This document shows, piece after piece, positions 1 to 64,000 of a stretch of 64,000 nucleotides of DNA (its first letter is position 1; every line of letters starts with the position of its first letter). The stretch covers positions 558,001 through 622,000 of the forward strand of contig NZ_CP072829.1 of NCBI RefSeq assembly GCF_017945865.1. The letters run 5' to 3'. The stretch is from Xiamenia xianingshaonis. Its GTDB lineage: Bacteria > Actinomycetota > Coriobacteriia > Coriobacteriales > Eggerthellaceae. A program made the translations under genes and the position numbers. The notes beneath the pieces are model-generated. The model had not been told where the DNA came from. It was given only the letters and a program-made list of their open reading frames with translations, and made no database searches.

Positions 1-1483
1 CTTCATAGAAGCCGTACTTGTTCGCCGTGTAGTAGCCCAGGTAGCCGCCGCGCGCGAACGTGGCGCCCACGAGCGTGTTGAGCTGCAGAATGGCCCAGTT
101 GCTCAAGAAGCCGTGCTTGTGGCGCGCGATGCCCGAGAAGTTGTCGGCGGCTACGGGGCGATAGGGCACCTCGATGCCGTCGACGGTCTCGGTCTGTCCG
201 ATGCAGGCTGCCTCGCCGAACTCTTTCGCGAGGCGCTTGATCGTGTCGGCGGGGACGGTGGTGATTTCTTCGACGCGTTCGGGCGTGTAGGCGCTCACCT
301 GGTCTTTGAACACGCTGAATGCGGTGCGCACGGCGGTGCCGTCGACCTCGAAGTCGCCTTCGAGGGCTGGCGATTCGCATTCGTCGTAGGGCTTGGCCTC
401 GTTGGCAGAGGTGTCCCAATACAGGGCCTTGTTCGTTTCAGGCGCGCGCACGATGCGTTTGGTTTCCGGGTTGACGAGCGACGGGGCGTTCGTGCGGTTG
501 GTGAGGAACTCCTCGTCGTAGATGCCCAGCTCGTTCACCAGCTGATGGGCGATGCCGAGCGCGGCGGCGGCGTCGGTGCCGGGGCGGATGGGCACCCACT
601 CGTCGGCCTTCTCGGCCGAGGCGGACATGTGTGGGTCGAAGTTCACGAGCTTGCAGCCGTTCACGCGCGACTCGGCGAGCAGCTTGGCGGTGATGCTCGT
701 GCCGTGGCGGGTGGCCACGCCGGCCTGCGTGCCGAACTGCATGAGGTACTTGACGTGGGCGTAGTCGGGCAGGGAGTTGCCGCAGCCGGTCAGAAGGCCT
801 GCGATGGAGTGGGTGTTCGCGCCGCAGATGTCGGCTTTGAGCGTTTGCGGGATGTTGCCCATCGCCCCGAGCCAGTTCATCGAGTCGATCCAGGAGATGA
901 TGGACGTGATGAGCGCGAACACGATGACCGGCTTGTTCTTGTCGCGCTGCTCGGCCAGCTTGTCGATGATTTCCTGGTAGGCTTCGTCCCAGGAGATTTC
1001 TTCCCACTGCGGGTCGATGCCGATGCCTTTTTCAGGGTTCGTGCGGCGCAGCGGCACGGAAATGCGGTTCGGGTCGTACAGCTGCATGATGCCGGCCGTG
1101 CCTTTGCCGCACAAATGCCCCCAGCCGGCGGGGCTGCGGTCGTCGCCTTTGATTTCGACGAGCTTGCCGTCCACCACATGGCCCAGGATGGAGCAGTGGT
1201 TGAAGCACATGTTGCACTGCGACGGGCGCCACACGTCTTCAGAGGCGCCGGCATAGGGCGCCTGGTGCTCGAGCGTGGCGTCTTTTTCAGGAGCAGGTTC
1301 TGATTCGGAAGGTGCCTCGGCGGCGGGGTCTCCGGACGCGCAGCCGGCCAGGCCGACCGCTGCCGCTCCGGCCGTCGCCGCTGCGCCGGCGACGAACTTG
1401 CGGCGCGTGATGGTGCCGTAGGGCGTTTTGATGACGATCCGGTCGTCGGTGCGCTTCTCGCGGGATTCTGAGTTTTTGTTCAT
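1..1483 (-). CDS. Tat-exported molybdopterin-dependent oxidoreductase, catalytic subunit (3' end outside window)
   Basis: An open frame of 494 codons runs from an ATG at 1481-1483 off the left edge, so the C-terminus is missing. The N-terminus has a twin-arginine motif (TRRKF, residues 26-30), a hydrophobic Ala-rich stretch and a lipobox-like LAGC ending at Cys48. This suggests Tat export and possibly lipid anchoring. Four cysteines at 90, 93, 97 and 125 (C-x2-C-x3-C-x27-C) match the N-terminal [4Fe-4S] site of DMSO-reductase-family enzymes. The following Trp/Gly-rich segments and the APETN..LYWDTS stretch also fit that family. An AGGGG-like ribosome site precedes the ATG. It is divergent from a LuxR-type membrane regulator, the usual arrangement for Eggerthellaceae respiratory or dehydroxylating molybdoenzymes. 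The substrate cannot be told from this part, and the Mo ligand is not certain (a Cys lies in the LLTGCGN segment). Confidence 0.93.
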   Translation of the reverse strand, partial: MNKNSESREKRTDDRIVIKTPYGTITRRKFVAGAAATAGAAAVGLAGCASGDPAAEAPSESEPAPEKDATLEHQAPYAGASEDVWRPSQCNMCFNHCSILGHVVDGKLVEIKGDDRSPAGWGHLCGKGTAGIMQLYDPNRISVPLRRTNPEKGIGIDPQWEEISWDEAYQEIIDKLAEQRDKNKPVIVFALITSIISWIDSMNWLGAMGNIPQTLKADICGANTHSIAGLLTGCGNSLPDYAHVKYLMQFGTQAGVATRHGTSITAKLLAESRVNGCKLVNFDPHMSASAEKADEWVPIRPGTDAAAALGIAHQLVNELGIYDEEFLTNRTNAPSLVNPETKRIVRAPETNKALYWDTSANEAKPYDECESPALEGDFEVDGTAVRTAFSVFKDQVSAYTPERVEEITTVPADTIKRLAKEFGEAACIGQTETVDGIEVPYRPVAADNFSGIARHKHGFLSNWAILQLNTLVGATFARGGYLGYYTANKYGFYE

Positions 1484-1811
1484 GCCAACCCCTCTTTCGG
1501 ATGACGGTCAGACGGTTTTTCCGGGCTTGAAACGTTTGCGCCCCTTCCTCCTTTGCAGCCCGTCCCGACGCGGCCGTCTTGTTTCCGCTGCCGGGTTTTG
1601 GCTGCAAACGTAACCAATGCGATAGGCCGCGGGAATATTCCATTGGGGCGAAATCAGGCAATCACCCTCTCGGGGTGAGTGTCGAGATAGGGTCAGAGCG
1701 GGTATCATCCTGGGTATCGGATTGACGCGATGGGAGCCGTAGGAGGCGGCGAGGCGGAAATCGGATGCGAAGCGGCGCGTGGCGTGCGCCGCGTCGAAGG
1801 GAGGGGTAACC
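1484..1811. promoter_or_regulatory. Divergent intergenic control region between molybdoenzyme and LuxR regulator
   Basis: This 328-bp region has no gene. It contains an inverted repeat TCACCC-N5-GGGTGA at 1662-1678 and a pair of direct GGGTATC repeats at 1700-1706 and 1712-1718, spaced 12 bp. Both are plausible regulator binding sites. A TTGACG hexamer lies at 1722-1727, but I see no convincing -10 box at the right distance. The role is inferred from position between divergent genes. Confidence 0.4.
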
Positions 1812-3329
1812 ATGTTGCGGGAAACCGCGCGAGAAGCGTTTCGCGCCCTGTCGAAGCATGTGCCGTCGTACATGTTGAACTTCGAGGTGCGCCCGGGAAT
1901 CGTGTTCGGCTTTACGTGCTACTGGTCTTGGGTGTGGGTGGTGTTTTGGAGCTCGCTGTTTTATGCGGAGGCGCCGCCGGCGTCCTTGTTCGGCGTCGAA
2001 GGGCTTGATTCGCTCGGAGCGCTGTGGTTCTTCTCGCTGCTCTTCATGTCGGCGACGCTGCTGGTCATATCCTGCTTGGGCGAGAAGGCGAGCACTCCGG
2101 CCGCCCGCACGCTGTTCATGGCGCTGGCGGCGTCGTTGACTGCCGTCGGCACCGCCATGGTCGCGTTCCCAAGCCAGCTGTTCGCGCCTTCCGTGCTGCC
2201 TCAGGCCTACGCGTTCGGGGCCTCGCTTCTCGGCGTCGGGAGCGCTTTCGAGATGACCCTGTGGGCCGAGCTGCTTGCCTGCTTGGGCTCGCGCCAGTCG
2301 GTCGTCTACTTTGTGGGCTCTACCGTGGCGAGCGTTGTCGCGTTCGTGCTGCTCGTTGCCCTTGGCACGGGGTTTTCCCGCTTCGTGACCGCCTGCTTGC
2401 CCGTGGTCGGCATGGTGCTGTTTTCGCGGCAGCGCGGGCTTGTCGAAGGCGTGGCGCGCGCGTCGGACCGTCCTGCCGACGGCGATGCGGAGAACCGTTC
2501 CGCCCGTGCCGTGCTGGTGGACGCGTTGGCCCTGTCGCTGTTCTTCGGCGTGTCCTACGGCGTCATGAAGGGGCTGTTCGTGTTCGAAGGAGGCGATGTC
2601 ATCGCCTTCCGCGACCAGCTCAATGCGCTGTCGATGGTCATCGCGTCGCTGGCCATCTTTGTCACCATGGGCATGTTCCGCATGGACTTCCGCCGGCTCA
2701 CCTACCAGGTCGCGCTGCCGCTCATGGCGTCGGGCTTCGTGCTGTTTCCGGCGTTCGCCCCGCTCAACCTGGTCGGGTTTTTTCTGCACCAAATAGGGTA
2801 TCAGTACTTCTACACGGTGATTTGGGCCCTGTGGCCGGTCATGGCGTCGCGCTGCCGCGTGTCGCGCATGCGCCTGGTGAGCTTGGGTATTTTCGGAGTG
2901 CAGTTCGGCCAGTTGGCAGGCTCGCTGGCAGGGGCGTTCATCATCGGGCTGGGGCTGGACAGCCAAGGGCTCGGCCTCGTGTCGTCGGTGAGCGTGTTCG
3001 TCGTGCTGGTCGTGGCACTGTTCGCCTTCGGAAACCCCGTCCCAAGCGACGGCTGGATCACGCTGCGCCCCTTCGGCCAGCACGAAGAGCGCCGCTCGAA
3101 GTTCCGGCAGTCGCTTGAAAGCCTGTCGACGGTGCGCGGCTTGTCTCCGCGCGAGACCGAGGTCTTCGAGCTTTTGGCGCGCGGCCGCAACAAGCAGGCC
3201 ATTGCGCGGCAGCTGTGCATTTCCGAGAACACGGCGAAGACCCACATCAAAAACGTGTATCGCAAGCTGGGCGTGCATTCGCAGCAGGCCATGATGGACA
3301 TGATCGAGCTCGACGCGAAGGGGAAGTGA
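1812..3329 (+). CDS. LuxR-family transcriptional regulator with polytopic membrane N-terminal domain
   Basis: The 505-residue protein has an N-terminal region of roughly ten to twelve hydrophobic segments (about residues 30-410). It ends in a LuxR/GerE helix-turn-helix at about 440-500 (GLSPRETEVFELLARG ... KTHIKNVYRKLGV). The ATG at 1812 is preferred over the in-frame GTG at 1779 because a GGGAGGGG ribosome site lies just upstream. This membrane-sensor type is expanded in Eggerthellaceae, where such genes often sit beside the molybdoenzyme they control. The divergent molybdoenzyme gene at 1483 is the likely target. The signal sensed is unknown. Confidence 0.9.
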   Translation: MLRETAREAFRALSKHVPSYMLNFEVRPGIVFGFTCYWSWVWVVFWSSLFYAEAPPASLFGVEGLDSLGALWFFSLLFMSATLLVISCLGEKASTPAARTLFMALAASLTAVGTAMVAFPSQLFAPSVLPQAYAFGASLLGVGSAFEMTLWAELLACLGSRQSVVYFVGSTVASVVAFVLLVALGTGFSRFVTACLPVVGMVLFSRQRGLVEGVARASDRPADGDAENRSARAVLVDALALSLFFGVSYGVMKGLFVFEGGDVIAFRDQLNALSMVIASLAIFVTMGMFRMDFRRLTYQVALPLMASGFVLFPAFAPLNLVGFFLHQIGYQYFYTVIWALWPVMASRCRVSRMRLVSLGIFGVQFGQLAGSLAGAFIIGLGLDSQGLGLVSSVSVFVVLVVALFAFGNPVPSDGWITLRPFGQHEERRSKFRQSLESLSTVRGLSPRETEVFELLARGRNKQAIARQLCISENTAKTHIKNVYRKLGVHSQQAMMDMIELDAKGK

Positions 3330-3413
3330 GCCGGGGTGGGCATGCTTCCCATGTCGGAGGTTCTGGAAGCCGTGCGCAAGCGGCTCGGTGTTCTCTAGCT
3401 TCCCACAAAACCA

Positions 3414-3434
3414 TGACCTGTTTTGTCAGCTTTC
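3414..3434 (+). repeat. TGAC-N7-GTCAGC intergenic palindrome, copy 1
   Basis: TGAC-CTGTTTT-GTCA followed by GCTTTC, in the 256-bp space between the convergent LuxR and TIGR02452 genes. No other structure in that space is convincing except a TTTCGCGAAA palindrome directly after it. Confidence 0.4.
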
Positions 3435-3585
3435 GCGAAAACGGGCCGCGCCGAAGGCGGTTTGGGCGCAAATGAGCGAACCGCCCTGCGCGGGCGTGCC
3501 GGCAGGGCGGTTCGAAGGGCTTTCGACGCATCGGCCGCGCGTTCGCAGGCTGCGTTTCCCAGCGCCTGCGAACTGTTTTTTGCTT

Positions 3586-4485
3586 TTAGCGCACCGTCAC
3601 CCCTTCGGGCAGGTACTGGCGCCAGTCGTCCTCGTCCTCGTCGTCTTCCTCTTCTTCGACGACCACGGGCGTTTCTACCGCCGGCTTGCCGAACGCCTCG
3701 TTGAACGCGTCGAACGCGCCGCGCGGCACGGCGAACACGATGGTCTTGATGGCGCCGGGGTGCGCTTCGATCCATTCGCGGAACAGCCCGATGACCACGT
3801 CGTCGGCGTATCCCGACCGGCCCGTGCCGAACGCGCCCACGATGAGCGTCTCGGCCTCGTTGGCCGCCGCGATGTTCAAAAGCGACGCGATGCGGTCGAC
3901 GATGGCGCGGTCCGCTTCGGCCGCAGACCGGTGGTTTTCCAGCGCCCGGGTGCGGTTGGGCTCGGCGATGGCCAGAATGTCGGCCTTGCGCACGGCACCG
4001 CCGCTGGAAAACACCACGTCAGGCAGGTAGGCTGCGCGGTCGGTGAACAGCTGGCCCGCCGCATAGCCGCGGTTTTTGTCGTGGTAGGCGGCCTTGATGC
4101 CCTGCAGCACGGGGTAGAGGTTGCTCTCCGAGCAGATGATCTGCTCCGGCCCGAACGCGCCGTCTTCGTAGGCGCCGCCCGGGCGTGTGAACGACACGGG
4201 GCTGACCATGACCGTCTTGCCGGCGGCGTCCGCCAAGGCGCTCGGGGCGAAGCGCGTGGTCACGCTGGTCTCCGTCGCCTCGAACGGCGGCTCGGGCAGC
4301 TCGGGCGCGCGCATGGAGCCGTCTTCGTAGATGGTCGCCTTCTCGACGGTTGCAGCGGTGTCGCTGGCAAACGCGCCCCTCATGAGTCCCAGATGCTTCC
4401 GCGCCTGGATCTTGCGTTCTTCTCTCACGTCGTTCAAAGCGCTCTCCTTTTCTTTTGTCTCGTTGGATGGGTCTATTGTAGCCAA
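3586..4485 (-). CDS. TIGR02452/DUF2263 family macrodomain-like protein (PARG-type fold)
   Basis: The 299-residue protein resembles microbial poly(ADP-ribose) glycohydrolase-like proteins. It has an N-terminal helical region, a core with VMVSPVSFTRPGG (about 92-104) followed by GAFGPEQIICSES, and a GAFGTGRSGYADDVV segment typical of the family. Known active members have consecutive glutamates (QEE) after the Gly-rich loop. Here the aligned residues are P113-E114-Q115, so the second, catalytic Glu appears replaced by Gln. It may bind ADP-ribose or a related nucleotide without hydrolysing it. The C-terminus has a long acidic run (about 277-287). It stands alone, convergent with the LuxR gene. 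Substrate and role are not known. Confidence 0.75.
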   Translation of the reverse strand: MATIDPSNETKEKESALNDVREERKIQARKHLGLMRGAFASDTAATVEKATIYEDGSMRAPELPEPPFEATETSVTTRFAPSALADAAGKTVMVSPVSFTRPGGAYEDGAFGPEQIICSESNLYPVLQGIKAAYHDKNRGYAAGQLFTDRAAYLPDVVFSSGGAVRKADILAIAEPNRTRALENHRSAAEADRAIVDRIASLLNIAAANEAETLIVGAFGTGRSGYADDVVIGLFREWIEAHPGAIKTIVFAVPRGAFDAFNEAFGKPAVETPVVVEEEEDDEDEDDWRQYLPEGVTVR

Positions 4486-4653
4486 CCTTGCCCCGTTCAG
4501 GCGGCTGGTCTGTTAAATCTATAGGAGGAATGCGCCGCGCCCGACGCCTTGCCGGGGCCGTTTGCTATTATGGACAGATCGTGTTTTCAAGGCGCCGGAA
4601 GGTCCGCAAGGCGAGCCCCGAAGGCGCGAAAACGAGAAAGGCAGCAAGCTTCC

Positions 4654-4965
4654 ATGACCCAACATCTGACCGAGCGCGACGTTCGCAACATTGCGGAATA
4701 CGCGCGCATCGGGCTGACCGACGACGAAGTGGCCGAGATGACCATCGACCTCAACGCCATCGTCGATTCGCTCAGCCCCATCCTCGAATACGATCTCGAA
4801 GGCGTCGAGCCGACGTTCCATCCCATCGGGGGTCTGTCCAACGTCATGCGCGAAGACGCGTGCGAACAGGGCTTTTCCCAGGACGTGGCGCTAGAGAACG
4901 CGCCGAAGCGACAGGACGGCAACTTCCTCATTCCGTCCATTTTGGGCGAAGGGGGCGACCGGTAA
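4654..4965 (+). CDS. gatC: Asp-tRNA(Asn)/Glu-tRNA(Gln) amidotransferase subunit C
   Basis: This 103-residue protein is of normal GatC length and starts with the family's typical LTERDVRNIAEYARIGLTDDE segment. GatC wraps around the GatA-GatB interface and stabilises the heterotrimer that converts misacylated Glu-tRNA(Gln) or Asp-tRNA(Asn) to the correct aminoacyl-tRNA. The ATG at 4654 was chosen because the family N-terminus begins there and a GAAAGG ribosome site lies upstream. The frame stays open further upstream without resemblance to GatC. Its stop codon overlaps the gatA start (TAATG), which indicates translational coupling. A TATTAT -10-like hexamer lies at 4566-4571. Confidence 0.92.
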   Translation: MTQHLTERDVRNIAEYARIGLTDDEVAEMTIDLNAIVDSLSPILEYDLEGVEPTFHPIGGLSNVMREDACEQGFSQDVALENAPKRQDGNFLIPSILGEGGDR

Positions 4966-6620
4966 TGGCTCAGAACTTCTCGTGTTTGGGCGCGGCCGAG
5001 CTGCGTCGCGGCCTGTTGGCGAAGGAATACTCGGCGACGGACGTGGCCCGCGACGCGCTTTCCCGCGTGCGCGCCTTGGACGGCGCGGTGCATGCGTTTT
5101 TGGAGACGACCGAAGAGCTGGCGCTGTCGCAGGCGGCGGCTCTTGACGCGGCCGTGGCGCAAGGGCGCGGGTCGGAATTGGGCCCGCTGGCCGGCGTGCC
5201 GGTGGCGTTCAAGGACAACATGAACCTGACGGGCGCGCACACCACCTGCTCATCGAACATGCTGCGCAACTACGTGTCGCCCTACACGGCCACCTGCGTC
5301 CAGCGGATGCTCGACGCCGGGGCGCTTGGCCTGGGCAAGCTCAACATGGACGAGTTCGCGTTCGGCTCTTCCACCGAGACGAGCGCCTTTGGGCCCACGT
5401 GCAACCCGTGGGACGTCGAGCGCGTGCCGGGCGGCAGCTCGGGCGGCAGCGCGGCGGCCGTGGCGGCGGGCTTGGCGTGCGTGACGCTGGGATCCGACAC
5501 CGGCGGTTCTATTCGCCAACCAGGTAGTTTTTGCGGACTGGTGGCCGTCAAGCCCACGTACGGCGTCGTGTCGCGTTACGGCGTCGTGGCGTTCGGCAGC
5601 TCGCTTGACCAGGTGGGCCCGTTCGCGCGCTCGGTCGAGGACGCGGCGCTGGCCATGAACGCGCTTGCCGGCCGCGACCCGCTCGACTGCACGAGCCAGG
5701 CGGTCGACACCGATTTCACGGCCAATCTGGCCGAGGGCGTGCGCGGCATGCGCGTGGGCGTGGTGCCGGCGTTCATGGAAGCGCAGGGCCTTGCCCCCGA
5801 AGTGAAGGCGAAAGTGCAAGAAGCCGCCGACCACCTGCGTAAACTGGGCGCGGAAATCGTCGAGGTCGACCTCCCCAATGCCCAGGCCGCCATGAGCGCC
5901 TACTACGTGCTGGGTCCGTGCGAGGCGTTCAGCAACCTTGCCCGCTTCGATTCGGTGCGCTACGGCTATTGCGATCCGGGCCATGCCGACCTCGGCGCCC
6001 AGTACGAGGCCAGCCGGCACCGCGGCTTCGGCCTGGAGGCGCGCCGGCGCATCATGCTCGGCAGCTACCTCTTGTCTTCCGGCGTGTACGAAACCTATTA
6101 CTATCCGGCGCAGCAGGTGCGCACGCTCATCACGCAGGACTACGCCCGCGCCTACGAGCAGGTCGACGTCATCCTCGCGCCGGTGGCGCCGCGCACGGCC
6201 TTCCGCTTCGGCGAAGTGACCGACCCCACGTCGATGTATCTGTCGGATATGTTTACCATTTCCATCAACATTGCCGGCAACGGCGGCATGTCGATGCCGG
6301 TCGGGCTTGGCGCCGACACGGGCCTGCCCGTGGGCGTGCAGCTCATTGCACCGCAGTTCAAAGACGAGAACATGCTGCGGGCGGCGGCGGCGTTGGAGAC
6401 GGTGTACGGCCCGGCCCCGGTGGCTCCGGCCTTCGCGCCGGGCGCGGCGGCTCCCTTCGGCGCCGAAGCGGACATCCCCGACGCGGCCCAGGCCGTCCCG
6501 GGCGTCGACCTTCCGGGCGGGCCTTGGCAGCAGGACGCCGGCGTTGTGGGCGACCAGGACGTGCCGGGCGACGCCCGCGGCCAGATCGCCGTCGCGGAAG
6601 GCGCGGCCGAGCAGGCGTAA
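4965..6620 (+). CDS. gatA: Asp-tRNA(Asn)/Glu-tRNA(Gln) amidotransferase subunit A, with C-terminal extension
   Basis: This is the amidase subunit that releases ammonia from glutamine for transamidation. The amidase-signature triad is intact: Lys83 in VAFKDN, Ser158 in GGSSGGS and Ser182 in SDTGGSIRQP. The start is the ATG overlapping the gatC stop. At 551 residues it is longer than the usual 480-490. The last 65 or so residues, after the normal end near LETVYGP, are Ala/Pro/Gly/Asp-rich and look unstructured, with no domain I recognise. gatB follows after 151 bp, so the operon order is gatC-gatA-gatB. Confidence 0.94.
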   Translation: MAQNFSCLGAAELRRGLLAKEYSATDVARDALSRVRALDGAVHAFLETTEELALSQAAALDAAVAQGRGSELGPLAGVPVAFKDNMNLTGAHTTCSSNMLRNYVSPYTATCVQRMLDAGALGLGKLNMDEFAFGSSTETSAFGPTCNPWDVERVPGGSSGGSAAAVAAGLACVTLGSDTGGSIRQPGSFCGLVAVKPTYGVVSRYGVVAFGSSLDQVGPFARSVEDAALAMNALAGRDPLDCTSQAVDTDFTANLAEGVRGMRVGVVPAFMEAQGLAPEVKAKVQEAADHLRKLGAEIVEVDLPNAQAAMSAYYVLGPCEAFSNLARFDSVRYGYCDPGHADLGAQYEASRHRGFGLEARRRIMLGSYLLSSGVYETYYYPAQQVRTLITQDYARAYEQVDVILAPVAPRTAFRFGEVTDPTSMYLSDMFTISINIAGNGGMSMPVGLGADTGLPVGVQLIAPQFKDENMLRAAAALETVYGPAPVAPAFAPGAAAPFGAEADIPDAAQAVPGVDLPGGPWQQDAGVVGDQDVPGDARGQIAVAEGAAEQA

Positions 6621-6771
6621 GGGCGGCTGCGCAAGGCCGGTGTGCGATTGCGACGGCAGGCGGGAAAGCCTTGCCGCCGCGCTTCGCCCGGCCGATCGAG
6701 GACTGGACTGACTGGAAGCCGCCCGCCGCATTCCCCCGGCGGCCTGCGGCTTCCAAGAACGGATAGATGAC

Positions 6772-8346
6772 ATGCGCAAACTAGAAGAAGTGCTTGAAGA
6801 CTGGGAGGCCGTCATCGGCCTTGAGATCCACGCCGAGCTGACCACGCTCGAAACCAAGATGTTCTGCGGCTGCAAGTTGGAATTCGGCGCCGCGCCCAAC
6901 ACGCACACCTGCCCCGTGTGCCTGGGCATGCCGGGCGCCCTGCCGGTGCCGAACAAGGCGGCCATCGAGTCCATCGTGCTTGCCGGCCTGGCCACGAATT
7001 GCGACATCGAGAAGCGCTCGATGTTCTACCGCAAAAACTACATGTACCCCGACATGGCGAAGAACTTCCAGACCACCCAAGGCCCGGTCGCGTTCTGCAT
7101 GCGCGGGCATTTGGACTTGGCGGTGGACGGTCCGGCCGCGAAGGAGCGCTACCGGCTGGACAAACTGGCTTCCGGCGAGGCGGACGGCAACATCACGCGC
7201 ACGGAATCGGGCTATGTGGCGCACGTGGGCATCACGCGCATCCACATGGAAGAGGACGCGGGCAAGATGGTGCACCTCGGCGGCGGGGAAGGGCGCATCG
7301 CCGGCGCCACCCACAGCCTGGTGGACTACAACCGCGCCGGCACGCCGCTCATCGAGCTGGTGACCGAGCCCGACCTGCGCACGCCGGAAGAAGCGCGCCT
7401 GTTCATGCAGAAGTTGCGCCAGATCTACCTGGCCATCGGCATTTCGGACTGCTCGATGGAAGAGGGCTCGCTGCGCTGCGACGGAAACGTGTCGCTGCGT
7501 CGCCGTGGTGCAACAGAATTTGGTACGAAAACCGAACTGAAGAACATGAACTCGTTCAAAAACCTCCACGACGGCCTGGCCTACGAAATCTGCCGCCAAG
7601 CCGAAGTGCTTGAGGAGGGCGGGCAGATCTACCAGGAAACGCGCCACTGGGACTCGTCGAAGAAGTGTACCATCGTCATGCGCGTGAAGGAGACTGCCGA
7701 CGACTACCGCCTGTTCCCCGAACCGGACCTGGCGCCCTACGACCTGTCCGACGAGTTCATCGAAGGCGTGCGGGCGAAGCTGCCGGAGCTGCCCGACGAG
7801 AAGGCCGCCCGCTACGAGGCCGACTTCGCCCTTTCTGCCTATGACGCCCGCCATCTGGTAGAACACCGCGTGACCGCGAACTTCTTCGAGGCGTGCATGG
7901 ACGCGGCCGGGGCGGATGCCGCCAAGCTGGCAAAGCCTGCGGCGAACCTCATCATCAACGACGTGACGGCGCAGATGAACGCCGACGCCGCCTTCGACCT
8001 GGACGCGTGCGCCCTCACGCCGGCCCGCGCCGTGGAGCTGGTGAGGCTCGTGTCCGACGAGACGATCTCGTCGAAGCAGGCCAAAGAGGTGTTCGCCGCC
8101 GTGCTGGCCGAAGACGCCGACCCGGCCGCCATCGTGGAGGCGCGCGGCATGAAGCAGGTGAGCGACGCCGGCGCCACCGAGGCCGTGGTGGACGCGGTCA
8201 TCGCTGCCAACCCGGACAAGGTGGCCCAGTACCAGGGCGGCAAGACCGGGCTCATCGGCTTTTTCGTCGGCCAGTGCATGAAGGAGATGAAGGGGCAGGG
8301 CAACCCCAAGCTCATCAACGAGCTGCTGGCGAAGAAGTTGGGGTAG
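6772..8346 (+). CDS. gatB: Asp-tRNA(Asn)/Glu-tRNA(Gln) amidotransferase subunit B
   Basis: The 524-residue GatB carries the kinase-like cradle domain that activates the misacylated tRNA and a C-terminal YqeY-like tail domain. Family hallmarks visible near the N-terminus are AVIGLEIHAEL, the CGCK..CPVCLGMPGALPVPN zinc-binding cysteines, and the DYNRAGTPLIELVTEPD signature in the middle. The tail (from about residue 350) contains VTANFFEACM and KQAKEVFAAVL. Length is slightly above the common 475-500. It completes the gatCAB operon. The presence of GatCAB suggests that the organism makes Gln-tRNA, Asn-tRNA or both indirectly. Confidence 0.95.
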   Translation: MRKLEEVLEDWEAVIGLEIHAELTTLETKMFCGCKLEFGAAPNTHTCPVCLGMPGALPVPNKAAIESIVLAGLATNCDIEKRSMFYRKNYMYPDMAKNFQTTQGPVAFCMRGHLDLAVDGPAAKERYRLDKLASGEADGNITRTESGYVAHVGITRIHMEEDAGKMVHLGGGEGRIAGATHSLVDYNRAGTPLIELVTEPDLRTPEEARLFMQKLRQIYLAIGISDCSMEEGSLRCDGNVSLRRRGATEFGTKTELKNMNSFKNLHDGLAYEICRQAEVLEEGGQIYQETRHWDSSKKCTIVMRVKETADDYRLFPEPDLAPYDLSDEFIEGVRAKLPELPDEKAARYEADFALSAYDARHLVEHRVTANFFEACMDAAGADAAKLAKPAANLIINDVTAQMNADAAFDLDACALTPARAVELVRLVSDETISSKQAKEVFAAVLAEDADPAAIVEARGMKQVSDAGATEAVVDAVIAANPDKVAQYQGGKTGLIGFFVGQCMKEMKGQGNPKLINELLAKKLG

Positions 8347-8698
8347 CGCCGGACGGCGTGACTGGCTGGCGCAGTTTGCCGGCGCCCGGGATGTGCCGGC
8401 GGTGTCGCAGGCGCGTCCGACCTGGTCAGACGGCGGGTACGGCTTTACCGGCGCGACTTCGGGCAGCCCGGGGCGGTCGTACATAACGCGAATATATGTT
8501 CGTATCAAGCAAGCATTGAAGGCGGGGCTGCTGTGGCGACCCCGCTTTTCTGTGTCGGTGCTTCCGCCTTTGCTGTACTTGAAACGGGTCTGTGTAAATT
8601 TTGGTTCACGCTTGCGGGGTGCTATATGGTATAGTGGCGTCAATCAGTTTCAGGTGGCATGCGTCTTCTGCAAAGCGCGTCGCTGAAGGAGGTCTGGC
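8347..8698. other. Intergenic region holding the gatB terminator and relB promoter
   Basis: This 352-bp stretch has no convincing gene. A terminator hairpin (GCGGGG 8522-8527 with CCCCGC 8540-8545, then TTTT) ends the gat transcript. Downstream, TTGGTT at 8601-8606 and TATATG at 8623-8628 (16-bp spacer), overlapped by TATAGT at 8630-8635, form a candidate promoter for the relB-like gene. AT content rises in the last 100 bp. Confidence 0.5.
8522..8549 (+). terminator. Rho-independent terminator downstream of gatB
   Basis: A six-bp G/C stem (8522-8527 with 8540-8545) and a 12-nt loop are followed directly by TTTT. It lies 176 nt past the gatB stop and is the first terminator-like hairpin I see on the plus strand. 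Confidence 0.6.
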
Positions 8699-8905
8699 AT
8701 GACGACTGTCGCAAAACCGACGACGATCCGGGTGGATGAAACCCTGAAAGCCCAGGCAAACGAAATACTCGGCTCCATCGGGCTGAGCTACAACGCCTAT
8801 GTCGTGCTGGCGACCCACCAGCTGGTCAATCAGCGCAGGATCCCCTTCGAAATGGTCGCCGCCAGCGAAACGAAAGAGTCAGGCCTTCTGTCCGAAGAGG
8901 CTTAG
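8699..8905 (+). CDS. RelB/DinJ-family antitoxin, apparently without an adjacent cognate toxin
   Basis: This 68-residue protein begins with the ribbon-helix-helix pattern of RelB/DinJ antitoxins (TTIRVDETLKAQANEILGSIGLS, about residues 8-30) and ends with a short acidic tail. A GAAGGAGG ribosome site is well placed before the ATG. RelB/DinJ proteins normally bind a RelE/YafQ endoribonuclease encoded directly downstream. Here the next 250 bp are noncoding, and the next gene is a HigB-type toxin with its own antitoxin. It may be an orphan remnant or act on a distant toxin. Confidence 0.72.
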   Translation: MTTVAKPTTIRVDETLKAQANEILGSIGLSYNAYVVLATHQLVNQRRIPFEMVAASETKESGLLSEEA

Positions 8906-9107
8906 GGGTGTGGTGCTGTCAATTCCAGCGGTTTTTGTCCGCACTGCGGAACTCCGAGACCGTGATGGCAAGGCCGTGGGCGATGCCGCTCAAGGCTGCT
9001 CTCCGGTAAGATCTGCGTGAGATTTCTGTAAGGTTTTCTTGCTAACATGCCTTTCGAGAGACGGGCAGAAGGCTGTGCCGCCTTCGTCATTCAGAGCGTC
9101 CGCCCCC

Positions 9108-9136
9108 TTGTAAAAAAATAGCTTATAGGCTATATT
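9108..9136 (+). promoter_or_regulatory. Promoter and overlapping operator of the higBA-like module
   Basis: TTGTAA (9108-9113) and TATATT (9131-9136) are separated by exactly 17 bp, a good sigma-70 spacing. An inverted repeat ATAGC-N6-GCTAT at 9118-9133 covers the spacer and the start of the -10 box. This is the expected place for an autorepressor site bound by the antitoxin. Start codon of the toxin gene is 21 nt downstream of the -10 box. Confidence 0.7.
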
Positions 9137-9156
9137 CAAGCATTGAAAGGCAGTCT

Positions 9157-9531
9157 ATGTGGTCGATTGAGTATGAGTACATCGTCGATTGGCTTGACAA
9201 GCAAGATGCTGAAACCGTTGCGCATGTGTTCGCAGCGCTGGAATTGCTGGAGCGCCACGGTCCAAGCCTTGGCCGTCCTTTGGTCGACACGCTTGCCGAC
9301 ACGAAGATTCGCAATCTCAAGGAGCTGCGTCCGGCGTCGTCGGGCAGTTCGGAAGTGCGCATTCTTTTTGCGTTCGACCCGAAGCGAAAAGCCGTCATGC
9401 TGTTGGCCGGCGACAAGGCGAAAGGCAAAAACGTTCGGCGGAAGTGGTCGGGGTGGTACAAACAGGCCATCCCGCGAGCCGAGGAGATATATGCATTGCA
9501 TGTGCGCAGATTGGAGGAGACGGATGGCTGA
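9157..9531 (+). CDS. higB: HigB-like toxin (RelE/ParE superfamily, phage Gp49-like)
   Basis: The 124-residue basic protein matches the Gp49-like HigB toxin family. It has an N-terminal helix pair (MWSIEYEYIVDWLDKQDAE...), then LADTKIRNLKELRPASS with SEVRILFAFDPKRKAVMLLAG, the core strands of a RelE fold, and a basic KGKNVRRKW segment. Such toxins are ribosome-dependent mRNA endonucleases. Its stop overlaps the antitoxin start by 8 nt. Toxin-first order is typical for HigBA. The gene symbol is given by family resemblance. Confidence 0.8.
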   Translation: MWSIEYEYIVDWLDKQDAETVAHVFAALELLERHGPSLGRPLVDTLADTKIRNLKELRPASSGSSEVRILFAFDPKRKAVMLLAGDKAKGKNVRRKWSGWYKQAIPRAEEIYALHVRRLEETDG

Positions 9532-9826
9532 CCTGCAAGAATATCTGGCCAAGCGAGGGATTTCCTCTGCACAGATGGACGAAGCGCGTCGCGACACGCA
9601 GGCGAAGATCGATGCGTACACGCTGCGAGAGGCTCGCAAGGCGTCGCATATGACGCAAGTGCAGTTGGCGCAGGCCATGGGCGTGTCGCAAAACCGTGTG
9701 TCGCGAATCGAAAGCGGCGATCTGGATGCTATGAGCGTCGACTCCCTGCGCCGCTACGTCAATGCGCTCGGCGGCAGCCTTACTCTGGTTGCGACCCTTC
9801 CAACCGGCCAGGTACGTCTGACGTGA
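9524..9826 (+). CDS. higA: HigA-like antitoxin, XRE-family HTH
   Basis: The 100-residue protein carries a clear XRE helix-turn-helix at about residues 38-85 (LREARKASHMTQVQLAQAMGVSQNRVSRIESGD), followed by a LGGSLTLVATLP strand common in HigA-like partners. The ATG at 9524 overlaps the end of higB. It is expected to neutralise the toxin and to repress the operon through the palindrome at 9118-9133. Confidence 0.82.
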   Translation: MADLQEYLAKRGISSAQMDEARRDTQAKIDAYTLREARKASHMTQVQLAQAMGVSQNRVSRIESGDLDAMSVDSLRRYVNALGGSLTLVATLPTGQVRLT

Positions 9827-9951
9827 CGGCGTCTTGGAGGATTTGGCGCCGGAACGCCGACGCCTCTGCAAACGAAGGGACAGGCGAGAATCGACGCCCG
9901 CTCGCAGGCGAAGACCGAAGCAGCACCTAGCGTCTGATCTGCGGTTTTGTC

Positions 9952-9974
9952 TGACCTGCTTTCGTCAGCCCTTT
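9952..9974 (+). repeat. TGAC-N8-GTCAGC intergenic palindrome, copy 2
   Basis: TGAC-CTGCTTTC-GTCA followed by GCCCTTTT. It lies 35-50 nt upstream of the TATAAT box of the AGCS symporter gene. Confidence 0.4.
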
Positions 9975-10020
9975 TCTCGTGGAAATCGTGTGAAACTCTC
10001 CTATAATAAAGCGACAGAGC

Positions 10021-10074
10021 GGTGCGAGAGTTTTCTGCGGCCTCTTGAGGGATGTCGCAGAAAGCCCTCGCACC
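10021..10074 (+). promoter_or_regulatory. Long structured hairpin in the 5' leader of the symporter gene
   Basis: GGTGCGAG (10021-10028) pairs with CTCGCACC (10067-10074), and TTTCTGCG (10032-10039) pairs with CGCAGAAA (10056-10063). Only one mismatch lies between these blocks if a G-C and a U-G pair are counted. The apex contains CCTC-TT-GAGG. No U-tract follows, so it is not a simple terminator. It could be a cis-regulatory RNA. I do not recognise a known riboswitch. Confidence 0.55.
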
Positions 10075-10123
10075 CCTTATCGGAAACGCTGCGCGGCAGC
10101 AGAAGAGAAGGGGAGTTGGCTGT

Positions 10124-11647
<1,524 letters not shown>

Positions 11648-11837
11648 GACAGGCGCTTCAAGCGGCCTGCCGGCGTTCGAAACGCTTCGGCAACGGAATC
11701 GGAAACGGCTGGAAAACAGGCGGCGCCTTTCTGGCGCAGGCGGCGGCGCGGCGCTACAATGGTTTCAGTAAGGCAACCGAGCAACACGGCGGCGCGGCCG
11801 CACGGAGCGGCGCGTCGACGCGAAAAAGGAGCGCATT

Positions 11838-14637
<2,800 letters not shown>

Positions 14638-14675
14638 CGGTTCGGGGGAGGGCGCCGGCCCGTCCGGGTGAATGC

Positions 14676-14699
14676 TGACCGAATTAGTCAGCGTTTCCC
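14676..14699 (+). repeat. TGAC-N7-GTCAGC intergenic palindrome, copy 3
   Basis: TGAC-CGAATTA-GTCA followed by GCGTTTCCC. It shares 22 of 24 positions with the copy at 40329-40352 and resembles sites at 3414 and 9952. It lies 80 nt upstream of the modA promoter. Confidence 0.45.
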
Positions 14700-14778
14700 G
14701 GGGGTGTCGGTCGCGCCCGCCGGTTCGTGCGTGCAGGCCGGCGCCCGGCGCCCGGCGCCGCCTTTGTTGTATTCCCCC

Positions 14779-14807
14779 TTGACTATAGTCTCGTTAGAGA
14801 ATAATAT
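14779..14807 (+). promoter_or_regulatory. modA: Strong sigma-70-type promoter of modA
   Basis: TTGACT (14779-14784) and TAATAT (14802-14807) are separated by 17 bp. The spacer holds TCTC-GTTA-GAGA, a short inverted repeat where a molybdate-responsive repressor could bind. The modA start is 79 nt past the -10 box. Confidence 0.75.
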
Positions 14808-14885
14808 AACCATGTTGCGCATCTATCGTGCAGAGCGCGGCACGTGCGCCGACGGCGTGCGTTTTCCTGTAGAGCGGAGGTAACA

Positions 14886-15872
14886 ATGGGTAAAAAAGCA
14901 CGTGTTCTTTTGATCGCCGCATGCGCATGCGCTGCGATGGCGGCGTTCGTCCTGTTCGGTTGTTCGTCGGGGAGCGAGCCTGCTCCCGAGCCGGCGCAGC
15001 CTGCCGCCGAGCAGACGACGGAGTCCAGCGAGGCGCAGGCCGAGCAGGAATCCACCGAGGCCGAGACGTCCGAGGCTGCCGAGGACAGCAGCTCTGCGCC
15101 GGCTACCGAAGATCCCGTCGAGCTGCAGCTTTTCGCCGCGAACTCGCTGTCCGAGGCCATGAATGCCGTGCAGGAGCTCTACACGCAGGATCATCCCTGG
15201 GTCACGTTCGCCGACACGCAGTATGAGGGCTCCGGCACGCTCAACGAGCTGCTGGGCGCCGGCTCGTACGCCGACGCTCTCATCACCGCGTCGAAGTCCA
15301 CGATGGACACGGCCGTCGAAGAGGGCTACGTCGACGAGACCACGCGCTTCGACATGTTCAAGAACGACCTGGTCATTGTCGGCGGCGAAGCGTCCGACCT
15401 GACCGACGTGGCGCTGGAAGACCTCGCGACCGGCGAATACACCCTGGCCGTGGGCGACGCCAACGTGCCGGCCGGCGCCTATGCCAAGCAGGCTCTTTCC
15501 ACGACCGACCCCGCCTGCTGGATCGCCGCTGACGGTGCGACGGGCTCTGAGACCAACGGCAAGGAAGGCACGTTCGACGGCACGCCGCTCGAGGGCAAGG
15601 TCACCGAAGGGTCTTCGGTGGGCAACGTGTGCTCGTACGCGAACTCCGGCGACGTTGACTGCGCCATCGTCTACAGCTCCGACGTGTACCGCTACGGCGG
15701 CGTGAAGGTTCTCTCCGCCGTCCCCGCAGACACGCACAAGCCCATCGTGTATCCGGCCGCCGTCTGCACGGTCAGCGAAAACGCTGAAGCAGTCGAGGAA
15801 TTCCTCGACTGGGCCTACACCGACAAGGCCGCTCAGCAGGTTTGGCAGGAATACGGCTTTGAACTAGCCTAA
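14886..15872 (+). CDS. modA: Molybdate ABC transporter substrate-binding lipoprotein
   Basis: The 328-residue protein has a lipoprotein signal (LFGCSS, Cys26) and then a Glu/Ser/Ala/Pro-rich linker of about 60 residues. A periplasmic-binding-type domain follows with ModA features: VELQLFAANSLSEAMNAVQELY, YEGSGTLNELLGAGSYADALITAS and a C-terminal AEAVEEFLDWAYTDKAAQQVWQEYGF. It captures molybdate or tungstate outside the membrane for ModBC. An AGCGGAGG ribosome site precedes the ATG. A strong terminator separates it from modB, so full-length modABC transcripts may be a minority. Oxyanion selectivity cannot be read directly. Confidence 0.92.
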   Translation: MGKKARVLLIAACACAAMAAFVLFGCSSGSEPAPEPAQPAAEQTTESSEAQAEQESTEAETSEAAEDSSSAPATEDPVELQLFAANSLSEAMNAVQELYTQDHPWVTFADTQYEGSGTLNELLGAGSYADALITASKSTMDTAVEEGYVDETTRFDMFKNDLVIVGGEASDLTDVALEDLATGEYTLAVGDANVPAGAYAKQALSTTDPACWIAADGATGSETNGKEGTFDGTPLEGKVTEGSSVGNVCSYANSGDVDCAIVYSSDVYRYGGVKVLSAVPADTHKPIVYPAAVCTVSENAEAVEEFLDWAYTDKAAQQVWQEYGFELA

Positions 15873-15880
15873 CGTCCTGT

Positions 15881-15924
15881 GCGCGTGCTCTCGTCCGAAC
15901 AAGGCGGGAGCACGCGCGTTTTTT
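15881..15924 (+). terminator. Intrinsic terminator between modA and modB
   Basis: A 13-bp stem (15881-15893 with 15905-15917, one G-U pair) with an 11-nt loop is followed by a run of six T. It starts 9 nt after the modA stop and probably lets modA be made in excess over modBC through partial read-through. Confidence 0.85.
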
Positions 15925-15963
15925 GGCGTAGGGGAGCGATGGAGCGAACGACGGACGAAGGGA

Positions 15964-17400
15964 ATGCGAATGCGGATGAGGACGCGATTTGCCAGGTCGT
16001 GGCGCAGCGCTGCAGCGGCGCTGTTTTTTTGTGTGCTGGCTGCAATGGCGTTTGCGACGGCGCCAGCGCCGGCCTTCGCTGATGCGGCGCAGCCGTCCGA
16101 GGAGGCCTCTTCCGCAGCGTCTTCCCAGGACGACGAATACGTTTCGGTCGAAGGCGTCGAGGTTTCCGCCGATGGAAGGGAGGCCCGCATCGAAGGCGCT
16201 CCCTTTGCGGTCGAGTCGTTTCACCGGGCGCAGAAGGGCTCGAACAACGACATCGAAGGCACCTACGTGGGCTATGCCTATTACGAAGGCGACACGCCGG
16301 ATGCGGCCGTGGCGGTGAGCACGCCGAACTACGTGGTCGTGCACGTGCCGCCGGCCTTCAGCGATCTGTTCACGGTCGGCGACGAGGCGGCCGAGTCGTA
16401 TCTGAAGCGCTATTTCGTCGCGCTGGACGACGTGGCCCTGAACGGCGGCGTTGTGTTCGGCGAGGACATCCCCTGGCATTTCACCGATGACGACTCGTTC
16501 GAGACGGACGGCATCGTGTACCGCTTCGGCGTCGAAGCCGCTCCGGGCGAGTTCTACGTGACGGTCGCGGGCCCCAACGGCGAGGACGTGATGGGCGATG
16601 ACGCCCAAACGACGGACAACCGCCCCACCCACGTTGACTTTTGCGCGCTCGTGCCGTCTGACGACGTCGTCATCGAAGCCGCGCCGACCGGAATCGAGGC
16701 GTTCTCCCAGTTTTTGGCCTCTATCGACTACAGCCCTTTGTGGATCACGCTCAAGACCACTGGCACCGCCATCGTGTTCATCTTCGTGCTGGGGCTTGCG
16801 GCGGCCTACTTCAGCCTGCGCATTCCCAAGCGGGCGCAAGACGTTGCTGACGCTATTTTCACCATCCCCATGGTGCTGCCGCCCACGGTGTGCGGCTTTT
16901 TGCTGCTGCTTGCGCTCGGGCGCAACACTGCGCTCGGCCAGTGGTTCATCGACATAGGGTTTCCGCTCATCTTCAGCTGGCCGGCCACGGTCATTGCGGC
17001 GATCGTCGTGGCGTTTCCGCTCATGTACCGCAACGCCCGCGGCGCCTTCGAAGGCCTCGATCCCAACATGCTCGACGCGGCCCGCACGCTCGGGTGGTCG
17101 AACGGAAAGATCTTCTTGAAGCTCATGCTGCCGCTGTCGTGGAGCTCGATCGCGGCCGGCACGGTCCTGTCGTTCGCTCGAGCGCTCGGCGAGTTTGGCG
17201 CCACGCTGTTTTTGGCCGGCAACTACGCCGGCATCACGCGGACCATTCCCATCGCCATCTACTTTGAGTGGATGAGCGGCAACATCGAGGTGGCCCTGTT
17301 CTGGACCGTCATCATCATCATTTTCAGCTTCATCGTCATCCTGTTCATCAACTTGTGGGGCCGTCGCACCACGAAATACCGTCGGAGGGCCGAATCGTGA
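15964..17400 (+). CDS. modB: Molybdate ABC transporter permease with an exported N-terminal domain
   Basis: The 478-residue protein starts with a signal sequence (cleavage likely after AFA, residue 39). An acidic extracytoplasmic region of about 200 residues follows (about 45-235), then a normal ModB permease from about residue 245. The permease has five to six transmembrane segments, IPMVLPPTVCGFLLLL, the cytoplasmic EAA loop (LDAARTLGWSNGKIFLKLMLP, about 368-390) and a basic C-terminus. Ordinary ModB proteins are about 220-230 residues and lack such a front domain. I cannot assign the extra domain. Its exported position suggests contact with ModA or substrate. The stop overlaps the modC GTG start (GTGA). 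Confidence 0.88.
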   Translation: MRMRMRTRFARSWRSAAAALFFCVLAAMAFATAPAPAFADAAQPSEEASSAASSQDDEYVSVEGVEVSADGREARIEGAPFAVESFHRAQKGSNNDIEGTYVGYAYYEGDTPDAAVAVSTPNYVVVHVPPAFSDLFTVGDEAAESYLKRYFVALDDVALNGGVVFGEDIPWHFTDDDSFETDGIVYRFGVEAAPGEFYVTVAGPNGEDVMGDDAQTTDNRPTHVDFCALVPSDDVVIEAAPTGIEAFSQFLASIDYSPLWITLKTTGTAIVFIFVLGLAAAYFSLRIPKRAQDVADAIFTIPMVLPPTVCGFLLLLALGRNTALGQWFIDIGFPLIFSWPATVIAAIVVAFPLMYRNARGAFEGLDPNMLDAARTLGWSNGKIFLKLMLPLSWSSIAAGTVLSFARALGEFGATLFLAGNYAGITRTIPIAIYFEWMSGNIEVALFWTVIIIIFSFIVILFINLWGRRTTKYRRRAES

Positions 17401-18524
17401 GCTTGGAAGTGTCCATACGGAAGCGGTTCGATTCGTTCACGCTTGACGTCGACTTTTCAGCCGGCAGTGAAATGCTCGGATTCCTCGGCGCGTCGGGTTG
17501 CGGGAAAAGCCTGACCATGCGCAGCATTGCGGGCATCGAAACGCCTGATGAAGGCCGCATTGTCGTGAATGGGAAGGTGTTTTTCGACCGGGCGGCGGGG
17601 AAGAAGCCGCGCGTGAACCTGACGCCGCAACAGCGCAAGACGGCATTGCTTTTTCAGAACTACATGCTGTTTCCGAACTTTACGGTCGAGCAGAACGTCG
17701 CTGCCGGCATCGGGCGCGACGTGCCGAAGGTGGACGTGGCGGCGCGGGTGGCGGCGGAACTTGCCCGCTTCGGCCTGACGGGGTTTGAGAAGCGCTACCC
17801 CGCCCAGCTGTCTGGCGGGCAGCAGCAGCGCGTCGCCTTGGCCCGCATGCTGGCGGCACGCCCCGGCATCCTCATGCTCGACGAGCCGTTCTCCGCACTC
17901 GACGCGCACCTGAAAAGCGTGCTCGAGCAGAACCTGGTGAACCTGTTCGACGCGTTCGACGGCACGGTGCTCTACGTCAGCCACGACATCGACGAGGCGC
18001 TGCGCTTCTGCGACCGCATCGCGGTGGTGGAGGCCGGGCATATCGTGGAGGTCGACACGGGGCGCGCGCTGGTGGACCACCCCCAGTCGCTCGCAGGCCT
18101 GAAGCTGTCGGGCTGCAAGAACGCCACCGAGGCCTCGCGTTCGGGCGAGCGCGAGGTGTGGCTGCCGAAGTGGGGCGTGTACGTGGCGACGGGCGAGCCG
18201 GTGCCCGACGACGTGGCGGCGCTCGGCGTTCGGGCCCGCATGGTGCAGCCTGCCGAAGGGCCGGGGGAGAACTGCTTCCGCGTGCGCGTGGACCGCGTGA
18301 GCGATTCGCGCTTCGAGCGGACGCTGCTGCTGGCGTTTCTCGACCGCGACGCGTCGGACGTGCCGACCGTCACCGAACACGGCGACGAGATGAAGTATCT
18401 GCATCAGCACTTGTTCTGGCGCATCGATTTCCTGCATCGGCCGGCGGACGCGCTGCTGCCCGGCGCCGGCGACGAGCTGTGGGTGCGCTTGCCGCCCGAA
18501 AACATCATGCTCGTGAACCGATAG
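17397..18524 (+). CDS. modC: Molybdate ABC transporter ATP-binding protein
   Basis: The 375-residue ATPase shows Walker A GASGCGKS (31-38), a Q-loop (LLFQNYMLFPNFTV), the signature LSGGQQQR (about 138-145), Walker B ILMLDEP and the switch His in YVSHDIDEAL. The C-terminal 90 residues (EREVWLPKWGVYVATGEP ...) form a TOBE-like domain, as in ModC/CysA-type importers. Start is a GTG overlapping the modB stop by 4 nt, which indicates coupled translation. It powers ModB-mediated oxyanion uptake. Confidence 0.92.
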   Translation: MSLEVSIRKRFDSFTLDVDFSAGSEMLGFLGASGCGKSLTMRSIAGIETPDEGRIVVNGKVFFDRAAGKKPRVNLTPQQRKTALLFQNYMLFPNFTVEQNVAAGIGRDVPKVDVAARVAAELARFGLTGFEKRYPAQLSGGQQQRVALARMLAARPGILMLDEPFSALDAHLKSVLEQNLVNLFDAFDGTVLYVSHDIDEALRFCDRIAVVEAGHIVEVDTGRALVDHPQSLAGLKLSGCKNATEASRSGEREVWLPKWGVYVATGEPVPDDVAALGVRARMVQPAEGPGENCFRVRVDRVSDSRFERTLLLAFLDRDASDVPTVTEHGDEMKYLHQHLFWRIDFLHRPADALLPGAGDELWVRLPPENIMLVNR

Positions 18525-18628
18525 GCCGCTGCGACGCATTTTTTGCGACCGTCGTCCCTGCTCAGGCGCGAATCGAGCGAATTCCGGACAAACTTGCCGT
18601 TTTTCGCTTCCCCATCCGATTTCTGTGC

Positions 18629-18651
18629 TATTATAAGCGAACAAACGTTTG
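18629..18651 (+). promoter_or_regulatory. Probable promoter -10 box and LexA (SOS) box of ruvCAB
   Basis: TATTAT at 18629-18634 is followed by CGAACAAACGTTTG at 18638-18651. The latter matches the Gram-positive/actinobacterial LexA consensus CGAAC-N4-GTTCG with one mismatch. It lies 35 nt before the ruvC start, immediately downstream of the -10 box, where a bound repressor would block initiation. DNA-damage control of Holliday-junction genes is the usual pattern. Confidence 0.72.
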
Positions 18652-18685
18652 AGAGTGTTCGGCGCAGGCGGAAGGAGGTTGCAGG

Positions 18686-19348
18686 GTGCGAAAGCTCGAG
18701 CGCATCGTCATGGGCATCGACCCGGGGCTTGCCAACACGGGTTGGGGCATCGTCGCGCAGTCGGGCGCGCATCTGGAATGCGTGGCGTACGGCTGCATTT
18801 CCACGCCTGCCGGCCAGCCGCTGGCCGAACGCCTGCTGAAGATCCACCACCAGATCGGCGCCGTCATCGACCGCTTCAATCCGCTGTGCGTGGGCATTGA
18901 AACGGTGTGGTTCGGCCAAAACGTCACGGCGGCCTTCGCGACGGGCCAGGCCCGTGGGGCGGCGCTCGTGGCGTGCGCGGAAGGCGGCGTTGCGGTGGGC
19001 GAGTTCAGCCCCAAGCAGATCAAGCTGGCGGTGGTGGGCACGGGCGCGGCCGAAAAGGAACAGGTGCAGTACATGGTGCGCCACCTCCTTTCGCTTGACG
19101 ACGTGCCGAAGCCCGACCATGCGGCCGATGCGCTTGCGGCGGCCATCTGCTTCACCACCCACGACGGCTATGCCCGCACCCGCCAGCGCATGGACGTGCT
19201 GGTCGGGCGCGCCGAGGCGCGCGACCAGGCCGCGGCAGCGCGTCGCGGCGGGGCGGCCTCGCTTCGGGCGGCGGGGCACGTGGGCGCACGCGATGCGGCC
19301 GTCCCGCCCGGCGACGCCTGCGCAAGCCTTGGACAGGAGGTCTCATGA
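18686..19348 (+). CDS. ruvC: Holliday junction endonuclease RuvC
   Basis: The 220-residue RuvC has catalytic residues Asp12 (GIDPG), Glu72 (GIETVWFGQN), His145 and Asp148 (PDHAADAL). This is the Asp-Glu-His-Asp set seen in Thermus-type RuvC rather than the four acids of E. coli. It resolves Holliday junctions together with RuvAB. The start is a GTG with GAAGGAGG upstream. The C-terminal 45 residues beyond the nuclease fold are Ala/Arg/Gly-rich and make it longer than the usual 165-190. The stop overlaps the ruvA ATG. Confidence 0.94.
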   Translation: MRKLERIVMGIDPGLANTGWGIVAQSGAHLECVAYGCISTPAGQPLAERLLKIHHQIGAVIDRFNPLCVGIETVWFGQNVTAAFATGQARGAALVACAEGGVAVGEFSPKQIKLAVVGTGAAEKEQVQYMVRHLLSLDDVPKPDHAADALAAAICFTTHDGYARTRQRMDVLVGRAEARDQAAAARRGGAASLRAAGHVGARDAAVPPGDACASLGQEVS

Positions 19349-19938
19349 TCGCTTTTCTCAGCGGCACGCTTGCCGCCAAAACGCTCACGTCTGCCTACAT
19401 CGACGTCGGCGGCGTGGGGTATGAGGTCGCCATGTCGCAAAGCGCCCTCTCGAAGCTACCGCAGCCGGGGGACGAGGTGCGCGTGCTCACGTACTTGCAG
19501 GTGAGCGAAAGCGGCGCGGCCCTGTACGGCTTTTTGGCCGAAGACGAAAAGGCACTGTTCGAAAAGCTCATCGCGGTGAGCGGCATCGGGCCGAAAGTGG
19601 CGCTTGCGGCCCTGTCCACGTTTTCGCCCCGGGCGCTGGCCGACGCCGTCGCCGCGCAGGACACTGCGCTTATTTCAAAGATTCCTGGCGTGGGCAAGAA
19701 GACAGCCTCGCGCATTGTGCTAGAACTGAAAGGCTCGCTCGACGCCGACGGCTTGAACCTGTTCTCGTCGGGCGAAGACGCGCCTTCGGTGCTTGAAAGC
19801 CGCCTGCAGGGGGCTTTGGAAGCGCTGCTTTCCATGGGCTTTACGTCGGCCGAGGCGGAACTGGCGCTCAAAGGAGCGCCCGAAGGGGCGACCGAATCGA
19901 AGCTCTTGCAATACGCATTGAAACGTTTGGGCAGCTAG
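19345..19938 (+). CDS. ruvA: Holliday junction branch-migration protein RuvA
   Basis: The 197-residue protein begins with the OB-fold strand MIAFLSGTLAAKT and contains two helix-hairpin-helix motifs (VSGIGPKVALAAL and IPGVGKKTASRIVLELK, about 72-125). A C-terminal domain that contacts RuvB (ESRLQGALEALLSMGFTSAEAELALK) completes it. RuvA tetramers bind the junction and load RuvB. The ATG overlaps the ruvC stop (ATGA), and ruvB starts 11 nt after its stop. Confidence 0.95.
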   Translation: MIAFLSGTLAAKTLTSAYIDVGGVGYEVAMSQSALSKLPQPGDEVRVLTYLQVSESGAALYGFLAEDEKALFEKLIAVSGIGPKVALAALSTFSPRALADAVAAQDTALISKIPGVGKKTASRIVLELKGSLDADGLNLFSSGEDAPSVLESRLQGALEALLSMGFTSAEAELALKGAPEGATESKLLQYALKRLGS

Positions 19939-19949
19939 ATGGGTGAAAC

Positions 19950-21026
19950 GTGGCTTTTGACGAGGAAATAGAAGGCATGGTGTACGAGGCGGGCGCCCGT
20001 GCGGACCGGCTCGGTCGGCCTGACCGCGAGCGTGCGGTCGATCCGAACCTGGTCGAAGACGACTTGGCACTCGACCGCAGCCTGCGGCCCAAGCGGCTGC
20101 ACGAATACCTGGGGCAGGAACGCATCAAGGAATCGCTCGACATCCTCATTCAGGCCGCCCAGGAGCGCGGCGACGTGGCGGACCACATCTTGTTCTCGGG
20201 CCCTCCCGGCCTGGGCAAGACCACCCTGGCCACGGTCGTCGCCAACGAGCTGGGCGCTCACATCCGCGCCACGAGCGGGCCGGCCATCGAACGCACGGGG
20301 GATCTGGCCGCCATCCTCACCAACCTCGAGGAAGGCGACGTGCTGTTCATCGACGAGATCCACCGCTTGAACCGCATGGTCGAAGAAGTGCTGTACCCGG
20401 CGTTGGAAGACTTCGCGCTCGACATCGTGGTGGGCAAGGGCCCGGCGGCGCGGTCCATCAGGCTCGACATTCCGCATTTCACCCTCATCGGCGCCACCAC
20501 GCGCACCGGGCTTTTGACCGGGCCTCTGCGCGACCGCTTCGGCATCGTGTTTCGGCTGCAGTACTACTCGGCGGAAGAACTGGCGCTCATCGTGCAGCGC
20601 TCGGCGTCCATTTTGGACGTGGACGTTCGTGCAGACGGCGCGCTGGAGATCGCCCGCCGCAGCCGCGGCACGCCGCGTTTGGCGAACCGCCTGCTCAAGC
20701 GCGTGCGCGACTGGGCGCAGGTGCGCGGCGACGGCCTTATCGACGAAGATGTGGCCGCCCAGGCGCTCAGCTTCTACGAGGTCGACTCGCTGGGCCTCGA
20801 TGCCATGGACAACCGCATTCTCGAGCTTTTGTGCACCTCGTTTGGCGGCCGCCCGGTGGGGCTGACCACGATGGCGTCGGCCCTGTCGGAAGACCCCGAC
20901 ACCATCGAGGACGTCTACGAGCCCTTCCTTATGCAGCAAGGCCTGGTCATTCGCACGCCGAAAGGCCGTCAGGCCACGCCCCGCGCCTTCGACCATCTGG
21001 GCGTCAAGCGTCCCGAATCCGCCTGA
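19950..21026 (+). CDS. ruvB: Holliday junction branch-migration ATPase RuvB
   Basis: The 358-residue AAA+ motor has Walker [12 protein letters not shown], Walker [13 protein letters not shown], sensor [22 protein letters not shown] and the C-terminal winged-helix region ([31 protein letters not shown]). It drives branch migration with RuvA. The start is taken at the GTG at 19950. An ATG at 19977 is possible, but the family usually has residues N-terminal to it. The ribosome site is weak, so coupling from ruvA is likely. Confidence 0.95.
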
Positions 21027-21040
21027 CAGAAAGGACATCC

Positions 21041-21451
21041 ATGTTTGAACGCGACTATCTGCTGTCCATCCTCATGAAGTACGCCGAGCTGCTCGTGCGC
21101 AGCTGGACGCGCTCGAAGGACAAAGACGACCCGCTCGGCTCGGCCGCCATGCTGGAGACGGCGATCGGCGAGGCCACCGACATCGACGGAGACGCGCTGC
21201 TTTCCCTGGCACCCGAATCCATGGCGGGCGTCATGCAGGTTTCCGGCGTTGACTCCCGTGTGAGCGAATACATCGGCCGCAGCCTGGCGCTGTCGGCCCA
21301 GTACTTCGAGGACGCAGGAGACGCCGACCGCGCCCAGCTGCGCCGCGACCAGGCGTTTGCCCTGTCTCGGGCCTACGGCTTCGACCTTCCCGATTCGGCC
21401 GAGCAGATCGTGGAAGAAGCCCAGTCCGCGCTCGAGCAGGCGGAGGAATAG
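21041..21451 (+). CDS. Hypothetical protein of the ruv operon (possibly DUF6483-like)
   Basis: The 136-residue, mostly helical protein starts MFERDYLLSILMKYAELLVRSW and ends in an acidic tail. A TPR-like character is suggested by alternating Ala-rich helices (YIGRSLALSAQYFEDAGDADRAQLRRDQAFALSRAYGF). It follows ruvB by 14 bp with AAAGGA upstream, so it is probably co-transcribed. The N-terminal pattern loosely recalls DUF6483 proteins, but I am not sure of this. No enzymatic motif is visible. Confidence 0.65.
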   Translation: MFERDYLLSILMKYAELLVRSWTRSKDKDDPLGSAAMLETAIGEATDIDGDALLSLAPESMAGVMQVSGVDSRVSEYIGRSLALSAQYFEDAGDADRAQLRRDQAFALSRAYGFDLPDSAEQIVEEAQSALEQAEE

Positions 21452-21760
21452 GCCGCGCGTCGGCCCGATTCGTTTTGTGCACCTGATCAATTTTGCCGGC
21501 CTCCAGTGCGCGGTGCCGCGCGAGACGAGCCGCCCTCGCTTCTGCCGCGCCGCCGCCGACGCCTAGGGCGAACAAGCGGTTTTCCCGTCAATGAACAAAT
21601 GATGTAGAATGCGGCAAATCCTCGGGCTTTCTTCTGCGCGGCCGCGACTTTCCCGTTTTTAGCGTATAGTGAAAAAGCCCCTCGAAGTGAGGGTGGGTGT
21701 TGCCGCCATGCAACGCGTGTTATACCTTCCCATGCTCTGGGAAGAGGAAAGAGGATCAAA
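21452..21760. promoter_or_regulatory. Upstream region and structured leader of the cold-shock gene
   Basis: A TATAGT box at 21665-21670 could start a leader of about 85 nt. The leader holds two hairpins: CCCTC-GAAGT-GAGGG (21679-21693) and TTCCCA-TGCTC-TGGGAA (21727-21743). The second is just upstream of the GAGGAAAGAGGA ribosome site. Long structured leaders that change fold in the cold are typical of csp genes. The first 150 bp of the region show nothing else. Confidence 0.5.
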
Positions 21761-21964
21761 ATGGCGGAAGGCAAAGTTAAGTGGTTCAACCCTGACAAGG
21801 GGTATGGCTTTATCTCCCAGGACGGCGGCGAAGATCTCTTCGTGCACTACTCCGAGATCAAGATGGACGGCTTCAGGACTCTTGAAGAAGGCGAAACGGT
21901 CACCTTCGAGATTACGACGGGTCAGAACGGCAAGCTTCAGGCGAGCAACGTTGAGCGTGCCTAG
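21761..21964 (+). CDS. csp: Cold-shock protein (CspA family)
   Basis: This 67-residue single cold-shock domain has RNP1 KGYGFIS and RNP2 DLFVHYSEI, the nucleic-acid-binding aromatic motifs. It is a small OB-fold RNA/DNA chaperone that melts secondary structure. Full family length, a strong purine-rich ribosome site, a structured leader and an immediate terminator indicate a highly expressed monocistronic gene. Confidence 0.95.
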   Translation: MAEGKVKWFNPDKGYGFISQDGGEDLFVHYSEIKMDGFRTLEEGETVTFEITTGQNGKLQASNVERA

Positions 21965-21990
21965 CACTACGAACGGCTAGCGAACCCAGG

Positions 21991-22012
21991 GCCCCCGCAA
22001 GGGGGCTTTTTT
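21991..22012 (+). terminator. Terminator of the cold-shock gene
   Basis: GCCCCC-GCAA-GGGGGC (21991-22006) followed by six T. It is a strong intrinsic terminator 27 nt after the stop. Confidence 0.93.
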
Positions 22013-22135
22013 GTTGCCTCGCATCGAACGGCCTGCTGAGAGCTGAGACGGTGTTTGGCACTGGGAAGTTTGACGGGTTCCAAAGTCGTCGGTCGCTCCA
22101 TTTTCGGATTCTCGACGTGCGAAAGCATTTCATCA

Positions 22136-22242
22136 GGCTGCTTGCTGGGAAGGACGGAGCCGAGGTCAAGCCAAAGGCGCCCTTGAGACTGTGGCTCAAG
22201 GGCGCCGACGCGTCGAGGCGGAGTCTTTCCCAGCAAGCAGCC
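22136..22242. repeat. 107-bp nested inverted repeat between csp and purM
   Basis: Outer 20-nt arms (22136-22155 and 22223-22242) are complementary with one mismatch. Inside lies a perfect 12-bp inverted repeat, GGCGCCCTTGAG (22176-22187) with CTCAAGGGCGCC (22195-22206), around a 7-nt loop. Together they can fold into a long branched hairpin. It lies between two convergent genes and has no U-tract, and csp already has its own terminator. It may be a mobile palindromic unit or a noncoding RNA. Confidence 0.7.
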
Positions 22243-22276
22243 GTCCAGTGGCTTTGGCAAGGCGAGAAGCCTTCTC

Positions 22277-23425
22277 CTACCCCTCGAAGGAATACAACGC
22301 GCCTTTGTGGGCGTAACGGACGATGCCTTCCCCTTCGGTGATCTCGCCTACCCGGTAGGTCTGCTCGCCGGCCGCCTGCAGGGCCGCTTCGACGGCCTGC
22401 ACCTGGTCGGGGGCGACGATGAGCACCATGCCCAGGCCCATGTTGAACGTTTTGAGGGCCTCGGTCTCGTCGAGCGCGGCTGCTTCGCACACGAAGCGGG
22501 CCACCGGCGGCACGGGCCAGTTGCCCAGATCGACCAAGGCGTCGCAGGTTGCAGGCAGGGCGCGGTTGAGGTTTTCGGTGATGCCGCCGCCGGTGATGTG
22601 GGCGAGCGCCCGCACGGCGCCGGGGCATTCGCGCAGCACCGACAGCACCGGCTTCACGTAGATGCGCGTCGGGGCGAGCAGCGCGTCTTCCAGCGCGGCG
22701 CCGCCAAGCTCTTCGCGCTGCAGGCGCAGCTCATAGCGGGTCTTGCCTTCGACGCAGACTTTGCGGGCGAGCGAATAGCCGTTGGAATGCAGGCCGCTCG
22801 AAGCCAGCCCGACGAGCACGTCGCCCGGTTTCACGGACGCGGGATCGAGCATGAGCGGGCGGTCGACGATGCCCACGCAAAAGCCTGAAAGGTCGTAGTC
22901 GCTCGGATCCATGACGCCGGGATGCTCGGCCATTTCGCCGCCGATCAGCGCGCATCCCGCCTGCTTGCAGCCTTCCGCGATGCCGCCGACCACTTCGGCC
23001 ACGGCTTCGGCCTTCAGCTTGCCCACGGCGATGTAGTCCAAGAAGAACAGCGGCTCGGCGCCGGTCGCCAGAATGTCGTTGGCACACATGGCGACCAGGT
23101 CGATGCCGACGGTGCCGTGCTTTTCGGCGATCTGCGCCACCTTCAGCTTCGTGCCCACGCCGTCGGTGCCCGAAACGAGGATGGGGTCTTCCATGTTCTT
23201 CGCCGCGGCGAGGGAGAACAGGCCGCCGAAGCCGCCGATGTCGCCGATGACCTCGGGCCGGTACGTTTCATGCACCGCGCCTTTGATGGCGGCGACGGCG
23301 CGCGCCCCTTCTTCGATGTCCACGCCTGCCTGGGCGTAGGTGACGGTGTCCTCGTTCACCCAGCTCGGCATGGTGGCGTTTTTCTGCTCGCGCGGCGGGC
23401 GCGTGGTGATGCGGTCTTCGGACAT
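22277..23425 (-). CDS. purM: Phosphoribosylformylglycinamidine cyclo-ligase (AIR synthetase)
   Basis: The 382-residue PurM catalyses ATP-dependent ring closure of FGAM to AIR in purine synthesis. Family motifs include GGFGGLFSLAA, LVSGTDGVGTKLKVA, GIDLVAMCANDILATGAEPLFFLDY, LIGGEMAEHPGV, GLASSGLHSNGYSLARKV and AHITGGGITENLNRALP. The start at 23425 was chosen for the GAGGAAG ribosome site and family length. Upstream in-frame sequence is rich in Arg/Pro and unlike PurM. About 35 N-terminal residues precede the usual beginning. It is monocistronic and its neighbours are not purine genes. Confidence 0.95.
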   Translation of the reverse strand: MSEDRITTRPPREQKNATMPSWVNEDTVTYAQAGVDIEEGARAVAAIKGAVHETYRPEVIGDIGGFGGLFSLAAAKNMEDPILVSGTDGVGTKLKVAQIAEKHGTVGIDLVAMCANDILATGAEPLFFLDYIAVGKLKAEAVAEVVGGIAEGCKQAGCALIGGEMAEHPGVMDPSDYDLSGFCVGIVDRPLMLDPASVKPGDVLVGLASSGLHSNGYSLARKVCVEGKTRYELRLQREELGGAALEDALLAPTRIYVKPVLSVLRECPGAVRALAHITGGGITENLNRALPATCDALVDLGNWPVPPVARFVCEAAALDETEALKTFNMGLGMVLIVAPDQVQAVEAALQAAGEQTYRVGEITEGEGIVRYAHKGALYSFEG

Positions 23426-23659
23426 GGCGCTTCCTCTCGTTCGATGCGAACCTCCGGCCTGCCTGCCGGGTTGTCTGCAAAAACCACAGCATACCAGATT
23501 GCCCCGGCTCGGTCGGTCGCCAGTTGCGCTCGGCCGCAAAACTACGCAGGGCCTTGTCGGCGCGCCGGCGCAGGGAAGCCGAGCAGGCCGCGCCGGCTGC
23601 GCTTGGACTCCGCCCCGCTCGACCGACGCTTCGCCTTCAGGCTGCGTCGGCAAGGCTGC

Positions 23660-24280
23660 TTATTGTTCGGTGCTGCCCGCTTCCGGGCTCTGCGATGCGG
23701 CGGCCGGCGTTTCGCCGATGTGCTGCGGCCCTGCCGGTCCGGCACCCTTTTCGTCTCGCAGCCAGTCTGGCGTCGGGTCTTCGCCGCTGCCGGGCGGTTC
23801 TTGCTGCGGCTTGTCGGGCAATGCGAGAAACGTCTCCACGACGCGGTCTTTCACCGTTTCGTAGGCTTCGGGCAAATCGTCGATGCGGCCTTGCATCGTC
23901 AGCGCCACCAGGATGCGCAGCGCCAGGTCGGGCTGGGCCGATGACAGCGGCGTCAGCTCCAGTCCGTTCTTGTCCCAGTGGCACAGCGCCAAATCGCCTT
24001 CTGAAAAGCCCGGCGGCAGCACCACCTGGGGGACGGACGACGGCGCACGTCCGCATTCCTCGGCTTCGACGGACGGTTCGACGAGCAGCAGGAACGGGTC
24101 GATGCCCAGCACGCTGGCAATGCGTCCGACGTTGTTGATGCTGACATTGATGCGCTGCTGCTCGATGCCGCCGATATAGGTGCGATGCATCGAGCATCTG
24201 TTCGCGAGCTCTTCCTGTGTGAGCCCAGCCTGCTTTCGATAGAGTCGCAGGTTGCGGCCGATGGTTGTCCGAGGCTCCAT
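23660..24280 (-). CDS. XRE-family transcriptional regulator (C-protein-like HTH)
   Basis: The 206-residue protein has an N-terminal HTH (residues 8-62: IGRNLRLYRKQAGLTQEELANRCSMHRTYIGGIEQQRINVSI...). It is close in pattern to restriction-modification controller proteins. A 90-residue acidic middle region and a disordered Pro/Glu/Gln-rich tail follow. No restriction or methylase gene is nearby, so it is more likely a stand-alone regulator. A small conserved-looking segment (LALRILVALTMQGRIDDLPEAYETVKDRV) suggests a ligand or dimer domain that I do not recognise. Confidence 0.75.
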   Translation of the reverse strand: MEPRTTIGRNLRLYRKQAGLTQEELANRCSMHRTYIGGIEQQRINVSINNVGRIASVLGIDPFLLLVEPSVEAEECGRAPSSVPQVVLPPGFSEGDLALCHWDKNGLELTPLSSAQPDLALRILVALTMQGRIDDLPEAYETVKDRVVETFLALPDKPQQEPPGSGEDPTPDWLRDEKGAGPAGPQHIGETPAAASQSPEAGSTEQ

Positions 24281-24488
24281 GGCTTGTCTCCGATCAGTGT
24301 GTCAGGAGAAGATGAAACCGGAACCTTCGGTCTCGATCTACAGAATATAAATAGCGTTTTTGCAAGGTATAAACAGCAAACGGGGTTGGCAGGCGGGGGA
24401 GGGCGAGAACGATAAAAAGTCTTGAAGTTCCTATGATGACGGACGAAGTGTGCTATCATAGCGAAGCTGCTTCGGCAGAGGCAGACAT

Positions 24489-24565
24489 CGGGTTGTGGCT
24501 CAGCTTGGTAGAGCGCTGCGTTCGGGACGCAGAGGCCGCAGGTTCAAATCCTGTCAACCCGACCA
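24489..24565 (+). tRNA. tRNA-Pro (anticodon CGG)
   Basis: The sequence folds as a full cloverleaf. The acceptor stem pairs CGGGTTG with CAACCCG. The D arm is GCTC...GAGC, and the anticodon stem CTGCG/CGCAG has loop TTCGGGA, giving anticodon CGG. The T arm is GCAGG-TTCAAAT-CCTGT. CCA is encoded (24563-24565). Upstream, TATCAT (24454-24459) may be the -10 box. Confidence 0.95.
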
Positions 24566-24574
24566 TGAACTCGG

Positions 24575-24601
24575 CAGGCCAGGAACTTCCTGGCCTGTTT
24601 T
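24575..24601 (+). terminator. Terminator of tRNA-Pro
   Basis: A perfect ten-bp stem CAGGCCAGGA/TCCTGGCCTG (24575-24584, 24588-24597) is followed by TTTT. It begins 10 nt after the tRNA end. Confidence 0.85.
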
Positions 24602-24715
24602 AGTATGGACGTTGTCAAGCCTGTGGACCATATCGTTGCCAAGCCGTGTATTCTTTATAAGGGTGCGGGGCAATGCAGGCCGAATGTGGTACTCTTCGGA
24701 AGCTGGTTTACGGCT

Positions 24716-24731
24716 GGTGCCACGTGGCACC
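24716..24731. promoter_or_regulatory. 16-bp perfect palindrome in the tatA leader
   Basis: GGTGCCACGTGGCACC is fully self-complementary and lies 25-40 nt before the tatA start. It has no spacer, so it suits a dimeric DNA-binding protein better than an RNA hairpin. No regulator can be assigned. Confidence 0.5.
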
Positions 24732-24755
24732 GCTTCGAATAGTTGGAGGATCCGC

Positions 24756-25022
24756 ATGAAAATCCTTGGAATGGGCGTTCCCGAGCTACTTATCATCCTC
24801 GTGGTGATCCTGCTCATCTTCGGGCCGAAGAACCTGCCAAAACTCGGCAGCGCACTGGGCAAGACGGTCAAGAACCTTCGCGAAGGCATGGGCAGCAACG
24901 AGCTTGAAGATGCCGACGAGGAAGAGGAAGTCTACGAGGAAGAAGTGGTGGAGGAAGAGCCGGCAAAGAAGGAGACTACCACCAAAAAGACCACGACCGT
25001 CAAGAAAAAGAAGGTCGAATAA
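24756..25022 (+). CDS. tatA: Sec-independent (Tat) translocase subunit TatA
   Basis: The 88-residue protein has the TatA plan: a short N-terminal transmembrane helix (VPELLIILVVILLIFGPKNLPKLG), the FGP hinge, an amphipathic helix (SALGKTVKNLREGM) and a charged tail with acidic then Lys/Thr-rich runs. TatA oligomers form the pathway for folded, cofactor-bearing proteins. The Tat-signalled molybdoenzyme at the window start is one candidate client. tatC is not adjacent. GGAGGA precedes the ATG. Confidence 0.92.
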   Translation: MKILGMGVPELLIILVVILLIFGPKNLPKLGSALGKTVKNLREGMGSNELEDADEEEEVYEEEVVEEEPAKKETTTKKTTTVKKKKVE

Positions 25023-25101
25023 CGATTGAAGTTCTTGCGGCCTGCGGCATAAAAGCCCAGGCCGCTTTGGAATACCGGTGCCTTGGCCGGATCAGTTAGC
25101 C

Positions 25102-25130
25102 GCACGCTTGTCCAAGCGTGCCTGTTTTTT
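25102..25130 (+). terminator. Intrinsic terminator in the greA leader
   Basis: A perfect nine-bp stem GCACGCTTG/CAAGCGTGC with a 2-nt loop (25102-25121) precedes TTTTTT (25125-25130). It ends only 15 nt before the greA ATG, just upstream of its GGAGGG ribosome site. It either ends the tatA transcript or attenuates greA. Confidence 0.8.
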
Positions 25131-25145
25131 CACGGAGGGCGATCA

Positions 25146-25628
25146 ATGGCGAGCAACAGCGAGACCATCCTTACCGAAGAAGGCAAAAAGAAGCTCGAAG
25201 AAGAGCTTGACTACCTTGAGACCACGCGCCGCGCCGAGGTGGGCGAGCGCATCAGGGTCGCCCGCGAATTCGGCGACATTTCCGAGAACTCCGAATACGA
25301 CGATGCCAAAAACGAGCAGGGCATGCTTGAGGCCCGCATCAACGAGATCAACCAGATCCTCTCGAACGCCACGGTGGTCAGCACGCCCAAGCGTGGCAAT
25401 TCAGTGCACATCGGCTCGACTGTCAGCGTCGTGATGAACGGAAAGCCGCGCGAGATCACCATCGTTGGCGCGGCGGAAAGCGATCCGGGGCAGAACAAGA
25501 TCTCCAACGAGGCTCCGGTGGGCGCGGCGATTCTGGGCAAGCGCGTCGGCGACGTCATCAACCTCACCGGCCCGACCGGCCTTGCCATCGAAATTGAGAT
25601 CAAGGCCCTCGTCAAGAAAGACAACTAG
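25146..25628 (+). CDS. greA: Transcription elongation factor GreA
   Basis: The 160-residue factor has an N-terminal coiled coil with the acidic tip (FGDISENSEYDDAKNEQG, about 40-57) and a C-terminal FKBP-like domain (ISNEAPVGAAILGKRVGDVINL). It enters the RNA-polymerase secondary channel and stimulates cleavage of backtracked transcripts. The ATG at 25146 is the first start after the leader terminator and has a good ribosome site. Confidence 0.95.
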   Translation: MASNSETILTEEGKKKLEEELDYLETTRRAEVGERIRVAREFGDISENSEYDDAKNEQGMLEARINEINQILSNATVVSTPKRGNSVHIGSTVSVVMNGKPREITIVGAAESDPGQNKISNEAPVGAAILGKRVGDVINLTGPTGLAIEIEIKALVKKDN

Positions 25629-25680
25629 GCGGACGCAGGGTTTCCCGGGCGCACTTGCGCCCGCAATCCGTTCGCATGCA

Positions 25681-25714
25681 AAGCCGACACGGCCGCAAGC
25701 CCGTCGGCTTTCTC
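25681..25714 (+). terminator. Terminator of greA
   Basis: AAGCCGAC (25681-25688) pairs with GTCGGCTT (25703-25710), with an inner GGC/GCC, followed by TTCTC. A second hairpin, GGGCGCA-CT-TGCGCCC, lies at 25647-25662. Confidence 0.65.
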
Positions 25715-25771
25715 ACGTTATAAGGCCCGCCGAAACCAGGCGGCACCCAAACCCAGCTTGAGGAGCAACCC

Positions 25772-27739
25772 ATGGCAGACGAAACGACCGAACCGATCAT
25801 CGAGGACGATCCCATCGAGGTGCGCAAGGCGAAGCGCGCCGCCCTCATCGCGGCGGGGCGCGATCCTTACGGCAGCCGCTTCGACTACTCCCATCACGTC
25901 GAAGAGCTGGTCGAGAAATACGCCGGCCTGGCAGACGGCGAATCGACCGAAGACGAGGTGCGCGTGGCGGGCCGCATCATGGCCCGGCGCATCCAGGGCA
26001 AGATCGCGTTTCTGGAGCTGGCCGACGCCACCGGCAAGATGCAGCTGTTCTGCCGCGTGAACGCGCTCGGCGACGAGGCCTATGCGGAGTTGTGCGACCT
26101 TGACCTGGGCGATTGGATCGGCGTCGACGGCACCATGATGCGCACCAAGCGCGGGCAGCTCTCCGTCGCGGTTGCGTCGTTCACGCTTCTGTCCAAGGCG
26201 CTGCGTCCTTTGCCGGAAAAGTTCCACGGCCTGGCCGACAAAGAGACCCGTTACCGCCAGCGCTACGTCGACCTCATCGTGAACCCCGAGGTGCGCGACA
26301 CGTTCGCCAAACGCAGCGCCATCGTGTCGGCCATCCGCCGCTACATGGAAGGCGAAGGCTTCATGGAGGTGGAAACGCCGTTTCTGCACTCCATCATCGG
26401 CGGCGCGAACGCCAAGCCCTTCGTCACGCACTTCAACGCCCTCGACCGGGACTATTACCTGCGCATCGCCACCGAGCTGCCGCTCAAGCGCCTGCTCGTC
26501 GGCGGCTTCGAGAAGGTTTTCGAAATCGGCCGCCAGTTCCGCAACGAGGGCATGGACCCCTACCACAACCCCGAGTTCACCACGATGGAAGCCTACCAGG
26601 CGTTTTCCGACCTCGACGGCATGATGGACCTCACGGAAGGCTGCATCAAGGCGGCGGCCCAGGCGTCGTGCGGCACGCTGCAGGTGGAATACCAGGGCCA
26701 GACGCTTGATCTGGGGGGCTCGTGGCGCCGCGCGTCGATGATCGAGCTTGCCACCGAAGGCGCCGGCGAGCCGATCGACTTTTCGCGCACCCGCGAAGAG
26801 CTGGTCGCCATCCTTGAGCGCGAAGGGGGGCACGCCGAGGCCGCGTGGGGCAAAGGCAAGCTCATTGCGGAGATCTTCGAGGCCGTGGCGGAAGAGAAGC
26901 TCATCGAGCCGACGTTCGTGATCGACCATCCGCTGGAGGTGTCGCCGCTTGCGAAGAAGCGCCCGGACAACCCCGAGCTGACCCAGCGCTTCGAGCTGTT
27001 CATCTGCGGCCATGAGTACGCCAATGCGTTCACCGAGCTGAACGACCCCGTTGACCAGGCCGAACGCTTCCACGCCCAGGTTGAAGCGAAGGACATGGGC
27101 GACGACGAGGCCATGGGCTTCGACGCCGACTACATCCGCGCCCTCGAATACGGCATGCCGCCGGCGGGCGGCGTGGGCATCGGCATCGATCGCTTGGTCA
27201 TGTTGCTGACCGACTCGGCCACCATCCGCGACGTGCTGCTGTTTCCGCACATGCGCGAAGAGGCGCTGGCCGGGGCGAAGGTGGCGGACGCGAGCGCTGC
27301 GGCGCCGGCGGCAGACGCCTTGCCGGTCGCTCGCGGCGCCGAGGAGATCGACCTTTCCCAAGCGGTCATTGAGCCCTTATTCGCCGACGAGGTCGACTTC
27401 GACACGTTCAGCAAGTCGGATTTCCGCGCCGTGAAGGTGCTTGCGTGCGAGGCGGTGCCGAAATCCAAGAAGCTGCTGCGATTCACGCTCGACGACGGCA
27501 CGGGCGAGCCGCGCACCATCCTGTCGGGTATCCACGCCTACTACGAGCCGGAAGACCTGGTCGGACGCACGTGCATCGCCATCACGAACCTGCCGCCGCG
27601 CAAGATGATGGGCGTCGACTCGTGTGGCATGCTCATTTCGGCCGTCCACGAGACGCAGGTCGAGGGCGGCGAGAAAGAAGAGCGCCTGAACCTGCTCATG
27701 GTCGACGACCGCATCCCGGCAGGCGCGAAGCTGTACTAG
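25772..27739 (+). CDS. lysS: Lysyl-tRNA synthetase (class II) with C-terminal tRNA-binding domain
   Basis: The 655-residue protein begins with the anticodon-binding OB fold ([23 protein letters not shown]). The class II catalytic core carries motif 2 ([23 protein letters not shown]) and motif 3 ([26 protein letters not shown]), ending near residue 495. Bacterial LysRS usually stops there. Here about 110 more residues (about 540-655: [27 protein letters not shown] ... [19 protein letters not shown]) match the Trbp111/MetRS-C EMAP-like tRNA-binding domain, after an Ala-rich linker. The extra domain probably raises tRNA affinity. It has an AGGAGC ribosome site and its own terminator. Confidence 0.94.
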
Positions 27740-27810
27740 CAGCCGGCGCGCCGCGGCTGCGGGCACCCAGGACGCCAGGCCCGCTAGGCGCGGCGTCCGT
27801 CACACTTTCA

Positions 27811-27866
27811 AGCTGGCCGGTCTTCCACGCGGCATCGCGCCGCAGAAAGGCCGGCCGGCTTTTCTT
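27811..27866 (+). terminator. Terminator of lysS
   Basis: A 12-bp stem with G-U pairs (27811-27822 with 27849-27860) encloses a second GCGGC/GCCGC hairpin and is followed by TTTCTTT. Confidence 0.7.
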
Positions 27867-27969
27867 TGCATAGAGAAGCGACAATAGGCAAGCCACTTCT
27901 CGCGCTGCTGATGCGCGGCATGAGCTCTCCAGCAGATAAACAAGCTTCTCAATACGCTTAAATACAAGC

Positions 27970-27975
27970 TATAAT
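27970..27975 (+). promoter_or_regulatory. TATAAT box of the Phd/PemK-type module, with flanking AAGCT repeats
   Basis: A perfect TATAAT lies 38 nt before the antitoxin start. Its surroundings are AT-rich. Direct and inverted copies of AAGCT/AGCTT (27942-27950, 27966-27971, 27977-27983) could be antitoxin operators. A -35 candidate, TTCTCA at about 27946-27951, is poor. Confidence 0.5.
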
Positions 27976-28012
27976 AGAAGCTACTATACAAAAGCAAGCG
28001 AGGAGGTTCGCA

Positions 28013-28282
28013 ATGTCTGCGGTAACCGCAACAGCCGCCGAGGCCCGAGCTAACTTCTCCAAGATCGCGACGCGGGTCTTCGAAAGCGGAAAGCCCGTGA
28101 CCATTCTCAAGAATTCGAAGCCGTGGGTGACCATATCTCCCATCACCGGCGACTCGCCGGTGACCGCCATCGACTGGAAGGCGCTCGACGTCGTCGAGAT
28201 CGACCCCGACCGCGGCTATGCGGTGCTGCCTGCGGAGTGGGACGACGAAGAAGACGACGGGCTCTACGATGACCTTGCCTAA
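28013..28282 (+). CDS. Phd/YefM-family antitoxin
   Basis: The 89-residue protein has the Phd/YefM N-terminal fold: VTATAAEARANFSKIATRVFESGKPVTILKNSKPWVTISPI (about 4-45). Its acidic C-terminus (EWDDEEDDGLYDD) would occupy the toxin's active site. AGGAGG precedes the ATG. The toxin start lies inside its 3' end (14-nt overlap). Confidence 0.85.
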   Translation: MSAVTATAAEARANFSKIATRVFESGKPVTILKNSKPWVTISPITGDSPVTAIDWKALDVVEIDPDRGYAVLPAEWDDEEDDGLYDDLA

Positions 28283-28616
28283 GCAGGTTGAGCCGGGAAG
28301 CGTGTGGCTCACGTACCTGCACTATTCCGACTTGCCGGATTTGGGGAAGGTCCGGCCTGTTTTGATCGTTGAGGTCTTCGAAGACGCCACGGCGGTCGTT
28401 CTGAAAATTACGAGTAAGGCCGGATCGGGGCCGCGCACGTCTTTGGCGGTTGAAGATTGGGCTTCGTGCGGGTTGAGGAAGCCGTCGTGCATTCGCGTCG
28501 ACGAGATTTTCCGGCTTTCGATCGACGATCTTCTGCGGGACGAGCCGCTAGGGTTCGTCGGGCCTGCTTTTCTGGAAGAGGTTCGCCGGGCCCTCAAGGG
28601 AATGGAGAAGGCGTAG
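28269..28616 (+). CDS. PemK/MazF-like toxin
   Basis: The 115-residue protein starts with a MazF/PemK-like strand pattern (VEPGSVWLTYLHYSDLPDLGKVRPVLIVEVFEDATAVVLKITSK). It continues with a conserved-type LRKPSCIRVDEIFRLSIDDLL segment. Such toxins cut mRNA. Pairing with a Phd/YefM-type antitoxin instead of MazE is a less usual mix, so the family call is by fold pattern. Start ATG at 28269 overlaps the antitoxin gene. Confidence 0.72.
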   Translation: MTLPKQVEPGSVWLTYLHYSDLPDLGKVRPVLIVEVFEDATAVVLKITSKAGSGPRTSLAVEDWASCGLRKPSCIRVDEIFRLSIDDLLRDEPLGFVGPAFLEEVRRALKGMEKA

Positions 28617-28817
28617 CCCTTCGTTTGCTCTGTCGCCTGCAGAGCATCGCCAGTCGTCGTTGGCGGGTTGCGGCGCCCACCCCTTGTCCGGCTCCCCGAG
28701 GTGTCAGTCGCTTGCTTCAGCCCTTCTCTGTCCGAATATCGACAGCAATGGTAGTCTCATTATGCCGCGAACGATGTCGTTCGGCTGACCGCCAGACGTC
28801 GGAGCGAGGTCGGGCCG

Positions 28818-29114
28818 CTAGGCGTGCGCCAAGCCGCGCCTGTCCAGGTATTCGCGCAATGCCGTGCGGTACACGTCCGACTTGCTGCAGCCGTCCATCT
28901 GCGCGGCCTGAAAGGCTCCCCGGAAGTCGGCCGCCTGCAGCACGAACGTCTCGCGCTTGGTGCCGACGTAGTCGAAGGGGGATCCGTCGCGCACTTCGTC
29001 GCCGGCGGAAAACTCGACCTCGTCGTTCTCGTATGCCTGGGCGAGCTCGTCCAGCTCTTCGGCGGTCATGCCGAGCATGGCGTTCAGCTTGTCTTCCAGT
29101 TTCTTCGTTGCCAT
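28818..29114 (-). CDS. Hypothetical 98-residue protein, possible ribbon-helix-helix C-terminus
   Basis: It starts with a Lys-rich helix (MATKKLEDKLNAMLGMTAEELDELAQAYE). An acidic middle and the ending CSKSDVYRTALREYLDRRGLAHA follow. That ending resembles the helix-helix part of CopG-like DNA-binding proteins. GATAGGAGCAG upstream is a good ribosome site. An inverted repeat ATATC-N4-GATAT (29203-29216) about 90 nt upstream may be an operator. No partner gene is clear. Function unknown. Confidence 0.55.
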   Translation of the reverse strand: MATKKLEDKLNAMLGMTAEELDELAQAYENDEVEFSAGDEVRDGSPFDYVGTKRETFVLQAADFRGAFQAAQMDGCSKSDVYRTALREYLDRRGLAHA

Positions 29115-29635
29115 GTCTGCTCCTATCTCAGCATGCCCAGCTCACGTATCACCTTCTCGGATGGACGGTCGGCTTCGCTGCGGGTCCTTTCGCTTTTCAT
29201 GTATATCATACGATATTGTAACAAAATGGGCGGTTTCCTGACGCTTTCTCTTCGAAAGAGATCGCATCCTGCTTTTCCGTCCGCCTCGGCTTTGGCCCCC
29301 GAAGCGTCAGTTGTTACGTCAGGGGCTGCGTGCTGCCTTTTTGACGGCCGTTTGCACATCCTGCGATTCCTGCGCCAGGGTTGAAGCTTCGTACGTCATC
29401 TGCAGCGTCGAGCCGGATTCAGCCTGCACGGCTGACATGCGCGGCGCCTTCGGCATTTTGCAGCTTCTCGCGCAGCCGCCTTGTCGCGGCTGTGGGCTGG
29501 TGGACGACTGGTGGGGAATGTGTGTGCAAGCCCTTGTGTGGGGCGGTGTCTTAGCAGTCTCTTGACGGGAGTGCTAAGATGCTTTCGAAACCATAGCGCG
29601 AAAGCATGAACGCACCGACGAAAAGCGAGGCTTAC
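29115..29635. other. Intergenic region upstream of clpC
   Basis: Over 500 bp lack a convincing gene. Open frames here have no family pattern. Features seen are ATATC-N4-GATAT at 29203-29216 in an AT-rich patch, the CIRCE element at 29551-29577, and an inverted repeat ATGCTTTCG-N11-CGAAAGCAT (29579-29607) just before the clpC start. The middle (29250-29540) looks like degraded coding sequence, but I cannot name it. Confidence 0.4.
29551..29577. promoter_or_regulatory. CIRCE element (HrcA operator) upstream of clpC
   Basis: TTAGCAGTC (29551-29559), nine bases, GAGTGCTAA (29569-29577) matches the CIRCE consensus TTAGCACTC-N9-GAGTGCTAA with one mismatch. A TTGACG hexamer (29562-29567) lies within it, so HrcA binding would cover the promoter. 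It is 59 nt before the clpC start. Confidence 0.85.
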
Positions 29636-32197
29636 ATGTCATTTGAAAAGTTCACCGACAAGGCACGCAAAGTCCTTGTCCTCGCCCAAGACGAGGCGCG
29701 CCAGCTTCACCAGCCTTACGTGGGCACCGAGCACCTGCTGCTCGGGCTCATCCAGGAAAAGGACGGCTTGGCCGCTCAAGCGCTGGGGCGTCTGGGCATC
29801 ACCTATGACGGCGTGGTGCAGACCATCCGCCAGGTGGTCGCCATCGACAAAGACACCGACGTTTCCGGGCATCTGTCCTTCACGCCGCGGGTGAAGCGCG
29901 TGCTGGAGAATTCCCTGCGCGAAGCCATGCAGATGGGGCAGAGCTACATTTCCACTGAACACTTGCTGCTGGGCATCGTGCGCGAAGGCGATGGCACGGC
30001 GCTTGAAGTTCTGACCAGGCTCAACGTGACCGGCGACGATGTCCGTTCGGCCCTGAACGACCTGGTCGGGCAAAGCCCGGTCTACGCGGGGCGGAACCCC
30101 TTCGAGTCGGGCCCGACCAGCAGCGACAGCATGCTGAAGGAGTTCGGCACCGACCTTACGAAAAAGGCCCGCGAGGGCAAGCTCGACCCGGTCATCGGCC
30201 GTGCGGGCGAAATCGAGCGCGTCATGCAGATCCTGTCGCGCCGCCAAAAGAACAATCCGCTGCTCATCGGCGAGCCGGGCGTGGGCAAAACCGCCGTGGC
30301 CGAAGGTCTGGCCCAGCTCATCGTTTCGAACCAGGTGCCCGACATCTTGCGGGGCATGCGCCTGGTCACCCTCGACGTGTCGGCGCTCGTTGCCGGCTCG
30401 AAGTACCGCGGCGAATTCGAAGAGCGTCTGAAGAAGTGCATCAAAGAAGTGCAGGACGCCGGCGACATCATCCTGTTCATCGACGAGATGCACACGCTCA
30501 TTGGCGCCGGCTCGGCCGAAGGCTCCATCGACGCCGCGGCCATCCTGAAGCCGCCGCTGTCCCGCGGGGAAATCCAGGTCATCGGCGCCACCACCACCGA
30601 AGAATACCGCAAGCACCTGGAAAAGGACTCGGCCCTCGAGCGCAGGTTCCAGCCGGTCACGGTGGGCGAGCCGAACGAAGAGCAGGCGCTGCGCATCATG
30701 GAAGGCCTGCGCGACCGCTACGAAGAGCACCACCAGGTCCACTTCACCGAAGAGGCCCTGCAGGCGGCCGTCACGCTGTCCGACCGCTACATCCAAGACC
30801 GCTTCCTTCCCGACAAGGCCATCGACGTGCTCGACGAGGCCGGCGCCCGCATGCGCATCCGCAACATGACGCTGCCCAAAGAGCTGACCGACATGGACGA
30901 AGAGTTGCGCCGCGTCCGCTCCGAAAAGGACGACGCCATCGCCAGTCAGGACTTCGAGCGGGCGGCCAAGCTGCGCGACGAGGAATCGGTGCTGAAGATC
31001 AAGCGCGAGGAATCCATGCGCATCTGGGAAGAGCAATCGTCCAAGACCGTCCAGCAGGTGACCGTCGAAGACATCGCCGACGTCGTGTCGATGACCACCG
31101 GCGTGCCGGTGTCGAACCTCACCGAAGCCGAAACCGACAAGCTGCTGCGCATGGAATCGGTGCTGCACGAGCGCGTCGTCGGCCAGGAAGAGGCTGTCAC
31201 GGCGCTTTCGAAGGCCATCCGCCGTTCCCGCGCCGGGCTGAAGGACCCGAGGCGTCCCGCAGGATCGTTCATCTTCCTCGGCCCTTCGGGCGTGGGCAAG
31301 ACCGAGCTTTCCAAGGCGCTCGCCGAGTTCCTCTTCAACTCGGAAGACGCGCTGCTGTCGTTCGACATGTCCGAGTACATGGAGAAGCACAGCGTGTCGC
31401 GCCTGGTCGGCAGCCCTCCGGGCTACGTCGGCTTTGACGAGGGCGGCCAGCTGACGAAGGCCGTGCGCCAGCGCCCCTATTCGGTGGTGCTGTTCGACGA
31501 GATCGAAAAGGCGCATCCGGACGTGTTCAACATCCTGCTGCAAATCCTCGAAGAAGGTCGTCTGACCGACGCTCAGGGCCGCACGGTGGACTTCCGCAAC
31601 ACGATCATCATCATGACGTCCAACGTCGGCGCCCGCGAGATCGCACAGCCCACCACGCTCGGCTTTTCGGCGGACCAGAAAAGCGGCCTGTCCGACAAAG
31701 AGATCAAAAGCCGCGTCATGGCCGAGATGAAACGCCTGTTCAGGCCTGAATTCTTGAACCGCCTGGACGAGATCATCGTGTTCAACTCGCTCACCGAGGA
31801 CCAGATCGTCGAAATCGTGAAGCTCATGGTCGGCGACTTGCGCGAGCGCATGATCGCCCAGAACATGTCCATCAACCTGACCGATGCGGCCTGCAGGCTC
31901 ATCGCGAAGGAAGGCACCGACGCCGCGTTCGGCGCACGTCCCTTGCGCCGCGCCATCCAGCGCCTGCTGGAAGACCCGCTGTCCGAAGAAATCCTTGAAG
32001 GCAGGTGGAGGAGCGGCTCGATCGTGGACGTGGACGTGGCGGACGGCGAGCTCGTCTTCACCGAAGGGTCCGGCGCCATCCCCGCTCCCCGCAAGCGCGA
32101 CAACATAGCTCGGGAGGCCGAACTCCTGCTGACCGGCTATGATCTAGGTCACGCCGGAGTGACTCCAGGCGTCACCAGCGGCGGAGCAGCCGACTAG
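29636..32197 (+). CDS. clpC: ATP-dependent Clp protease ATP-binding subunit ClpC
   Basis: The 853-residue Hsp100 has the repeated Clp-N domain ([33 protein letters not shown]; second half at [16 protein letters not shown]). AAA+ module 1 has Walker [21 protein letters not shown]-type middle segment ([16 protein letters not shown], about 440) and module 2 with [16 protein letters not shown] follow. It unfolds substrates for ClpP. The ATG at 29636 is preferred over 29606 because the family starts with [11 protein letters not shown] and GCGAGG lies upstream. Control by CIRCE/HrcA is likely; no ctsR or mcsAB genes are adjacent. Confidence 0.95.
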
Positions 32198-32222
32198 GCA
32201 GCAAGCACAACCGCTCAACAAA

Positions 32223-32275
32223 GCGACCTTGCAAGCCCAGCAAATCCTCGGGCATGCGAGGTCGCTCCTTCTTCT
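32223..32275 (+). terminator. Terminator-like hairpin after clpC
   Basis: GCGACCTTGCA (32223-32233) pairs with TGCGAGGTCGC (32255-32265) with one mismatch. The loop contains GCCC/GGGC, and TCCTTCTTCT follows. The U-rich tail is interrupted by C. Confidence 0.55.
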
Positions 32276-32344
32276 ATAGGCAGAGCGAAGGGCACCGGCG
32301 TCTAGCGTCACCGTTCGTAGCTTTTCCGATTCGCTCTTACCCGC

Positions 32345-32350
32345 TATAAT
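32345..32350 (+). promoter_or_regulatory. TATAAT box of ispDF
   Basis: A perfect -10 hexamer lies 38 nt before the ispD start. TTTTCC at 32322-32327 (17-bp spacing) is a weak -35. Confidence 0.6.
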
Positions 32351-32387
32351 GACAACCTTCATGATACATTGCGGGCAAAGGAGCACC

Positions 32388-33230
32388 ATGGCAACACAGA
32401 CGATCGATCCCATCTTCTCATCGGCGGTGTTGGACGTCCCGCATCTTATGCCCGACGCCTTCGACATGGCGACGTTCGGCCAGACCATGACCGGTCTGAA
32501 AGGCGAAGTCGACAAGCATCCGCAAACGGCGGCCATCATTTTGGCCGGCGGCACGGGCGAGCGCTTCGGCAAGGAAGGCGGCAAGCAGCTGGTTGAAATC
32601 GCTGGCAAGCCCATTCTCACCTGGTCGGCGGAAGCATTTGACGCGGTTGGTGACGTCGGCCTCATCGTCATCGTCTGCCCCGAAGACCGTCAGAACGAAT
32701 ACCTGACCAAGACGATCGACCCGTTCCCATTCGTGACGCCGGTCGTGCTGGCGCCGTCGGGACCGTCGCGGCAGGAATCGGCGTTTTCGGGCCTGGAATA
32801 CGTGCCCGACGACTACGAGTACGTCGTGCTGCACGACGGGGCGCGGCCGCTTGTCACTCCGGAGCTTATCAGCCACACCATCGCCACGCTGAAGGGCAAC
32901 ATCGACAGCGACGGCGCCGTGGTGGCCCATCCGGCGATCGACACGCTCAAGGTGGTGGAAAACGGCGTCATTGTGGGCACGCCCGATCGGCGGGTGTTCT
33001 GGAACGCCCAGACGCCCCAGGTGTTCCGCGCAGGCATCTACCGCCGTGCGCACGCAAGCGCCTTGTCGGACGGCTTCATGGGTACCGACGATGCGTCCCT
33101 GATCGAGCGGCTGGGTGGAAAAGTGCTGGTCGTCGAAGGGAAGCGCGACAACATCAAGCTGACTGTGCCCGAAGACTACCTGCTGCTTGCGGCCGCCGTG
33201 CGCCAAGCGACGATCCAGGAGCAGCGATGA
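32388..33230 (+). CDS. ispD: 2-C-methyl-D-erythritol 4-phosphate cytidylyltransferase
   Basis: The 280-residue IspD makes CDP-ME in the MEP isoprenoid pathway. The nucleotide-binding loop AAIILAGGTGERFGKEGGKQL (about 49-69) and the VVLHDGARPLVTPELI motif are visible. DTLKVVENG, NAQTPQVFR and GTDDASLIERLGGKVLVVEG complete the family pattern. About 45 residues precede the usual start, but the AAAGGAG ribosome site supports the ATG at 32388. Its stop overlaps the ispF ATG (ATGA). Confidence 0.94.
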   Translation: MATQTIDPIFSSAVLDVPHLMPDAFDMATFGQTMTGLKGEVDKHPQTAAIILAGGTGERFGKEGGKQLVEIAGKPILTWSAEAFDAVGDVGLIVIVCPEDRQNEYLTKTIDPFPFVTPVVLAPSGPSRQESAFSGLEYVPDDYEYVVLHDGARPLVTPELISHTIATLKGNIDSDGAVVAHPAIDTLKVVENGVIVGTPDRRVFWNAQTPQVFRAGIYRRAHASALSDGFMGTDDASLIERLGGKVLVVEGKRDNIKLTVPEDYLLLAAAVRQATIQEQR

Positions 33231-33742
33231 GCGTTGCTGTGGGCGTGCCGGCCGACCTCATGCGGCTGCGCACGGGGGTGGGCTATGACGTGCACGCTTT
33301 CGCCGAAGGCCGGCCGCTTGTCTTGGGCGGCGTGAACGTTCCCCACACGCGCGGCCTTGCGGGCCACAGCGACGCCGACGTGCTGGCCCATGCCGTTGCC
33401 GACGCGCTGCTCGGCGCTGTTCGTGGCGGCGACATCGGCAAGCTGTTTCCCGACACCGACCCGGCCTATGCCGGCGCCGATTCCTTGGTGCTGCTTGCGG
33501 CCGTGGCGGAAAAAGTCCGTGCCGAGGGCTTTGCAATCATCGACGTCGACAGCGTCATTACCGCTCAGGCGCCAAAACTGTCCCCTTATCGGGACTGCAT
33601 GCGCGAAAACCTCGCCTGCGCCATGGGCATCGCGGTCGAAAACGTCGGCGTCAAGGCCACGACGACCGAGCGCTTGGGCTTTGAAGGCCGCGAGGAAGGC
33701 ATTTCGGCGACGGCGACCTGCCTTGTGTGCCGCGCGGACTGA
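33227..33742 (+). CDS. ispF: 2-C-methyl-D-erythritol 2,4-cyclodiphosphate synthase
   Basis: The 171-residue IspF has the metal-binding GVGYDVHAF motif, the LAGHSDADVLAHAVADALLGA segment and the C-terminal KATTTERLGFEGREEGISATATCLV signature. It forms MEcPP from CDP-ME 2-phosphate. The overlap with ispD indicates coupled translation; this gene pair is often adjacent or fused in bacteria. Confidence 0.95.
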   Translation: MSVAVGVPADLMRLRTGVGYDVHAFAEGRPLVLGGVNVPHTRGLAGHSDADVLAHAVADALLGAVRGGDIGKLFPDTDPAYAGADSLVLLAAVAEKVRAEGFAIIDVDSVITAQAPKLSPYRDCMRENLACAMGIAVENVGVKATTTERLGFEGREEGISATATCLVCRAD

Positions 33743-33786
33743 ACGGGCACCCCTGCGGAAGGTTTGCGCACCTTGGCCCTTCGCGT

Positions 33787-33815
33787 CTGACGCGCGGTGC
33801 GCCCCGTGGTAGAAT
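33787..33815 (+). promoter_or_regulatory. Candidate promoter of cysS
   Basis: CTGACG (33787-33792), 17 bp, TAGAAT (33810-33815). It would give a leader of about 35 nt before the cysS ATG, which has AGAAGG upstream. Confidence 0.5.
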
Positions 33816-33855
33816 GCGGGGTTACATTGACGTTTTCCCACGATAGAAGGCAGCT

Positions 33856-35361
<1,506 letters not shown>

Positions 35362-35373
35362 AGGCGCCCGCCG

Positions 35374-36648
35374 ATGCCGACGTCGCCTGTCGCGTTGTCT
35401 GGACGTTCGCGTTGCCGCCAGCTGGAGCTTTTGGCCCCGGCGGGCGGCATGGCCCAGCTGAAAACGGCGCTGCGCTTCGGGGCGGACGCCGTCTATTTGG
35501 CGTGCGACCGCTTCGGCATGCGCCAGCGGGCCGACAACTTCACGTTGCCCCAGGTCAAAGAAGCGGTTGAGCTGGCCCACGGCCAGGGTGCGAAAGTGTT
35601 CGTCACGCTGAACACCCTTATGGACGACGATGACGTCGAAGCGCTGCCGGAATACTTGGAGGCGCTTGCCGACGCCCGCGTCGATGCGTTCATCGTGAGC
35701 GACCTGGGCGCGTTTTCCCTGGCCCAGCGCTATGCGCCGACGGTCGACCTGCACGTCAGCACGCAGGCGAGCGTTGCGAACGCCGAAGCGGCTCGCCGCT
35801 GGCACGACATGGGGGCCGTGCGCGTCGTGTGTGCCCGGGAAATGAGCCTCGACGCCATTGCGACCCTTCGCGCCAAGGCGCCGGCAACGCTGGAGATAGA
35901 GGCGTTCGTGCACGGGGCCATGTGCATGGCGGTTTCCGGCCGATGTCTCATCAGCTCCGCGATGACCGGGCGTTCTGGCAACAAGGGGCACTGCACGCAG
36001 CCGTGCCGTTGGAGCTATGCGCTCGTGGAGGAAACGCGTCCCAACGTGTTCTATCCCATTGAAGAAGACGTGCGGGGCACCTATGTCATGAACGCCCAAG
36101 ACCTCAACATGCTTGAACATCTTGACGAGCTTGCCTGCGCCGGCGTCGACTCCATCAAGATAGAAGGCCGCAACAAGCGCTCGTTCTACGTCGCTACCGT
36201 CGTGCATGCCTATCGCCAGGTGCTCGACGGCGCCGACCCGGCCCAGGTCGCACCCGAGCTGTACACCATTTCGCACCGTCCCTACGGCACGGGCTTCTAC
36301 TTCGGCCGGCCCGACCAGTCTCCCGAGCGAGACGGCTACGTCAAGGAATGCCTGCATGCGGCCACGGTGACCGACTGCCGCGCGAACGGCGACGGCTCCT
36401 TTCGCATCGAGGCCGTCTGCCACAACCGCTTCTTTCCCGGCGCCGAGCTCGAGCTGCTCTCTCCGCGCCAATCCGTTGAGGCGCTGCGTCCGCAAGGCGT
36501 CTGCTGGCTGCCGCGCGACCCCGAAACGGGCGCCACGCTGCCGCCGGTGCCCGTCGAAGTCGCCAACCGGGCTGCCGAGCGCTACGCCTTCACGAGCCCC
36601 ATCCCCGCAGAAGCGGGCGATTTTCTGCGTTCGCGTATCGATCCGTAG
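35374..36648 (+). CDS. U32-family peptidase-like protein (TrhP/YegQ type)
   Basis: The 424-residue protein begins LELLAPAGGMAQLKTALRFGADAVYL, the U32 signature. It carries EAFVHGAMCMAVSGRCLISSAMTGRSGNKGHCTQPCRW with the four conserved cysteines that may hold an Fe-S cluster, plus SIKIEGRNKRSFYVATVVHAYR. Members of this group (TrhP/RlhA) are now linked to prephenate-dependent RNA hydroxylation rather than proteolysis. The exact member cannot be fixed here. Start at 35374 is close behind cysS. Confidence 0.88.
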   Translation: MPTSPVALSGRSRCRQLELLAPAGGMAQLKTALRFGADAVYLACDRFGMRQRADNFTLPQVKEAVELAHGQGAKVFVTLNTLMDDDDVEALPEYLEALADARVDAFIVSDLGAFSLAQRYAPTVDLHVSTQASVANAEAARRWHDMGAVRVVCAREMSLDAIATLRAKAPATLEIEAFVHGAMCMAVSGRCLISSAMTGRSGNKGHCTQPCRWSYALVEETRPNVFYPIEEDVRGTYVMNAQDLNMLEHLDELACAGVDSIKIEGRNKRSFYVATVVHAYRQVLDGADPAQVAPELYTISHRPYGTGFYFGRPDQSPERDGYVKECLHAATVTDCRANGDGSFRIEAVCHNRFFPGAELELLSPRQSVEALRPQGVCWLPRDPETGATLPPVPVEVANRAAERYAFTSPIPAEAGDFLRSRIDP

Positions 36649-36783
36649 CGCAAATGCTTCGAAATTTCGGGCTGAAACGGCTTGTCAGGGTCAATTTCGC
36701 ACTTCTTTTCCCATTGTGGTGAAAATGTGGCTTGCTTCCTTGTTATGATTGTCGGGGCAACCATACAACTGAAAGGAGTTGCA

Positions 36784-37086
36784 ATGGGCAGGAAAGCAGT
36801 GGAGGAGCTCGACATCAACGCAGAAGAGCTTTCGACGTATCTTCATGCAAAGCACTCGGTCTACATGGACTACCAGGGCGCGTCCTATTACATCACGGAC
36901 GCCAACGACCAGTACTGGCGCGCGCAAGACGCGACGCAGCTCAACGAGAAGGGGCATTACATCGATGCCAGCGAGCTGGTGCCGACGCTCAGCGAGTTTT
37001 TGACGCTCCCGTTCCTTGATGGGGCATCCGTCACGGACGTCTTTCCCGAGGCGACGTTCTACGCTTCGGTGAAAGACGAGGCTTAG
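36784..37086 (+). CDS. Hypothetical 100-residue protein
   Basis: An acidic soluble protein (MGRKAVEELDINAEELSTYLHAKHSVYMDYQGASYYITDANDQYWRAQ...). It is rich in Tyr and Asp, with no signal peptide or membrane segment. GAAAGGAG precedes the ATG, codon use is like its neighbours, and a strong terminator follows, so it is likely a real single gene. A TATGAT box lies at 36744-36749. I do not recognise the family. Confidence 0.7.
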   Translation: MGRKAVEELDINAEELSTYLHAKHSVYMDYQGASYYITDANDQYWRAQDATQLNEKGHYIDASELVPTLSEFLTLPFLDGASVTDVFPEATFYASVKDEA

Positions 37087-37120
37087 AGAAGCCCGGCAGA
37101 ACGCACAACTGTTCATCTTG

Positions 37121-37170
37121 CAAGAACATGCGACGGCGGCCCGATGCGCGGCGGCCGTCGCATGTTCTTG
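37121..37170 (+). terminator. Long hairpin terminator after the hypothetical gene
   Basis: A perfect 17-bp stem (37121-37137 with 37154-37170) with a 16-nt loop. Only CTTTAG follows, so the U-tract is weak, but the stem is very stable. Confidence 0.65.
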
Positions 37171-37248
37171 CTTTAGGCTGCAAGCGGGAACCGGAGCGGG
37201 GGTGGCTGGCGGCCTGCAGCACCGGCCAAAAAATTTCGAAAATAGTTC

Positions 37249-37276
37249 TTGACACCAAATCTCATTCAGGTATTAT
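37249..37276 (+). promoter_or_regulatory. Promoter of tRNA-Ala
   Basis: A perfect TTGACA (37249-37254) and TATTAT (37271-37276) with a 16-bp spacer, in an AT-rich patch ending 18 nt before the tRNA. Confidence 0.85.
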
Positions 37277-37294
37277 ATTCCTCGCACCTTTTAC

Positions 37295-37370
37295 GGGGCT
37301 TTAGCTCAGCTGGGAGAGCGCATGGCTGGCAGCCATGAGGTCAGGGGTTCGAACCCCCTAAGCTCCACCA
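37295..37370 (+). tRNA. tRNA-Ala (anticodon GGC)
   Basis: A cloverleaf with acceptor GGGGCTT/AAGCTCC (one G-U pair), D arm GCTC...GAGC, anticodon stem CATGG/CCATG with loop CTGGCAG (anticodon GGC), and T arm AGGGG-TTCGAAC-CCCCT. CCA is encoded at 37368-37370. Its 3' part is repeated 164 bp downstream. Confidence 0.96.
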
Positions 37371-37573
37371 TAAACATTCAACCTCTCATCCGAGAGGTTG
37401 TTTCTTTTTCGGGAGACTTCGAGGGGTTCGAACCCGCGAGGGGAATTTCGCGAAGGCGAAATTCACCCGAGGAGCGAAGCGACGAGGGTCCAAAATCTGC
37501 GAAGCAGATTTTGCGAACCCCCTAAGCTCCACCATAAACACTCAACCTCTCGATCAAGAGGTTGTTTCTTTTT
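37350..37573 (+). repeat. tRNA-Ala 3'-end direct repeats flanking a palindrome-rich insert
   Basis: Positions 37350-37409 (tRNA T-loop to terminator) recur at 37514-37573 with a constant 164-bp offset and no indels. The only differences I see are one base after the tRNA, the terminator loop and the last base. The segment between holds a third T-arm fragment, AGGGGTTCGAACCC (37422-37435). It also holds perfect short palindromes: GAATTTCGC-GAAG-GCGAAATTC (37443-37464) and AAAATCTGC-GAA-GCAGATTTT (37492-37512). The GAA-capped hairpins give it a strongly structured character. No integrase is nearby. Confidence 0.8.
37382..37409 (+). terminator. Terminator of tRNA-Ala
   Basis: CCTCTC (37382-37387) and GAGAGG (37392-37397) are followed by TTGTTTCTTTTT. 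A near copy is at 37546-37573. Confidence 0.85.
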
Positions 37574-37706
37574 TTGGGGGGCGGCAACGGCTTTGGCGTT
37601 CGGAAACCTTCTGCGGCCGTCGACGTGCGCCCCCCCCCAATGCAAAGCGCCGCCAGATGGGTGGCGGCGCTTGTGCTTCGGTTTGCTGTTCGTGTTGAAG
37701 GCGGCT
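37574..37706. other. Noncoding stretch with a C-tract and a hairpin before mrp
   Basis: It contains nine consecutive C (37630-37638) and a perfect 11-bp hairpin AAGCGCCGCCA/TGGCGGCGCTT (37645-37655, 37662-37672). The hairpin probably terminates mrp on the minus strand. No gene is seen. Confidence 0.55.
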
Positions 37707-38564
37707 TTATTCGGCGTCTTCTTTCTTGCCGGCGGCTTCGATCTTGTCGACGATTGCGTCGAGCGCGTCTTTCACGTCGTACTCTTCGACCTTGCCTTCG
37801 TCGCACAGGCGCGCGAAGTTCGGGTCAAGGGGCAGCGTGGCGTAGGCCGGAATCTCGTACTTCGCGGCAACGGCCTCGCCCTGAGGCTCGCCGAAGATGT
37901 GGTGGCGCTTGCCGCATTCGTCGCATTCGTAGTAGGCCATGTTCTCGACGAGGCCCAGCACGTCGACGTCCATGGAATGTGCCAGATTCACGGCCTTGCC
38001 GACGATCATGGCCACAAGCTCCTGCGGAGCCGACACGGTGACGATGCCGTCGATGGGCAGCGACTGGAAGACGGTGAGCAGCACGTCGGAGGTTCCCGGA
38101 GGCATGTCGACGAACATGTAGTCAACGTCGCCCCAGTTCACTTCGTTGAAGAACTGCTTGACGACGTTGGAGACGACCGGGCCGCGCCAGGCGACGGGCA
38201 TGTCGTCTTCGCGCAGCATCAGGTTGGTGGAAACCACCTTCACGCCGCCTTGCGACTGGGCGGGGATGATGGCGCCGGTGGACATGTCGGCGGTCAGCGG
38301 ATTGGCAATGCCGAACGCCTTCGGGATGGACGGGCCGGTCACGTCGGCGTCCAGGATGGCGACCTTGAAGCCGCGCTTGGACATTTCGCTGGCAAGCAAG
38401 CTTGTGACCAGCGATTTTCCGACGCCGCCCTTGCCGGATACCACGCCGACGACATGCTTGATGTTCGACTGCTCGTTCGGCTCGATGGTGGTGGGGCCTG
38501 CCTGGGTGCGGTCGCCGCAGCCTTCGACGCTGCAGCTTCCGCAGTTGGAATTGCATTCAGCCAT
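37707..38564 (-). CDS. mrp: Mrp/ApbC-family Fe-S cluster carrier ATPase
   Basis: The 285-residue P-loop ATPase has a Cys-rich N-terminus (MAECNSNCGSCSVEGCG) and the deviant Walker A GVVSGKGGVGKSLV (about 41-54). MFVDMPPGTSDVLLT and the C-terminal CDECGKRHHIFG CxxC motif hold the bridging cluster in Mrp dimers. It passes [4Fe-4S] clusters to apo-proteins. The start at 38564 has AAGGAGAG upstream and matches family length; the frame stays open further upstream but without family features. Confidence 0.93.
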   Translation of the reverse strand: MAECNSNCGSCSVEGCGDRTQAGPTTIEPNEQSNIKHVVGVVSGKGGVGKSLVTSLLASEMSKRGFKVAILDADVTGPSIPKAFGIANPLTADMSTGAIIPAQSQGGVKVVSTNLMLREDDMPVAWRGPVVSNVVKQFFNEVNWGDVDYMFVDMPPGTSDVLLTVFQSLPIDGIVTVSAPQELVAMIVGKAVNLAHSMDVDVLGLVENMAYYECDECGKRHHIFGEPQGEAVAAKYEIPAYATLPLDPNFARLCDEGKVEEYDVKDALDAIVDKIEAAGKKEDAE

Positions 38565-38795
38565 GACACTCTCCTTCTCGTCTGAAGCGCATGCCGCCTG
38601 TCGGACGCAATCGCTCGATCCGTCTGCGCGGCAAGGTCGGCCGGCGCAAAACCGGTGTCGAAAGAGATGCGAAAAAGGGACTGTCGCATGCGCGAGGCTC
38701 TGGTTTTCCCGCCTTTGGCATAAAGCAGGAAGTCTCTTCTCGCCGGGCATGATAGCATAGACGCTCCTTTGTTGAGAAGAATGAAAGGAACAAAC

Positions 38796-40103
38796 ATGCT
38801 CTTCGCCAACATCGCGCTCGTCGACGACTCCTTCCAGTACCGCGAAGGGCAGTGGGTCGGCGTGCGGGACGGCGTGATCGCCTACGTTGGCGACGAGGCG
38901 CCCGAGTCGGAGACGGCGGCGGCGTTCGGCGAGGTGTACGACGGCACGGACCGGCTGCTCATGCCGGCGTTCTACAACGCCCACTCCCACGCGCCCATGA
39001 CGCTTTTGCGCGGCTATGCCGAAAACCTGCCGCTGCAAGCTTGGCTCAACGACGCGGTGTTCCCGTTCGAGGCGAAGATCACGCCCGAGGACTGCTATTG
39101 GGCGACGATGCTCGCGTGCGCCGAGATGGCGCGTTTTGGCGTCGTCAGCTTTTCGGACATGTACTACCACATGGAGATGGGCGCCCGCGCCGTGCTCGAG
39201 GCGGGCATGAAGGCGAATCTGTCCGACACGCTCATCGCGTTCGGCGGCGAGGGGCTGGCCGACCTGCCGCTGTACGAGCAGAACGAGATGCTGCTTGCGA
39301 AATGGCACGGAGCGGGGCAGGGCCGCGTTTTGATCGACTGCAACATTCACGCGGAATACACGACCAACCCGGGCGCCATCCGGGACGTCGTGGCCTACGC
39401 GAAGGCGCATGGGCTGCGCATCCAGGTGCACGTGTCCGAGACGAAGCTTGAGCACGAAGAGTGCCGGCAGCGCCGCGGCGGCATGACGCCGGTGGCCTAT
39501 CTTGACTCGCTCGGCGTGTTCGACGTGCCGTGCACGGCCGCCCATTGCGTGTGGGTCGATGGGTCCGACATTGAGACACTGGTCGAAAAAGGCGTGTTCG
39601 TCGCGGCGAACCCGGCGTCGAATATGAAGCTGGGAAGCGGGTTTGCGCCCTATGGCGCGATGCTGGACGCCGGCGTGCGCCTGTGCCTGGGCACCGACGG
39701 TATGGCCTCGAACAACAGCCACGACCTGATGCAGGACATGTATCTGCTGGCGCTCGCGGGCAAGGGCGCGGCGCTTGATCCGGCGGCCGTGACGCCGCAG
39801 CAGGCGATTCGGGCCGCTACGCGCGAGGGGGCGCTGTCGCAGGGGCGTGCCGACTGCGGGCTGGTGAAGCAGGGCATGCGGGCCGACCTGTGCGTGCTCG
39901 ACGTGTCCGGCCCGTCGTGGGCGCCGATGACGAATCCGCTTGTGAACCTGGTGTATTCCGGCCACGGCAGCGACGTGGCGCTGACGATGTGCGACGGCGA
40001 GGTCGTCTACCGCGACGGCGCGTGGCCGACCATCGACGTTGCGCGGACGAAGGCGGAAGTCTCGGCGCGCACCCGGCGCATCCAGGCCGAACTGGCGGAC
40101 TGA
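38796..40103 (+). CDS. Amidohydrolase of the chlorohydrolase/MtaD type
   Basis: The 435-residue metal-dependent hydrolase has MPAFYNAHSHAPMTLLRGYAENLPL (metal-binding HxH), QVHVSETKLEHEE, AAHCVWVD and a LGTDGMASNNSHDL metal Asp motif. A C-terminal composite strand (MRADLCVLDVSGPSW) follows. This pattern fits 5'-methylthioadenosine/S-adenosylhomocysteine deaminases and related N-chlorohydrolases. The substrate is not certain. The ATG at 38796 with AAAGGA six bases upstream is preferred. It is divergent from mrp. Confidence 0.88.
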   Translation: MLFANIALVDDSFQYREGQWVGVRDGVIAYVGDEAPESETAAAFGEVYDGTDRLLMPAFYNAHSHAPMTLLRGYAENLPLQAWLNDAVFPFEAKITPEDCYWATMLACAEMARFGVVSFSDMYYHMEMGARAVLEAGMKANLSDTLIAFGGEGLADLPLYEQNEMLLAKWHGAGQGRVLIDCNIHAEYTTNPGAIRDVVAYAKAHGLRIQVHVSETKLEHEECRQRRGGMTPVAYLDSLGVFDVPCTAAHCVWVDGSDIETLVEKGVFVAANPASNMKLGSGFAPYGAMLDAGVRLCLGTDGMASNNSHDLMQDMYLLALAGKGAALDPAAVTPQQAIRAATREGALSQGRADCGLVKQGMRADLCVLDVSGPSWAPMTNPLVNLVYSGHGSDVALTMCDGEVVYRDGAWPTIDVARTKAEVSARTRRIQAELAD

Positions 40104-40465
40104 CGACGCCGCGCTCGGGCGTTTGCGTGCCGATCCGTACAGGCAAAAGGCGCTTCGCGGCGGATCCTGGCGAAAACGGCCCGGCAATCTGGCATTCTGG
40201 TTCGTTTCGCCGTTGACTTTGCGTTACACTTTTCACGAGAGAAACACTGACCGAGGCCGTCTTGCCTGAGCGAGGCGAGGCGCAGGCAAGGCCCGAAGCC
40301 GTCAGGCGCCGGCCTGTTTGTGCAAAGATGACGGAATTGGTCAGCGTTTCCCTATAGGTAAAGACACGGGCGTTCGGCGCTGCGCGAAGCAAGGCGTCCC
40401 CCGTGAGGAAAAGCTCGTGGCGGCGTCGCGCCGCTGCGGGCCCAACAAGGAAAGATGGTGGTTCT
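40104..40465. promoter_or_regulatory. Leader region of the EF-G paralogue
   Basis: The region contains TTGACT at 40213-40218 without a clear -10. A CTTGCCTG/CAGGCAAG hairpin lies at 40261-40290. The fourth TGAC-N7-GTCAGC palindrome is at 40329-40352, abutting TATAGG at 40353-40358. No gene is supported. Confidence 0.4.
40329..40352 (+). repeat. TGAC-N7-GTCAGC intergenic palindrome, copy 4
   Basis: TGAC-GGAATTG-GTCA followed by GCGTTTCCC, nearly identical to the copy upstream of modA (14676-14699), 114 nt before the EF-G-like gene. Confidence 0.45.
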
Positions 40466-42535
40466 ATGGCAGCTCCTGCTACCGAACACGTGCGAAACAT
40501 CGTGCTCGTAGGCCAAGACGGCGCCGGCAAGACATCGCTCGCCGAGGCGATGCTGCACGTCTCTGGGCGTACCGCTCGCATGGGAACGACCCACGACGGG
40601 AAATCCTATCTCGACTACGACGACGAGGAGATCCGGCGCAGGTTCACCATCGGCACCTCTATCGCCCCCATTCCGTACAAGGACTACAAGATCAACCTCC
40701 TTGACACGTCGGGCCATCCGGACTTCATCGGCGACACGCTGGCCACCATGCAGGCGGCCGAAATGGCCATGTTCGTGGTCGACGCCGTGGCCGGCCCCCA
40801 GGTCATGACGACGAAGTTGTGGCGCGAGGCCGAGGGCATGCGCCTTTCTCGCTGCGTGTTCATCAACCACATCGACCGAGAGAACGCCAATTTCGACATG
40901 GCCATGGCGCAGCTCCATGCCCGCTTCGGCTCCCGTCTGGGCGCGGTCACCATTCCCATCGGCGAGGACGCCGACTTCCGCGGCGTCATCGACATCATTC
41001 GCATGAAGGCCCGCTACTTCGACCAGGACGGCACGTCCGAGCGCATCGAAGACATTCCGGCCGACTTCGCCGACACGGCGCAAGACGCCCGCGACAAGCT
41101 GTGCGACCTCGTTGCCGAAGCCGACGACGAGCTGATGATGAAGTATCTGGAAGGCGAAGAGCAGCTGACGCAGGAAGAGCTTGAAAGCCTGCTTGACAAG
41201 GCCATTGCCCAAGAGCTGTTCATTCCGGTCTTTGTGGGATCGACCATCATCGAGCAGGGCATCCAGGGCATCATGGAAGACATCGCCTCCTACTTCCCGC
41301 ATCCGCGTCACCACGGCCGCTTCCGCCTGGCCAACGGCGAGGAAACGCTGGTGAACGAGCACGGCGAGCCGGCCGGCTTCGTGTTCAAGACCGCGGCAGA
41401 CCCCTATGTGGGCCGCCTGAGCTTCATCAAGGTCATCTCCGGCGTTCTTGAGCCGGGCATGGAGCTCATCAACGCGCGTACGGGCAAGAAGGATCGCATT
41501 GGGCACATCTACGTCATGATGGGCAAGGAAACCAACGACGTGAAGAGCGCCAAGGCCGGCGACATCGTCGTCGTTCCGAAGCTTACCGAGGTCAAGACTG
41601 GCGACACGCTTTCCAAGTCGGGCGAGATGGCCATCGATCCGCTGCCGCTGCCGACGCCGCAGTATCCGGTCGCGATCGAAGCCGTCAACAAGAAGGACGA
41701 GGACAAGCTCGGCACGTTCCTGTCGCGTGTGGTCGACACCGATCCCACGGTGACGGTGACCCGCAGCGAAGAGACGCACCAGACGCTCGTCACGGCCATG
41801 GGCGAAACCCAGGTGGAAACGCTGCTCGCCCGCCTGAAGGAGCAGACCGGCGTCGAAGCCAAGCTCGTTCCGGTGCGCATTCCGTATCGCGAGACCATCC
41901 GCAAGCAGGCCGAGGCGCAGGGCCGCCACAAGAAACAGACCGGCGGCTCCGGCCAGTTCGGCGACTGCTTCTTGCGCCTTGCTCCGAACCCGGGCATGGG
42001 CTATGAGTTTCTTGACGAAATCAAGGGCGGCGCCATTCCCAACGGCCTTATCCCGGCCGTCGACAAGGGCGTGCAAGACGCCATGAAGGAAGGCTTCTTG
42101 GCGGGATACCCCATGGTCGACATCAAGTGCACGGTGTTCGACGGCTCCTACCATGCGGTCGACTCCAACGAAATGGCGTTCAAGACCGCGGCCCGCATCG
42201 GCTTCCGCGCGTGCTGCGAGAAGGCCGACCCGGTCATCTTGGAGCCTATGGCGAACCTGGCCGTCACGGTGACGGAGGACTACGCCGGCCCGGTCATGGG
42301 CGACATCTCCACGCGTCGCGGCCGCATCGTCGGCACCGACTCCAACGACGCCGGTGAGACCATCATCAAGGTGCGCGTGCCGTACGCCGAAGTGGTGTCC
42401 TACACCAAGGACCTGCGCTCCATCACGCGCGGCTCCGGCTCGTACGTCATCGAGCTTGAGGGCTACGAGCAAGCGCCTGGCGACGTGCAGAAGAAGCTTG
42501 TCGACGCCTACCAGGCGGCGCGTGCGGCGAACTAA
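40466..42535 (+). CDS. Elongation factor G-like GTPase (EF-G paralogue)
   Basis: The 689-residue protein has all EF-G domains. G1 is GQDGAGKT (16-23), G3 DTSGH (80-84) and G4 NHID (134-137), followed by domains II-V (RRGRIVGTDSND and SYVIELEGYEQAP near the end). Canonical EF-G has DTPGH and NKxD, so guanine recognition differs here (His135 for Lys). It lacks an adjacent rpsL-rpsG-tuf context, which also suggests a second EF-G-like factor rather than the main fusA. Its role could be ribosome recycling or stress translation; this is inference. Start ATG follows AAGGAAAG. Confidence 0.85.
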   Translation: MAAPATEHVRNIVLVGQDGAGKTSLAEAMLHVSGRTARMGTTHDGKSYLDYDDEEIRRRFTIGTSIAPIPYKDYKINLLDTSGHPDFIGDTLATMQAAEMAMFVVDAVAGPQVMTTKLWREAEGMRLSRCVFINHIDRENANFDMAMAQLHARFGSRLGAVTIPIGEDADFRGVIDIIRMKARYFDQDGTSERIEDIPADFADTAQDARDKLCDLVAEADDELMMKYLEGEEQLTQEELESLLDKAIAQELFIPVFVGSTIIEQGIQGIMEDIASYFPHPRHHGRFRLANGEETLVNEHGEPAGFVFKTAADPYVGRLSFIKVISGVLEPGMELINARTGKKDRIGHIYVMMGKETNDVKSAKAGDIVVVPKLTEVKTGDTLSKSGEMAIDPLPLPTPQYPVAIEAVNKKDEDKLGTFLSRVVDTDPTVTVTRSEETHQTLVTAMGETQVETLLARLKEQTGVEAKLVPVRIPYRETIRKQAEAQGRHKKQTGGSGQFGDCFLRLAPNPGMGYEFLDEIKGGAIPNGLIPAVDKGVQDAMKEGFLAGYPMVDIKCTVFDGSYHAVDSNEMAFKTAARIGFRACCEKADPVILEPMANLAVTVTEDYAGPVMGDISTRRGRIVGTDSNDAGETIIKVRVPYAEVVSYTKDLRSITRGSGSYVIELEGYEQAPGDVQKKLVDAYQAARAAN

Positions 42536-42565
42536 CGGTTCGGTCTGATCTATTCGCTGTTGCAG

Positions 42566-42599
42566 GCGGGGTCGTCCAGAAGGGCGGCCCCGCTTTTTT
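42566..42599. terminator. Terminator between EF-G-like and sortase genes
   Basis: A nine-bp stem (42566-42574 with 42585-42593, one wobble pair) is followed by TTTTTT on the plus strand. It ends the plus-strand transcript and could partly serve the convergent sortase gene. Confidence 0.85.
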
Positions 42600-42612
42600 C
42601 GTCGCCGGCGCG

Positions 42613-43401
42613 TCAGCGGGGCTGCTCCTGTTCAGAGCAGAAGACCGTGCACCGCTCGTCTTCGGGGTTGTAGAGGTAGGAGCACGTGACGAGCGTGACG
42701 GCTCGTTCGGGCACGGCGGCGGCAGGTTCGAGCGCCATATCGGCGCCTTCCAACGCGCTGCGCCACCATGCTGCAAAAGCGTCGTCGCTCGAAAACGCCG
42801 TGACCTTCGCGGCTTGGCGTCCGGCCACCACGTCGGCGGCGCGCACGAGCAGGCGCATCTTCTCATCCGGCGTTTGCAACCAGACCTGTCGATGGACGCT
42901 CGCCCAGACGGGGTCGGCGAAAGACGCTATCGGCGTGAACATGGACCCGTCAAAGCGCAGCGAATGGCCGGAGACGACGGCGTTTTTCGAACGGAAGCCG
43001 TTGCGGGCGCAGGCGGCGTCCAGATAGGGGCAGCCGTAGACCGACCAGTTGCCGTACACGTCGTGGGAGAGGTAGTAGGTTGGGTCGTCGGCCGGAGCCT
43101 GCACGATGGGCAAGTCGACCGAGGTTCCGGGGACGGTCACCCACCCGACGATGGCAGGATTCACGCCTTGCCAGAAGTGCCAGTCGACCTCGGGAAAGTC
43201 GGCATAGGGGTCGAGCGGCGTCGGCGGCGTGCGGGCCAGCGCGGCGGCGGAAGGGCAGGAGGAGGGAGCGGGGTTCGTCGCGAGTTCGCGGCAGGAGCAC
43301 AGCCACAGGGCAGATGCTCCGGCGGCGGCGAACAGCACGGCCGAAAGCGCCACGAGCAGCGCTCCGACCAGCTTTGACGACGTGGGGCGCGGCGTGCGCA
43401 C
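42613..43401 (-). CDS. srtB: Class B sortase
   Basis: The 262-residue transpeptidase has an N-terminal signal-anchor (LVGALLVALSAVLFAAAGASALWL). The catalytic residues are His146 (VVSGHSLRF), Cys240 (TLVTCSY) and Arg250 (PEDERCTVF), with class B spacing and the ILxTC-like TLVTC. It starts at a GTG with AGGAG upstream, 56 bp after the giant surface-protein gene on the same strand. It is therefore probably dedicated to anchoring or polymerising that protein. Confidence 0.9.
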   Translation of the reverse strand: MRTPRPTSSKLVGALLVALSAVLFAAAGASALWLCSCRELATNPAPSSCPSAAALARTPPTPLDPYADFPEVDWHFWQGVNPAIVGWVTVPGTSVDLPIVQAPADDPTYYLSHDVYGNWSVYGCPYLDAACARNGFRSKNAVVSGHSLRFDGSMFTPIASFADPVWASVHRQVWLQTPDEKMRLLVRAADVVAGRQAAKVTAFSSDDAFAAWWRSALEGADMALEPAAAVPERAVTLVTCSYLYNPEDERCTVFCSEQEQPR

Positions 43402-43457
43402 GGCGTTTCTCCTTTCAGGTCGCCTTGAAACGTTGGCTTGAAGCGCGCAGAGGCGTT

Positions 43458-46400
43458 TTACCGGGTGCGGTCGCCGAGGCGCCTGATGCCGTCTCGGCAG
43501 GCGAGCGCAGCGCTTGTGGCCAGCAGCATCGTCAGCATGGCTGTTGCCAGGGCGGCGGCGCCCGTCTTGTCGTAAGGGGTGGCCTGCGCCGGTTCCGGAG
43601 CACCAGCGCCTGGGCTGGCCGGTACGTCGGGGCCTTTGTCGGGCCTGCCCGATTCCGGCACGCCGGTTTCGCCCAGCACGTCTTGCACCGAGACGGTCTG
43701 GGCCTCGTCGTTCACGTCCGCGTGTGCGGCGACGATTCGGCCGTCGAGCGAAAGGGCCTCGAACGCCACCAGGTCGTGTCCGTCGAGCCCGGCGGTCGAC
43801 AGCGCCATTTCCATGTCGACGGTTCCGCTCGGCTGGTTGGGGACGAACGATTTGCGCGCGGTGACTTCGATGCCGTTGGAGATGACGGGATGCCCGGTCT
43901 CCTTGTCGACAAGCGTTCCGGCAAGCACGTATTCGCGTCCGGGCACGACGTTTTCATAACTCACTTCGTCAACGATGCGGACCCATTCGCTTCTGGCGAG
44001 AAACTGGTCGCTGTCGGAAGCGTCTTTCGCGTTGGTGAAGATCGCGGGGGCCATCACCGTGACGGTTTGGGCCTGGTCGTCCAGATCTTCGTGGACGGTG
44101 ATGACGGCGCCTTCGCGCAGCAGCTTTTCAAAGACGACGATCTGTCGGTCGTTTTGGCCCGAACAGTCGAACTCGAAGGCGACCTCGACGGAGCCGGTCG
44201 CTTTTGCGGGGATGAAGGCGACCTCGGCCGTTACGGCGTTGCCCGCGGCGTCGGCGTAGGGCTTGCCGGTCGCCTTGTCCATGAGCAGGCCCGATGCCGT
44301 GTATTCTTTGCCAGGCACGAGTCCTTCGTAAGACAGCGTGTCGATGATTCTCGCCTTGGAGTCCGCTGCCGTTTGCTTGTCGTTGTCGGCGGCGTCTTTG
44401 GCGCTCGTTGCGATCCGAGGCGATGCGACCGTGACGGTTTGTGCTTCATCGTCGAGGTCTTCGTGCTTTGCGATGACCTTTTCAGTCAACAAAAGCTTTT
44501 CGAAGGCGACGAGCGACGCCCCGCCCAACATGCTGGCGTCGAAGCGGAATTCGAGCCGTTCGGTGCCTGAGGGCACGTGCGGCCTGAAGGTCTTGGTTGC
44601 GCTCACGGGCTTGCCGTCCGCCCCGATGAGCGGCTCGCCGGTCGCTTTATGCACGAGCAGGCCCGATACCGTGTACTCCTTGTCGGGCACGAGGCCGTCG
44701 TAGGCTACGGTGTCGACAACGACGGCTTCGGGGTCGGCGGTGACGAGCTTGTCTCCGTCTGCGCCGTCGGCTGCCGTCGTTTGGATTTCCAGCGCCGCCA
44801 CCTCGACCGTCTGCCCGGCGTCGTCAAGATCGGCGTGCGCTGCCACCTCGACGCCGTCTTTTGCGAGCGATTCAAACGCCACGACCTCCTGACCGCCCAG
44901 ATCCGTTGCGTCGAAGGCCAGGTCAAGCTGCATTTCTCCTTCGGGAAACACCGGTTTGAACGTCTTTGTCGCGCGGACGGGGTTGCCCTCGTCGTTGACC
45001 AGGGGCTCGCCGGTCGCTTTCAGCATAAGCGTGCCGGCGAGCTCGTACTGTGCGCCCGGCACGAGGCCGGCATAGGCAACCGTGTCGGTTATCAGGGCGT
45101 TTGCACCGGGCGACACCGCTTTGTCGCCGTCGAGCGCGTCGATGGCGGTCGTGGCGACGGACGGCTTTTCCACCTCGACCGTCTGCCCTGCGTCGTCGAG
45201 GTCGGCGTGCGCCGCCACTTCGGCGCCGTCTTGCAGCATCGTTTCGAAGACGACCAGGCGCTCACCGGCGACATCGGTCGCATCGAAGTCGAATGAAAGC
45301 TCTATCTCGCCGTTTGGCAGCTGGGGTGTGAAGGCCCGTCCGGCTGCGACAGGGCTTCCCTCGGCGTCGAGCAGCGGCTTTCCGGTCGATGCGACCATCA
45401 CCTGGCCGCGGACGACGTATTCGGCGCCTGGCACGAGGCCGGCGTACGACACCCGATCGACGATGGACGCCCCCGGTCCGGCCGAGACGGCTTTGTCTCC
45501 GTCGGCTGCATCGGTCGCAGACGTGCCCACCTCGGCGTTTGCGACGGCGACCGTCTGGTTTTCGTTGTCGAGGTCGGCGTGGGCCGCCACTTCGACGCCG
45601 TCGCGCGAAAGCGTTTCGAAAACGACCACGCTGTCTGAGGCGAGGTCTGTCGCGTCGAAGGGAATCTCAACGTCGACGGACCCCTTGCTTTCGTCGGGCG
45701 TGAAGTCCTTGCTTGCGCAAACCGCCTTGCCGTCGGCGCCTTCGACTGGCCTTCCGCTCGATTTGACGGCGAGCGTCGCTTCGAGGCGGTATTCCTTGTC
45801 CGGCACGAGGCCTTTGTAAGACACCGTGTCAACGACGATTGCCGCAGGTCCCGCCGCCACCAGCTTGTCTTCGTCGGCGCCGTCGCGGGCGGTCGTCTCT
45901 ATGGCGACGCCGGTGACGACGACGGTCTGGGATTTGTCGTTGATGTCTGCGTGCGTCGCCAGATCGATGCCATCCTGCGACAGCGTTTCGAACGCGACGA
46001 CCTCTTCCCCGGCAAGCTTGCCCGCGTTGAACGCGAAGAGCAGGTCCACTTCTCCGGATTCGTCCTCGGCGACGAACTCCGTTTTGGCCATGACGGCAAG
46101 GCCGCTTTCGTCGCGCACCGGCTCTCCGGTCGACTTGCACATGAGCGTGCCGGCCACCGCATAGGTTTTGCCGGGGACGAGATTTCGGTACGACACCGTG
46201 TCGAGCACTTCGGCCTGCGCGTCTGCGGCGATCTTCTTGTCTCCGTCGGCGGCGTCGGTCGCCTTGGTGCCGATCCTGGGCGCGTCGACGCGCACGGTTT
46301 GGGCGCCGTCTTCAATGTCTTTGTGCTCGGCCAGGGGCTTTGCGCCGGGCTTGGGGTTGCCTTCGGCGTCGACGTCGCTTGCCAGGTAGAGCTCTTCGAA

Positions 46401-49400
46401 GACGGTCGTCTGCGCTTTGGCGATCACGGTCGAATCGAAGGAGAACGCCATGTTCACGAGCCCGTTTTTCGAGGCAGGCGTGAAGCGTGCGGAAGACGTG
46501 CCCTTCGAGGCCTCCTCTCCGTCGAAGACCGGGACGGCGGTGCCGTCGTCGCCCTTTTTCATGAGCGTGCCGACGAGCGCGTATTCGCGTCCGGGGACGA
46601 GCGACGTGTGGCTCACCGTGTCGATGATGCCGCCCGTCGTGTCGGCGTGCATGACCTTGTTGCCGTCGGCGGCGTCGGCGGCTTGCGTGCCGATCTCGGG
46701 GGTTCCATCGCCGTTTTCCGCGTCTTCGAGCGTGCCCAGGTTGATGTAGTGCTTGTCGCGGTAGATGTGGATGTTCTTGACGGTGATCAGGTCGTATCCG
46801 ACGGTCGCTTCGCAGGGCAGCTCTTCGAGCGTGTACCAGTCGTAGGGAAGGGCGCCCGCGTCGTCTATGACTGGCACGGTCCAGCCTTCGCTTGTCAGCC
46901 CGAACCACGTGCCGCGATGGGATCGGTACCCCGTTTCCGTGTCGTCGTTGGCGTTGGTCTCGAAGGAGTGCGCCGCCCATTCGGCATGGGTGGAAGCCTC
47001 GCCGTTGGCGTCGGTGACCAGGATGTGGCGCTCGCCGGTCGTCTGGCTGATGAGCGCGAAGGGCACGCCCGCAAGCCGTTTCATGTCGGGCGCTCCCACC
47101 TTCACGAGCTGCAAGTCGCCGCGCATGACCTGGTTGCGCCAGGACTTCGTGTTGTCCGAGGCCGCCTGGTCGTAGGTCTCGTCGCTCCAGGTGGCGTCCA
47201 CTTCGCCTTCGGTGCGGATGCGGAAGCGGCGCTGCGCTCCGTCGAGCATCAGGTAGCCTTCTCCCGGCGCGACCTCGGCGATGTCGTAGGTGCCGTAGGG
47301 CAGCGCTTTGCCTTCGGTCTTCGCGATGCCGTCGGCGCCGGCGTATATCGTGGCGCACACCTCGCCCGGCTCGTAGGGCACGCCGTCCACGATGACGCGG
47401 TTTTCGCTGCGGTTCGTGATCTCGAAGGCCGTTTTCTCCAGCTTTGCCCCGCCGAGCGGAGTTAGCAGGTACGATTCGTTGTCGCGCTTGTGGACGAGCA
47501 CGTCTCCGCGCACGACCATGTTCTTGTAACGCTCGCCGTCGACGGTGCCGTCTTTATGGAAGGGCTGGTAGACGACGCCGTCTTGGCGCACCTCGACCGT
47601 GCGCACAGACGTGTCGGTGAGGTTGTAGGTGTCGTTGGTCGCCGATTCGTACACCTCGTAGGTGCCGAAAGGCAGGCAGTCGGCCGCCGTTTTCGCGTAG
47701 CCGTCTTTGTTCGTGGTGATCCGCTTGACCACGTCTCCCGGCTGGTAGAGGCGCCCTTCGACGAACACCGGGGCTGCCGAGACGTTCTTGATGTCAAAGA
47801 CGATGCCGGAGAGCCACGCATCGCCCTGGGGCAGGTTGTCGTCGCTTTCGACGTCCACCTTCCACAGTTCGACGCCGCCGCGCCACACCTTGTTGAAAAA
47901 CGAGCTGCTGCCGGAAAACGGCGTGACGATTCTTTTGTCCTCGCGGATCGTGAACGTGCGGGCCGCGCCGTCGGTCAGGTGATACCCCGTGCTCGCGGCG
48001 ATTTCTTGGATGTCGTAGGTGCCGAACGGCAGCGTTTGAGTTCCGGTCGAGGCGTTGCCGTCCTCGTCGGTCGCGATCGTCGCCACAACGCGGCCGGGCG
48101 CGTATTCGATGCCGTCGACGACGACGCTTCGGGCGGACCGGTTCGTGATGCGAAACACCGTGCCGGCGAGCGTCGCATCGCCTTGCGGGGCGTTTTGCCG
48201 GGTGTCGAAATCGCGCTTCTGCACGGCTGCGCCGCCGCGCACGACCTGGTTTCGATAGTCCCCGCCCGCTTCGCACGGGGCTGCGACCTGGCCGTCGGCG
48301 GTGATTGAGAACGTGAGCGCCTTGCCGTCGGTCAGGCGGTAGCTGCCGTTCGTCGCCGACTCGCGTATCTCGTACGTGCCGATGGGCAGCGATTCGCCGC
48401 CGGTCGTCGCTGTGCCGGACGCGTCGGTCTCGATCGTCTTGACGTCTTCGTCGACGGCGAACTCGGTTCCGTCCACCACCACGCTGTGCGCCGATTTGTT
48501 AGTTATGGTGAACTCTATGCCGGCAAGGCTTGCGTCGCCCTGCGGCTCGCGCCGCTTCGTCTGGGCGTCGGCTTTGCAGACCTTGACCCCGCCGCGCTCC
48601 ACCTTATTGAAGAAGGCGTCGTCGCCGGCGAAAGGCTCGACGACCGTCAGGTCTTCGGCGATGGCGAAGGAGCGGGGCGCTCCGTCGGTCAGGCGGTAGC
48701 CTGTGGGTGCTTCCACTTCGCGGATTTCGTAGGCGCCGCAGGGCAACAGGTTTTCGGCGGTGGCGGCGGCTCCGGCTTCGTCGGTCGTCATCGTGGCGAC
48801 GATCTGCCCCGGAGCGTATTCGACGCCTTCGACGACGACGCTTTGGGCAGACCGGTTCGTGATCGTGAAGACGGTGCCTTCGAGGACGGCATTGCCCTGC
48901 GGCTCGCTGCGGCGCGTGTCGAAGTCCCGCTTCTCAAGCGCCACGCCGCCGCGCACGACCTCGTCTTTGAACGGGCCTGTGCCTCCTGCGCGGGGCGCGC
49001 TTTCCGCTTTGCCGCCTTCGGACGTCGGGGCGGCGCTCGCGGCTTCGGTTTCGGCCGCAGCCGCCGCAGCCGCCGCCACGTTCGGCGCGCAGGCGTTGAC
49101 CACCTCTCCCTGGATGCGGATCGAGACGGTGCGCGTCGTGGCGTCGGTGGGGCGGTACGTGTCGTTCGTGGCGGACTCGCTGATTTCATAGGTGCCGTAA
49201 GGCAGGCAGTTCGCCGGGGTCGCGGCGACTCCTGACGCGTTGGTCGCGATGGTCTTCACGACGGCGTCGACCGGATATTCCGTCCCTTCGACCGTGACCG
49301 GGTGTTTTGATACGTTTTTGATCTCAAATTTGATGCCGGCGAGGCTTGCCTGGCCCTGCGGAACGGGCCGCCCCGTTTCGGCGTCGACCTTCAGCACCGA

Positions 49401-51524
49401 CACGCCGCCGGTGATCGGCGCATCGGCGAAATCGAGCCTGAGGGCGGCGCTCGCGCTGCCGAACTGCGCCGTTGCCTTCGTGCCTGCCGCCTGCGCGCCG
49501 TTGGCCGCCACCTTGACGAGCTTCTTGCCCGTGGCGCGGACGTAGCCGGTCGGCGCCTTCGTCTCTTCGACGACATAGCAGCCGATCGGCCAGTACGGCT
49601 TCGTTCCGTGCAGGTACAGCGGGCTGCCGGACACCGGCTTGCTCGCGTCGACGCGCCCGCCGGCGTCGGTGGCGAAGACCCATGACGCGGCCAGGTGCCT
49701 GCTTTCAACCTGTGTGATCGTCGCTGCGTCGAATCCTGCGAACAGCGCGGGGCTGACGTCGTAGTAGGAGATGCGGAATTCTCCGCCCTCGAGCGTCGCG
49801 TCGCCGGCGGCCTGCGGCTTGCCGGTCGGTTGGTCGATCTTTTGCAGCACGGCTTGCGGTTCGAAGTACTGCACCTGGTCGGAGAACGTCGCGGCGTTGT
49901 CGCGGTCGGCCCGCGCGTCGATGCGCTTTGCCTCGGAGCTCGCGTTGAAGCCGGGCGGCGCTTTGATCTCCTTGACCCAGTAGGTGCCTGCGGGCAGCCA
50001 CTTGCTTTCGGCGATGGCCCGCTCGCGGTAGTCGTAGACCTGGTCGGCGGGCCGATAGGCCCCGCGCGGGTCTTTCGTGACCATCTCGTCGACCTTGTTC
50101 GTGCAGCCCGCGTCCGTGTAGACGCCGAAGGCAGCGCCTCCGAGCGCATAGGCGCCGTTGCCGTTCGTCCATGCTTCGGCCGAGGTTTTCCATACCTTCA
50201 CGTAGGTTTCGGGCTCGTTGAAAAACGACAGGTAGCCCGAACGGCTTTCGTCGTCGCGGACGGTGATCGACTTGATGCCGGTCGACAGGGAATACCCCCT
50301 GGGCGCTTGGATTTCTTTGACGTAGTAGGTTCCGGGATCGAGCCAGGCGGTTTCGGCCAGCGACCAGGCCTGCGGGTCTTCGTGGCGGCTCGGCTCGTGC
50401 GAGGCGTTCGTGAAGTCGCTCGTCGTCGTGAGCGTCTGCACGAGGTCTGTGCAGGCTGCGTCGGAATAGACGCCGAACTTCGCTTTGGCCAGGCTGTAGT
50501 GGGCGTCGACGGTGACCGCCTTGTCCCGCGTCGACCCTTTCCACACCTCGAACCAGCCGCGCGGCTCGTGGAGGCGCCAGGTGGCGTAGACCTTCTGCTT
50601 GCCGATGGAGGCCTGGTCCCAGTCGCCGTAGGCGCCGCCGTTGTTGACCAGCAGAAAGAACGTCGCGGTGTAGTACTGCCCGTCGTCGCTCCAGTACGAC
50701 TCGTTTTCCAGCAGGCAGAGCCGGGCGGGGCGCGGGTTGGCATAGTCGCGCACCGTGTAGTTGTTGCCTTGACAGCAGTGCGTCCTGCCCGTCGAGGCGA
50801 GGCCTGTGTAGATAAGGCCTCGGGAGTTCGTCTCGCTCGTCAGTTCGTAGCGATAGTCCGAAATGCCCCAGCCGGGGAAGTTGCCGCCGGTGCTCGGGTC
50901 GTTCACGAACATATAGTAGGCGTCGGTGAGGTTGGGCGGATAGGAGAACGGCGGGCTTCCGGAAAGTTCGGCGGTGAGGGTCACCCGCAGCGTCAGGCCC
51001 GCCAGCTTGTAGGACTGGGTGTTGGGGTCCCACGTGAAGTCGCCGTTTTCGAAGGGGTTGCCGATGTTGTAGCTGAGCGCATAGACCGACGGGCTGCTGT
51101 ACGCCCGGGGGCTTCGCAGGGCGACGGCCAGGTTTTCCTTGAAAGGGTTTTCCATGCCTTCGAGGGGATCTGCGGGGTCGTCGGGGCAGGTGTGCTGGGA
51201 AAACGCCGGCGCGCTTGCCCGCATCGGATCGATGCCGCCCTCGGCCCATGCCGGCGCGTTGCCGAACGGGTTGAAGGGCAGCACCGACGCGTCGTCGGTC
51301 CTCAAGTACTCGGCCCACAGCTCGTCCAAGTCGGCGGGCGCCTCGGCTGCGTCGTCGGCACGAGCGTCGGCGGTCTGCGCGGCGTCGGCGGCCGGCTCTG
51401 CCGCGGGCGCATCTGCGAACGCCGCCGCTACGACCGGCTCTGCGAAAAGCGTCGCCGCTGCAAGTGCTGTCGCCGCGAGCGCTGCCGCGATCGCGCTTGC
51501 AAGCCTGCGCGTGGTCTTTCTCAT
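43458..51524 (-). CDS. Giant sortase-anchored surface protein with SpaA/Cna-B and VaFE (T-Q ester) repeats
   Basis: The 2,688-residue secreted protein starts MRKTTRRLASAI with an Ala-rich signal peptide (to about 37) and has AGGAGAC upstream. The first 320 residues are a head domain with THCCQG and many aromatics. About ten SpaA/Cna-B-like domains follow (about 320-1600), several as near repeats with RGGV..KRDFDTR and ITNRSA..VVV motifs. Eight VaFE repeats of about 122 residues come next (about 1605-2620), each with DTVSY..LVPG.EY, TG.P and VAFE, ending AH.D..D..QTV. The Lys/Asn pairs and Thr/Gln pairs expected to form isopeptide and ester bonds can be seen. The tail is TPYDKTG (2649-2655), a hydrophobic helix, then RDGIRRLGDRTR. 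It is a likely adhesin or pilus-like stalk. Confidence 0.92.
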   Translation of the reverse strand: MRKTTRRLASAIAAALAATALAAATLFAEPVVAAAFADAPAAEPAADAAQTADARADDAAEAPADLDELWAEYLRTDDASVLPFNPFGNAPAWAEGGIDPMRASAPAFSQHTCPDDPADPLEGMENPFKENLAVALRSPRAYSSPSVYALSYNIGNPFENGDFTWDPNTQSYKLAGLTLRVTLTAELSGSPPFSYPPNLTDAYYMFVNDPSTGGNFPGWGISDYRYELTSETNSRGLIYTGLASTGRTHCCQGNNYTVRDYANPRPARLCLLENESYWSDDGQYYTATFFLLVNNGGAYGDWDQASIGKQKVYATWRLHEPRGWFEVWKGSTRDKAVTVDAHYSLAKAKFGVYSDAACTDLVQTLTTTSDFTNASHEPSRHEDPQAWSLAETAWLDPGTYYVKEIQAPRGYSLSTGIKSITVRDDESRSGYLSFFNEPETYVKVWKTSAEAWTNGNGAYALGGAAFGVYTDAGCTNKVDEMVTKDPRGAYRPADQVYDYRERAIAESKWLPAGTYWVKEIKAPPGFNASSEAKRIDARADRDNAATFSDQVQYFEPQAVLQKIDQPTGKPQAAGDATLEGGEFRISYYDVSPALFAGFDAATITQVESRHLAASWVFATDAGGRVDASKPVSGSPLYLHGTKPYWPIGCYVVEETKAPTGYVRATGKKLVKVAANGAQAAGTKATAQFGSASAALRLDFADAPITGGVSVLKVDAETGRPVPQGQASLAGIKFEIKNVSKHPVTVEGTEYPVDAVVKTIATNASGVAATPANCLPYGTYEISESATNDTYRPTDATTRTVSIRIQGEVVNACAPNVAAAAAAAAETEAASAAPTSEGGKAESAPRAGGTGPFKDEVVRGGVALEKRDFDTRRSEPQGNAVLEGTVFTITNRSAQSVVVEGVEYAPGQIVATMTTDEAGAAATAENLLPCGAYEIREVEAPTGYRLTDGAPRSFAIAEDLTVVEPFAGDDAFFNKVERGGVKVCKADAQTKRREPQGDASLAGIEFTITNKSAHSVVVDGTEFAVDEDVKTIETDASGTATTGGESLPIGTYEIRESATNGSYRLTDGKALTFSITADGQVAAPCEAGGDYRNQVVRGGAAVQKRDFDTRQNAPQGDATLAGTVFRITNRSARSVVVDGIEYAPGRVVATIATDEDGNASTGTQTLPFGTYDIQEIAASTGYHLTDGAARTFTIREDKRIVTPFSGSSSFFNKVWRGGVELWKVDVESDDNLPQGDAWLSGIVFDIKNVSAAPVFVEGRLYQPGDVVKRITTNKDGYAKTAADCLPFGTYEVYESATNDTYNLTDTSVRTVEVRQDGVVYQPFHKDGTVDGERYKNMVVRGDVLVHKRDNESYLLTPLGGAKLEKTAFEITNRSENRVIVDGVPYEPGEVCATIYAGADGIAKTEGKALPYGTYDIAEVAPGEGYLMLDGAQRRFRIRTEGEVDATWSDETYDQAASDNTKSWRNQVMRGDLQLVKVGAPDMKRLAGVPFALISQTTGERHILVTDANGEASTHAEWAAHSFETNANDDTETGYRSHRGTWFGLTSEGWTVPVIDDAGALPYDWYTLEELPCEATVGYDLITVKNIHIYRDKHYINLGTLEDAENGDGTPEIGTQAADAADGNKVMHADTTGGIIDTVSHTSLVPGREYALVGTLMKKGDDGTAVPVFDGEEASKGTSSARFTPASKNGLVNMAFSFDSTVIAKAQTTVFEELYLASDVDAEGNPKPGAKPLAEHKDIEDGAQTVRVDAPRIGTKATDAADGDKKIAADAQAEVLDTVSYRNLVPGKTYAVAGTLMCKSTGEPVRDESGLAVMAKTEFVAEDESGEVDLLFAFNAGKLAGEEVVAFETLSQDGIDLATHADINDKSQTVVVTGVAIETTARDGADEDKLVAAGPAAIVVDTVSYKGLVPDKEYRLEATLAVKSSGRPVEGADGKAVCASKDFTPDESKGSVDVEIPFDATDLASDSVVVFETLSRDGVEVAAHADLDNENQTVAVANAEVGTSATDAADGDKAVSAGPGASIVDRVSYAGLVPGAEYVVRGQVMVASTGKPLLDAEGSPVAAGRAFTPQLPNGEIELSFDFDATDVAGERLVVFETMLQDGAEVAAHADLDDAGQTVEVEKPSVATTAIDALDGDKAVSPGANALITDTVAYAGLVPGAQYELAGTLMLKATGEPLVNDEGNPVRATKTFKPVFPEGEMQLDLAFDATDLGGQEVVAFESLAKDGVEVAAHADLDDAGQTVEVAALEIQTTAADGADGDKLVTADPEAVVVDTVAYDGLVPDKEYTVSGLLVHKATGEPLIGADGKPVSATKTFRPHVPSGTERLEFRFDASMLGGASLVAFEKLLLTEKVIAKHEDLDDEAQTVTVASPRIATSAKDAADNDKQTAADSKARIIDTLSYEGLVPGKEYTASGLLMDKATGKPYADAAGNAVTAEVAFIPAKATGSVEVAFEFDCSGQNDRQIVVFEKLLREGAVITVHEDLDDQAQTVTVMAPAIFTNAKDASDSDQFLARSEWVRIVDEVSYENVVPGREYVLAGTLVDKETGHPVISNGIEVTARKSFVPNQPSGTVDMEMALSTAGLDGHDLVAFEALSLDGRIVAAHADVNDEAQTVSVQDVLGETGVPESGRPDKGPDVPASPGAGAPEPAQATPYDKTGAAALATAMLTMLLATSAALACRDGIRRLGDRTR

Positions 51525-51987
51525 GTCCGTCTCCTGTCTTTGCGCCGCCTCGCCCGCCGTGCCGCCTTTTTGCGTCGGTGGCGCGTCGGTGGCCGCATCG
51601 TGGGCTGCGGCCAGTCTAGCGCGGGGACCTTTCACGGATTTCACCCAGACCTTGCAAAACGTGCCATCGAATCTCATGCGCTTCGACATGGTTTCTTGCC
51701 GAAATCTCATCGCGCTGCCGCCAAAGCGTGCCAAAACCTCTCGTCGGTCTTGCCGAAGCGACGCCAAAACCTTGCCGGTTTCGACGTTGCTTCTTGCCAG
51801 GCCCGCGCCGCGGCCTCGTGCAAAATCCGAGCGTGTAACCTATCTTTAACAGGGGCGTTTCGTGCAGCGGCTCGCGAGCGGCCCCCGTTTCGGCTACCAT
51901 GGCACGATGTCTGCAACAAACGCGGCTTCGACCAGGGATGTTGCGGGCGTGCAAACAAAGACGGACCCTGGGGAGAAAGGTGCGCGC
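51525..51987. promoter_or_regulatory. Divergent region between the surface-protein gene and glmS, with degenerate direct repeats
   Basis: No gene is seen in 463 bp. The minus-strand frame of the surface protein stays open here, but without a signal or ribosome-site logic. TTCGACATGGTTTCTTGCC (51682-51700) recurs as TTCGACGTTGCTTCTTGCC (51780-51798), 16 of 19 identical. GCCAAAACCT occurs at 51730-51739 and 51763-51772. A glmS ribozyme core was looked for and not recognised. Confidence 0.45.
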
Positions 51988-53814
51988 ATGTGCGGGATCG
52001 TGGGCTATACCGGAAGCAAGCCGGTGAAGGACATTTTGGTCGGCGGCTTGTCCCGACTCGAATATCGCGGCTATGATTCTGCCGGCGTGGCCATCGAGCA
52101 GGACGGCGAGCTTGCGGTCGTGCATCGCAAGGGCAAGGTTTCCAGCCTCTCGCACACGCTCGAGCATTTCGACTTCACGGGCACGTGCGGCATCGGGCAT
52201 ACGCGCTGGGCGACCCACGGCCGTCCGAGCGAGGCGAACGCCCATCCTCACACGTCCTGCGACGGGCGCGTGGCCGTCGTGCACAACGGCATCATCGAGA
52301 ACTTCGCCGAGCTGCGCGAAGAGCTTGTTGCCGAAGGCCATGCGTTTTCGAGCGAGACCGACACCGAAGTGGTGGCGCACCTGGTCGAGCGGGCCTTGGC
52401 GGGTGGAAAAGGCCTGTTGGAAGCCGTGCACGAGGCGACCGACTACCTCGTGGGGGCCTATGCGCTCGCGGTCGTCAGTTTCGACGAGCCCGGTGTCATC
52501 GTGGCCGCGCGCAAGGACTCGCCGCTGGTGGTGGGGCTTGCGCAAGACGGCTTCTACGTGGCGAGCGACATCATCGCGATGATTGAGGCCACGCGCGACG
52601 TGGTGGTTCTCGGCGACGGGGAATTCGCCCGCCTCACTCCGACGAATGTGGAATTCTTCACGGCCGCCGGCTCCTTCGAGCCGACGGTGACCCGCGTGGA
52701 CTGGGATTTGGACGTGGCCGAAAAAGGCGGCTATCCCGACTTCATGCTGAAAGAAATCCACGAGCAGCCGCGCGTCATCCGCGACACGCTGGCCGGGCGC
52801 CTGGTGGGCGGGGCGCTTTCCATCGACGAGTTGGACCTGACCGTCGAAGAGCTCAACCTGATCGACCGGGTGTACGTCATCGCCTGCGGCACGTCGTACC
52901 ACGCCGGCCTCATCGCGAAGAACCTCATCGAAGGATGGGCCCGCATTCCTTGCGAAGTGGAGGTGGCGAGCGAATTCCGCTACCGCAACCCCATCATCAC
53001 GCCGACGACACTCGTGGTGGCGGTGTCGCAATCGGGCGAAACGGCCGACACGCTGGCCGCCATCCGCGACGCGCGGGTGAAAGGGGCGCGGGTTTTCGGC
53101 ATCACGAACGTGCTCGGCAGCCCGGTGGCCCGCGAGTCCGACGGCGTCATCTACACGAAGGCGAACAAGGAAATCGCCGTGGCCTCCACGAAGTCCTTCT
53201 TGGGCCAGGTGGTGTCGCTCACGTTGCTGGCGCTGCTGTTGGCCCAGGTCAAGGGCAAACTAAAAACGAACCAAGTACGGTTTTTGTTCCGCGAGCTGGC
53301 CGACACGGCCGAGCAGGTCGAGCGTATTCTGTCCGACACGTCGGCCATCAAGGAGGCGGCGCGGGCCTGCGTCGACGCGAAAAGCGCTCTGTTCGTCGGA
53401 CGCGGCATGGGGTCGGCCATCGCCTGCGAAGGGGCGCTCAAGCTCAAGGAGATCAGCTACCTGCATGCCGAAGCGTATCCGGCCGGCGAGATGAAGCACG
53501 GTCCCATCGCGCTGATCGACGAAGGGTTTCCTGTCATCGCGGTCGCGACGAAAAGCCCGGTGTACGACAAGGTCATCTCGAACTTGCAGGAAAGCCGCGC
53601 GCGCGGGGCGACCGTCGTGGCCGTGGCGACTGAAGGCGACGAAGAGATTCGCAAGTACGCCGACCATGTCATCTACATCCCGAAGGTGCGCGACGCGTTC
53701 TCGGCCATCACGGCGAGCGTGCCGTTGCAGCTGTTCGCCCGTGCCATCGCCGTCGAACGCGGCTGCGACGTTGACCAGCCGCGCAACCTGGCAAAATCGG
53801 TCACGGTGGAATAG
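51988..53814 (+). CDS. glmS: Glutamine-fructose-6-phosphate aminotransferase (isomerizing)
   Basis: The 608-residue GlmS makes glucosamine-6-phosphate for peptidoglycan. The start is fixed at MCGIVGY because the Cys after Met must be the N-terminal nucleophile of the Ntn glutaminase domain. The frame extends 42 codons upstream but would bury it. GHTRWATHGRPSEANAHPH is in the glutaminase half. Two SIS isomerase domains follow (CGTSYHAG, VSQSGETADTLAA), and the end is AKSVTVE, as in the family. GAGAAAGG precedes the ATG. Confidence 0.96.
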   Translation: MCGIVGYTGSKPVKDILVGGLSRLEYRGYDSAGVAIEQDGELAVVHRKGKVSSLSHTLEHFDFTGTCGIGHTRWATHGRPSEANAHPHTSCDGRVAVVHNGIIENFAELREELVAEGHAFSSETDTEVVAHLVERALAGGKGLLEAVHEATDYLVGAYALAVVSFDEPGVIVAARKDSPLVVGLAQDGFYVASDIIAMIEATRDVVVLGDGEFARLTPTNVEFFTAAGSFEPTVTRVDWDLDVAEKGGYPDFMLKEIHEQPRVIRDTLAGRLVGGALSIDELDLTVEELNLIDRVYVIACGTSYHAGLIAKNLIEGWARIPCEVEVASEFRYRNPIITPTTLVVAVSQSGETADTLAAIRDARVKGARVFGITNVLGSPVARESDGVIYTKANKEIAVASTKSFLGQVVSLTLLALLLAQVKGKLKTNQVRFLFRELADTAEQVERILSDTSAIKEAARACVDAKSALFVGRGMGSAIACEGALKLKEISYLHAEAYPAGEMKHGPIALIDEGFPVIAVATKSPVYDKVISNLQESRARGATVVAVATEGDEEIRKYADHVIYIPKVRDAFSAITASVPLQLFARAIAVERGCDVDQPRNLAKSVTVE

Positions 53815-53822
53815 GGGGCGCA

Positions 53823-54425
53823 ATGGGCGAGAAGGCGATGGAGACGGAAGGGCGTTTGGGCGCGAAGGCGGCTGGTGAGACCGGGCACATCGATGATGAG
53901 ACGACGGCCGACGCAGCCGTGCAGGACGGTATGTCCGATGCGCTTGCGTCGGTGGAAGGCCTGGTGGGCGTCGGCGTTGACATCGTCGACATCGACCGGA
54001 TGCGCGCCATCCTCAAGCGCTCCCCGATGTTTTCCCGCAAGGTGTTTTCCTGCGAAGAGTGCTGCTACTGCGACGAGCGCTCCGATCCGGCCGTCCACTA
54101 CGCCTGCCGGTTCGCTGCGAAAGAGGCGGTCATGAAGGCGCTTGGCACGGGGCTGTTCCAGGGCGTGGGCGTGCGCGACGTCGAAGTGGTGCGCAACGCG
54201 AAGGGGCGCCCGTCGGTGAGGCTTTCAGGCGGCGCGGCGCGGATCGCGCGGGACCAGGGCGTTCGCGAGCTGCCGCTGTCGCTTTCCTACACCCACACCG
54301 AAGCCGTGGCCTTCGCACTCGCCATCACCGACGATTCAGTCCGCGCGAAAGAAGAGCGCACCGACCAAAAGGCCGAGCTGGCCAAACGCTTCAAAGAAGT
54401 GCGCGGCATGCTCGACGCCATCTAA
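53823..54425 (+). CDS. acpS: Holo-[acyl-carrier-protein] synthase (4'-phosphopantetheinyl transferase)
   Basis: The 200-residue protein has the AcpS motifs GVGVDIVDIDRMRAIL (magnesium-binding Asp) and CRFAAKEAVMKALGTG, then SLSYTHTEAVAFALA. AcpS is normally about 120-130 residues. Here about 45 acidic residues precede it and 35 charged residues follow. An internal ATG at 53931 (MSDALASVEGLVGVG) could be the true start. It transfers phosphopantetheine from CoA to acyl carrier protein. It starts 8 bp after glmS and is likely co-transcribed with glmS and nnrD. Confidence 0.9.
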   Translation: MGEKAMETEGRLGAKAAGETGHIDDETTADAAVQDGMSDALASVEGLVGVGVDIVDIDRMRAILKRSPMFSRKVFSCEECCYCDERSDPAVHYACRFAAKEAVMKALGTGLFQGVGVRDVEVVRNAKGRPSVRLSGGAARIARDQGVRELPLSLSYTHTEAVAFALAITDDSVRAKEERTDQKAELAKRFKEVRGMLDAI

Positions 54426-54444
54426 TTATATAAAGGAGCACGCC

Positions 54445-55320
54445 ATGGAGACCATTTCGTACAGCATGGCCCGCCTTGCCGCGCTGGTGCCGTATCCGCC
54501 CCGCGACGCGAACAAGTACACGCGGGGACGGCTCGTGTGCGCCGTGGGGTGCGACCGCTATCCGGGGGCCGCGGTGCTGGGATCGCGCGGCGCAGAGGTC
54601 ATGGGGGCGGGATACACCCAGGTGATCACGGACGCGTCGGTCGCCGATCACGTGCGTGCGGCGAACCCGTCCGTCGTCGTGTCCGTTTGGCCCGACGTCG
54701 ACCCGGCCCAGCTGCCGCCGGCGCGGGAGGGGCATCCGTGCGCCTACGTCGTCGGCAGCGGCTACGACGCCGGCGATTCCATGACGAAGATCCGCACGCG
54801 GCTCGTTTTGGAAAACGCGCAGGCTCCGGTGCTGCTCGACGCCGGCTCGCTCGACGCGGCGACCTCTCAGAAGCTGCGCGACATTCTCGAGCGCCGCGCA
54901 CACGACGGGTTTGCGAACGTTTTCACGCCGCACGGGGGAGAGGCGGCCCGCATGGCGCGGCCGCTCGGCATCGAGACCGACGACGCCCCTGAGCTGGCGC
55001 GTCAGCTTGCGCGCGCCTACTGCGGCACCGTCATGCTCAAGGGGCCGGTCACCTATGTCTGCGACGGCGAGACGGTCGTGCGCATGGACGAGGGCACCGC
55101 CGCGCTCGCGAAGGCCGGCACGGGGGACGTGCTTGCCGGCATGACGGGGGCGCTGCTCGCCCAGGGACTCTCGCCGCTCGACGCCTGCGTGCTCGGGGCG
55201 ACGCTGCACGCGTTTGCCGGCCAAGAAGCGGCGAAGCGCCTGACGGACATCTGCGTGCGGGCCGAAGACGTGATCGCGTCCATCCCGCAGGCGCTCATGA
55301 GGCTCGCGCAGGCGGGCTAG
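54445..55320 (+). CDS. nnrD: ADP-dependent NAD(P)H-hydrate dehydratase
   Basis: The 291-residue ribokinase-like enzyme repairs hydrated NAD(P)H. Visible motifs are GRLVCAVGCDRYPGAAVL, NVFTPHGGEAARM, VMLKGPVTYVCDGE and AKAGTGDVLAGMTGALLAQG near the end. Many bacteria fuse it to the NnrE epimerase. Here only the dehydratase part is present, so the epimerase must be elsewhere or absent. It follows acpS by 19 bp, the common acpS-nnr order. Start ATG has AAAGGAG upstream. Confidence 0.92.
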   Translation: METISYSMARLAALVPYPPRDANKYTRGRLVCAVGCDRYPGAAVLGSRGAEVMGAGYTQVITDASVADHVRAANPSVVVSVWPDVDPAQLPPAREGHPCAYVVGSGYDAGDSMTKIRTRLVLENAQAPVLLDAGSLDAATSQKLRDILERRAHDGFANVFTPHGGEAARMARPLGIETDDAPELARQLARAYCGTVMLKGPVTYVCDGETVVRMDEGTAALAKAGTGDVLAGMTGALLAQGLSPLDACVLGATLHAFAGQEAAKRLTDICVRAEDVIASIPQALMRLAQAG

Positions 55321-55325
55321 GCGCC

Positions 55326-56243
55326 TCAGTCTCCGTAGAGCGCCCCCAGCACGTCTTCGAACACCTGGGCGGGCGTCCAGGCGCCGGCATCCGACGGCAT
55401 GCCCACGCCGATGTCGTAGCGCGCCGCGTCGGAAAGCCGCACGCGCAACAGCTCGCCGGTCATGGGCTCGGTGGCGTCGAGCAGGTTCGTGGGGCAGAAC
55501 ACGCAGCCGACCGCGCTGGCGCACAATTCGAGCAGCGTCATCATGTTGTTCGACTCTACCAGGCCTTTTGCTTTTATTTGGGCGTGGCGCAGCTCGATGC
55601 GGGCGATGCGCCCCGAAATGTCGTCGATGCTCTCCAGCAGAAACGGCAGGTCGCGCAAGCCTTTCAGTCCCCGCGCAAGCGCCAGGCTGCACGCCGTGTC
55701 CGACGGCAGGTCCCACGTCTGCGCGAGCAGCTTGGGATGCACCGCGCACACCACCTCTTCGCGGAAGATGCGCCGCACCGTCACGCCGGGGTGCGCGCTG
55801 TCGAACAGGGCCACGGCCAGATCCACTTCGCCGCGCTCGGTCATGCGCACCAGCTCTTCGTTCGTGCCTTCGAGCAGCCGTACGGACACGCCGGGAAGGC
55901 TGCGGTGGAACTGCGTCATGACGTGCGGCATGAGCACCTGCCCACGCATGTTGGAAATGCCTACCTTCAGCACGCCCGACCCGCCGCCGGCCACGTCTCC
56001 CAGCTGGCGCAGCATCGCCGTGCGCTCGCTGTCGGCCTTGCGGGCGTACTCCAGAAACACCTCGCCCGCGCGGGTGAGCGCCAGCGGCGTCGTGCGCACC
56101 ACGAGCCGGCACCCCAGCCCGCGCTCAAGCGCCGCAAGTCTTGAGCTGAGCGTTTGCTGGGAAATCTGCAGCTCTTCGGACGCGCGGGTGAACGACCCGC
56201 TCTCCGTCAGCTGGACGAGCCATTTCCACGATTCCAGCGCCAT
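55326..56243 (-). CDS. LysR-family transcriptional regulator
   Basis: The 305-residue protein has the N-terminal winged HTH (WLVQLTESGSFTRASEELQISQQTLSSRLAALERGLGCRLVVRTT, about 8-54), then a type 2 periplasmic-binding-like effector domain. It is divergent from the TAXI-TRAP genes. Regulators so placed usually control the neighbour in response to its substrate, so it is probably the TRAP regulator. The start at 56243 keeps the HTH at the expected position. Confidence 0.9.
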   Translation of the reverse strand: MALESWKWLVQLTESGSFTRASEELQISQQTLSSRLAALERGLGCRLVVRTTPLALTRAGEVFLEYARKADSERTAMLRQLGDVAGGGSGVLKVGISNMRGQVLMPHVMTQFHRSLPGVSVRLLEGTNEELVRMTERGEVDLAVALFDSAHPGVTVRRIFREEVVCAVHPKLLAQTWDLPSDTACSLALARGLKGLRDLPFLLESIDDISGRIARIELRHAQIKAKGLVESNNMMTLLELCASAVGCVFCPTNLLDATEPMTGELLRVRLSDAARYDIGVGMPSDAGAWTPAQVFEDVLGALYGD

Positions 56244-56334
56244 GCTGCTCCCTCCCGCGTCGTTGCGCGTCTCGCTTTGATTTGATGCGGCTCCGATGTG
56301 CTTTGTGACCGACGAAGATTGTAGACCTACCGAA

Positions 56335-56387
56335 AATATTTGTCGATTGCCGAATTATAGGAATCTCCTTCCGATTGTGCAAATATT
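56335..56387. promoter_or_regulatory. Divergent control region of LysR and TRAP genes
   Basis: AATATTTG (56335-56342) and CAAATATT (56380-56387) form an inverted repeat with a 37-nt spacer. CGATTG occurs at 56344-56349 and again at 56372-56377. On the minus strand, TTGCAC (56382-56377), 17 bp and TATAAT (56359-56354) form a good promoter for the LysR gene inside the repeat. TATAGG (56392-56397) may be the plus-strand -10. Confidence 0.6.
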
Positions 56388-56489
56388 ATGCTATAGGAAC
56401 GTGCGCCTGCCAGGAGGATGCAGGCCTCCCTCTCGGAGCTTTGGCATGTACGGACGGGCCAAGACCGGCCCTGAAAGGAAGGGGACTTC

Positions 56490-57521
56490 ATGAAGAAGAA
56501 AATCAAGGCGTTTGCAGCCGTCGCTCTTGCGGGCGTTCTGGCTCTCGGCATTGCGGGCTGCAGCGGTGGCGGCGATGCTGCTAGCAGCGACGGCGGCGAC
56601 GGTGGGGCTGCTCCTGCGGCCGACGGCGGCTCGCTGCGCTTCATGACCGGCGGCGAATCGGGCACGTACTACGCTTACGGCAACGTGCTGGCCCAGTACG
56701 CCACCAACGGCGACTACGGCCTGGACGTGACGGCGCTTGCCGGCAACGGCTCGCAGGCCAACATCGAGGCGCTGCAAGACGGCGACTCCGACATCGCGTT
56801 CTGCCAGTCCGACGTGCTCGCCTACGCCTATGACGGCACGAACCTCTTCGAAGGCGCTCCCTACGAAGACTTCTCCGTCGTGGCCGACCTGTATCAGGAG
56901 CAGGTCCAGATCGTGACGTGCGATCCTTCCATCAAGTCCGTCGAGGACCTGAAGGGCAAGACGGTGTCGGTCGGCGCCGCGAACTCGGGCGTGTACTTCA
57001 ATGCCGTTGACATCCTGGGCGTTTACGGCATCGAGCTTTCCGCGGAAGGCTCCGCCGACTTCGAGCCGGTGTACCAGAGCTTTGCCGATTCGGCCGACTC
57101 GCTGAAGGACGGCAAGATCGACGCGGCTTTCATCGTGGCCGGCGCTCCCACCACTGCCATCACCGACCTGTCCACCACGAAGGACACCTATCTGGTCTCG
57201 CTTGACCAGGCCCACATCGACGAGCTGCTCGCTTCCAACCCGTACTACTCCGAAGCGACGATTCCGGCCGAAACCTACGGCACGGAAGGCCCGGTCGAGA
57301 CCGTGTCCGTCGGTGCGGTCATCATCGCGAACAACTCGGTTTCCGAGGACAGCATCTACAACCTGACGAAGTCGATCTTCGACGGCCAGCAGGACAATGC
57401 CGATGCGCACGCGAAGTACAACGAGCTGGTGCTTGAGGACGCCGCCGCCATCACGTCGGTGCCGTACCATCCCGGCGCCGCCAAGTACTACGAGGAACAG
57501 GGCGTCACGGCCGGCGAATAA
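56490..57521 (+). CDS. TAXI-family TRAP transporter solute-binding lipoprotein
   Basis: The 343-residue protein has a lipobox IAGC (Cys24) and a Gly/Ala/Asp-rich linker. The TAXI domain follows (SLRFMTGGESGTYYAYGNVLAQY, ANIEALQDGDSDIAFCQSDVLAYAYDGTNLFEG). It binds an organic-acid or amino-acid ligand outside the membrane and delivers it to the fused permease encoded downstream. The ligand is unknown. GAAAGGAAGGGG precedes the ATG. Confidence 0.92.
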   Translation: MKKKIKAFAAVALAGVLALGIAGCSGGGDAASSDGGDGGAAPAADGGSLRFMTGGESGTYYAYGNVLAQYATNGDYGLDVTALAGNGSQANIEALQDGDSDIAFCQSDVLAYAYDGTNLFEGAPYEDFSVVADLYQEQVQIVTCDPSIKSVEDLKGKTVSVGAANSGVYFNAVDILGVYGIELSAEGSADFEPVYQSFADSADSLKDGKIDAAFIVAGAPTTAITDLSTTKDTYLVSLDQAHIDELLASNPYYSEATIPAETYGTEGPVETVSVGAVIIANNSVSEDSIYNLTKSIFDGQQDNADAHAKYNELVLEDAAAITSVPYHPGAAKYYEEQGVTAGE

Positions 57522-57540
57522 GCCGAAGCTTTTTTGACAG

Positions 57541-57621
57541 GGCAGCGCGGCCGCAGGGCGGCCGCGCTGCCGGCTTGGTTCTGCGAGCGCCTTCCGGCCG
57601 ATGTGCGGGAAGGCGCTCGCA
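57541..57621 (+). promoter_or_regulatory. Two tandem perfect hairpins between TRAP genes
   Basis: The first is GGCAGCGCGGCCGC-AGG-GCGGCCGCGCTGCC (57541-57571). The second pairs TGCGAGCGCCTTCC (57582-57595) with GGAAGGCGCTCGCA (57608-57621). Each has 14 perfect pairs. No U-tract follows, so they probably stabilise the upstream message or limit read-through, keeping the binding protein more abundant than the permease. Confidence 0.75.
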
Positions 57622-57677
57622 GAGGTAAGCGCTGAATGTGCGCGGGGCGCGTTCCTTGAAGGAAAGAAGGTGTGGCA

Positions 57678-59804
57678 ATGTTTGGAAAGAAGAAACGCGA
57701 GGCAGGCCCGAAAGAAGTGCTGGAAAGCGACCAGGAATTGGCGGCTGGCGCAGATGGGGCGCCCGTCGACATCGACGCCGACGAGGTGATGCGCAAATAC
57801 GACAAGGAGTCGAACACGCGCATTTGGGAAGGCATTCCGAAGGTCGTCGTCACCACGCTGCTCGTCGCGTTCTCGGTCTACTGCATGGCCATGACGCTTC
57901 TGTCCACCGAACAGGCTGAGGCGCGCCTGGCTCGCTTCCTTGCCTTCGTCATCGTCATCGGCTTCATCATGTACCCGGTCCGCAAGAAGGGCCACCGGGT
58001 GAACCACATTCCGTGGTACGACATCGTCCTTATGCTTGCCGGCTTCGGGTCGTTCATGTACTTCGCACTGAACTGCACCGACATTCTGCTCATGGGCGCG
58101 CGCATCGAGCCTTTGCAGGTCGTGCTCGGCATCGTGGGCATCGTCGTTTTGGTGGAGCTGTGCCGGCGCTGCGTGGGCCTGCCCATCATCATCGTGTGCG
58201 GGTGCCTGGTGATCTACGCCTTCTACTGGCAGCTCACTTCAGGCAACACGATGGACGTGTACGCGTCGCTGCGCAAGGTGGTCCAGAAGCTGTTCTACAC
58301 GACCTCGGGCGTCATTGGCACACCTATTAATGTGTGCTACACCTACATCGTGCTGTTCGTCATCTTCGGCGCTTTTCTGGAGCGCACCGGCATCTCCAAC
58401 TTCTTCATCAGCTTCGCCAACCGCATCGCCGGCTGGTCGAGCGGCGGCGCTGCGAAGGTGGCCGTCATCGCGTCGGGGCTGTGCGGCATGGTGTCGGGCT
58501 CGTCGGTGGGCAACACCGTGACCACCGGATCGGTCACCATCCCCATGATGAAGAAGACCGGCTACAAGCCTGAATTCGCCGGCGCCGTGGAAGCCGCGTC
58601 GTCTTCCGGCGGCCAGATCATGCCCCCCATCATGGGCGCGGCCGCCTTCCTTATGGCCGAGTACATGGGCATTCCGTATCTGGAAGTTGCCACGAAGGCC
58701 ATCATTCCGGCCATTCTGTACTTCGCCGGCATCTTCATCGCCGTTCACCTGGAGGCGAAGAAGCTCGGCTTGAAGGGCGTGCCGAAAGACGAGCTGCCCA
58801 AGTGGTGGGAACTTGCGCGTGACTGCTACCTGGTCATTCCGCTCGTGCTGCTCGTGTGGCTTGTGGCCAGCGGCGCCCGCACGATGGCCGCTTCCGCCGC
58901 CATCTCCATCGGGTGCGCGTTCATCATCGGCTTCATCAACTTCGTGCTGTCCAACTGGCGCAACCGCGAAGAGGGCGAGGGCCTTGCGGCCGTGCTGAAG
59001 GAATCGGCCAGCGTGGCCCTGTTCGCCGCCGTCGACGCGTTCGCCGCCGGCGCGAAAAGCGTCATCTCCGTAGCCGTCGCCTGCGCCATGGCCGGCATGA
59101 TCGCCGGATGCATCACCGTGACGGGCCTGGCCTCCACGATCATCAACGTCATCGTGCTCATGGCCGGCGACATGATCATCGTGGGACTCGTGTTCACGAT
59201 GGTATGCTGCCTCATCCTGGGCATGGGCGTGCCGACCACCGCCAACTACTGCATCATGGCGTCTACCTGCGCGCCCATCCTCATGCAGCTCGGCGTCGAT
59301 CCCATCTGCGCCCACTTCTTCGTGTTCTACTTCGGCATCGCCGCCGACATCACGCCGCCGGTCGCGCTTGCCGCCTATGCCGCCAGCGCCATCGCCAAGT
59401 CGCGCCCGATGGCCACCGCCGTCAACGCCACCAAGCTCGGCATTGCAAAGTTTGTCGTGCCTTACATTTTCGTCTTCAGCCCGACGCTTCTGCTCGTGGG
59501 CGACAATCTCAGCCTGGTCGTTGTGGTGCTCAACACGCTCACGGCCCTGATCGGCGTGTTCGGCTTGCAGTGCGCGCTCACGAACACCCTGTTCGGATAC
59601 CACTTGAGCCCGATCATCCGCATCGCGTTCGCGGTGGGGGGCCTGTGCATGATGGTTCCTGGCACGGCGACCGACATAGGCGGCCTTGTCATCATCGTCG
59701 GGCTGTGCGCGCTGCAGATCGGCATTTCGCGCCGCCACGCGCCGAAAGAGGCGGACGCGGCCGCTTTGCCGCTTGACGCCGAAGACGCCAAGGCGCAACA
59801 ATAA
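57678..59804 (+). CDS. TRAP transporter fused permease (small and large subunits in one chain)
   Basis: The 708-residue membrane protein combines the DctQ-like N-terminal part with the 12-helix DctM-like part. Motifs include SGGAAKVAVIASGLCGMVSGSSVGNTVTTGSVTIPMMKKTGY, EAASSSGGQIMPPIMGAAAFLMAEYMGIPY and LGMGVPTTANYCIMASTCAPILMQLG. It imports the TAXI ligand using an ion gradient. The ATG at 57678 is preferred over the GTG at 57672 because AAAGAAGG is correctly spaced. Ends with a short acidic cytoplasmic tail. Confidence 0.93.
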   Translation: MFGKKKREAGPKEVLESDQELAAGADGAPVDIDADEVMRKYDKESNTRIWEGIPKVVVTTLLVAFSVYCMAMTLLSTEQAEARLARFLAFVIVIGFIMYPVRKKGHRVNHIPWYDIVLMLAGFGSFMYFALNCTDILLMGARIEPLQVVLGIVGIVVLVELCRRCVGLPIIIVCGCLVIYAFYWQLTSGNTMDVYASLRKVVQKLFYTTSGVIGTPINVCYTYIVLFVIFGAFLERTGISNFFISFANRIAGWSSGGAAKVAVIASGLCGMVSGSSVGNTVTTGSVTIPMMKKTGYKPEFAGAVEAASSSGGQIMPPIMGAAAFLMAEYMGIPYLEVATKAIIPAILYFAGIFIAVHLEAKKLGLKGVPKDELPKWWELARDCYLVIPLVLLVWLVASGARTMAASAAISIGCAFIIGFINFVLSNWRNREEGEGLAAVLKESASVALFAAVDAFAAGAKSVISVAVACAMAGMIAGCITVTGLASTIINVIVLMAGDMIIVGLVFTMVCCLILGMGVPTTANYCIMASTCAPILMQLGVDPICAHFFVFYFGIAADITPPVALAAYAASAIAKSRPMATAVNATKLGIAKFVVPYIFVFSPTLLLVGDNLSLVVVVLNTLTALIGVFGLQCALTNTLFGYHLSPIIRIAFAVGGLCMMVPGTATDIGGLVIIVGLCALQIGISRRHAPKEADAAALPLDAEDAKAQQ

Positions 59805-59837
59805 CGTCCGCCGCACAGCCAGACCGAAAGGGGAACC

Positions 59838-60689
59838 ATGGAAAACAACCAGATCGCGTGGGTGACGGGCGCGAGCGGCTTTGTCGGCAGAGCCATCTGC
59901 GAGCACCTGGAAGCATGCGGCTACACCGTGGTCGGCACGGGGTCGGAGCTGTCGGTGTGCGAGCCGGAGCGCCTGGAATCGTTTGCCGAAGAAGTCATGC
60001 CGGGGCTTGTCGTGAACTGCGCCGGCATCCGCCGCGAGGCCGCCGGGCTTTCCAACCGCGTGAAGGCCTACGAGGTCAACGCGCTGGGGGCCCGCAACAT
60101 GGCGCTCGTCGCCAACACCATCGGGGCGACCGTCGTGCAGGTGTCTTCCGACGACGTGTACTCGTCGCGCCTCGACGAGCCGGTGAACGAGTTCGACAAC
60201 CCGCATCCGGACACGCCGTACGGCAAGTCCAAGCGCGCCGGCGAAACGATGGTGCGCAACACCACGCCGAACCACCTGATCGTCCGCTCGTCGTGGCTGT
60301 ACAACATCAGGGGGCGCAGCATGAAAGACGTGCTGTCCGCCGCCCGCGAGGGCAGGCGCATTGAAGCCCGCACCGACCAGTTCGCCGCTCCCACAAGCCT
60401 TGCCACCTACGTCGATTTCATCGTGCGCGCCGTCAAGCACGGCGTGAACGGCACGTTCCACATCGCGACGAAGGGCAGGGCGAGCCGCTACGACTTCGCC
60501 GCGAAGATGCTCGAGCTCACCGGGTTCGATCCGAGCGACGTGCTCGTCCCCACGAGCGACCCGAAAACCGCCGAGAACGTCGTGCTCGAGTCGATGATGC
60601 TCGAAATGGCCGGCATCGAACTGCCGACGTGGGAAGAAGACCTGCGGGCCTATCTGGCCGCAGAAGGGCTGCTGGCGGCGGGGAAGTAG
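59838..60689 (+). CDS. RmlD-like sugar-nucleotide reductase (extended SDR)
   Basis: The 283-residue Rossmann protein has the NAD(P)-binding WVTGASGFVGRAICEHL and an active-site pattern of Ser (VSSDDVYSS) and Tyr/Lys (TPYGKSKRAGE). Other typical RmlD segments are VVNCAGIRRE, IVRSSWLYNIRG and FHIATKGRASRYDFA. It resembles dTDP-4-dehydrorhamnose reductase. No other rhamnose genes are nearby, so the substrate is uncertain. It follows the TRAP permease by 33 bp with AAAGGGG upstream and may be co-transcribed. Confidence 0.82.
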   Translation: MENNQIAWVTGASGFVGRAICEHLEACGYTVVGTGSELSVCEPERLESFAEEVMPGLVVNCAGIRREAAGLSNRVKAYEVNALGARNMALVANTIGATVVQVSSDDVYSSRLDEPVNEFDNPHPDTPYGKSKRAGETMVRNTTPNHLIVRSSWLYNIRGRSMKDVLSAAREGRRIEARTDQFAAPTSLATYVDFIVRAVKHGVNGTFHIATKGRASRYDFAAKMLELTGFDPSDVLVPTSDPKTAENVVLESMMLEMAGIELPTWEEDLRAYLAAEGLLAAGK

Positions 60690-60818
60690 TCGCAGCGGGC
60701 CGGCGCCGACGCCGTTTGGTCGAGCAAGCATGAGGAAGGGACGTAGCTTTGTGCGCGTCCCTTCTTTTCGTGTTACGATTTGAAAAGAATGCGAACATTC
60801 TTCCGAAAGGAACGAATC

Positions 60819-61091
60819 ATGGCGGAAAACGAACGGCGTCCGGGCGACTGGCAGCACAAAGAGCAGCGCAGGCGCAGCGCCAACGACATCGTGGGCGCTG
60901 ATTCCAACAAGAAATGGTACCAGGACACGTTTTGGATCATCTTCTTTCTCGTGGTGTTCTGGCCGGTCGGCATCGTGCTGTGCTGGCGCAGCTCGTGGCC
61001 CGTGTGGGGCAAGGCGACTGCGTCGGTGCTGCTGGCGGGCGTGATCTACGTGGCGTGGTCGATGCAGCAGGCCGTCGCCGGCATGGTCTAA
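60819..61091 (+). CDS. Small two-helix membrane protein, hypothetical
   Basis: The 90-residue protein has a charged cytoplasmic N-terminus (ENERRPGDWQHKEQRRRSAND) and two hydrophobic helices (WIIFFLVVFWPVGIVLCW and VLLAGVIYVAWSM). GAAAGGAA precedes the ATG at 60819. An AAGAATG-CGAA-CATTCTT palindrome (60785-60802) lies just upstream and may be an operator or a hairpin. Function unknown. Confidence 0.7.
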   Translation: MAENERRPGDWQHKEQRRRSANDIVGADSNKKWYQDTFWIIFFLVVFWPVGIVLCWRSSWPVWGKATASVLLAGVIYVAWSMQQAVAGMV

Positions 61092-61107
61092 AGCTCCCGC
61101 GTGCCGT

Positions 61108-61136
61108 TTGCCAATCCGTCGGCACTTTACTACTCT
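61108..61136 (+). promoter_or_regulatory. Candidate promoter of the his genes
   Basis: TTGCCA (61108-61113), 17 bp, TACTCT (61131-61136). It is 80 nt before hisZG. No T-box or His-rich leader peptide is visible. Confidence 0.4.
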
Positions 61137-61215
61137 ACTGTGCTAAAGTACCCCGTGCGGCCGGCCCTGGTGCCGCGCACGCTCCTGAACCACCGATTTT
61201 GCAAGGATCCAAACC

Positions 61216-63000
61216 ATGAACCTCATCACACCAGCCGGTTTCCGCGACGTGCTGCCCGAAGAGGCGCTGCGCCGCGAAGCGCTTTCGCGGGCCGTGCAAG
61301 ACTGCTTTGCCGCCCACGGCTACCTGCCGATAGAAACTCCCACGCTCGAAGTCATGGACGTGGTGCAGGCGAGCGGCCGAGCGCCTGCGTCGCCGTTCAA
61401 GCTCTTCGACGCGCGGGGGGACTTGCTGGCGCTCAGGCCCGACGTGACGCTGCAGGTCGCCCGCATGTGCGCGTCTCGGCTGAACGACGCCGCCGGTCCG
61501 CTGCGCTTCCGCTACACCCAGCGCATCTTCCGCGAGGCTGACGGGCCCTTGCAGGCGAAAGCCCGCGAGATGACCCAGATGGGCATCGAGTGCGTGGGCG
61601 GCTGGGGCGCGAACATCGACGCGGAGATCGTGTCGCTCATGGCCGAGGCGATGGAGCTTGTCGGCGTGCGCGACTACTGCATCGCCATCGCCACCGTCGG
61701 CGTGCTGCGGGCCGTGCTGGAAGCCAGCGGGGCGCCGCAGGCATGGCGGGCTGCGGTGCTCGAGGCCTACCACAGCTCGAACTACGTGGAGCTTGACGCG
61801 CTGTGCGGGCCGGACGCGCCGGTCGCAAGCGCCCTGTACGCCGAGGCGGTCTGCCGGCTGCGGTCCATCCGCGGCGGCCGCGAGGCCGTCGAAGAGGTGC
61901 GCCGGCTCATCGAGCCGCTCGGCTGCCCGTGCGACATCGACACGTTCGAGCAGACCTACGACACGCTTGCCGCCCGCGGCCTGGCCGACCACGTGCTCGT
62001 GGACTTTTCCGTCATGAGCTCGTTCGACTATTACACGGGCATGGTGTTCGAGGTGTACGCGCCGCGCTATGGGGCGGCGCTCGGCAGCGGCGGGCGCTAC
62101 GATCGGATGATCGGCGTCTACGGGCAAAACCGCGTGGCCGCCGGGTTTGCGTTCTACCTGGAATCGGTCATGGCGGCCGCCGAGCAGCAGGCGCGGGAAG
62201 CGAGCGCCGCAGATGCGGATGCCGGCGCGGGTGCTGCCGTTGAAGGGACTGAAAGCGAATCAAGTACGGAAACGGAATCTTCTTCCACAGCCACCGCCGC
62301 AGCCCCCTCCGCCGAAGCCCTGCCGCCGCTGCGCATCGCGGTTCCGAAAGGATCGCTCAACAAAGACGCCGTCGCGGCGCTTGCAGGCGCGGGGCTCGAC
62401 ACCGCCAACCTCGACCATCCTGGTCGCGCCCTCATCATTCACGGGCGCGGCGTCGACTACATCATCGTGCGGCCTTCCGACGCGCCCGCCTTCGTGGCGC
62501 TTGGCGCGGCTGACTGCGGCATCTGCGGGGAAGACTCGCTGCTCGAAGCCGACGTCGACGTCGTGAAGCTGGCCGACCTGCGCTTCGGCGCGTGCCGCTT
62601 CGTCGTCGCCGAGCCGGCGGGCAGCGACGCCGCCATCCAAGAGCACTACCGCCGCCTCGGGTCCATCCGCGTCGCCACGAAGTACCCGCGCATCACCCAG
62701 GCCCACTACGACGAGAGCGGCATGCAGGTGGAGATCGTCGCGCTGCATGGCAACATCGAGCTGGCGCCGCTCACCGGCCTTGCCGAGCGCATCGTCGACA
62801 TCACGGCCACCGGCACCACGCTCAGGGAAAACGACCTGGTCATCGTTGACGAAGTGATGCGATCCACCGCCCGTTTCTTCGCGAATGCGGGCTCGCTGCG
62901 AACCGACGAGCGCGTGGGGGACCTGGCGCGCCGCTTGGCCGAATTCACCGCAGCCCAAGACTACGAACCCATCGCCGGCGCTGTGACGCCCGCCTCATAG
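61216..63000 (+). CDS. hisZG: ATP phosphoribosyltransferase: HisZ regulatory and HisG catalytic domains fused
   Basis: The 594-residue protein has two parts. Residues 1-325 are HisZ, a class II HisRS-like domain: ITPAGFRDVLPEEA, LLALRPDVTLQVARM, RFRYTQRIFREADG, FDYYTGMVFEVYAPRYGAALGSGGRYD. A Ser/Glu/Ala linker (about 330-372) follows. Residues 373-590 are short-form HisG: LRIAVPKGSLNKDAVAAL, DCGICGEDSLLE, RVATKYPRIT, ELAPLTGLAERIVDITATGTTLREN. Together they catalyse and feedback-regulate the first step of histidine synthesis. Short HisG normally needs separate HisZ; here both sit in one chain. hisD follows after 15 bp. Confidence 0.93.
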   Translation: MNLITPAGFRDVLPEEALRREALSRAVQDCFAAHGYLPIETPTLEVMDVVQASGRAPASPFKLFDARGDLLALRPDVTLQVARMCASRLNDAAGPLRFRYTQRIFREADGPLQAKAREMTQMGIECVGGWGANIDAEIVSLMAEAMELVGVRDYCIAIATVGVLRAVLEASGAPQAWRAAVLEAYHSSNYVELDALCGPDAPVASALYAEAVCRLRSIRGGREAVEEVRRLIEPLGCPCDIDTFEQTYDTLAARGLADHVLVDFSVMSSFDYYTGMVFEVYAPRYGAALGSGGRYDRMIGVYGQNRVAAGFAFYLESVMAAAEQQAREASAADADAGAGAAVEGTESESSTETESSSTATAAAPSAEALPPLRIAVPKGSLNKDAVAALAGAGLDTANLDHPGRALIIHGRGVDYIIVRPSDAPAFVALGAADCGICGEDSLLEADVDVVKLADLRFGACRFVVAEPAGSDAAIQEHYRRLGSIRVATKYPRITQAHYDESGMQVEIVALHGNIELAPLTGLAERIVDITATGTTLRENDLVIVDEVMRSTARFFANAGSLRTDERVGDLARRLAEFTAAQDYEPIAGAVTPAS

Positions 63001-63015
63001 AGAAAGGAACCTTCC

Positions 63016-64000
63016 ATGCGACGCATCGAGCTGAACCCGGGAGAGGTGTTCTCCCAAAGCCACCTGAAGCGCAAGAGCGCCTTCAACGCCGCGGCCCTTG
63101 AAGCGGCCACGGCCATCATCGAAGACGTGCGCGAACGGGGCGACGCAGCCTTGCGCGAATGCACGAGCCGCTTCGACGGCGTGGACGTCACCGACTTCCG
63201 TGTGCCGTACAGCGCCATCGCCGACGCAACGTCCCAGGTCAGCGACGATGTTGCCACGGCGCTGCGCCAGGCGGCCGACCAGATCCGCGACTTCCACGAG
63301 CGCCAGCGGCAGCAAAGCTGGTTCGCCGTGCGCGAAGACGGGGCGCTCGTGGGCAGCAAGGTGGTGCCGCTCGACTCGGTGGGCATCTACGTGCCGGGGG
63401 GCCGGGCGCTCTATCCTTCGACGGTGCTCATGAACGCCATTCCCGCCGCGGTGGCCGGCGTGCCGCGCATCGTGTGCACCACGCCGCCGACGAAAGACGG
63501 CACGGTCGACGCGGCCATTTTGGAAGCCTGCCGCATCGCCGGCGTCACCGAGGTCTACACGGTCGGAGGCGCCCAGGCCATAGGGGCGCTTGCCTACGGC
63601 GCCGAATCGATCGAGCCGGTCGCGAAGATCACCGGCCCGGGCAACGCGTACGTGGCCGCGGCGAAGAAGGTCGTCTCGGGAGACGTGGGCATCGACATGA
63701 TCGCCGGCCCGTCGGAGGTCTGTGTCGTCGCCGACGCCACGGCCGACCCGGCGCTGGTGGCCATCGACCTGATGGCCCAGGCCGAGCACGACCCGCTGGC
63801 CACGTGCTACCTCGTGTGTTTCGACGCGGCCTATGCCGACGCGGTCGAGGCCATGACGGAGCGCCACCTGCGCGCGTCCACCCGCGCCGAAATCACCAAG
63901 GCATCGCTGTCCGACCAGGGCGTCATCGTCGTGTGCAACGACCTTGCCCAGGCCATCGAGGCGGTGAACGTCATCGCGCCCGAGCACTTGGAGCTGCACG
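63016..64000 (+). CDS. hisD: Histidinol dehydrogenase (3' end outside window)
   Basis: The first 328 residues of about 430 are present. Hallmarks are VREDGALVGSKVVPLDSVGIYVPGGRALYPSTVLMNAIPA, VGGAQAIGALAYGAESIEPVAKITGPGNAYVAAAKK, GIDMIAGPSEVCVVAD and DLMAQAEHDP. The zinc-site Gln and His lie in the AQAEHDP segment. It oxidises L-histidinol to histidine in two NAD-dependent steps. AGAAAGGAA precedes the ATG. The gene runs off the right edge. Confidence 0.96.
   Translation, partial: MRRIELNPGEVFSQSHLKRKSAFNAAALEAATAIIEDVRERGDAALRECTSRFDGVDVTDFRVPYSAIADATSQVSDDVATALRQAADQIRDFHERQRQQSWFAVREDGALVGSKVVPLDSVGIYVPGGRALYPSTVLMNAIPAAVAGVPRIVCTTPPTKDGTVDAAILEACRIAGVTEVYTVGGAQAIGALAYGAESIEPVAKITGPGNAYVAAAKKVVSGDVGIDMIAGPSEVCVVADATADPALVAIDLMAQAEHDPLATCYLVCFDAAYADAVEAMTERHLRASTRAEITKASLSDQGVIVVCNDLAQAIEAVNVIAPEHLELH

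Follow-up and report, generated by a model that had tools for sequence, protein, structure and literature searches.

A giant stalk adhesin with a [YF]xKTG sorting signal and an adjoining class B sortase in Xiamenia xianingshaonis

The genome of Xiamenia xianingshaonis, a single contig of 2.26 Mb, encodes a giant surface protein with an unusual C-terminal sorting signal, and the next gene downstream encodes a sortase. This raises the question of whether the 2 genes form a dedicated pair and, if so, which residues of the signal the sortase recognizes. The locus was studied in a stretch of 64,000 nucleotides (positions 558001-622000 of the contig), which we refer to as the window, and its features are listed in Table 1. 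The arrangement described in the earlier note, with a protein of 2,688 residues and a class B sortase gene (srtB) 56 bp further downstream on the same strand, agreed with the length of the open reading frame, with the gene layout and, for the sortase class, with the modelled fold. The srtB gene has a GTG start codon and a good Shine-Dalgarno sequence of its own. The nearest named relative at the locus was Slackia sp. ZJ119, for which the sequence identity of the sortase domain was 92%.

Table 1. Features of the adhesin and sortase locus, in window coordinates
Feature	Coordinates	Strand	Basis or remark
Adhesin gene, 2,688 aa	43458..51524	-	ATG at 51524, stop at 43458
Signal peptide region, residues 1-34	51423..51524	-	By eye on the sequence
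N-terminal putative binding domain, residues 149-319	50568..51080	-	Invariant residues in 8 homologues; Pfam-negative
Ten CnaB/SpaA-type domains, residues about 322-1600	46725..50561	-	Isopeptide-triad Lys and Glu present in each
Eight T-Q ester-bond (VaFE) domains	43686..46700	-	Thr, Asp, Glu, His, Gln in 8/8
YDKTG pentamer of the sorting signal (P4 Tyr through P1' Gly), residues 2651-2655	43560..43574	-	Translated sequence
Remainder of the sorting signal: hydrophobic stretch, Arg-rich tail	43461..43559	-	Sequence
Class B sortase gene, 262 aa	42613..43401	-	His146, Cys240, Arg250; Val238 at the P4-contact position
Hairpin resembling a terminator, between srtB and the convergently oriented EF-G-like gene	42564..42595	.	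Such matches not above chance expectation

The stalk of the adhesin is composed of 2 kinds of domains. Eight T-Q ester-bond domains were identified with Pfam (PF18202, E = 2e-234) and 8 VaFE repeats with NCBIfam, and each of these domains has retained all 5 of the characteristic columns. For the other kind, Pfam recovered 8 SpaA stretches (PF17802, E = 4e-84), while a listing of the Lys- and Glu-strand motifs yielded 10 CnaB/SpaA-type domains, with the Glu strands located at residues 399, 514, 649, 778, 931, 1050, 1169, 1288, 1412, and 1563. The Asn or Asp that completes the triad was seen in 9 of these 10 domains. The counts of about 10 SpaA/Cna-B-like and 8 VaFE domains, which had previously been made by eye, were thereby upheld. 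The conserved residues predict that the adhesin contains both Lys-Asn/Asp isopeptide bonds and Thr-Gln ester bonds. A copy of the gene in a genus-mate genome (G002) encodes a protein that is 93% identical across all 2,688 residues and aligns to it without a gap, which indicates that the gene is intact and has been maintained.

Stalk adhesins with ester and isopeptide bonds are already known (PMC10619420). The TIE adhesins (Mobiluncus, Cpe0147, and SaTIE) and VaFE proteins have in common with the window protein a stalk of Ig-like domains with ester and isopeptide cross-links, which for the window protein are predicted (PMC10619420). However, the Mobiluncus adhesins are anchored through LPxTG, whereas the window protein ends in a YDKTG signal, and the window protein contains no recognizable thioester domain, although a TED_2 thioester domain was found in a related adhesin at locus L057.

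The C-terminus of the adhesin reads ATPYDKTG-AAALATAMLTMLLATSAALA-CRDGIRRLGDRTR. It has the 3 parts of a normal sorting signal, a motif followed by a hydrophobic helix and a basic tail, and departs from it only in the motif, where Tyr-Asp occupies the P4-P3 positions at which LPxTG has Leu-Pro. The earlier note had read the motif as a noncanonical TPYDKTG. The signal is indeed noncanonical, but the part of it that lines up with LPxTG is the pentamer YDKTG, and conservation does not extend to the TP ahead of it. As a seven-residue motif TPYDKTG was rejected, since the corresponding segments in the relatives were GYPKTG, GTYGKTG, GYDKTG, PYAKTG, SFFGKTG, and PFDKTG. The residues ahead of the pentamer thus vary while the pentamer itself is conserved, and the motif is more appropriately written as [YF]xKTG. 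A pattern search of the window genome retrieved 25 DNA matches encoding [YF]xKTG, among which the adhesin provided the only sorting signal.

The sortase is class B by structure, as judged from a predicted model. Its score against the class B model TIGR03064 (E = 7e-22, 77.8 bits) was below the equivalog cut-off of 153.75 bits, so that it is related to this model without being an equivalog. The best matches among solved structures were SrtBs. The AlphaFold model (pLDDT 91.8) gave Z-scores of 18 to 23.4 to the class B structures listed and of at most 12.6 to those of classes A, C, and E, and its beta6-beta7 loop contains a helix (residues 146-159) between strands 121-133 and 174-180. The residues His146, Cys240, and Arg250 were invariant in 19 relatives. 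The class B sortases retrieved in a search of plasmids were all distant, with less than 40% identity.

To what extent the signal and the sortase occur together was studied in related genomes. A survey for the PF18202 domain was positive in 76 of the 119 genomes examined from the family, and 60 further loci were taken on the presence of a T-Q domain alone. At each of these the C-terminus and the neighbouring genes were read, and the surroundings of each T-Q gene were searched with profiles for class B and class C sortases; for L073 and L105, the signal was determined manually. The T-Q proteins were split into 2 groups, those with [Y/F/H]-x-K-[T/A]-G and those with L-x-x-T-G or a similar motif and an Asp directly after it. 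In the loci selected for VaFE domains, a class B sortase gene on the same strand adjoined all 26 genes of the first group but none of the 29 genes of the second (Fisher p = 3e-16), a p-value that overstates the independence of the observations because the sampled bacteria are related through shared ancestry and mobile copies. When the proteins were collapsed into 23 clusters at 60% C-terminal identity, the contrast was 8/8 versus 0/15 (p = 2e-6). When all loci were considered, the only one that fell beyond the distance limits was L073, in which the sortase gene is located about 3 kb upstream within the same multi-substrate locus. Across all loci, the 40 signals of the aromatic group contained Tyr (37), Phe (2), or His (1) at P4, and Pro (18), Asp (12), Ala (7), Gly (2), or Glu (1) at P3, followed by Lys at P2 in every case and by Thr (39) or Ala (1) at P1.

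A tree was inferred from 121 class B sortases obtained from the fetched loci and from a scan of named genomes; the collection was scanned with a closer alignment of 7 sequences, the first alignment having been too diverse. Fifty-six of the 57 sortases with aromatic-signal neighbours were placed in a single clade of 66 members (support 100/99, stem length 0.67), which consisted mostly of Coriobacteriia but also included a member from Pseudoflavonifractor and one from Lachnospiraceae. Outside the clade, the neighbouring proteins had TPQTG, PAKTG, LPKTG, or PPKTG signals, or no recognized signal. About half a dozen clade members lacked a recognized neighbour signal, either because they were located at contig ends or because the neighbour was unclear. 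Two others adjoined signals with Ile or Leu at P4 (IDKTG and LDKTG), which implies that an aromatic P4 residue is the rule but not an absolute one. A YTQTG sequence beside the L215 sortase is probably a false positive.

The dedicated SrtB-signal pair that had been proposed thus withstood both the survey (26/26 versus 0/29) and the tree (56/57), and among the VaFE-selected loci the co-occurrence search uncovered no motif outside the company of the clade. These results also bear on another reading, namely that YDKTG has drifted from LPxTG and that the adhesin is anchored by any sortase in the cell, with SrtB being incidental or acting on some other substrate. The genome does encode 2 further sortase-like proteins, and LxxTG-D adhesins with T-Q domains do occur without a local class B sortase. 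Against this, the motif tracks the neighbouring sortase with zero exceptions among the VaFE-selected loci, the P2 Lys is invariant in the 40 signals and the partner enzymes group in a single clade, and we regard drift from LPxTG as very improbable.

The sortases of the clade also differ from the others at 2 positions. In Bacillus anthracis SrtB, Ser231, which is located two residues before the catalytic Cys, has been modelled to contact the P4-Asn, and replacement of this residue with Ala inactivates the enzyme (PMC11987632). By alignment, the equivalent is residue 238, which inside the clade is Val (35), Cys (14), Thr (9), or Ala (8) and in none of the 66 members Ser, as compared to Ser in 41 of the 55 sortases outside it. 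The window sortase has Val238 in place of the Ser found in SrtBs of NPxTN and heme-uptake systems. At residue 167, Ala was found in 62 of the 66 clade members, whereas Phe, Tyr, Leu, Trp, or Cys but never Ala was found outside. Judging from these alignments, residues 238 and 167 are candidates for a P4 specificity switch.

In addition to the P4 contact, we compared the window pair with other features of characterized class B systems. The fold, the His-Cys-Arg triad, and the long beta6-beta7 loop with its helix are shared with the SrtBs that recognize NPxTN or NPKTG, such as those of Staphylococcus aureus and of B. anthracis, in which the partner is IsdC (PMC11987632). The P2 Lys of the present signal group corresponds to the Lys of NPKTG, SPKTG, and PPKTG. 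However, the P4 residue is aromatic here and Asn there, and the neighbour is a giant stalk adhesin here and a heme protein there. That a class B enzyme acts on a motif other than NPxTN would not be surprising, since such departures are known for the (S/P)PxTG signal of Clostridioides difficile (PMC5118464), the LPKTS signal of streptococcal AbpA (PMC4974636), and the pilins of group A streptococci (PMC7900414). The C. difficile system resembles the window pair in having a class B enzyme, a non-NPxTN signal and a Lys at P2 (PMC5118464), but has Ser or Pro rather than Tyr or Phe at P4, and its enzyme is reported to be the single sortase of the organism, with several substrates (PMC4155245). The AbpA/SrtB locus likewise combines a dedicated class B sortase with one adhesin that has a novel signal (PMC4974636), although AbpA is short and ends in LPKTS with a three-residue tail (AVK), whereas the window protein has YDKTG, a full hydrophobic helix, and a basic tail. 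A YDKTG-type signal in this role was not encountered in the open-access literature searched. Of the previous suggestion of an undescribed surface-display system, the novelty of the signal stands as judged from this literature, while the pairing of a class B sortase with a non-NPxTN signal was already known. We rate the [YF]xKTG signal and its sortase clade as a new sortase-signal pairing on an otherwise familiar type of large adhesin.

It is likely, in our view, that the 2 genes constitute a dedicated module in which a class B sortase of the [YF]xKTG clade anchors the stalk adhesin to the cell wall. The first gene would encode a single-chain fibrillar adhesin with a small, probably binding, N-terminal domain on top of a stalk in which the 10 CnaB/SpaA-type and 8 T-Q domains would be cross-linked by isopeptide and ester bonds, respectively. 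The second gene would encode a membrane-bound sortase dedicated to this adhesin. In the YDKTG signal bound by this sortase, Tyr would occupy P4 and Lys P2; the enzyme would cut the Thr-Gly bond and link the adhesin to the cross-bridge of the peptidoglycan. Both genes would represent a class B clade, mainly of Coriobacteriia with a few Bacillota, that is specialized for [YF]xKTG and kept separate from the LxxTG-D signals found on further T-Q adhesins of this bacterial family. For the window pair, we infer the cleavage, specificity, anchoring, cross-linking, and adhesion, and the neighbour of an adjoining sortase is presumed to be its substrate, proximity being no proof.

The sortase could instead be a pilus polymerase that links copies of the adhesin to one another, or the adhesin to other pilins, into a fibre. 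Class B sortases polymerize the pilins of group A streptococcal pili (PMC7900414), the SrtB of the AbpA locus both anchors AbpA and builds it into ladders (PMC4974636), the window adhesin contains SpaA domains, and there are 2 or 3 signal-bearing proteins per sortase at loci L066, L073, and L163. However, the window locus, like most of its relatives, consists of one surface gene and one sortase gene rather than an operon with several pilins, and a chain of 2,688 residues is already a fibre. Moreover, the locus encodes neither a base pilin nor a second sortase, and the pilus genes of the genome are located elsewhere. Polymerization is therefore an unlikely role for this enzyme as compared to wall anchoring. 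The pilus genes in question are an ordinary pilus operon with a class C sortase and 2 large pilin-type proteins ending in LPxTG motifs (LPSTG and LPATG; L012 5903-12501). Together with a third sortase-like protein (L013 6131-6883), it limits an earlier remark that the class B enzyme was the only sortase in view, which holds for the 64-kb window but not for the genome. The third protein has a lipoprotein-like N-terminus (LPAC) and matched no NCBIfam sortase class. At L073 (4513-18248), a single sortase is accompanied by 3 neighbouring signal-bearing proteins (AYAPTG, SWAKTG, and PYAKTG), which possibly form a multi-component fibre.

Sorting signals are usually sought by regular expressions. Since [YF]xKTG is not among the listed patterns, adhesins of the Eggerthellaceae and their relatives, which are common gut bacteria, would be missed. 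If the pair works in vitro, protein ligation would gain an orthogonal sortase, and the residues behind P4 specificity in class B sortases could be studied in a clean comparison provided by nature.

Some additional observations were made on the signals. The exact PYDKTG pattern was a poor proxy at the DNA level, since 9 of its 18 matches in 298 Coriobacteriia genomes were not intact C-terminal sorting signals, and 6 of these 9 came from a single conserved segment inside a housekeeping-type protein; the other 9 were C-terminal signals, all accompanied by the sortase. In the LxxTG group of T-Q proteins (for example at L117, L131, and L091), Asp directly followed the motif in all cases, as compared to 3 of the 40 aromatic signals, a sequence pattern that suggests that these bacteria follow a second sortase rule as well. 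Near position 9466 of L061 (counted on the minus strand), a short frame contained the fragment PYDKTGVNLLPLIA, which resembles a decayed sorting signal.

In 2 genus-mate genomes, the window genome (window positions 42536-51861) and G002, the YDKTG adhesin and srtB occupy the interval flanked by the EF-G-like gene and glmS. At the corresponding site, L143 encodes a T-Q protein of 1,927 amino acids ending in LPQTAD and L225 a different surface protein ending in LAKTQ, and both lack the sortase gene. The interval thus appears to be a slot for alternative surface proteins in the genus. Similar pairs of [YF]xKTG adhesins and sortases recur across genera (L055-L062, L075, L077, L096, L104, L108, and L116), and these look like parts of conjugative elements. 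At L057, the pair is preceded by genes for a VirB4/TraG-like ATPase and an NlpC/P60-glucosaminidase and followed by type I restriction genes. The module might accordingly be the cargo of a mobile element that serves chiefly in mating-pair contact, with the window copy as a fixed remnant, which would fit the repetition of similar loci across genera (L055-L062, L075, L096, and L104) and the thioester-domain adhesin beside conjugation-type genes at L057. Yet the window pair is located in a slot where genus-mates carry other surface proteins, and no conjugation genes were recognized beside it in the part of the window genes that was searched. We consider this mobile-element reading distinctly unlikely, and retain the dedicated anchoring module as the preferred reading.

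The N-terminal domain of the adhesin matched no Pfam family, including TED. Neither a sequence search of the PDB nor the fold comparisons by Foldseek and VIA-align (best Z = 2.5) yielded a credible match, and there was no obvious common motif in an alignment with TED_2-bearing relatives. In 8 aligned homologues, Cys250, Gln252, and Asp303-Gln304 were invariant. It is a guess, made from these residues, that the domain contains a Cys-Gln thioester as in the TED adhesins. The broader proposal, that class B sortases with an aromatic P4 pocket have co-evolved with [YF]xKTG adhesins and that the window adhesin bears a new reactive binding domain of the Cys-Gln (thioester) type, is tentative and rather doubtful; if true, each end of the adhesin would have a covalent attachment, one made to the wall by SrtB and the other to its target by the N-terminal domain. 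The domain family is rare, being present in 8 of the 298 genomes of the class with the window genome included, and its members were found on proteins with both types of anchor, as exemplified by L161 (SFGKTG) and L121 (ITKTGD).
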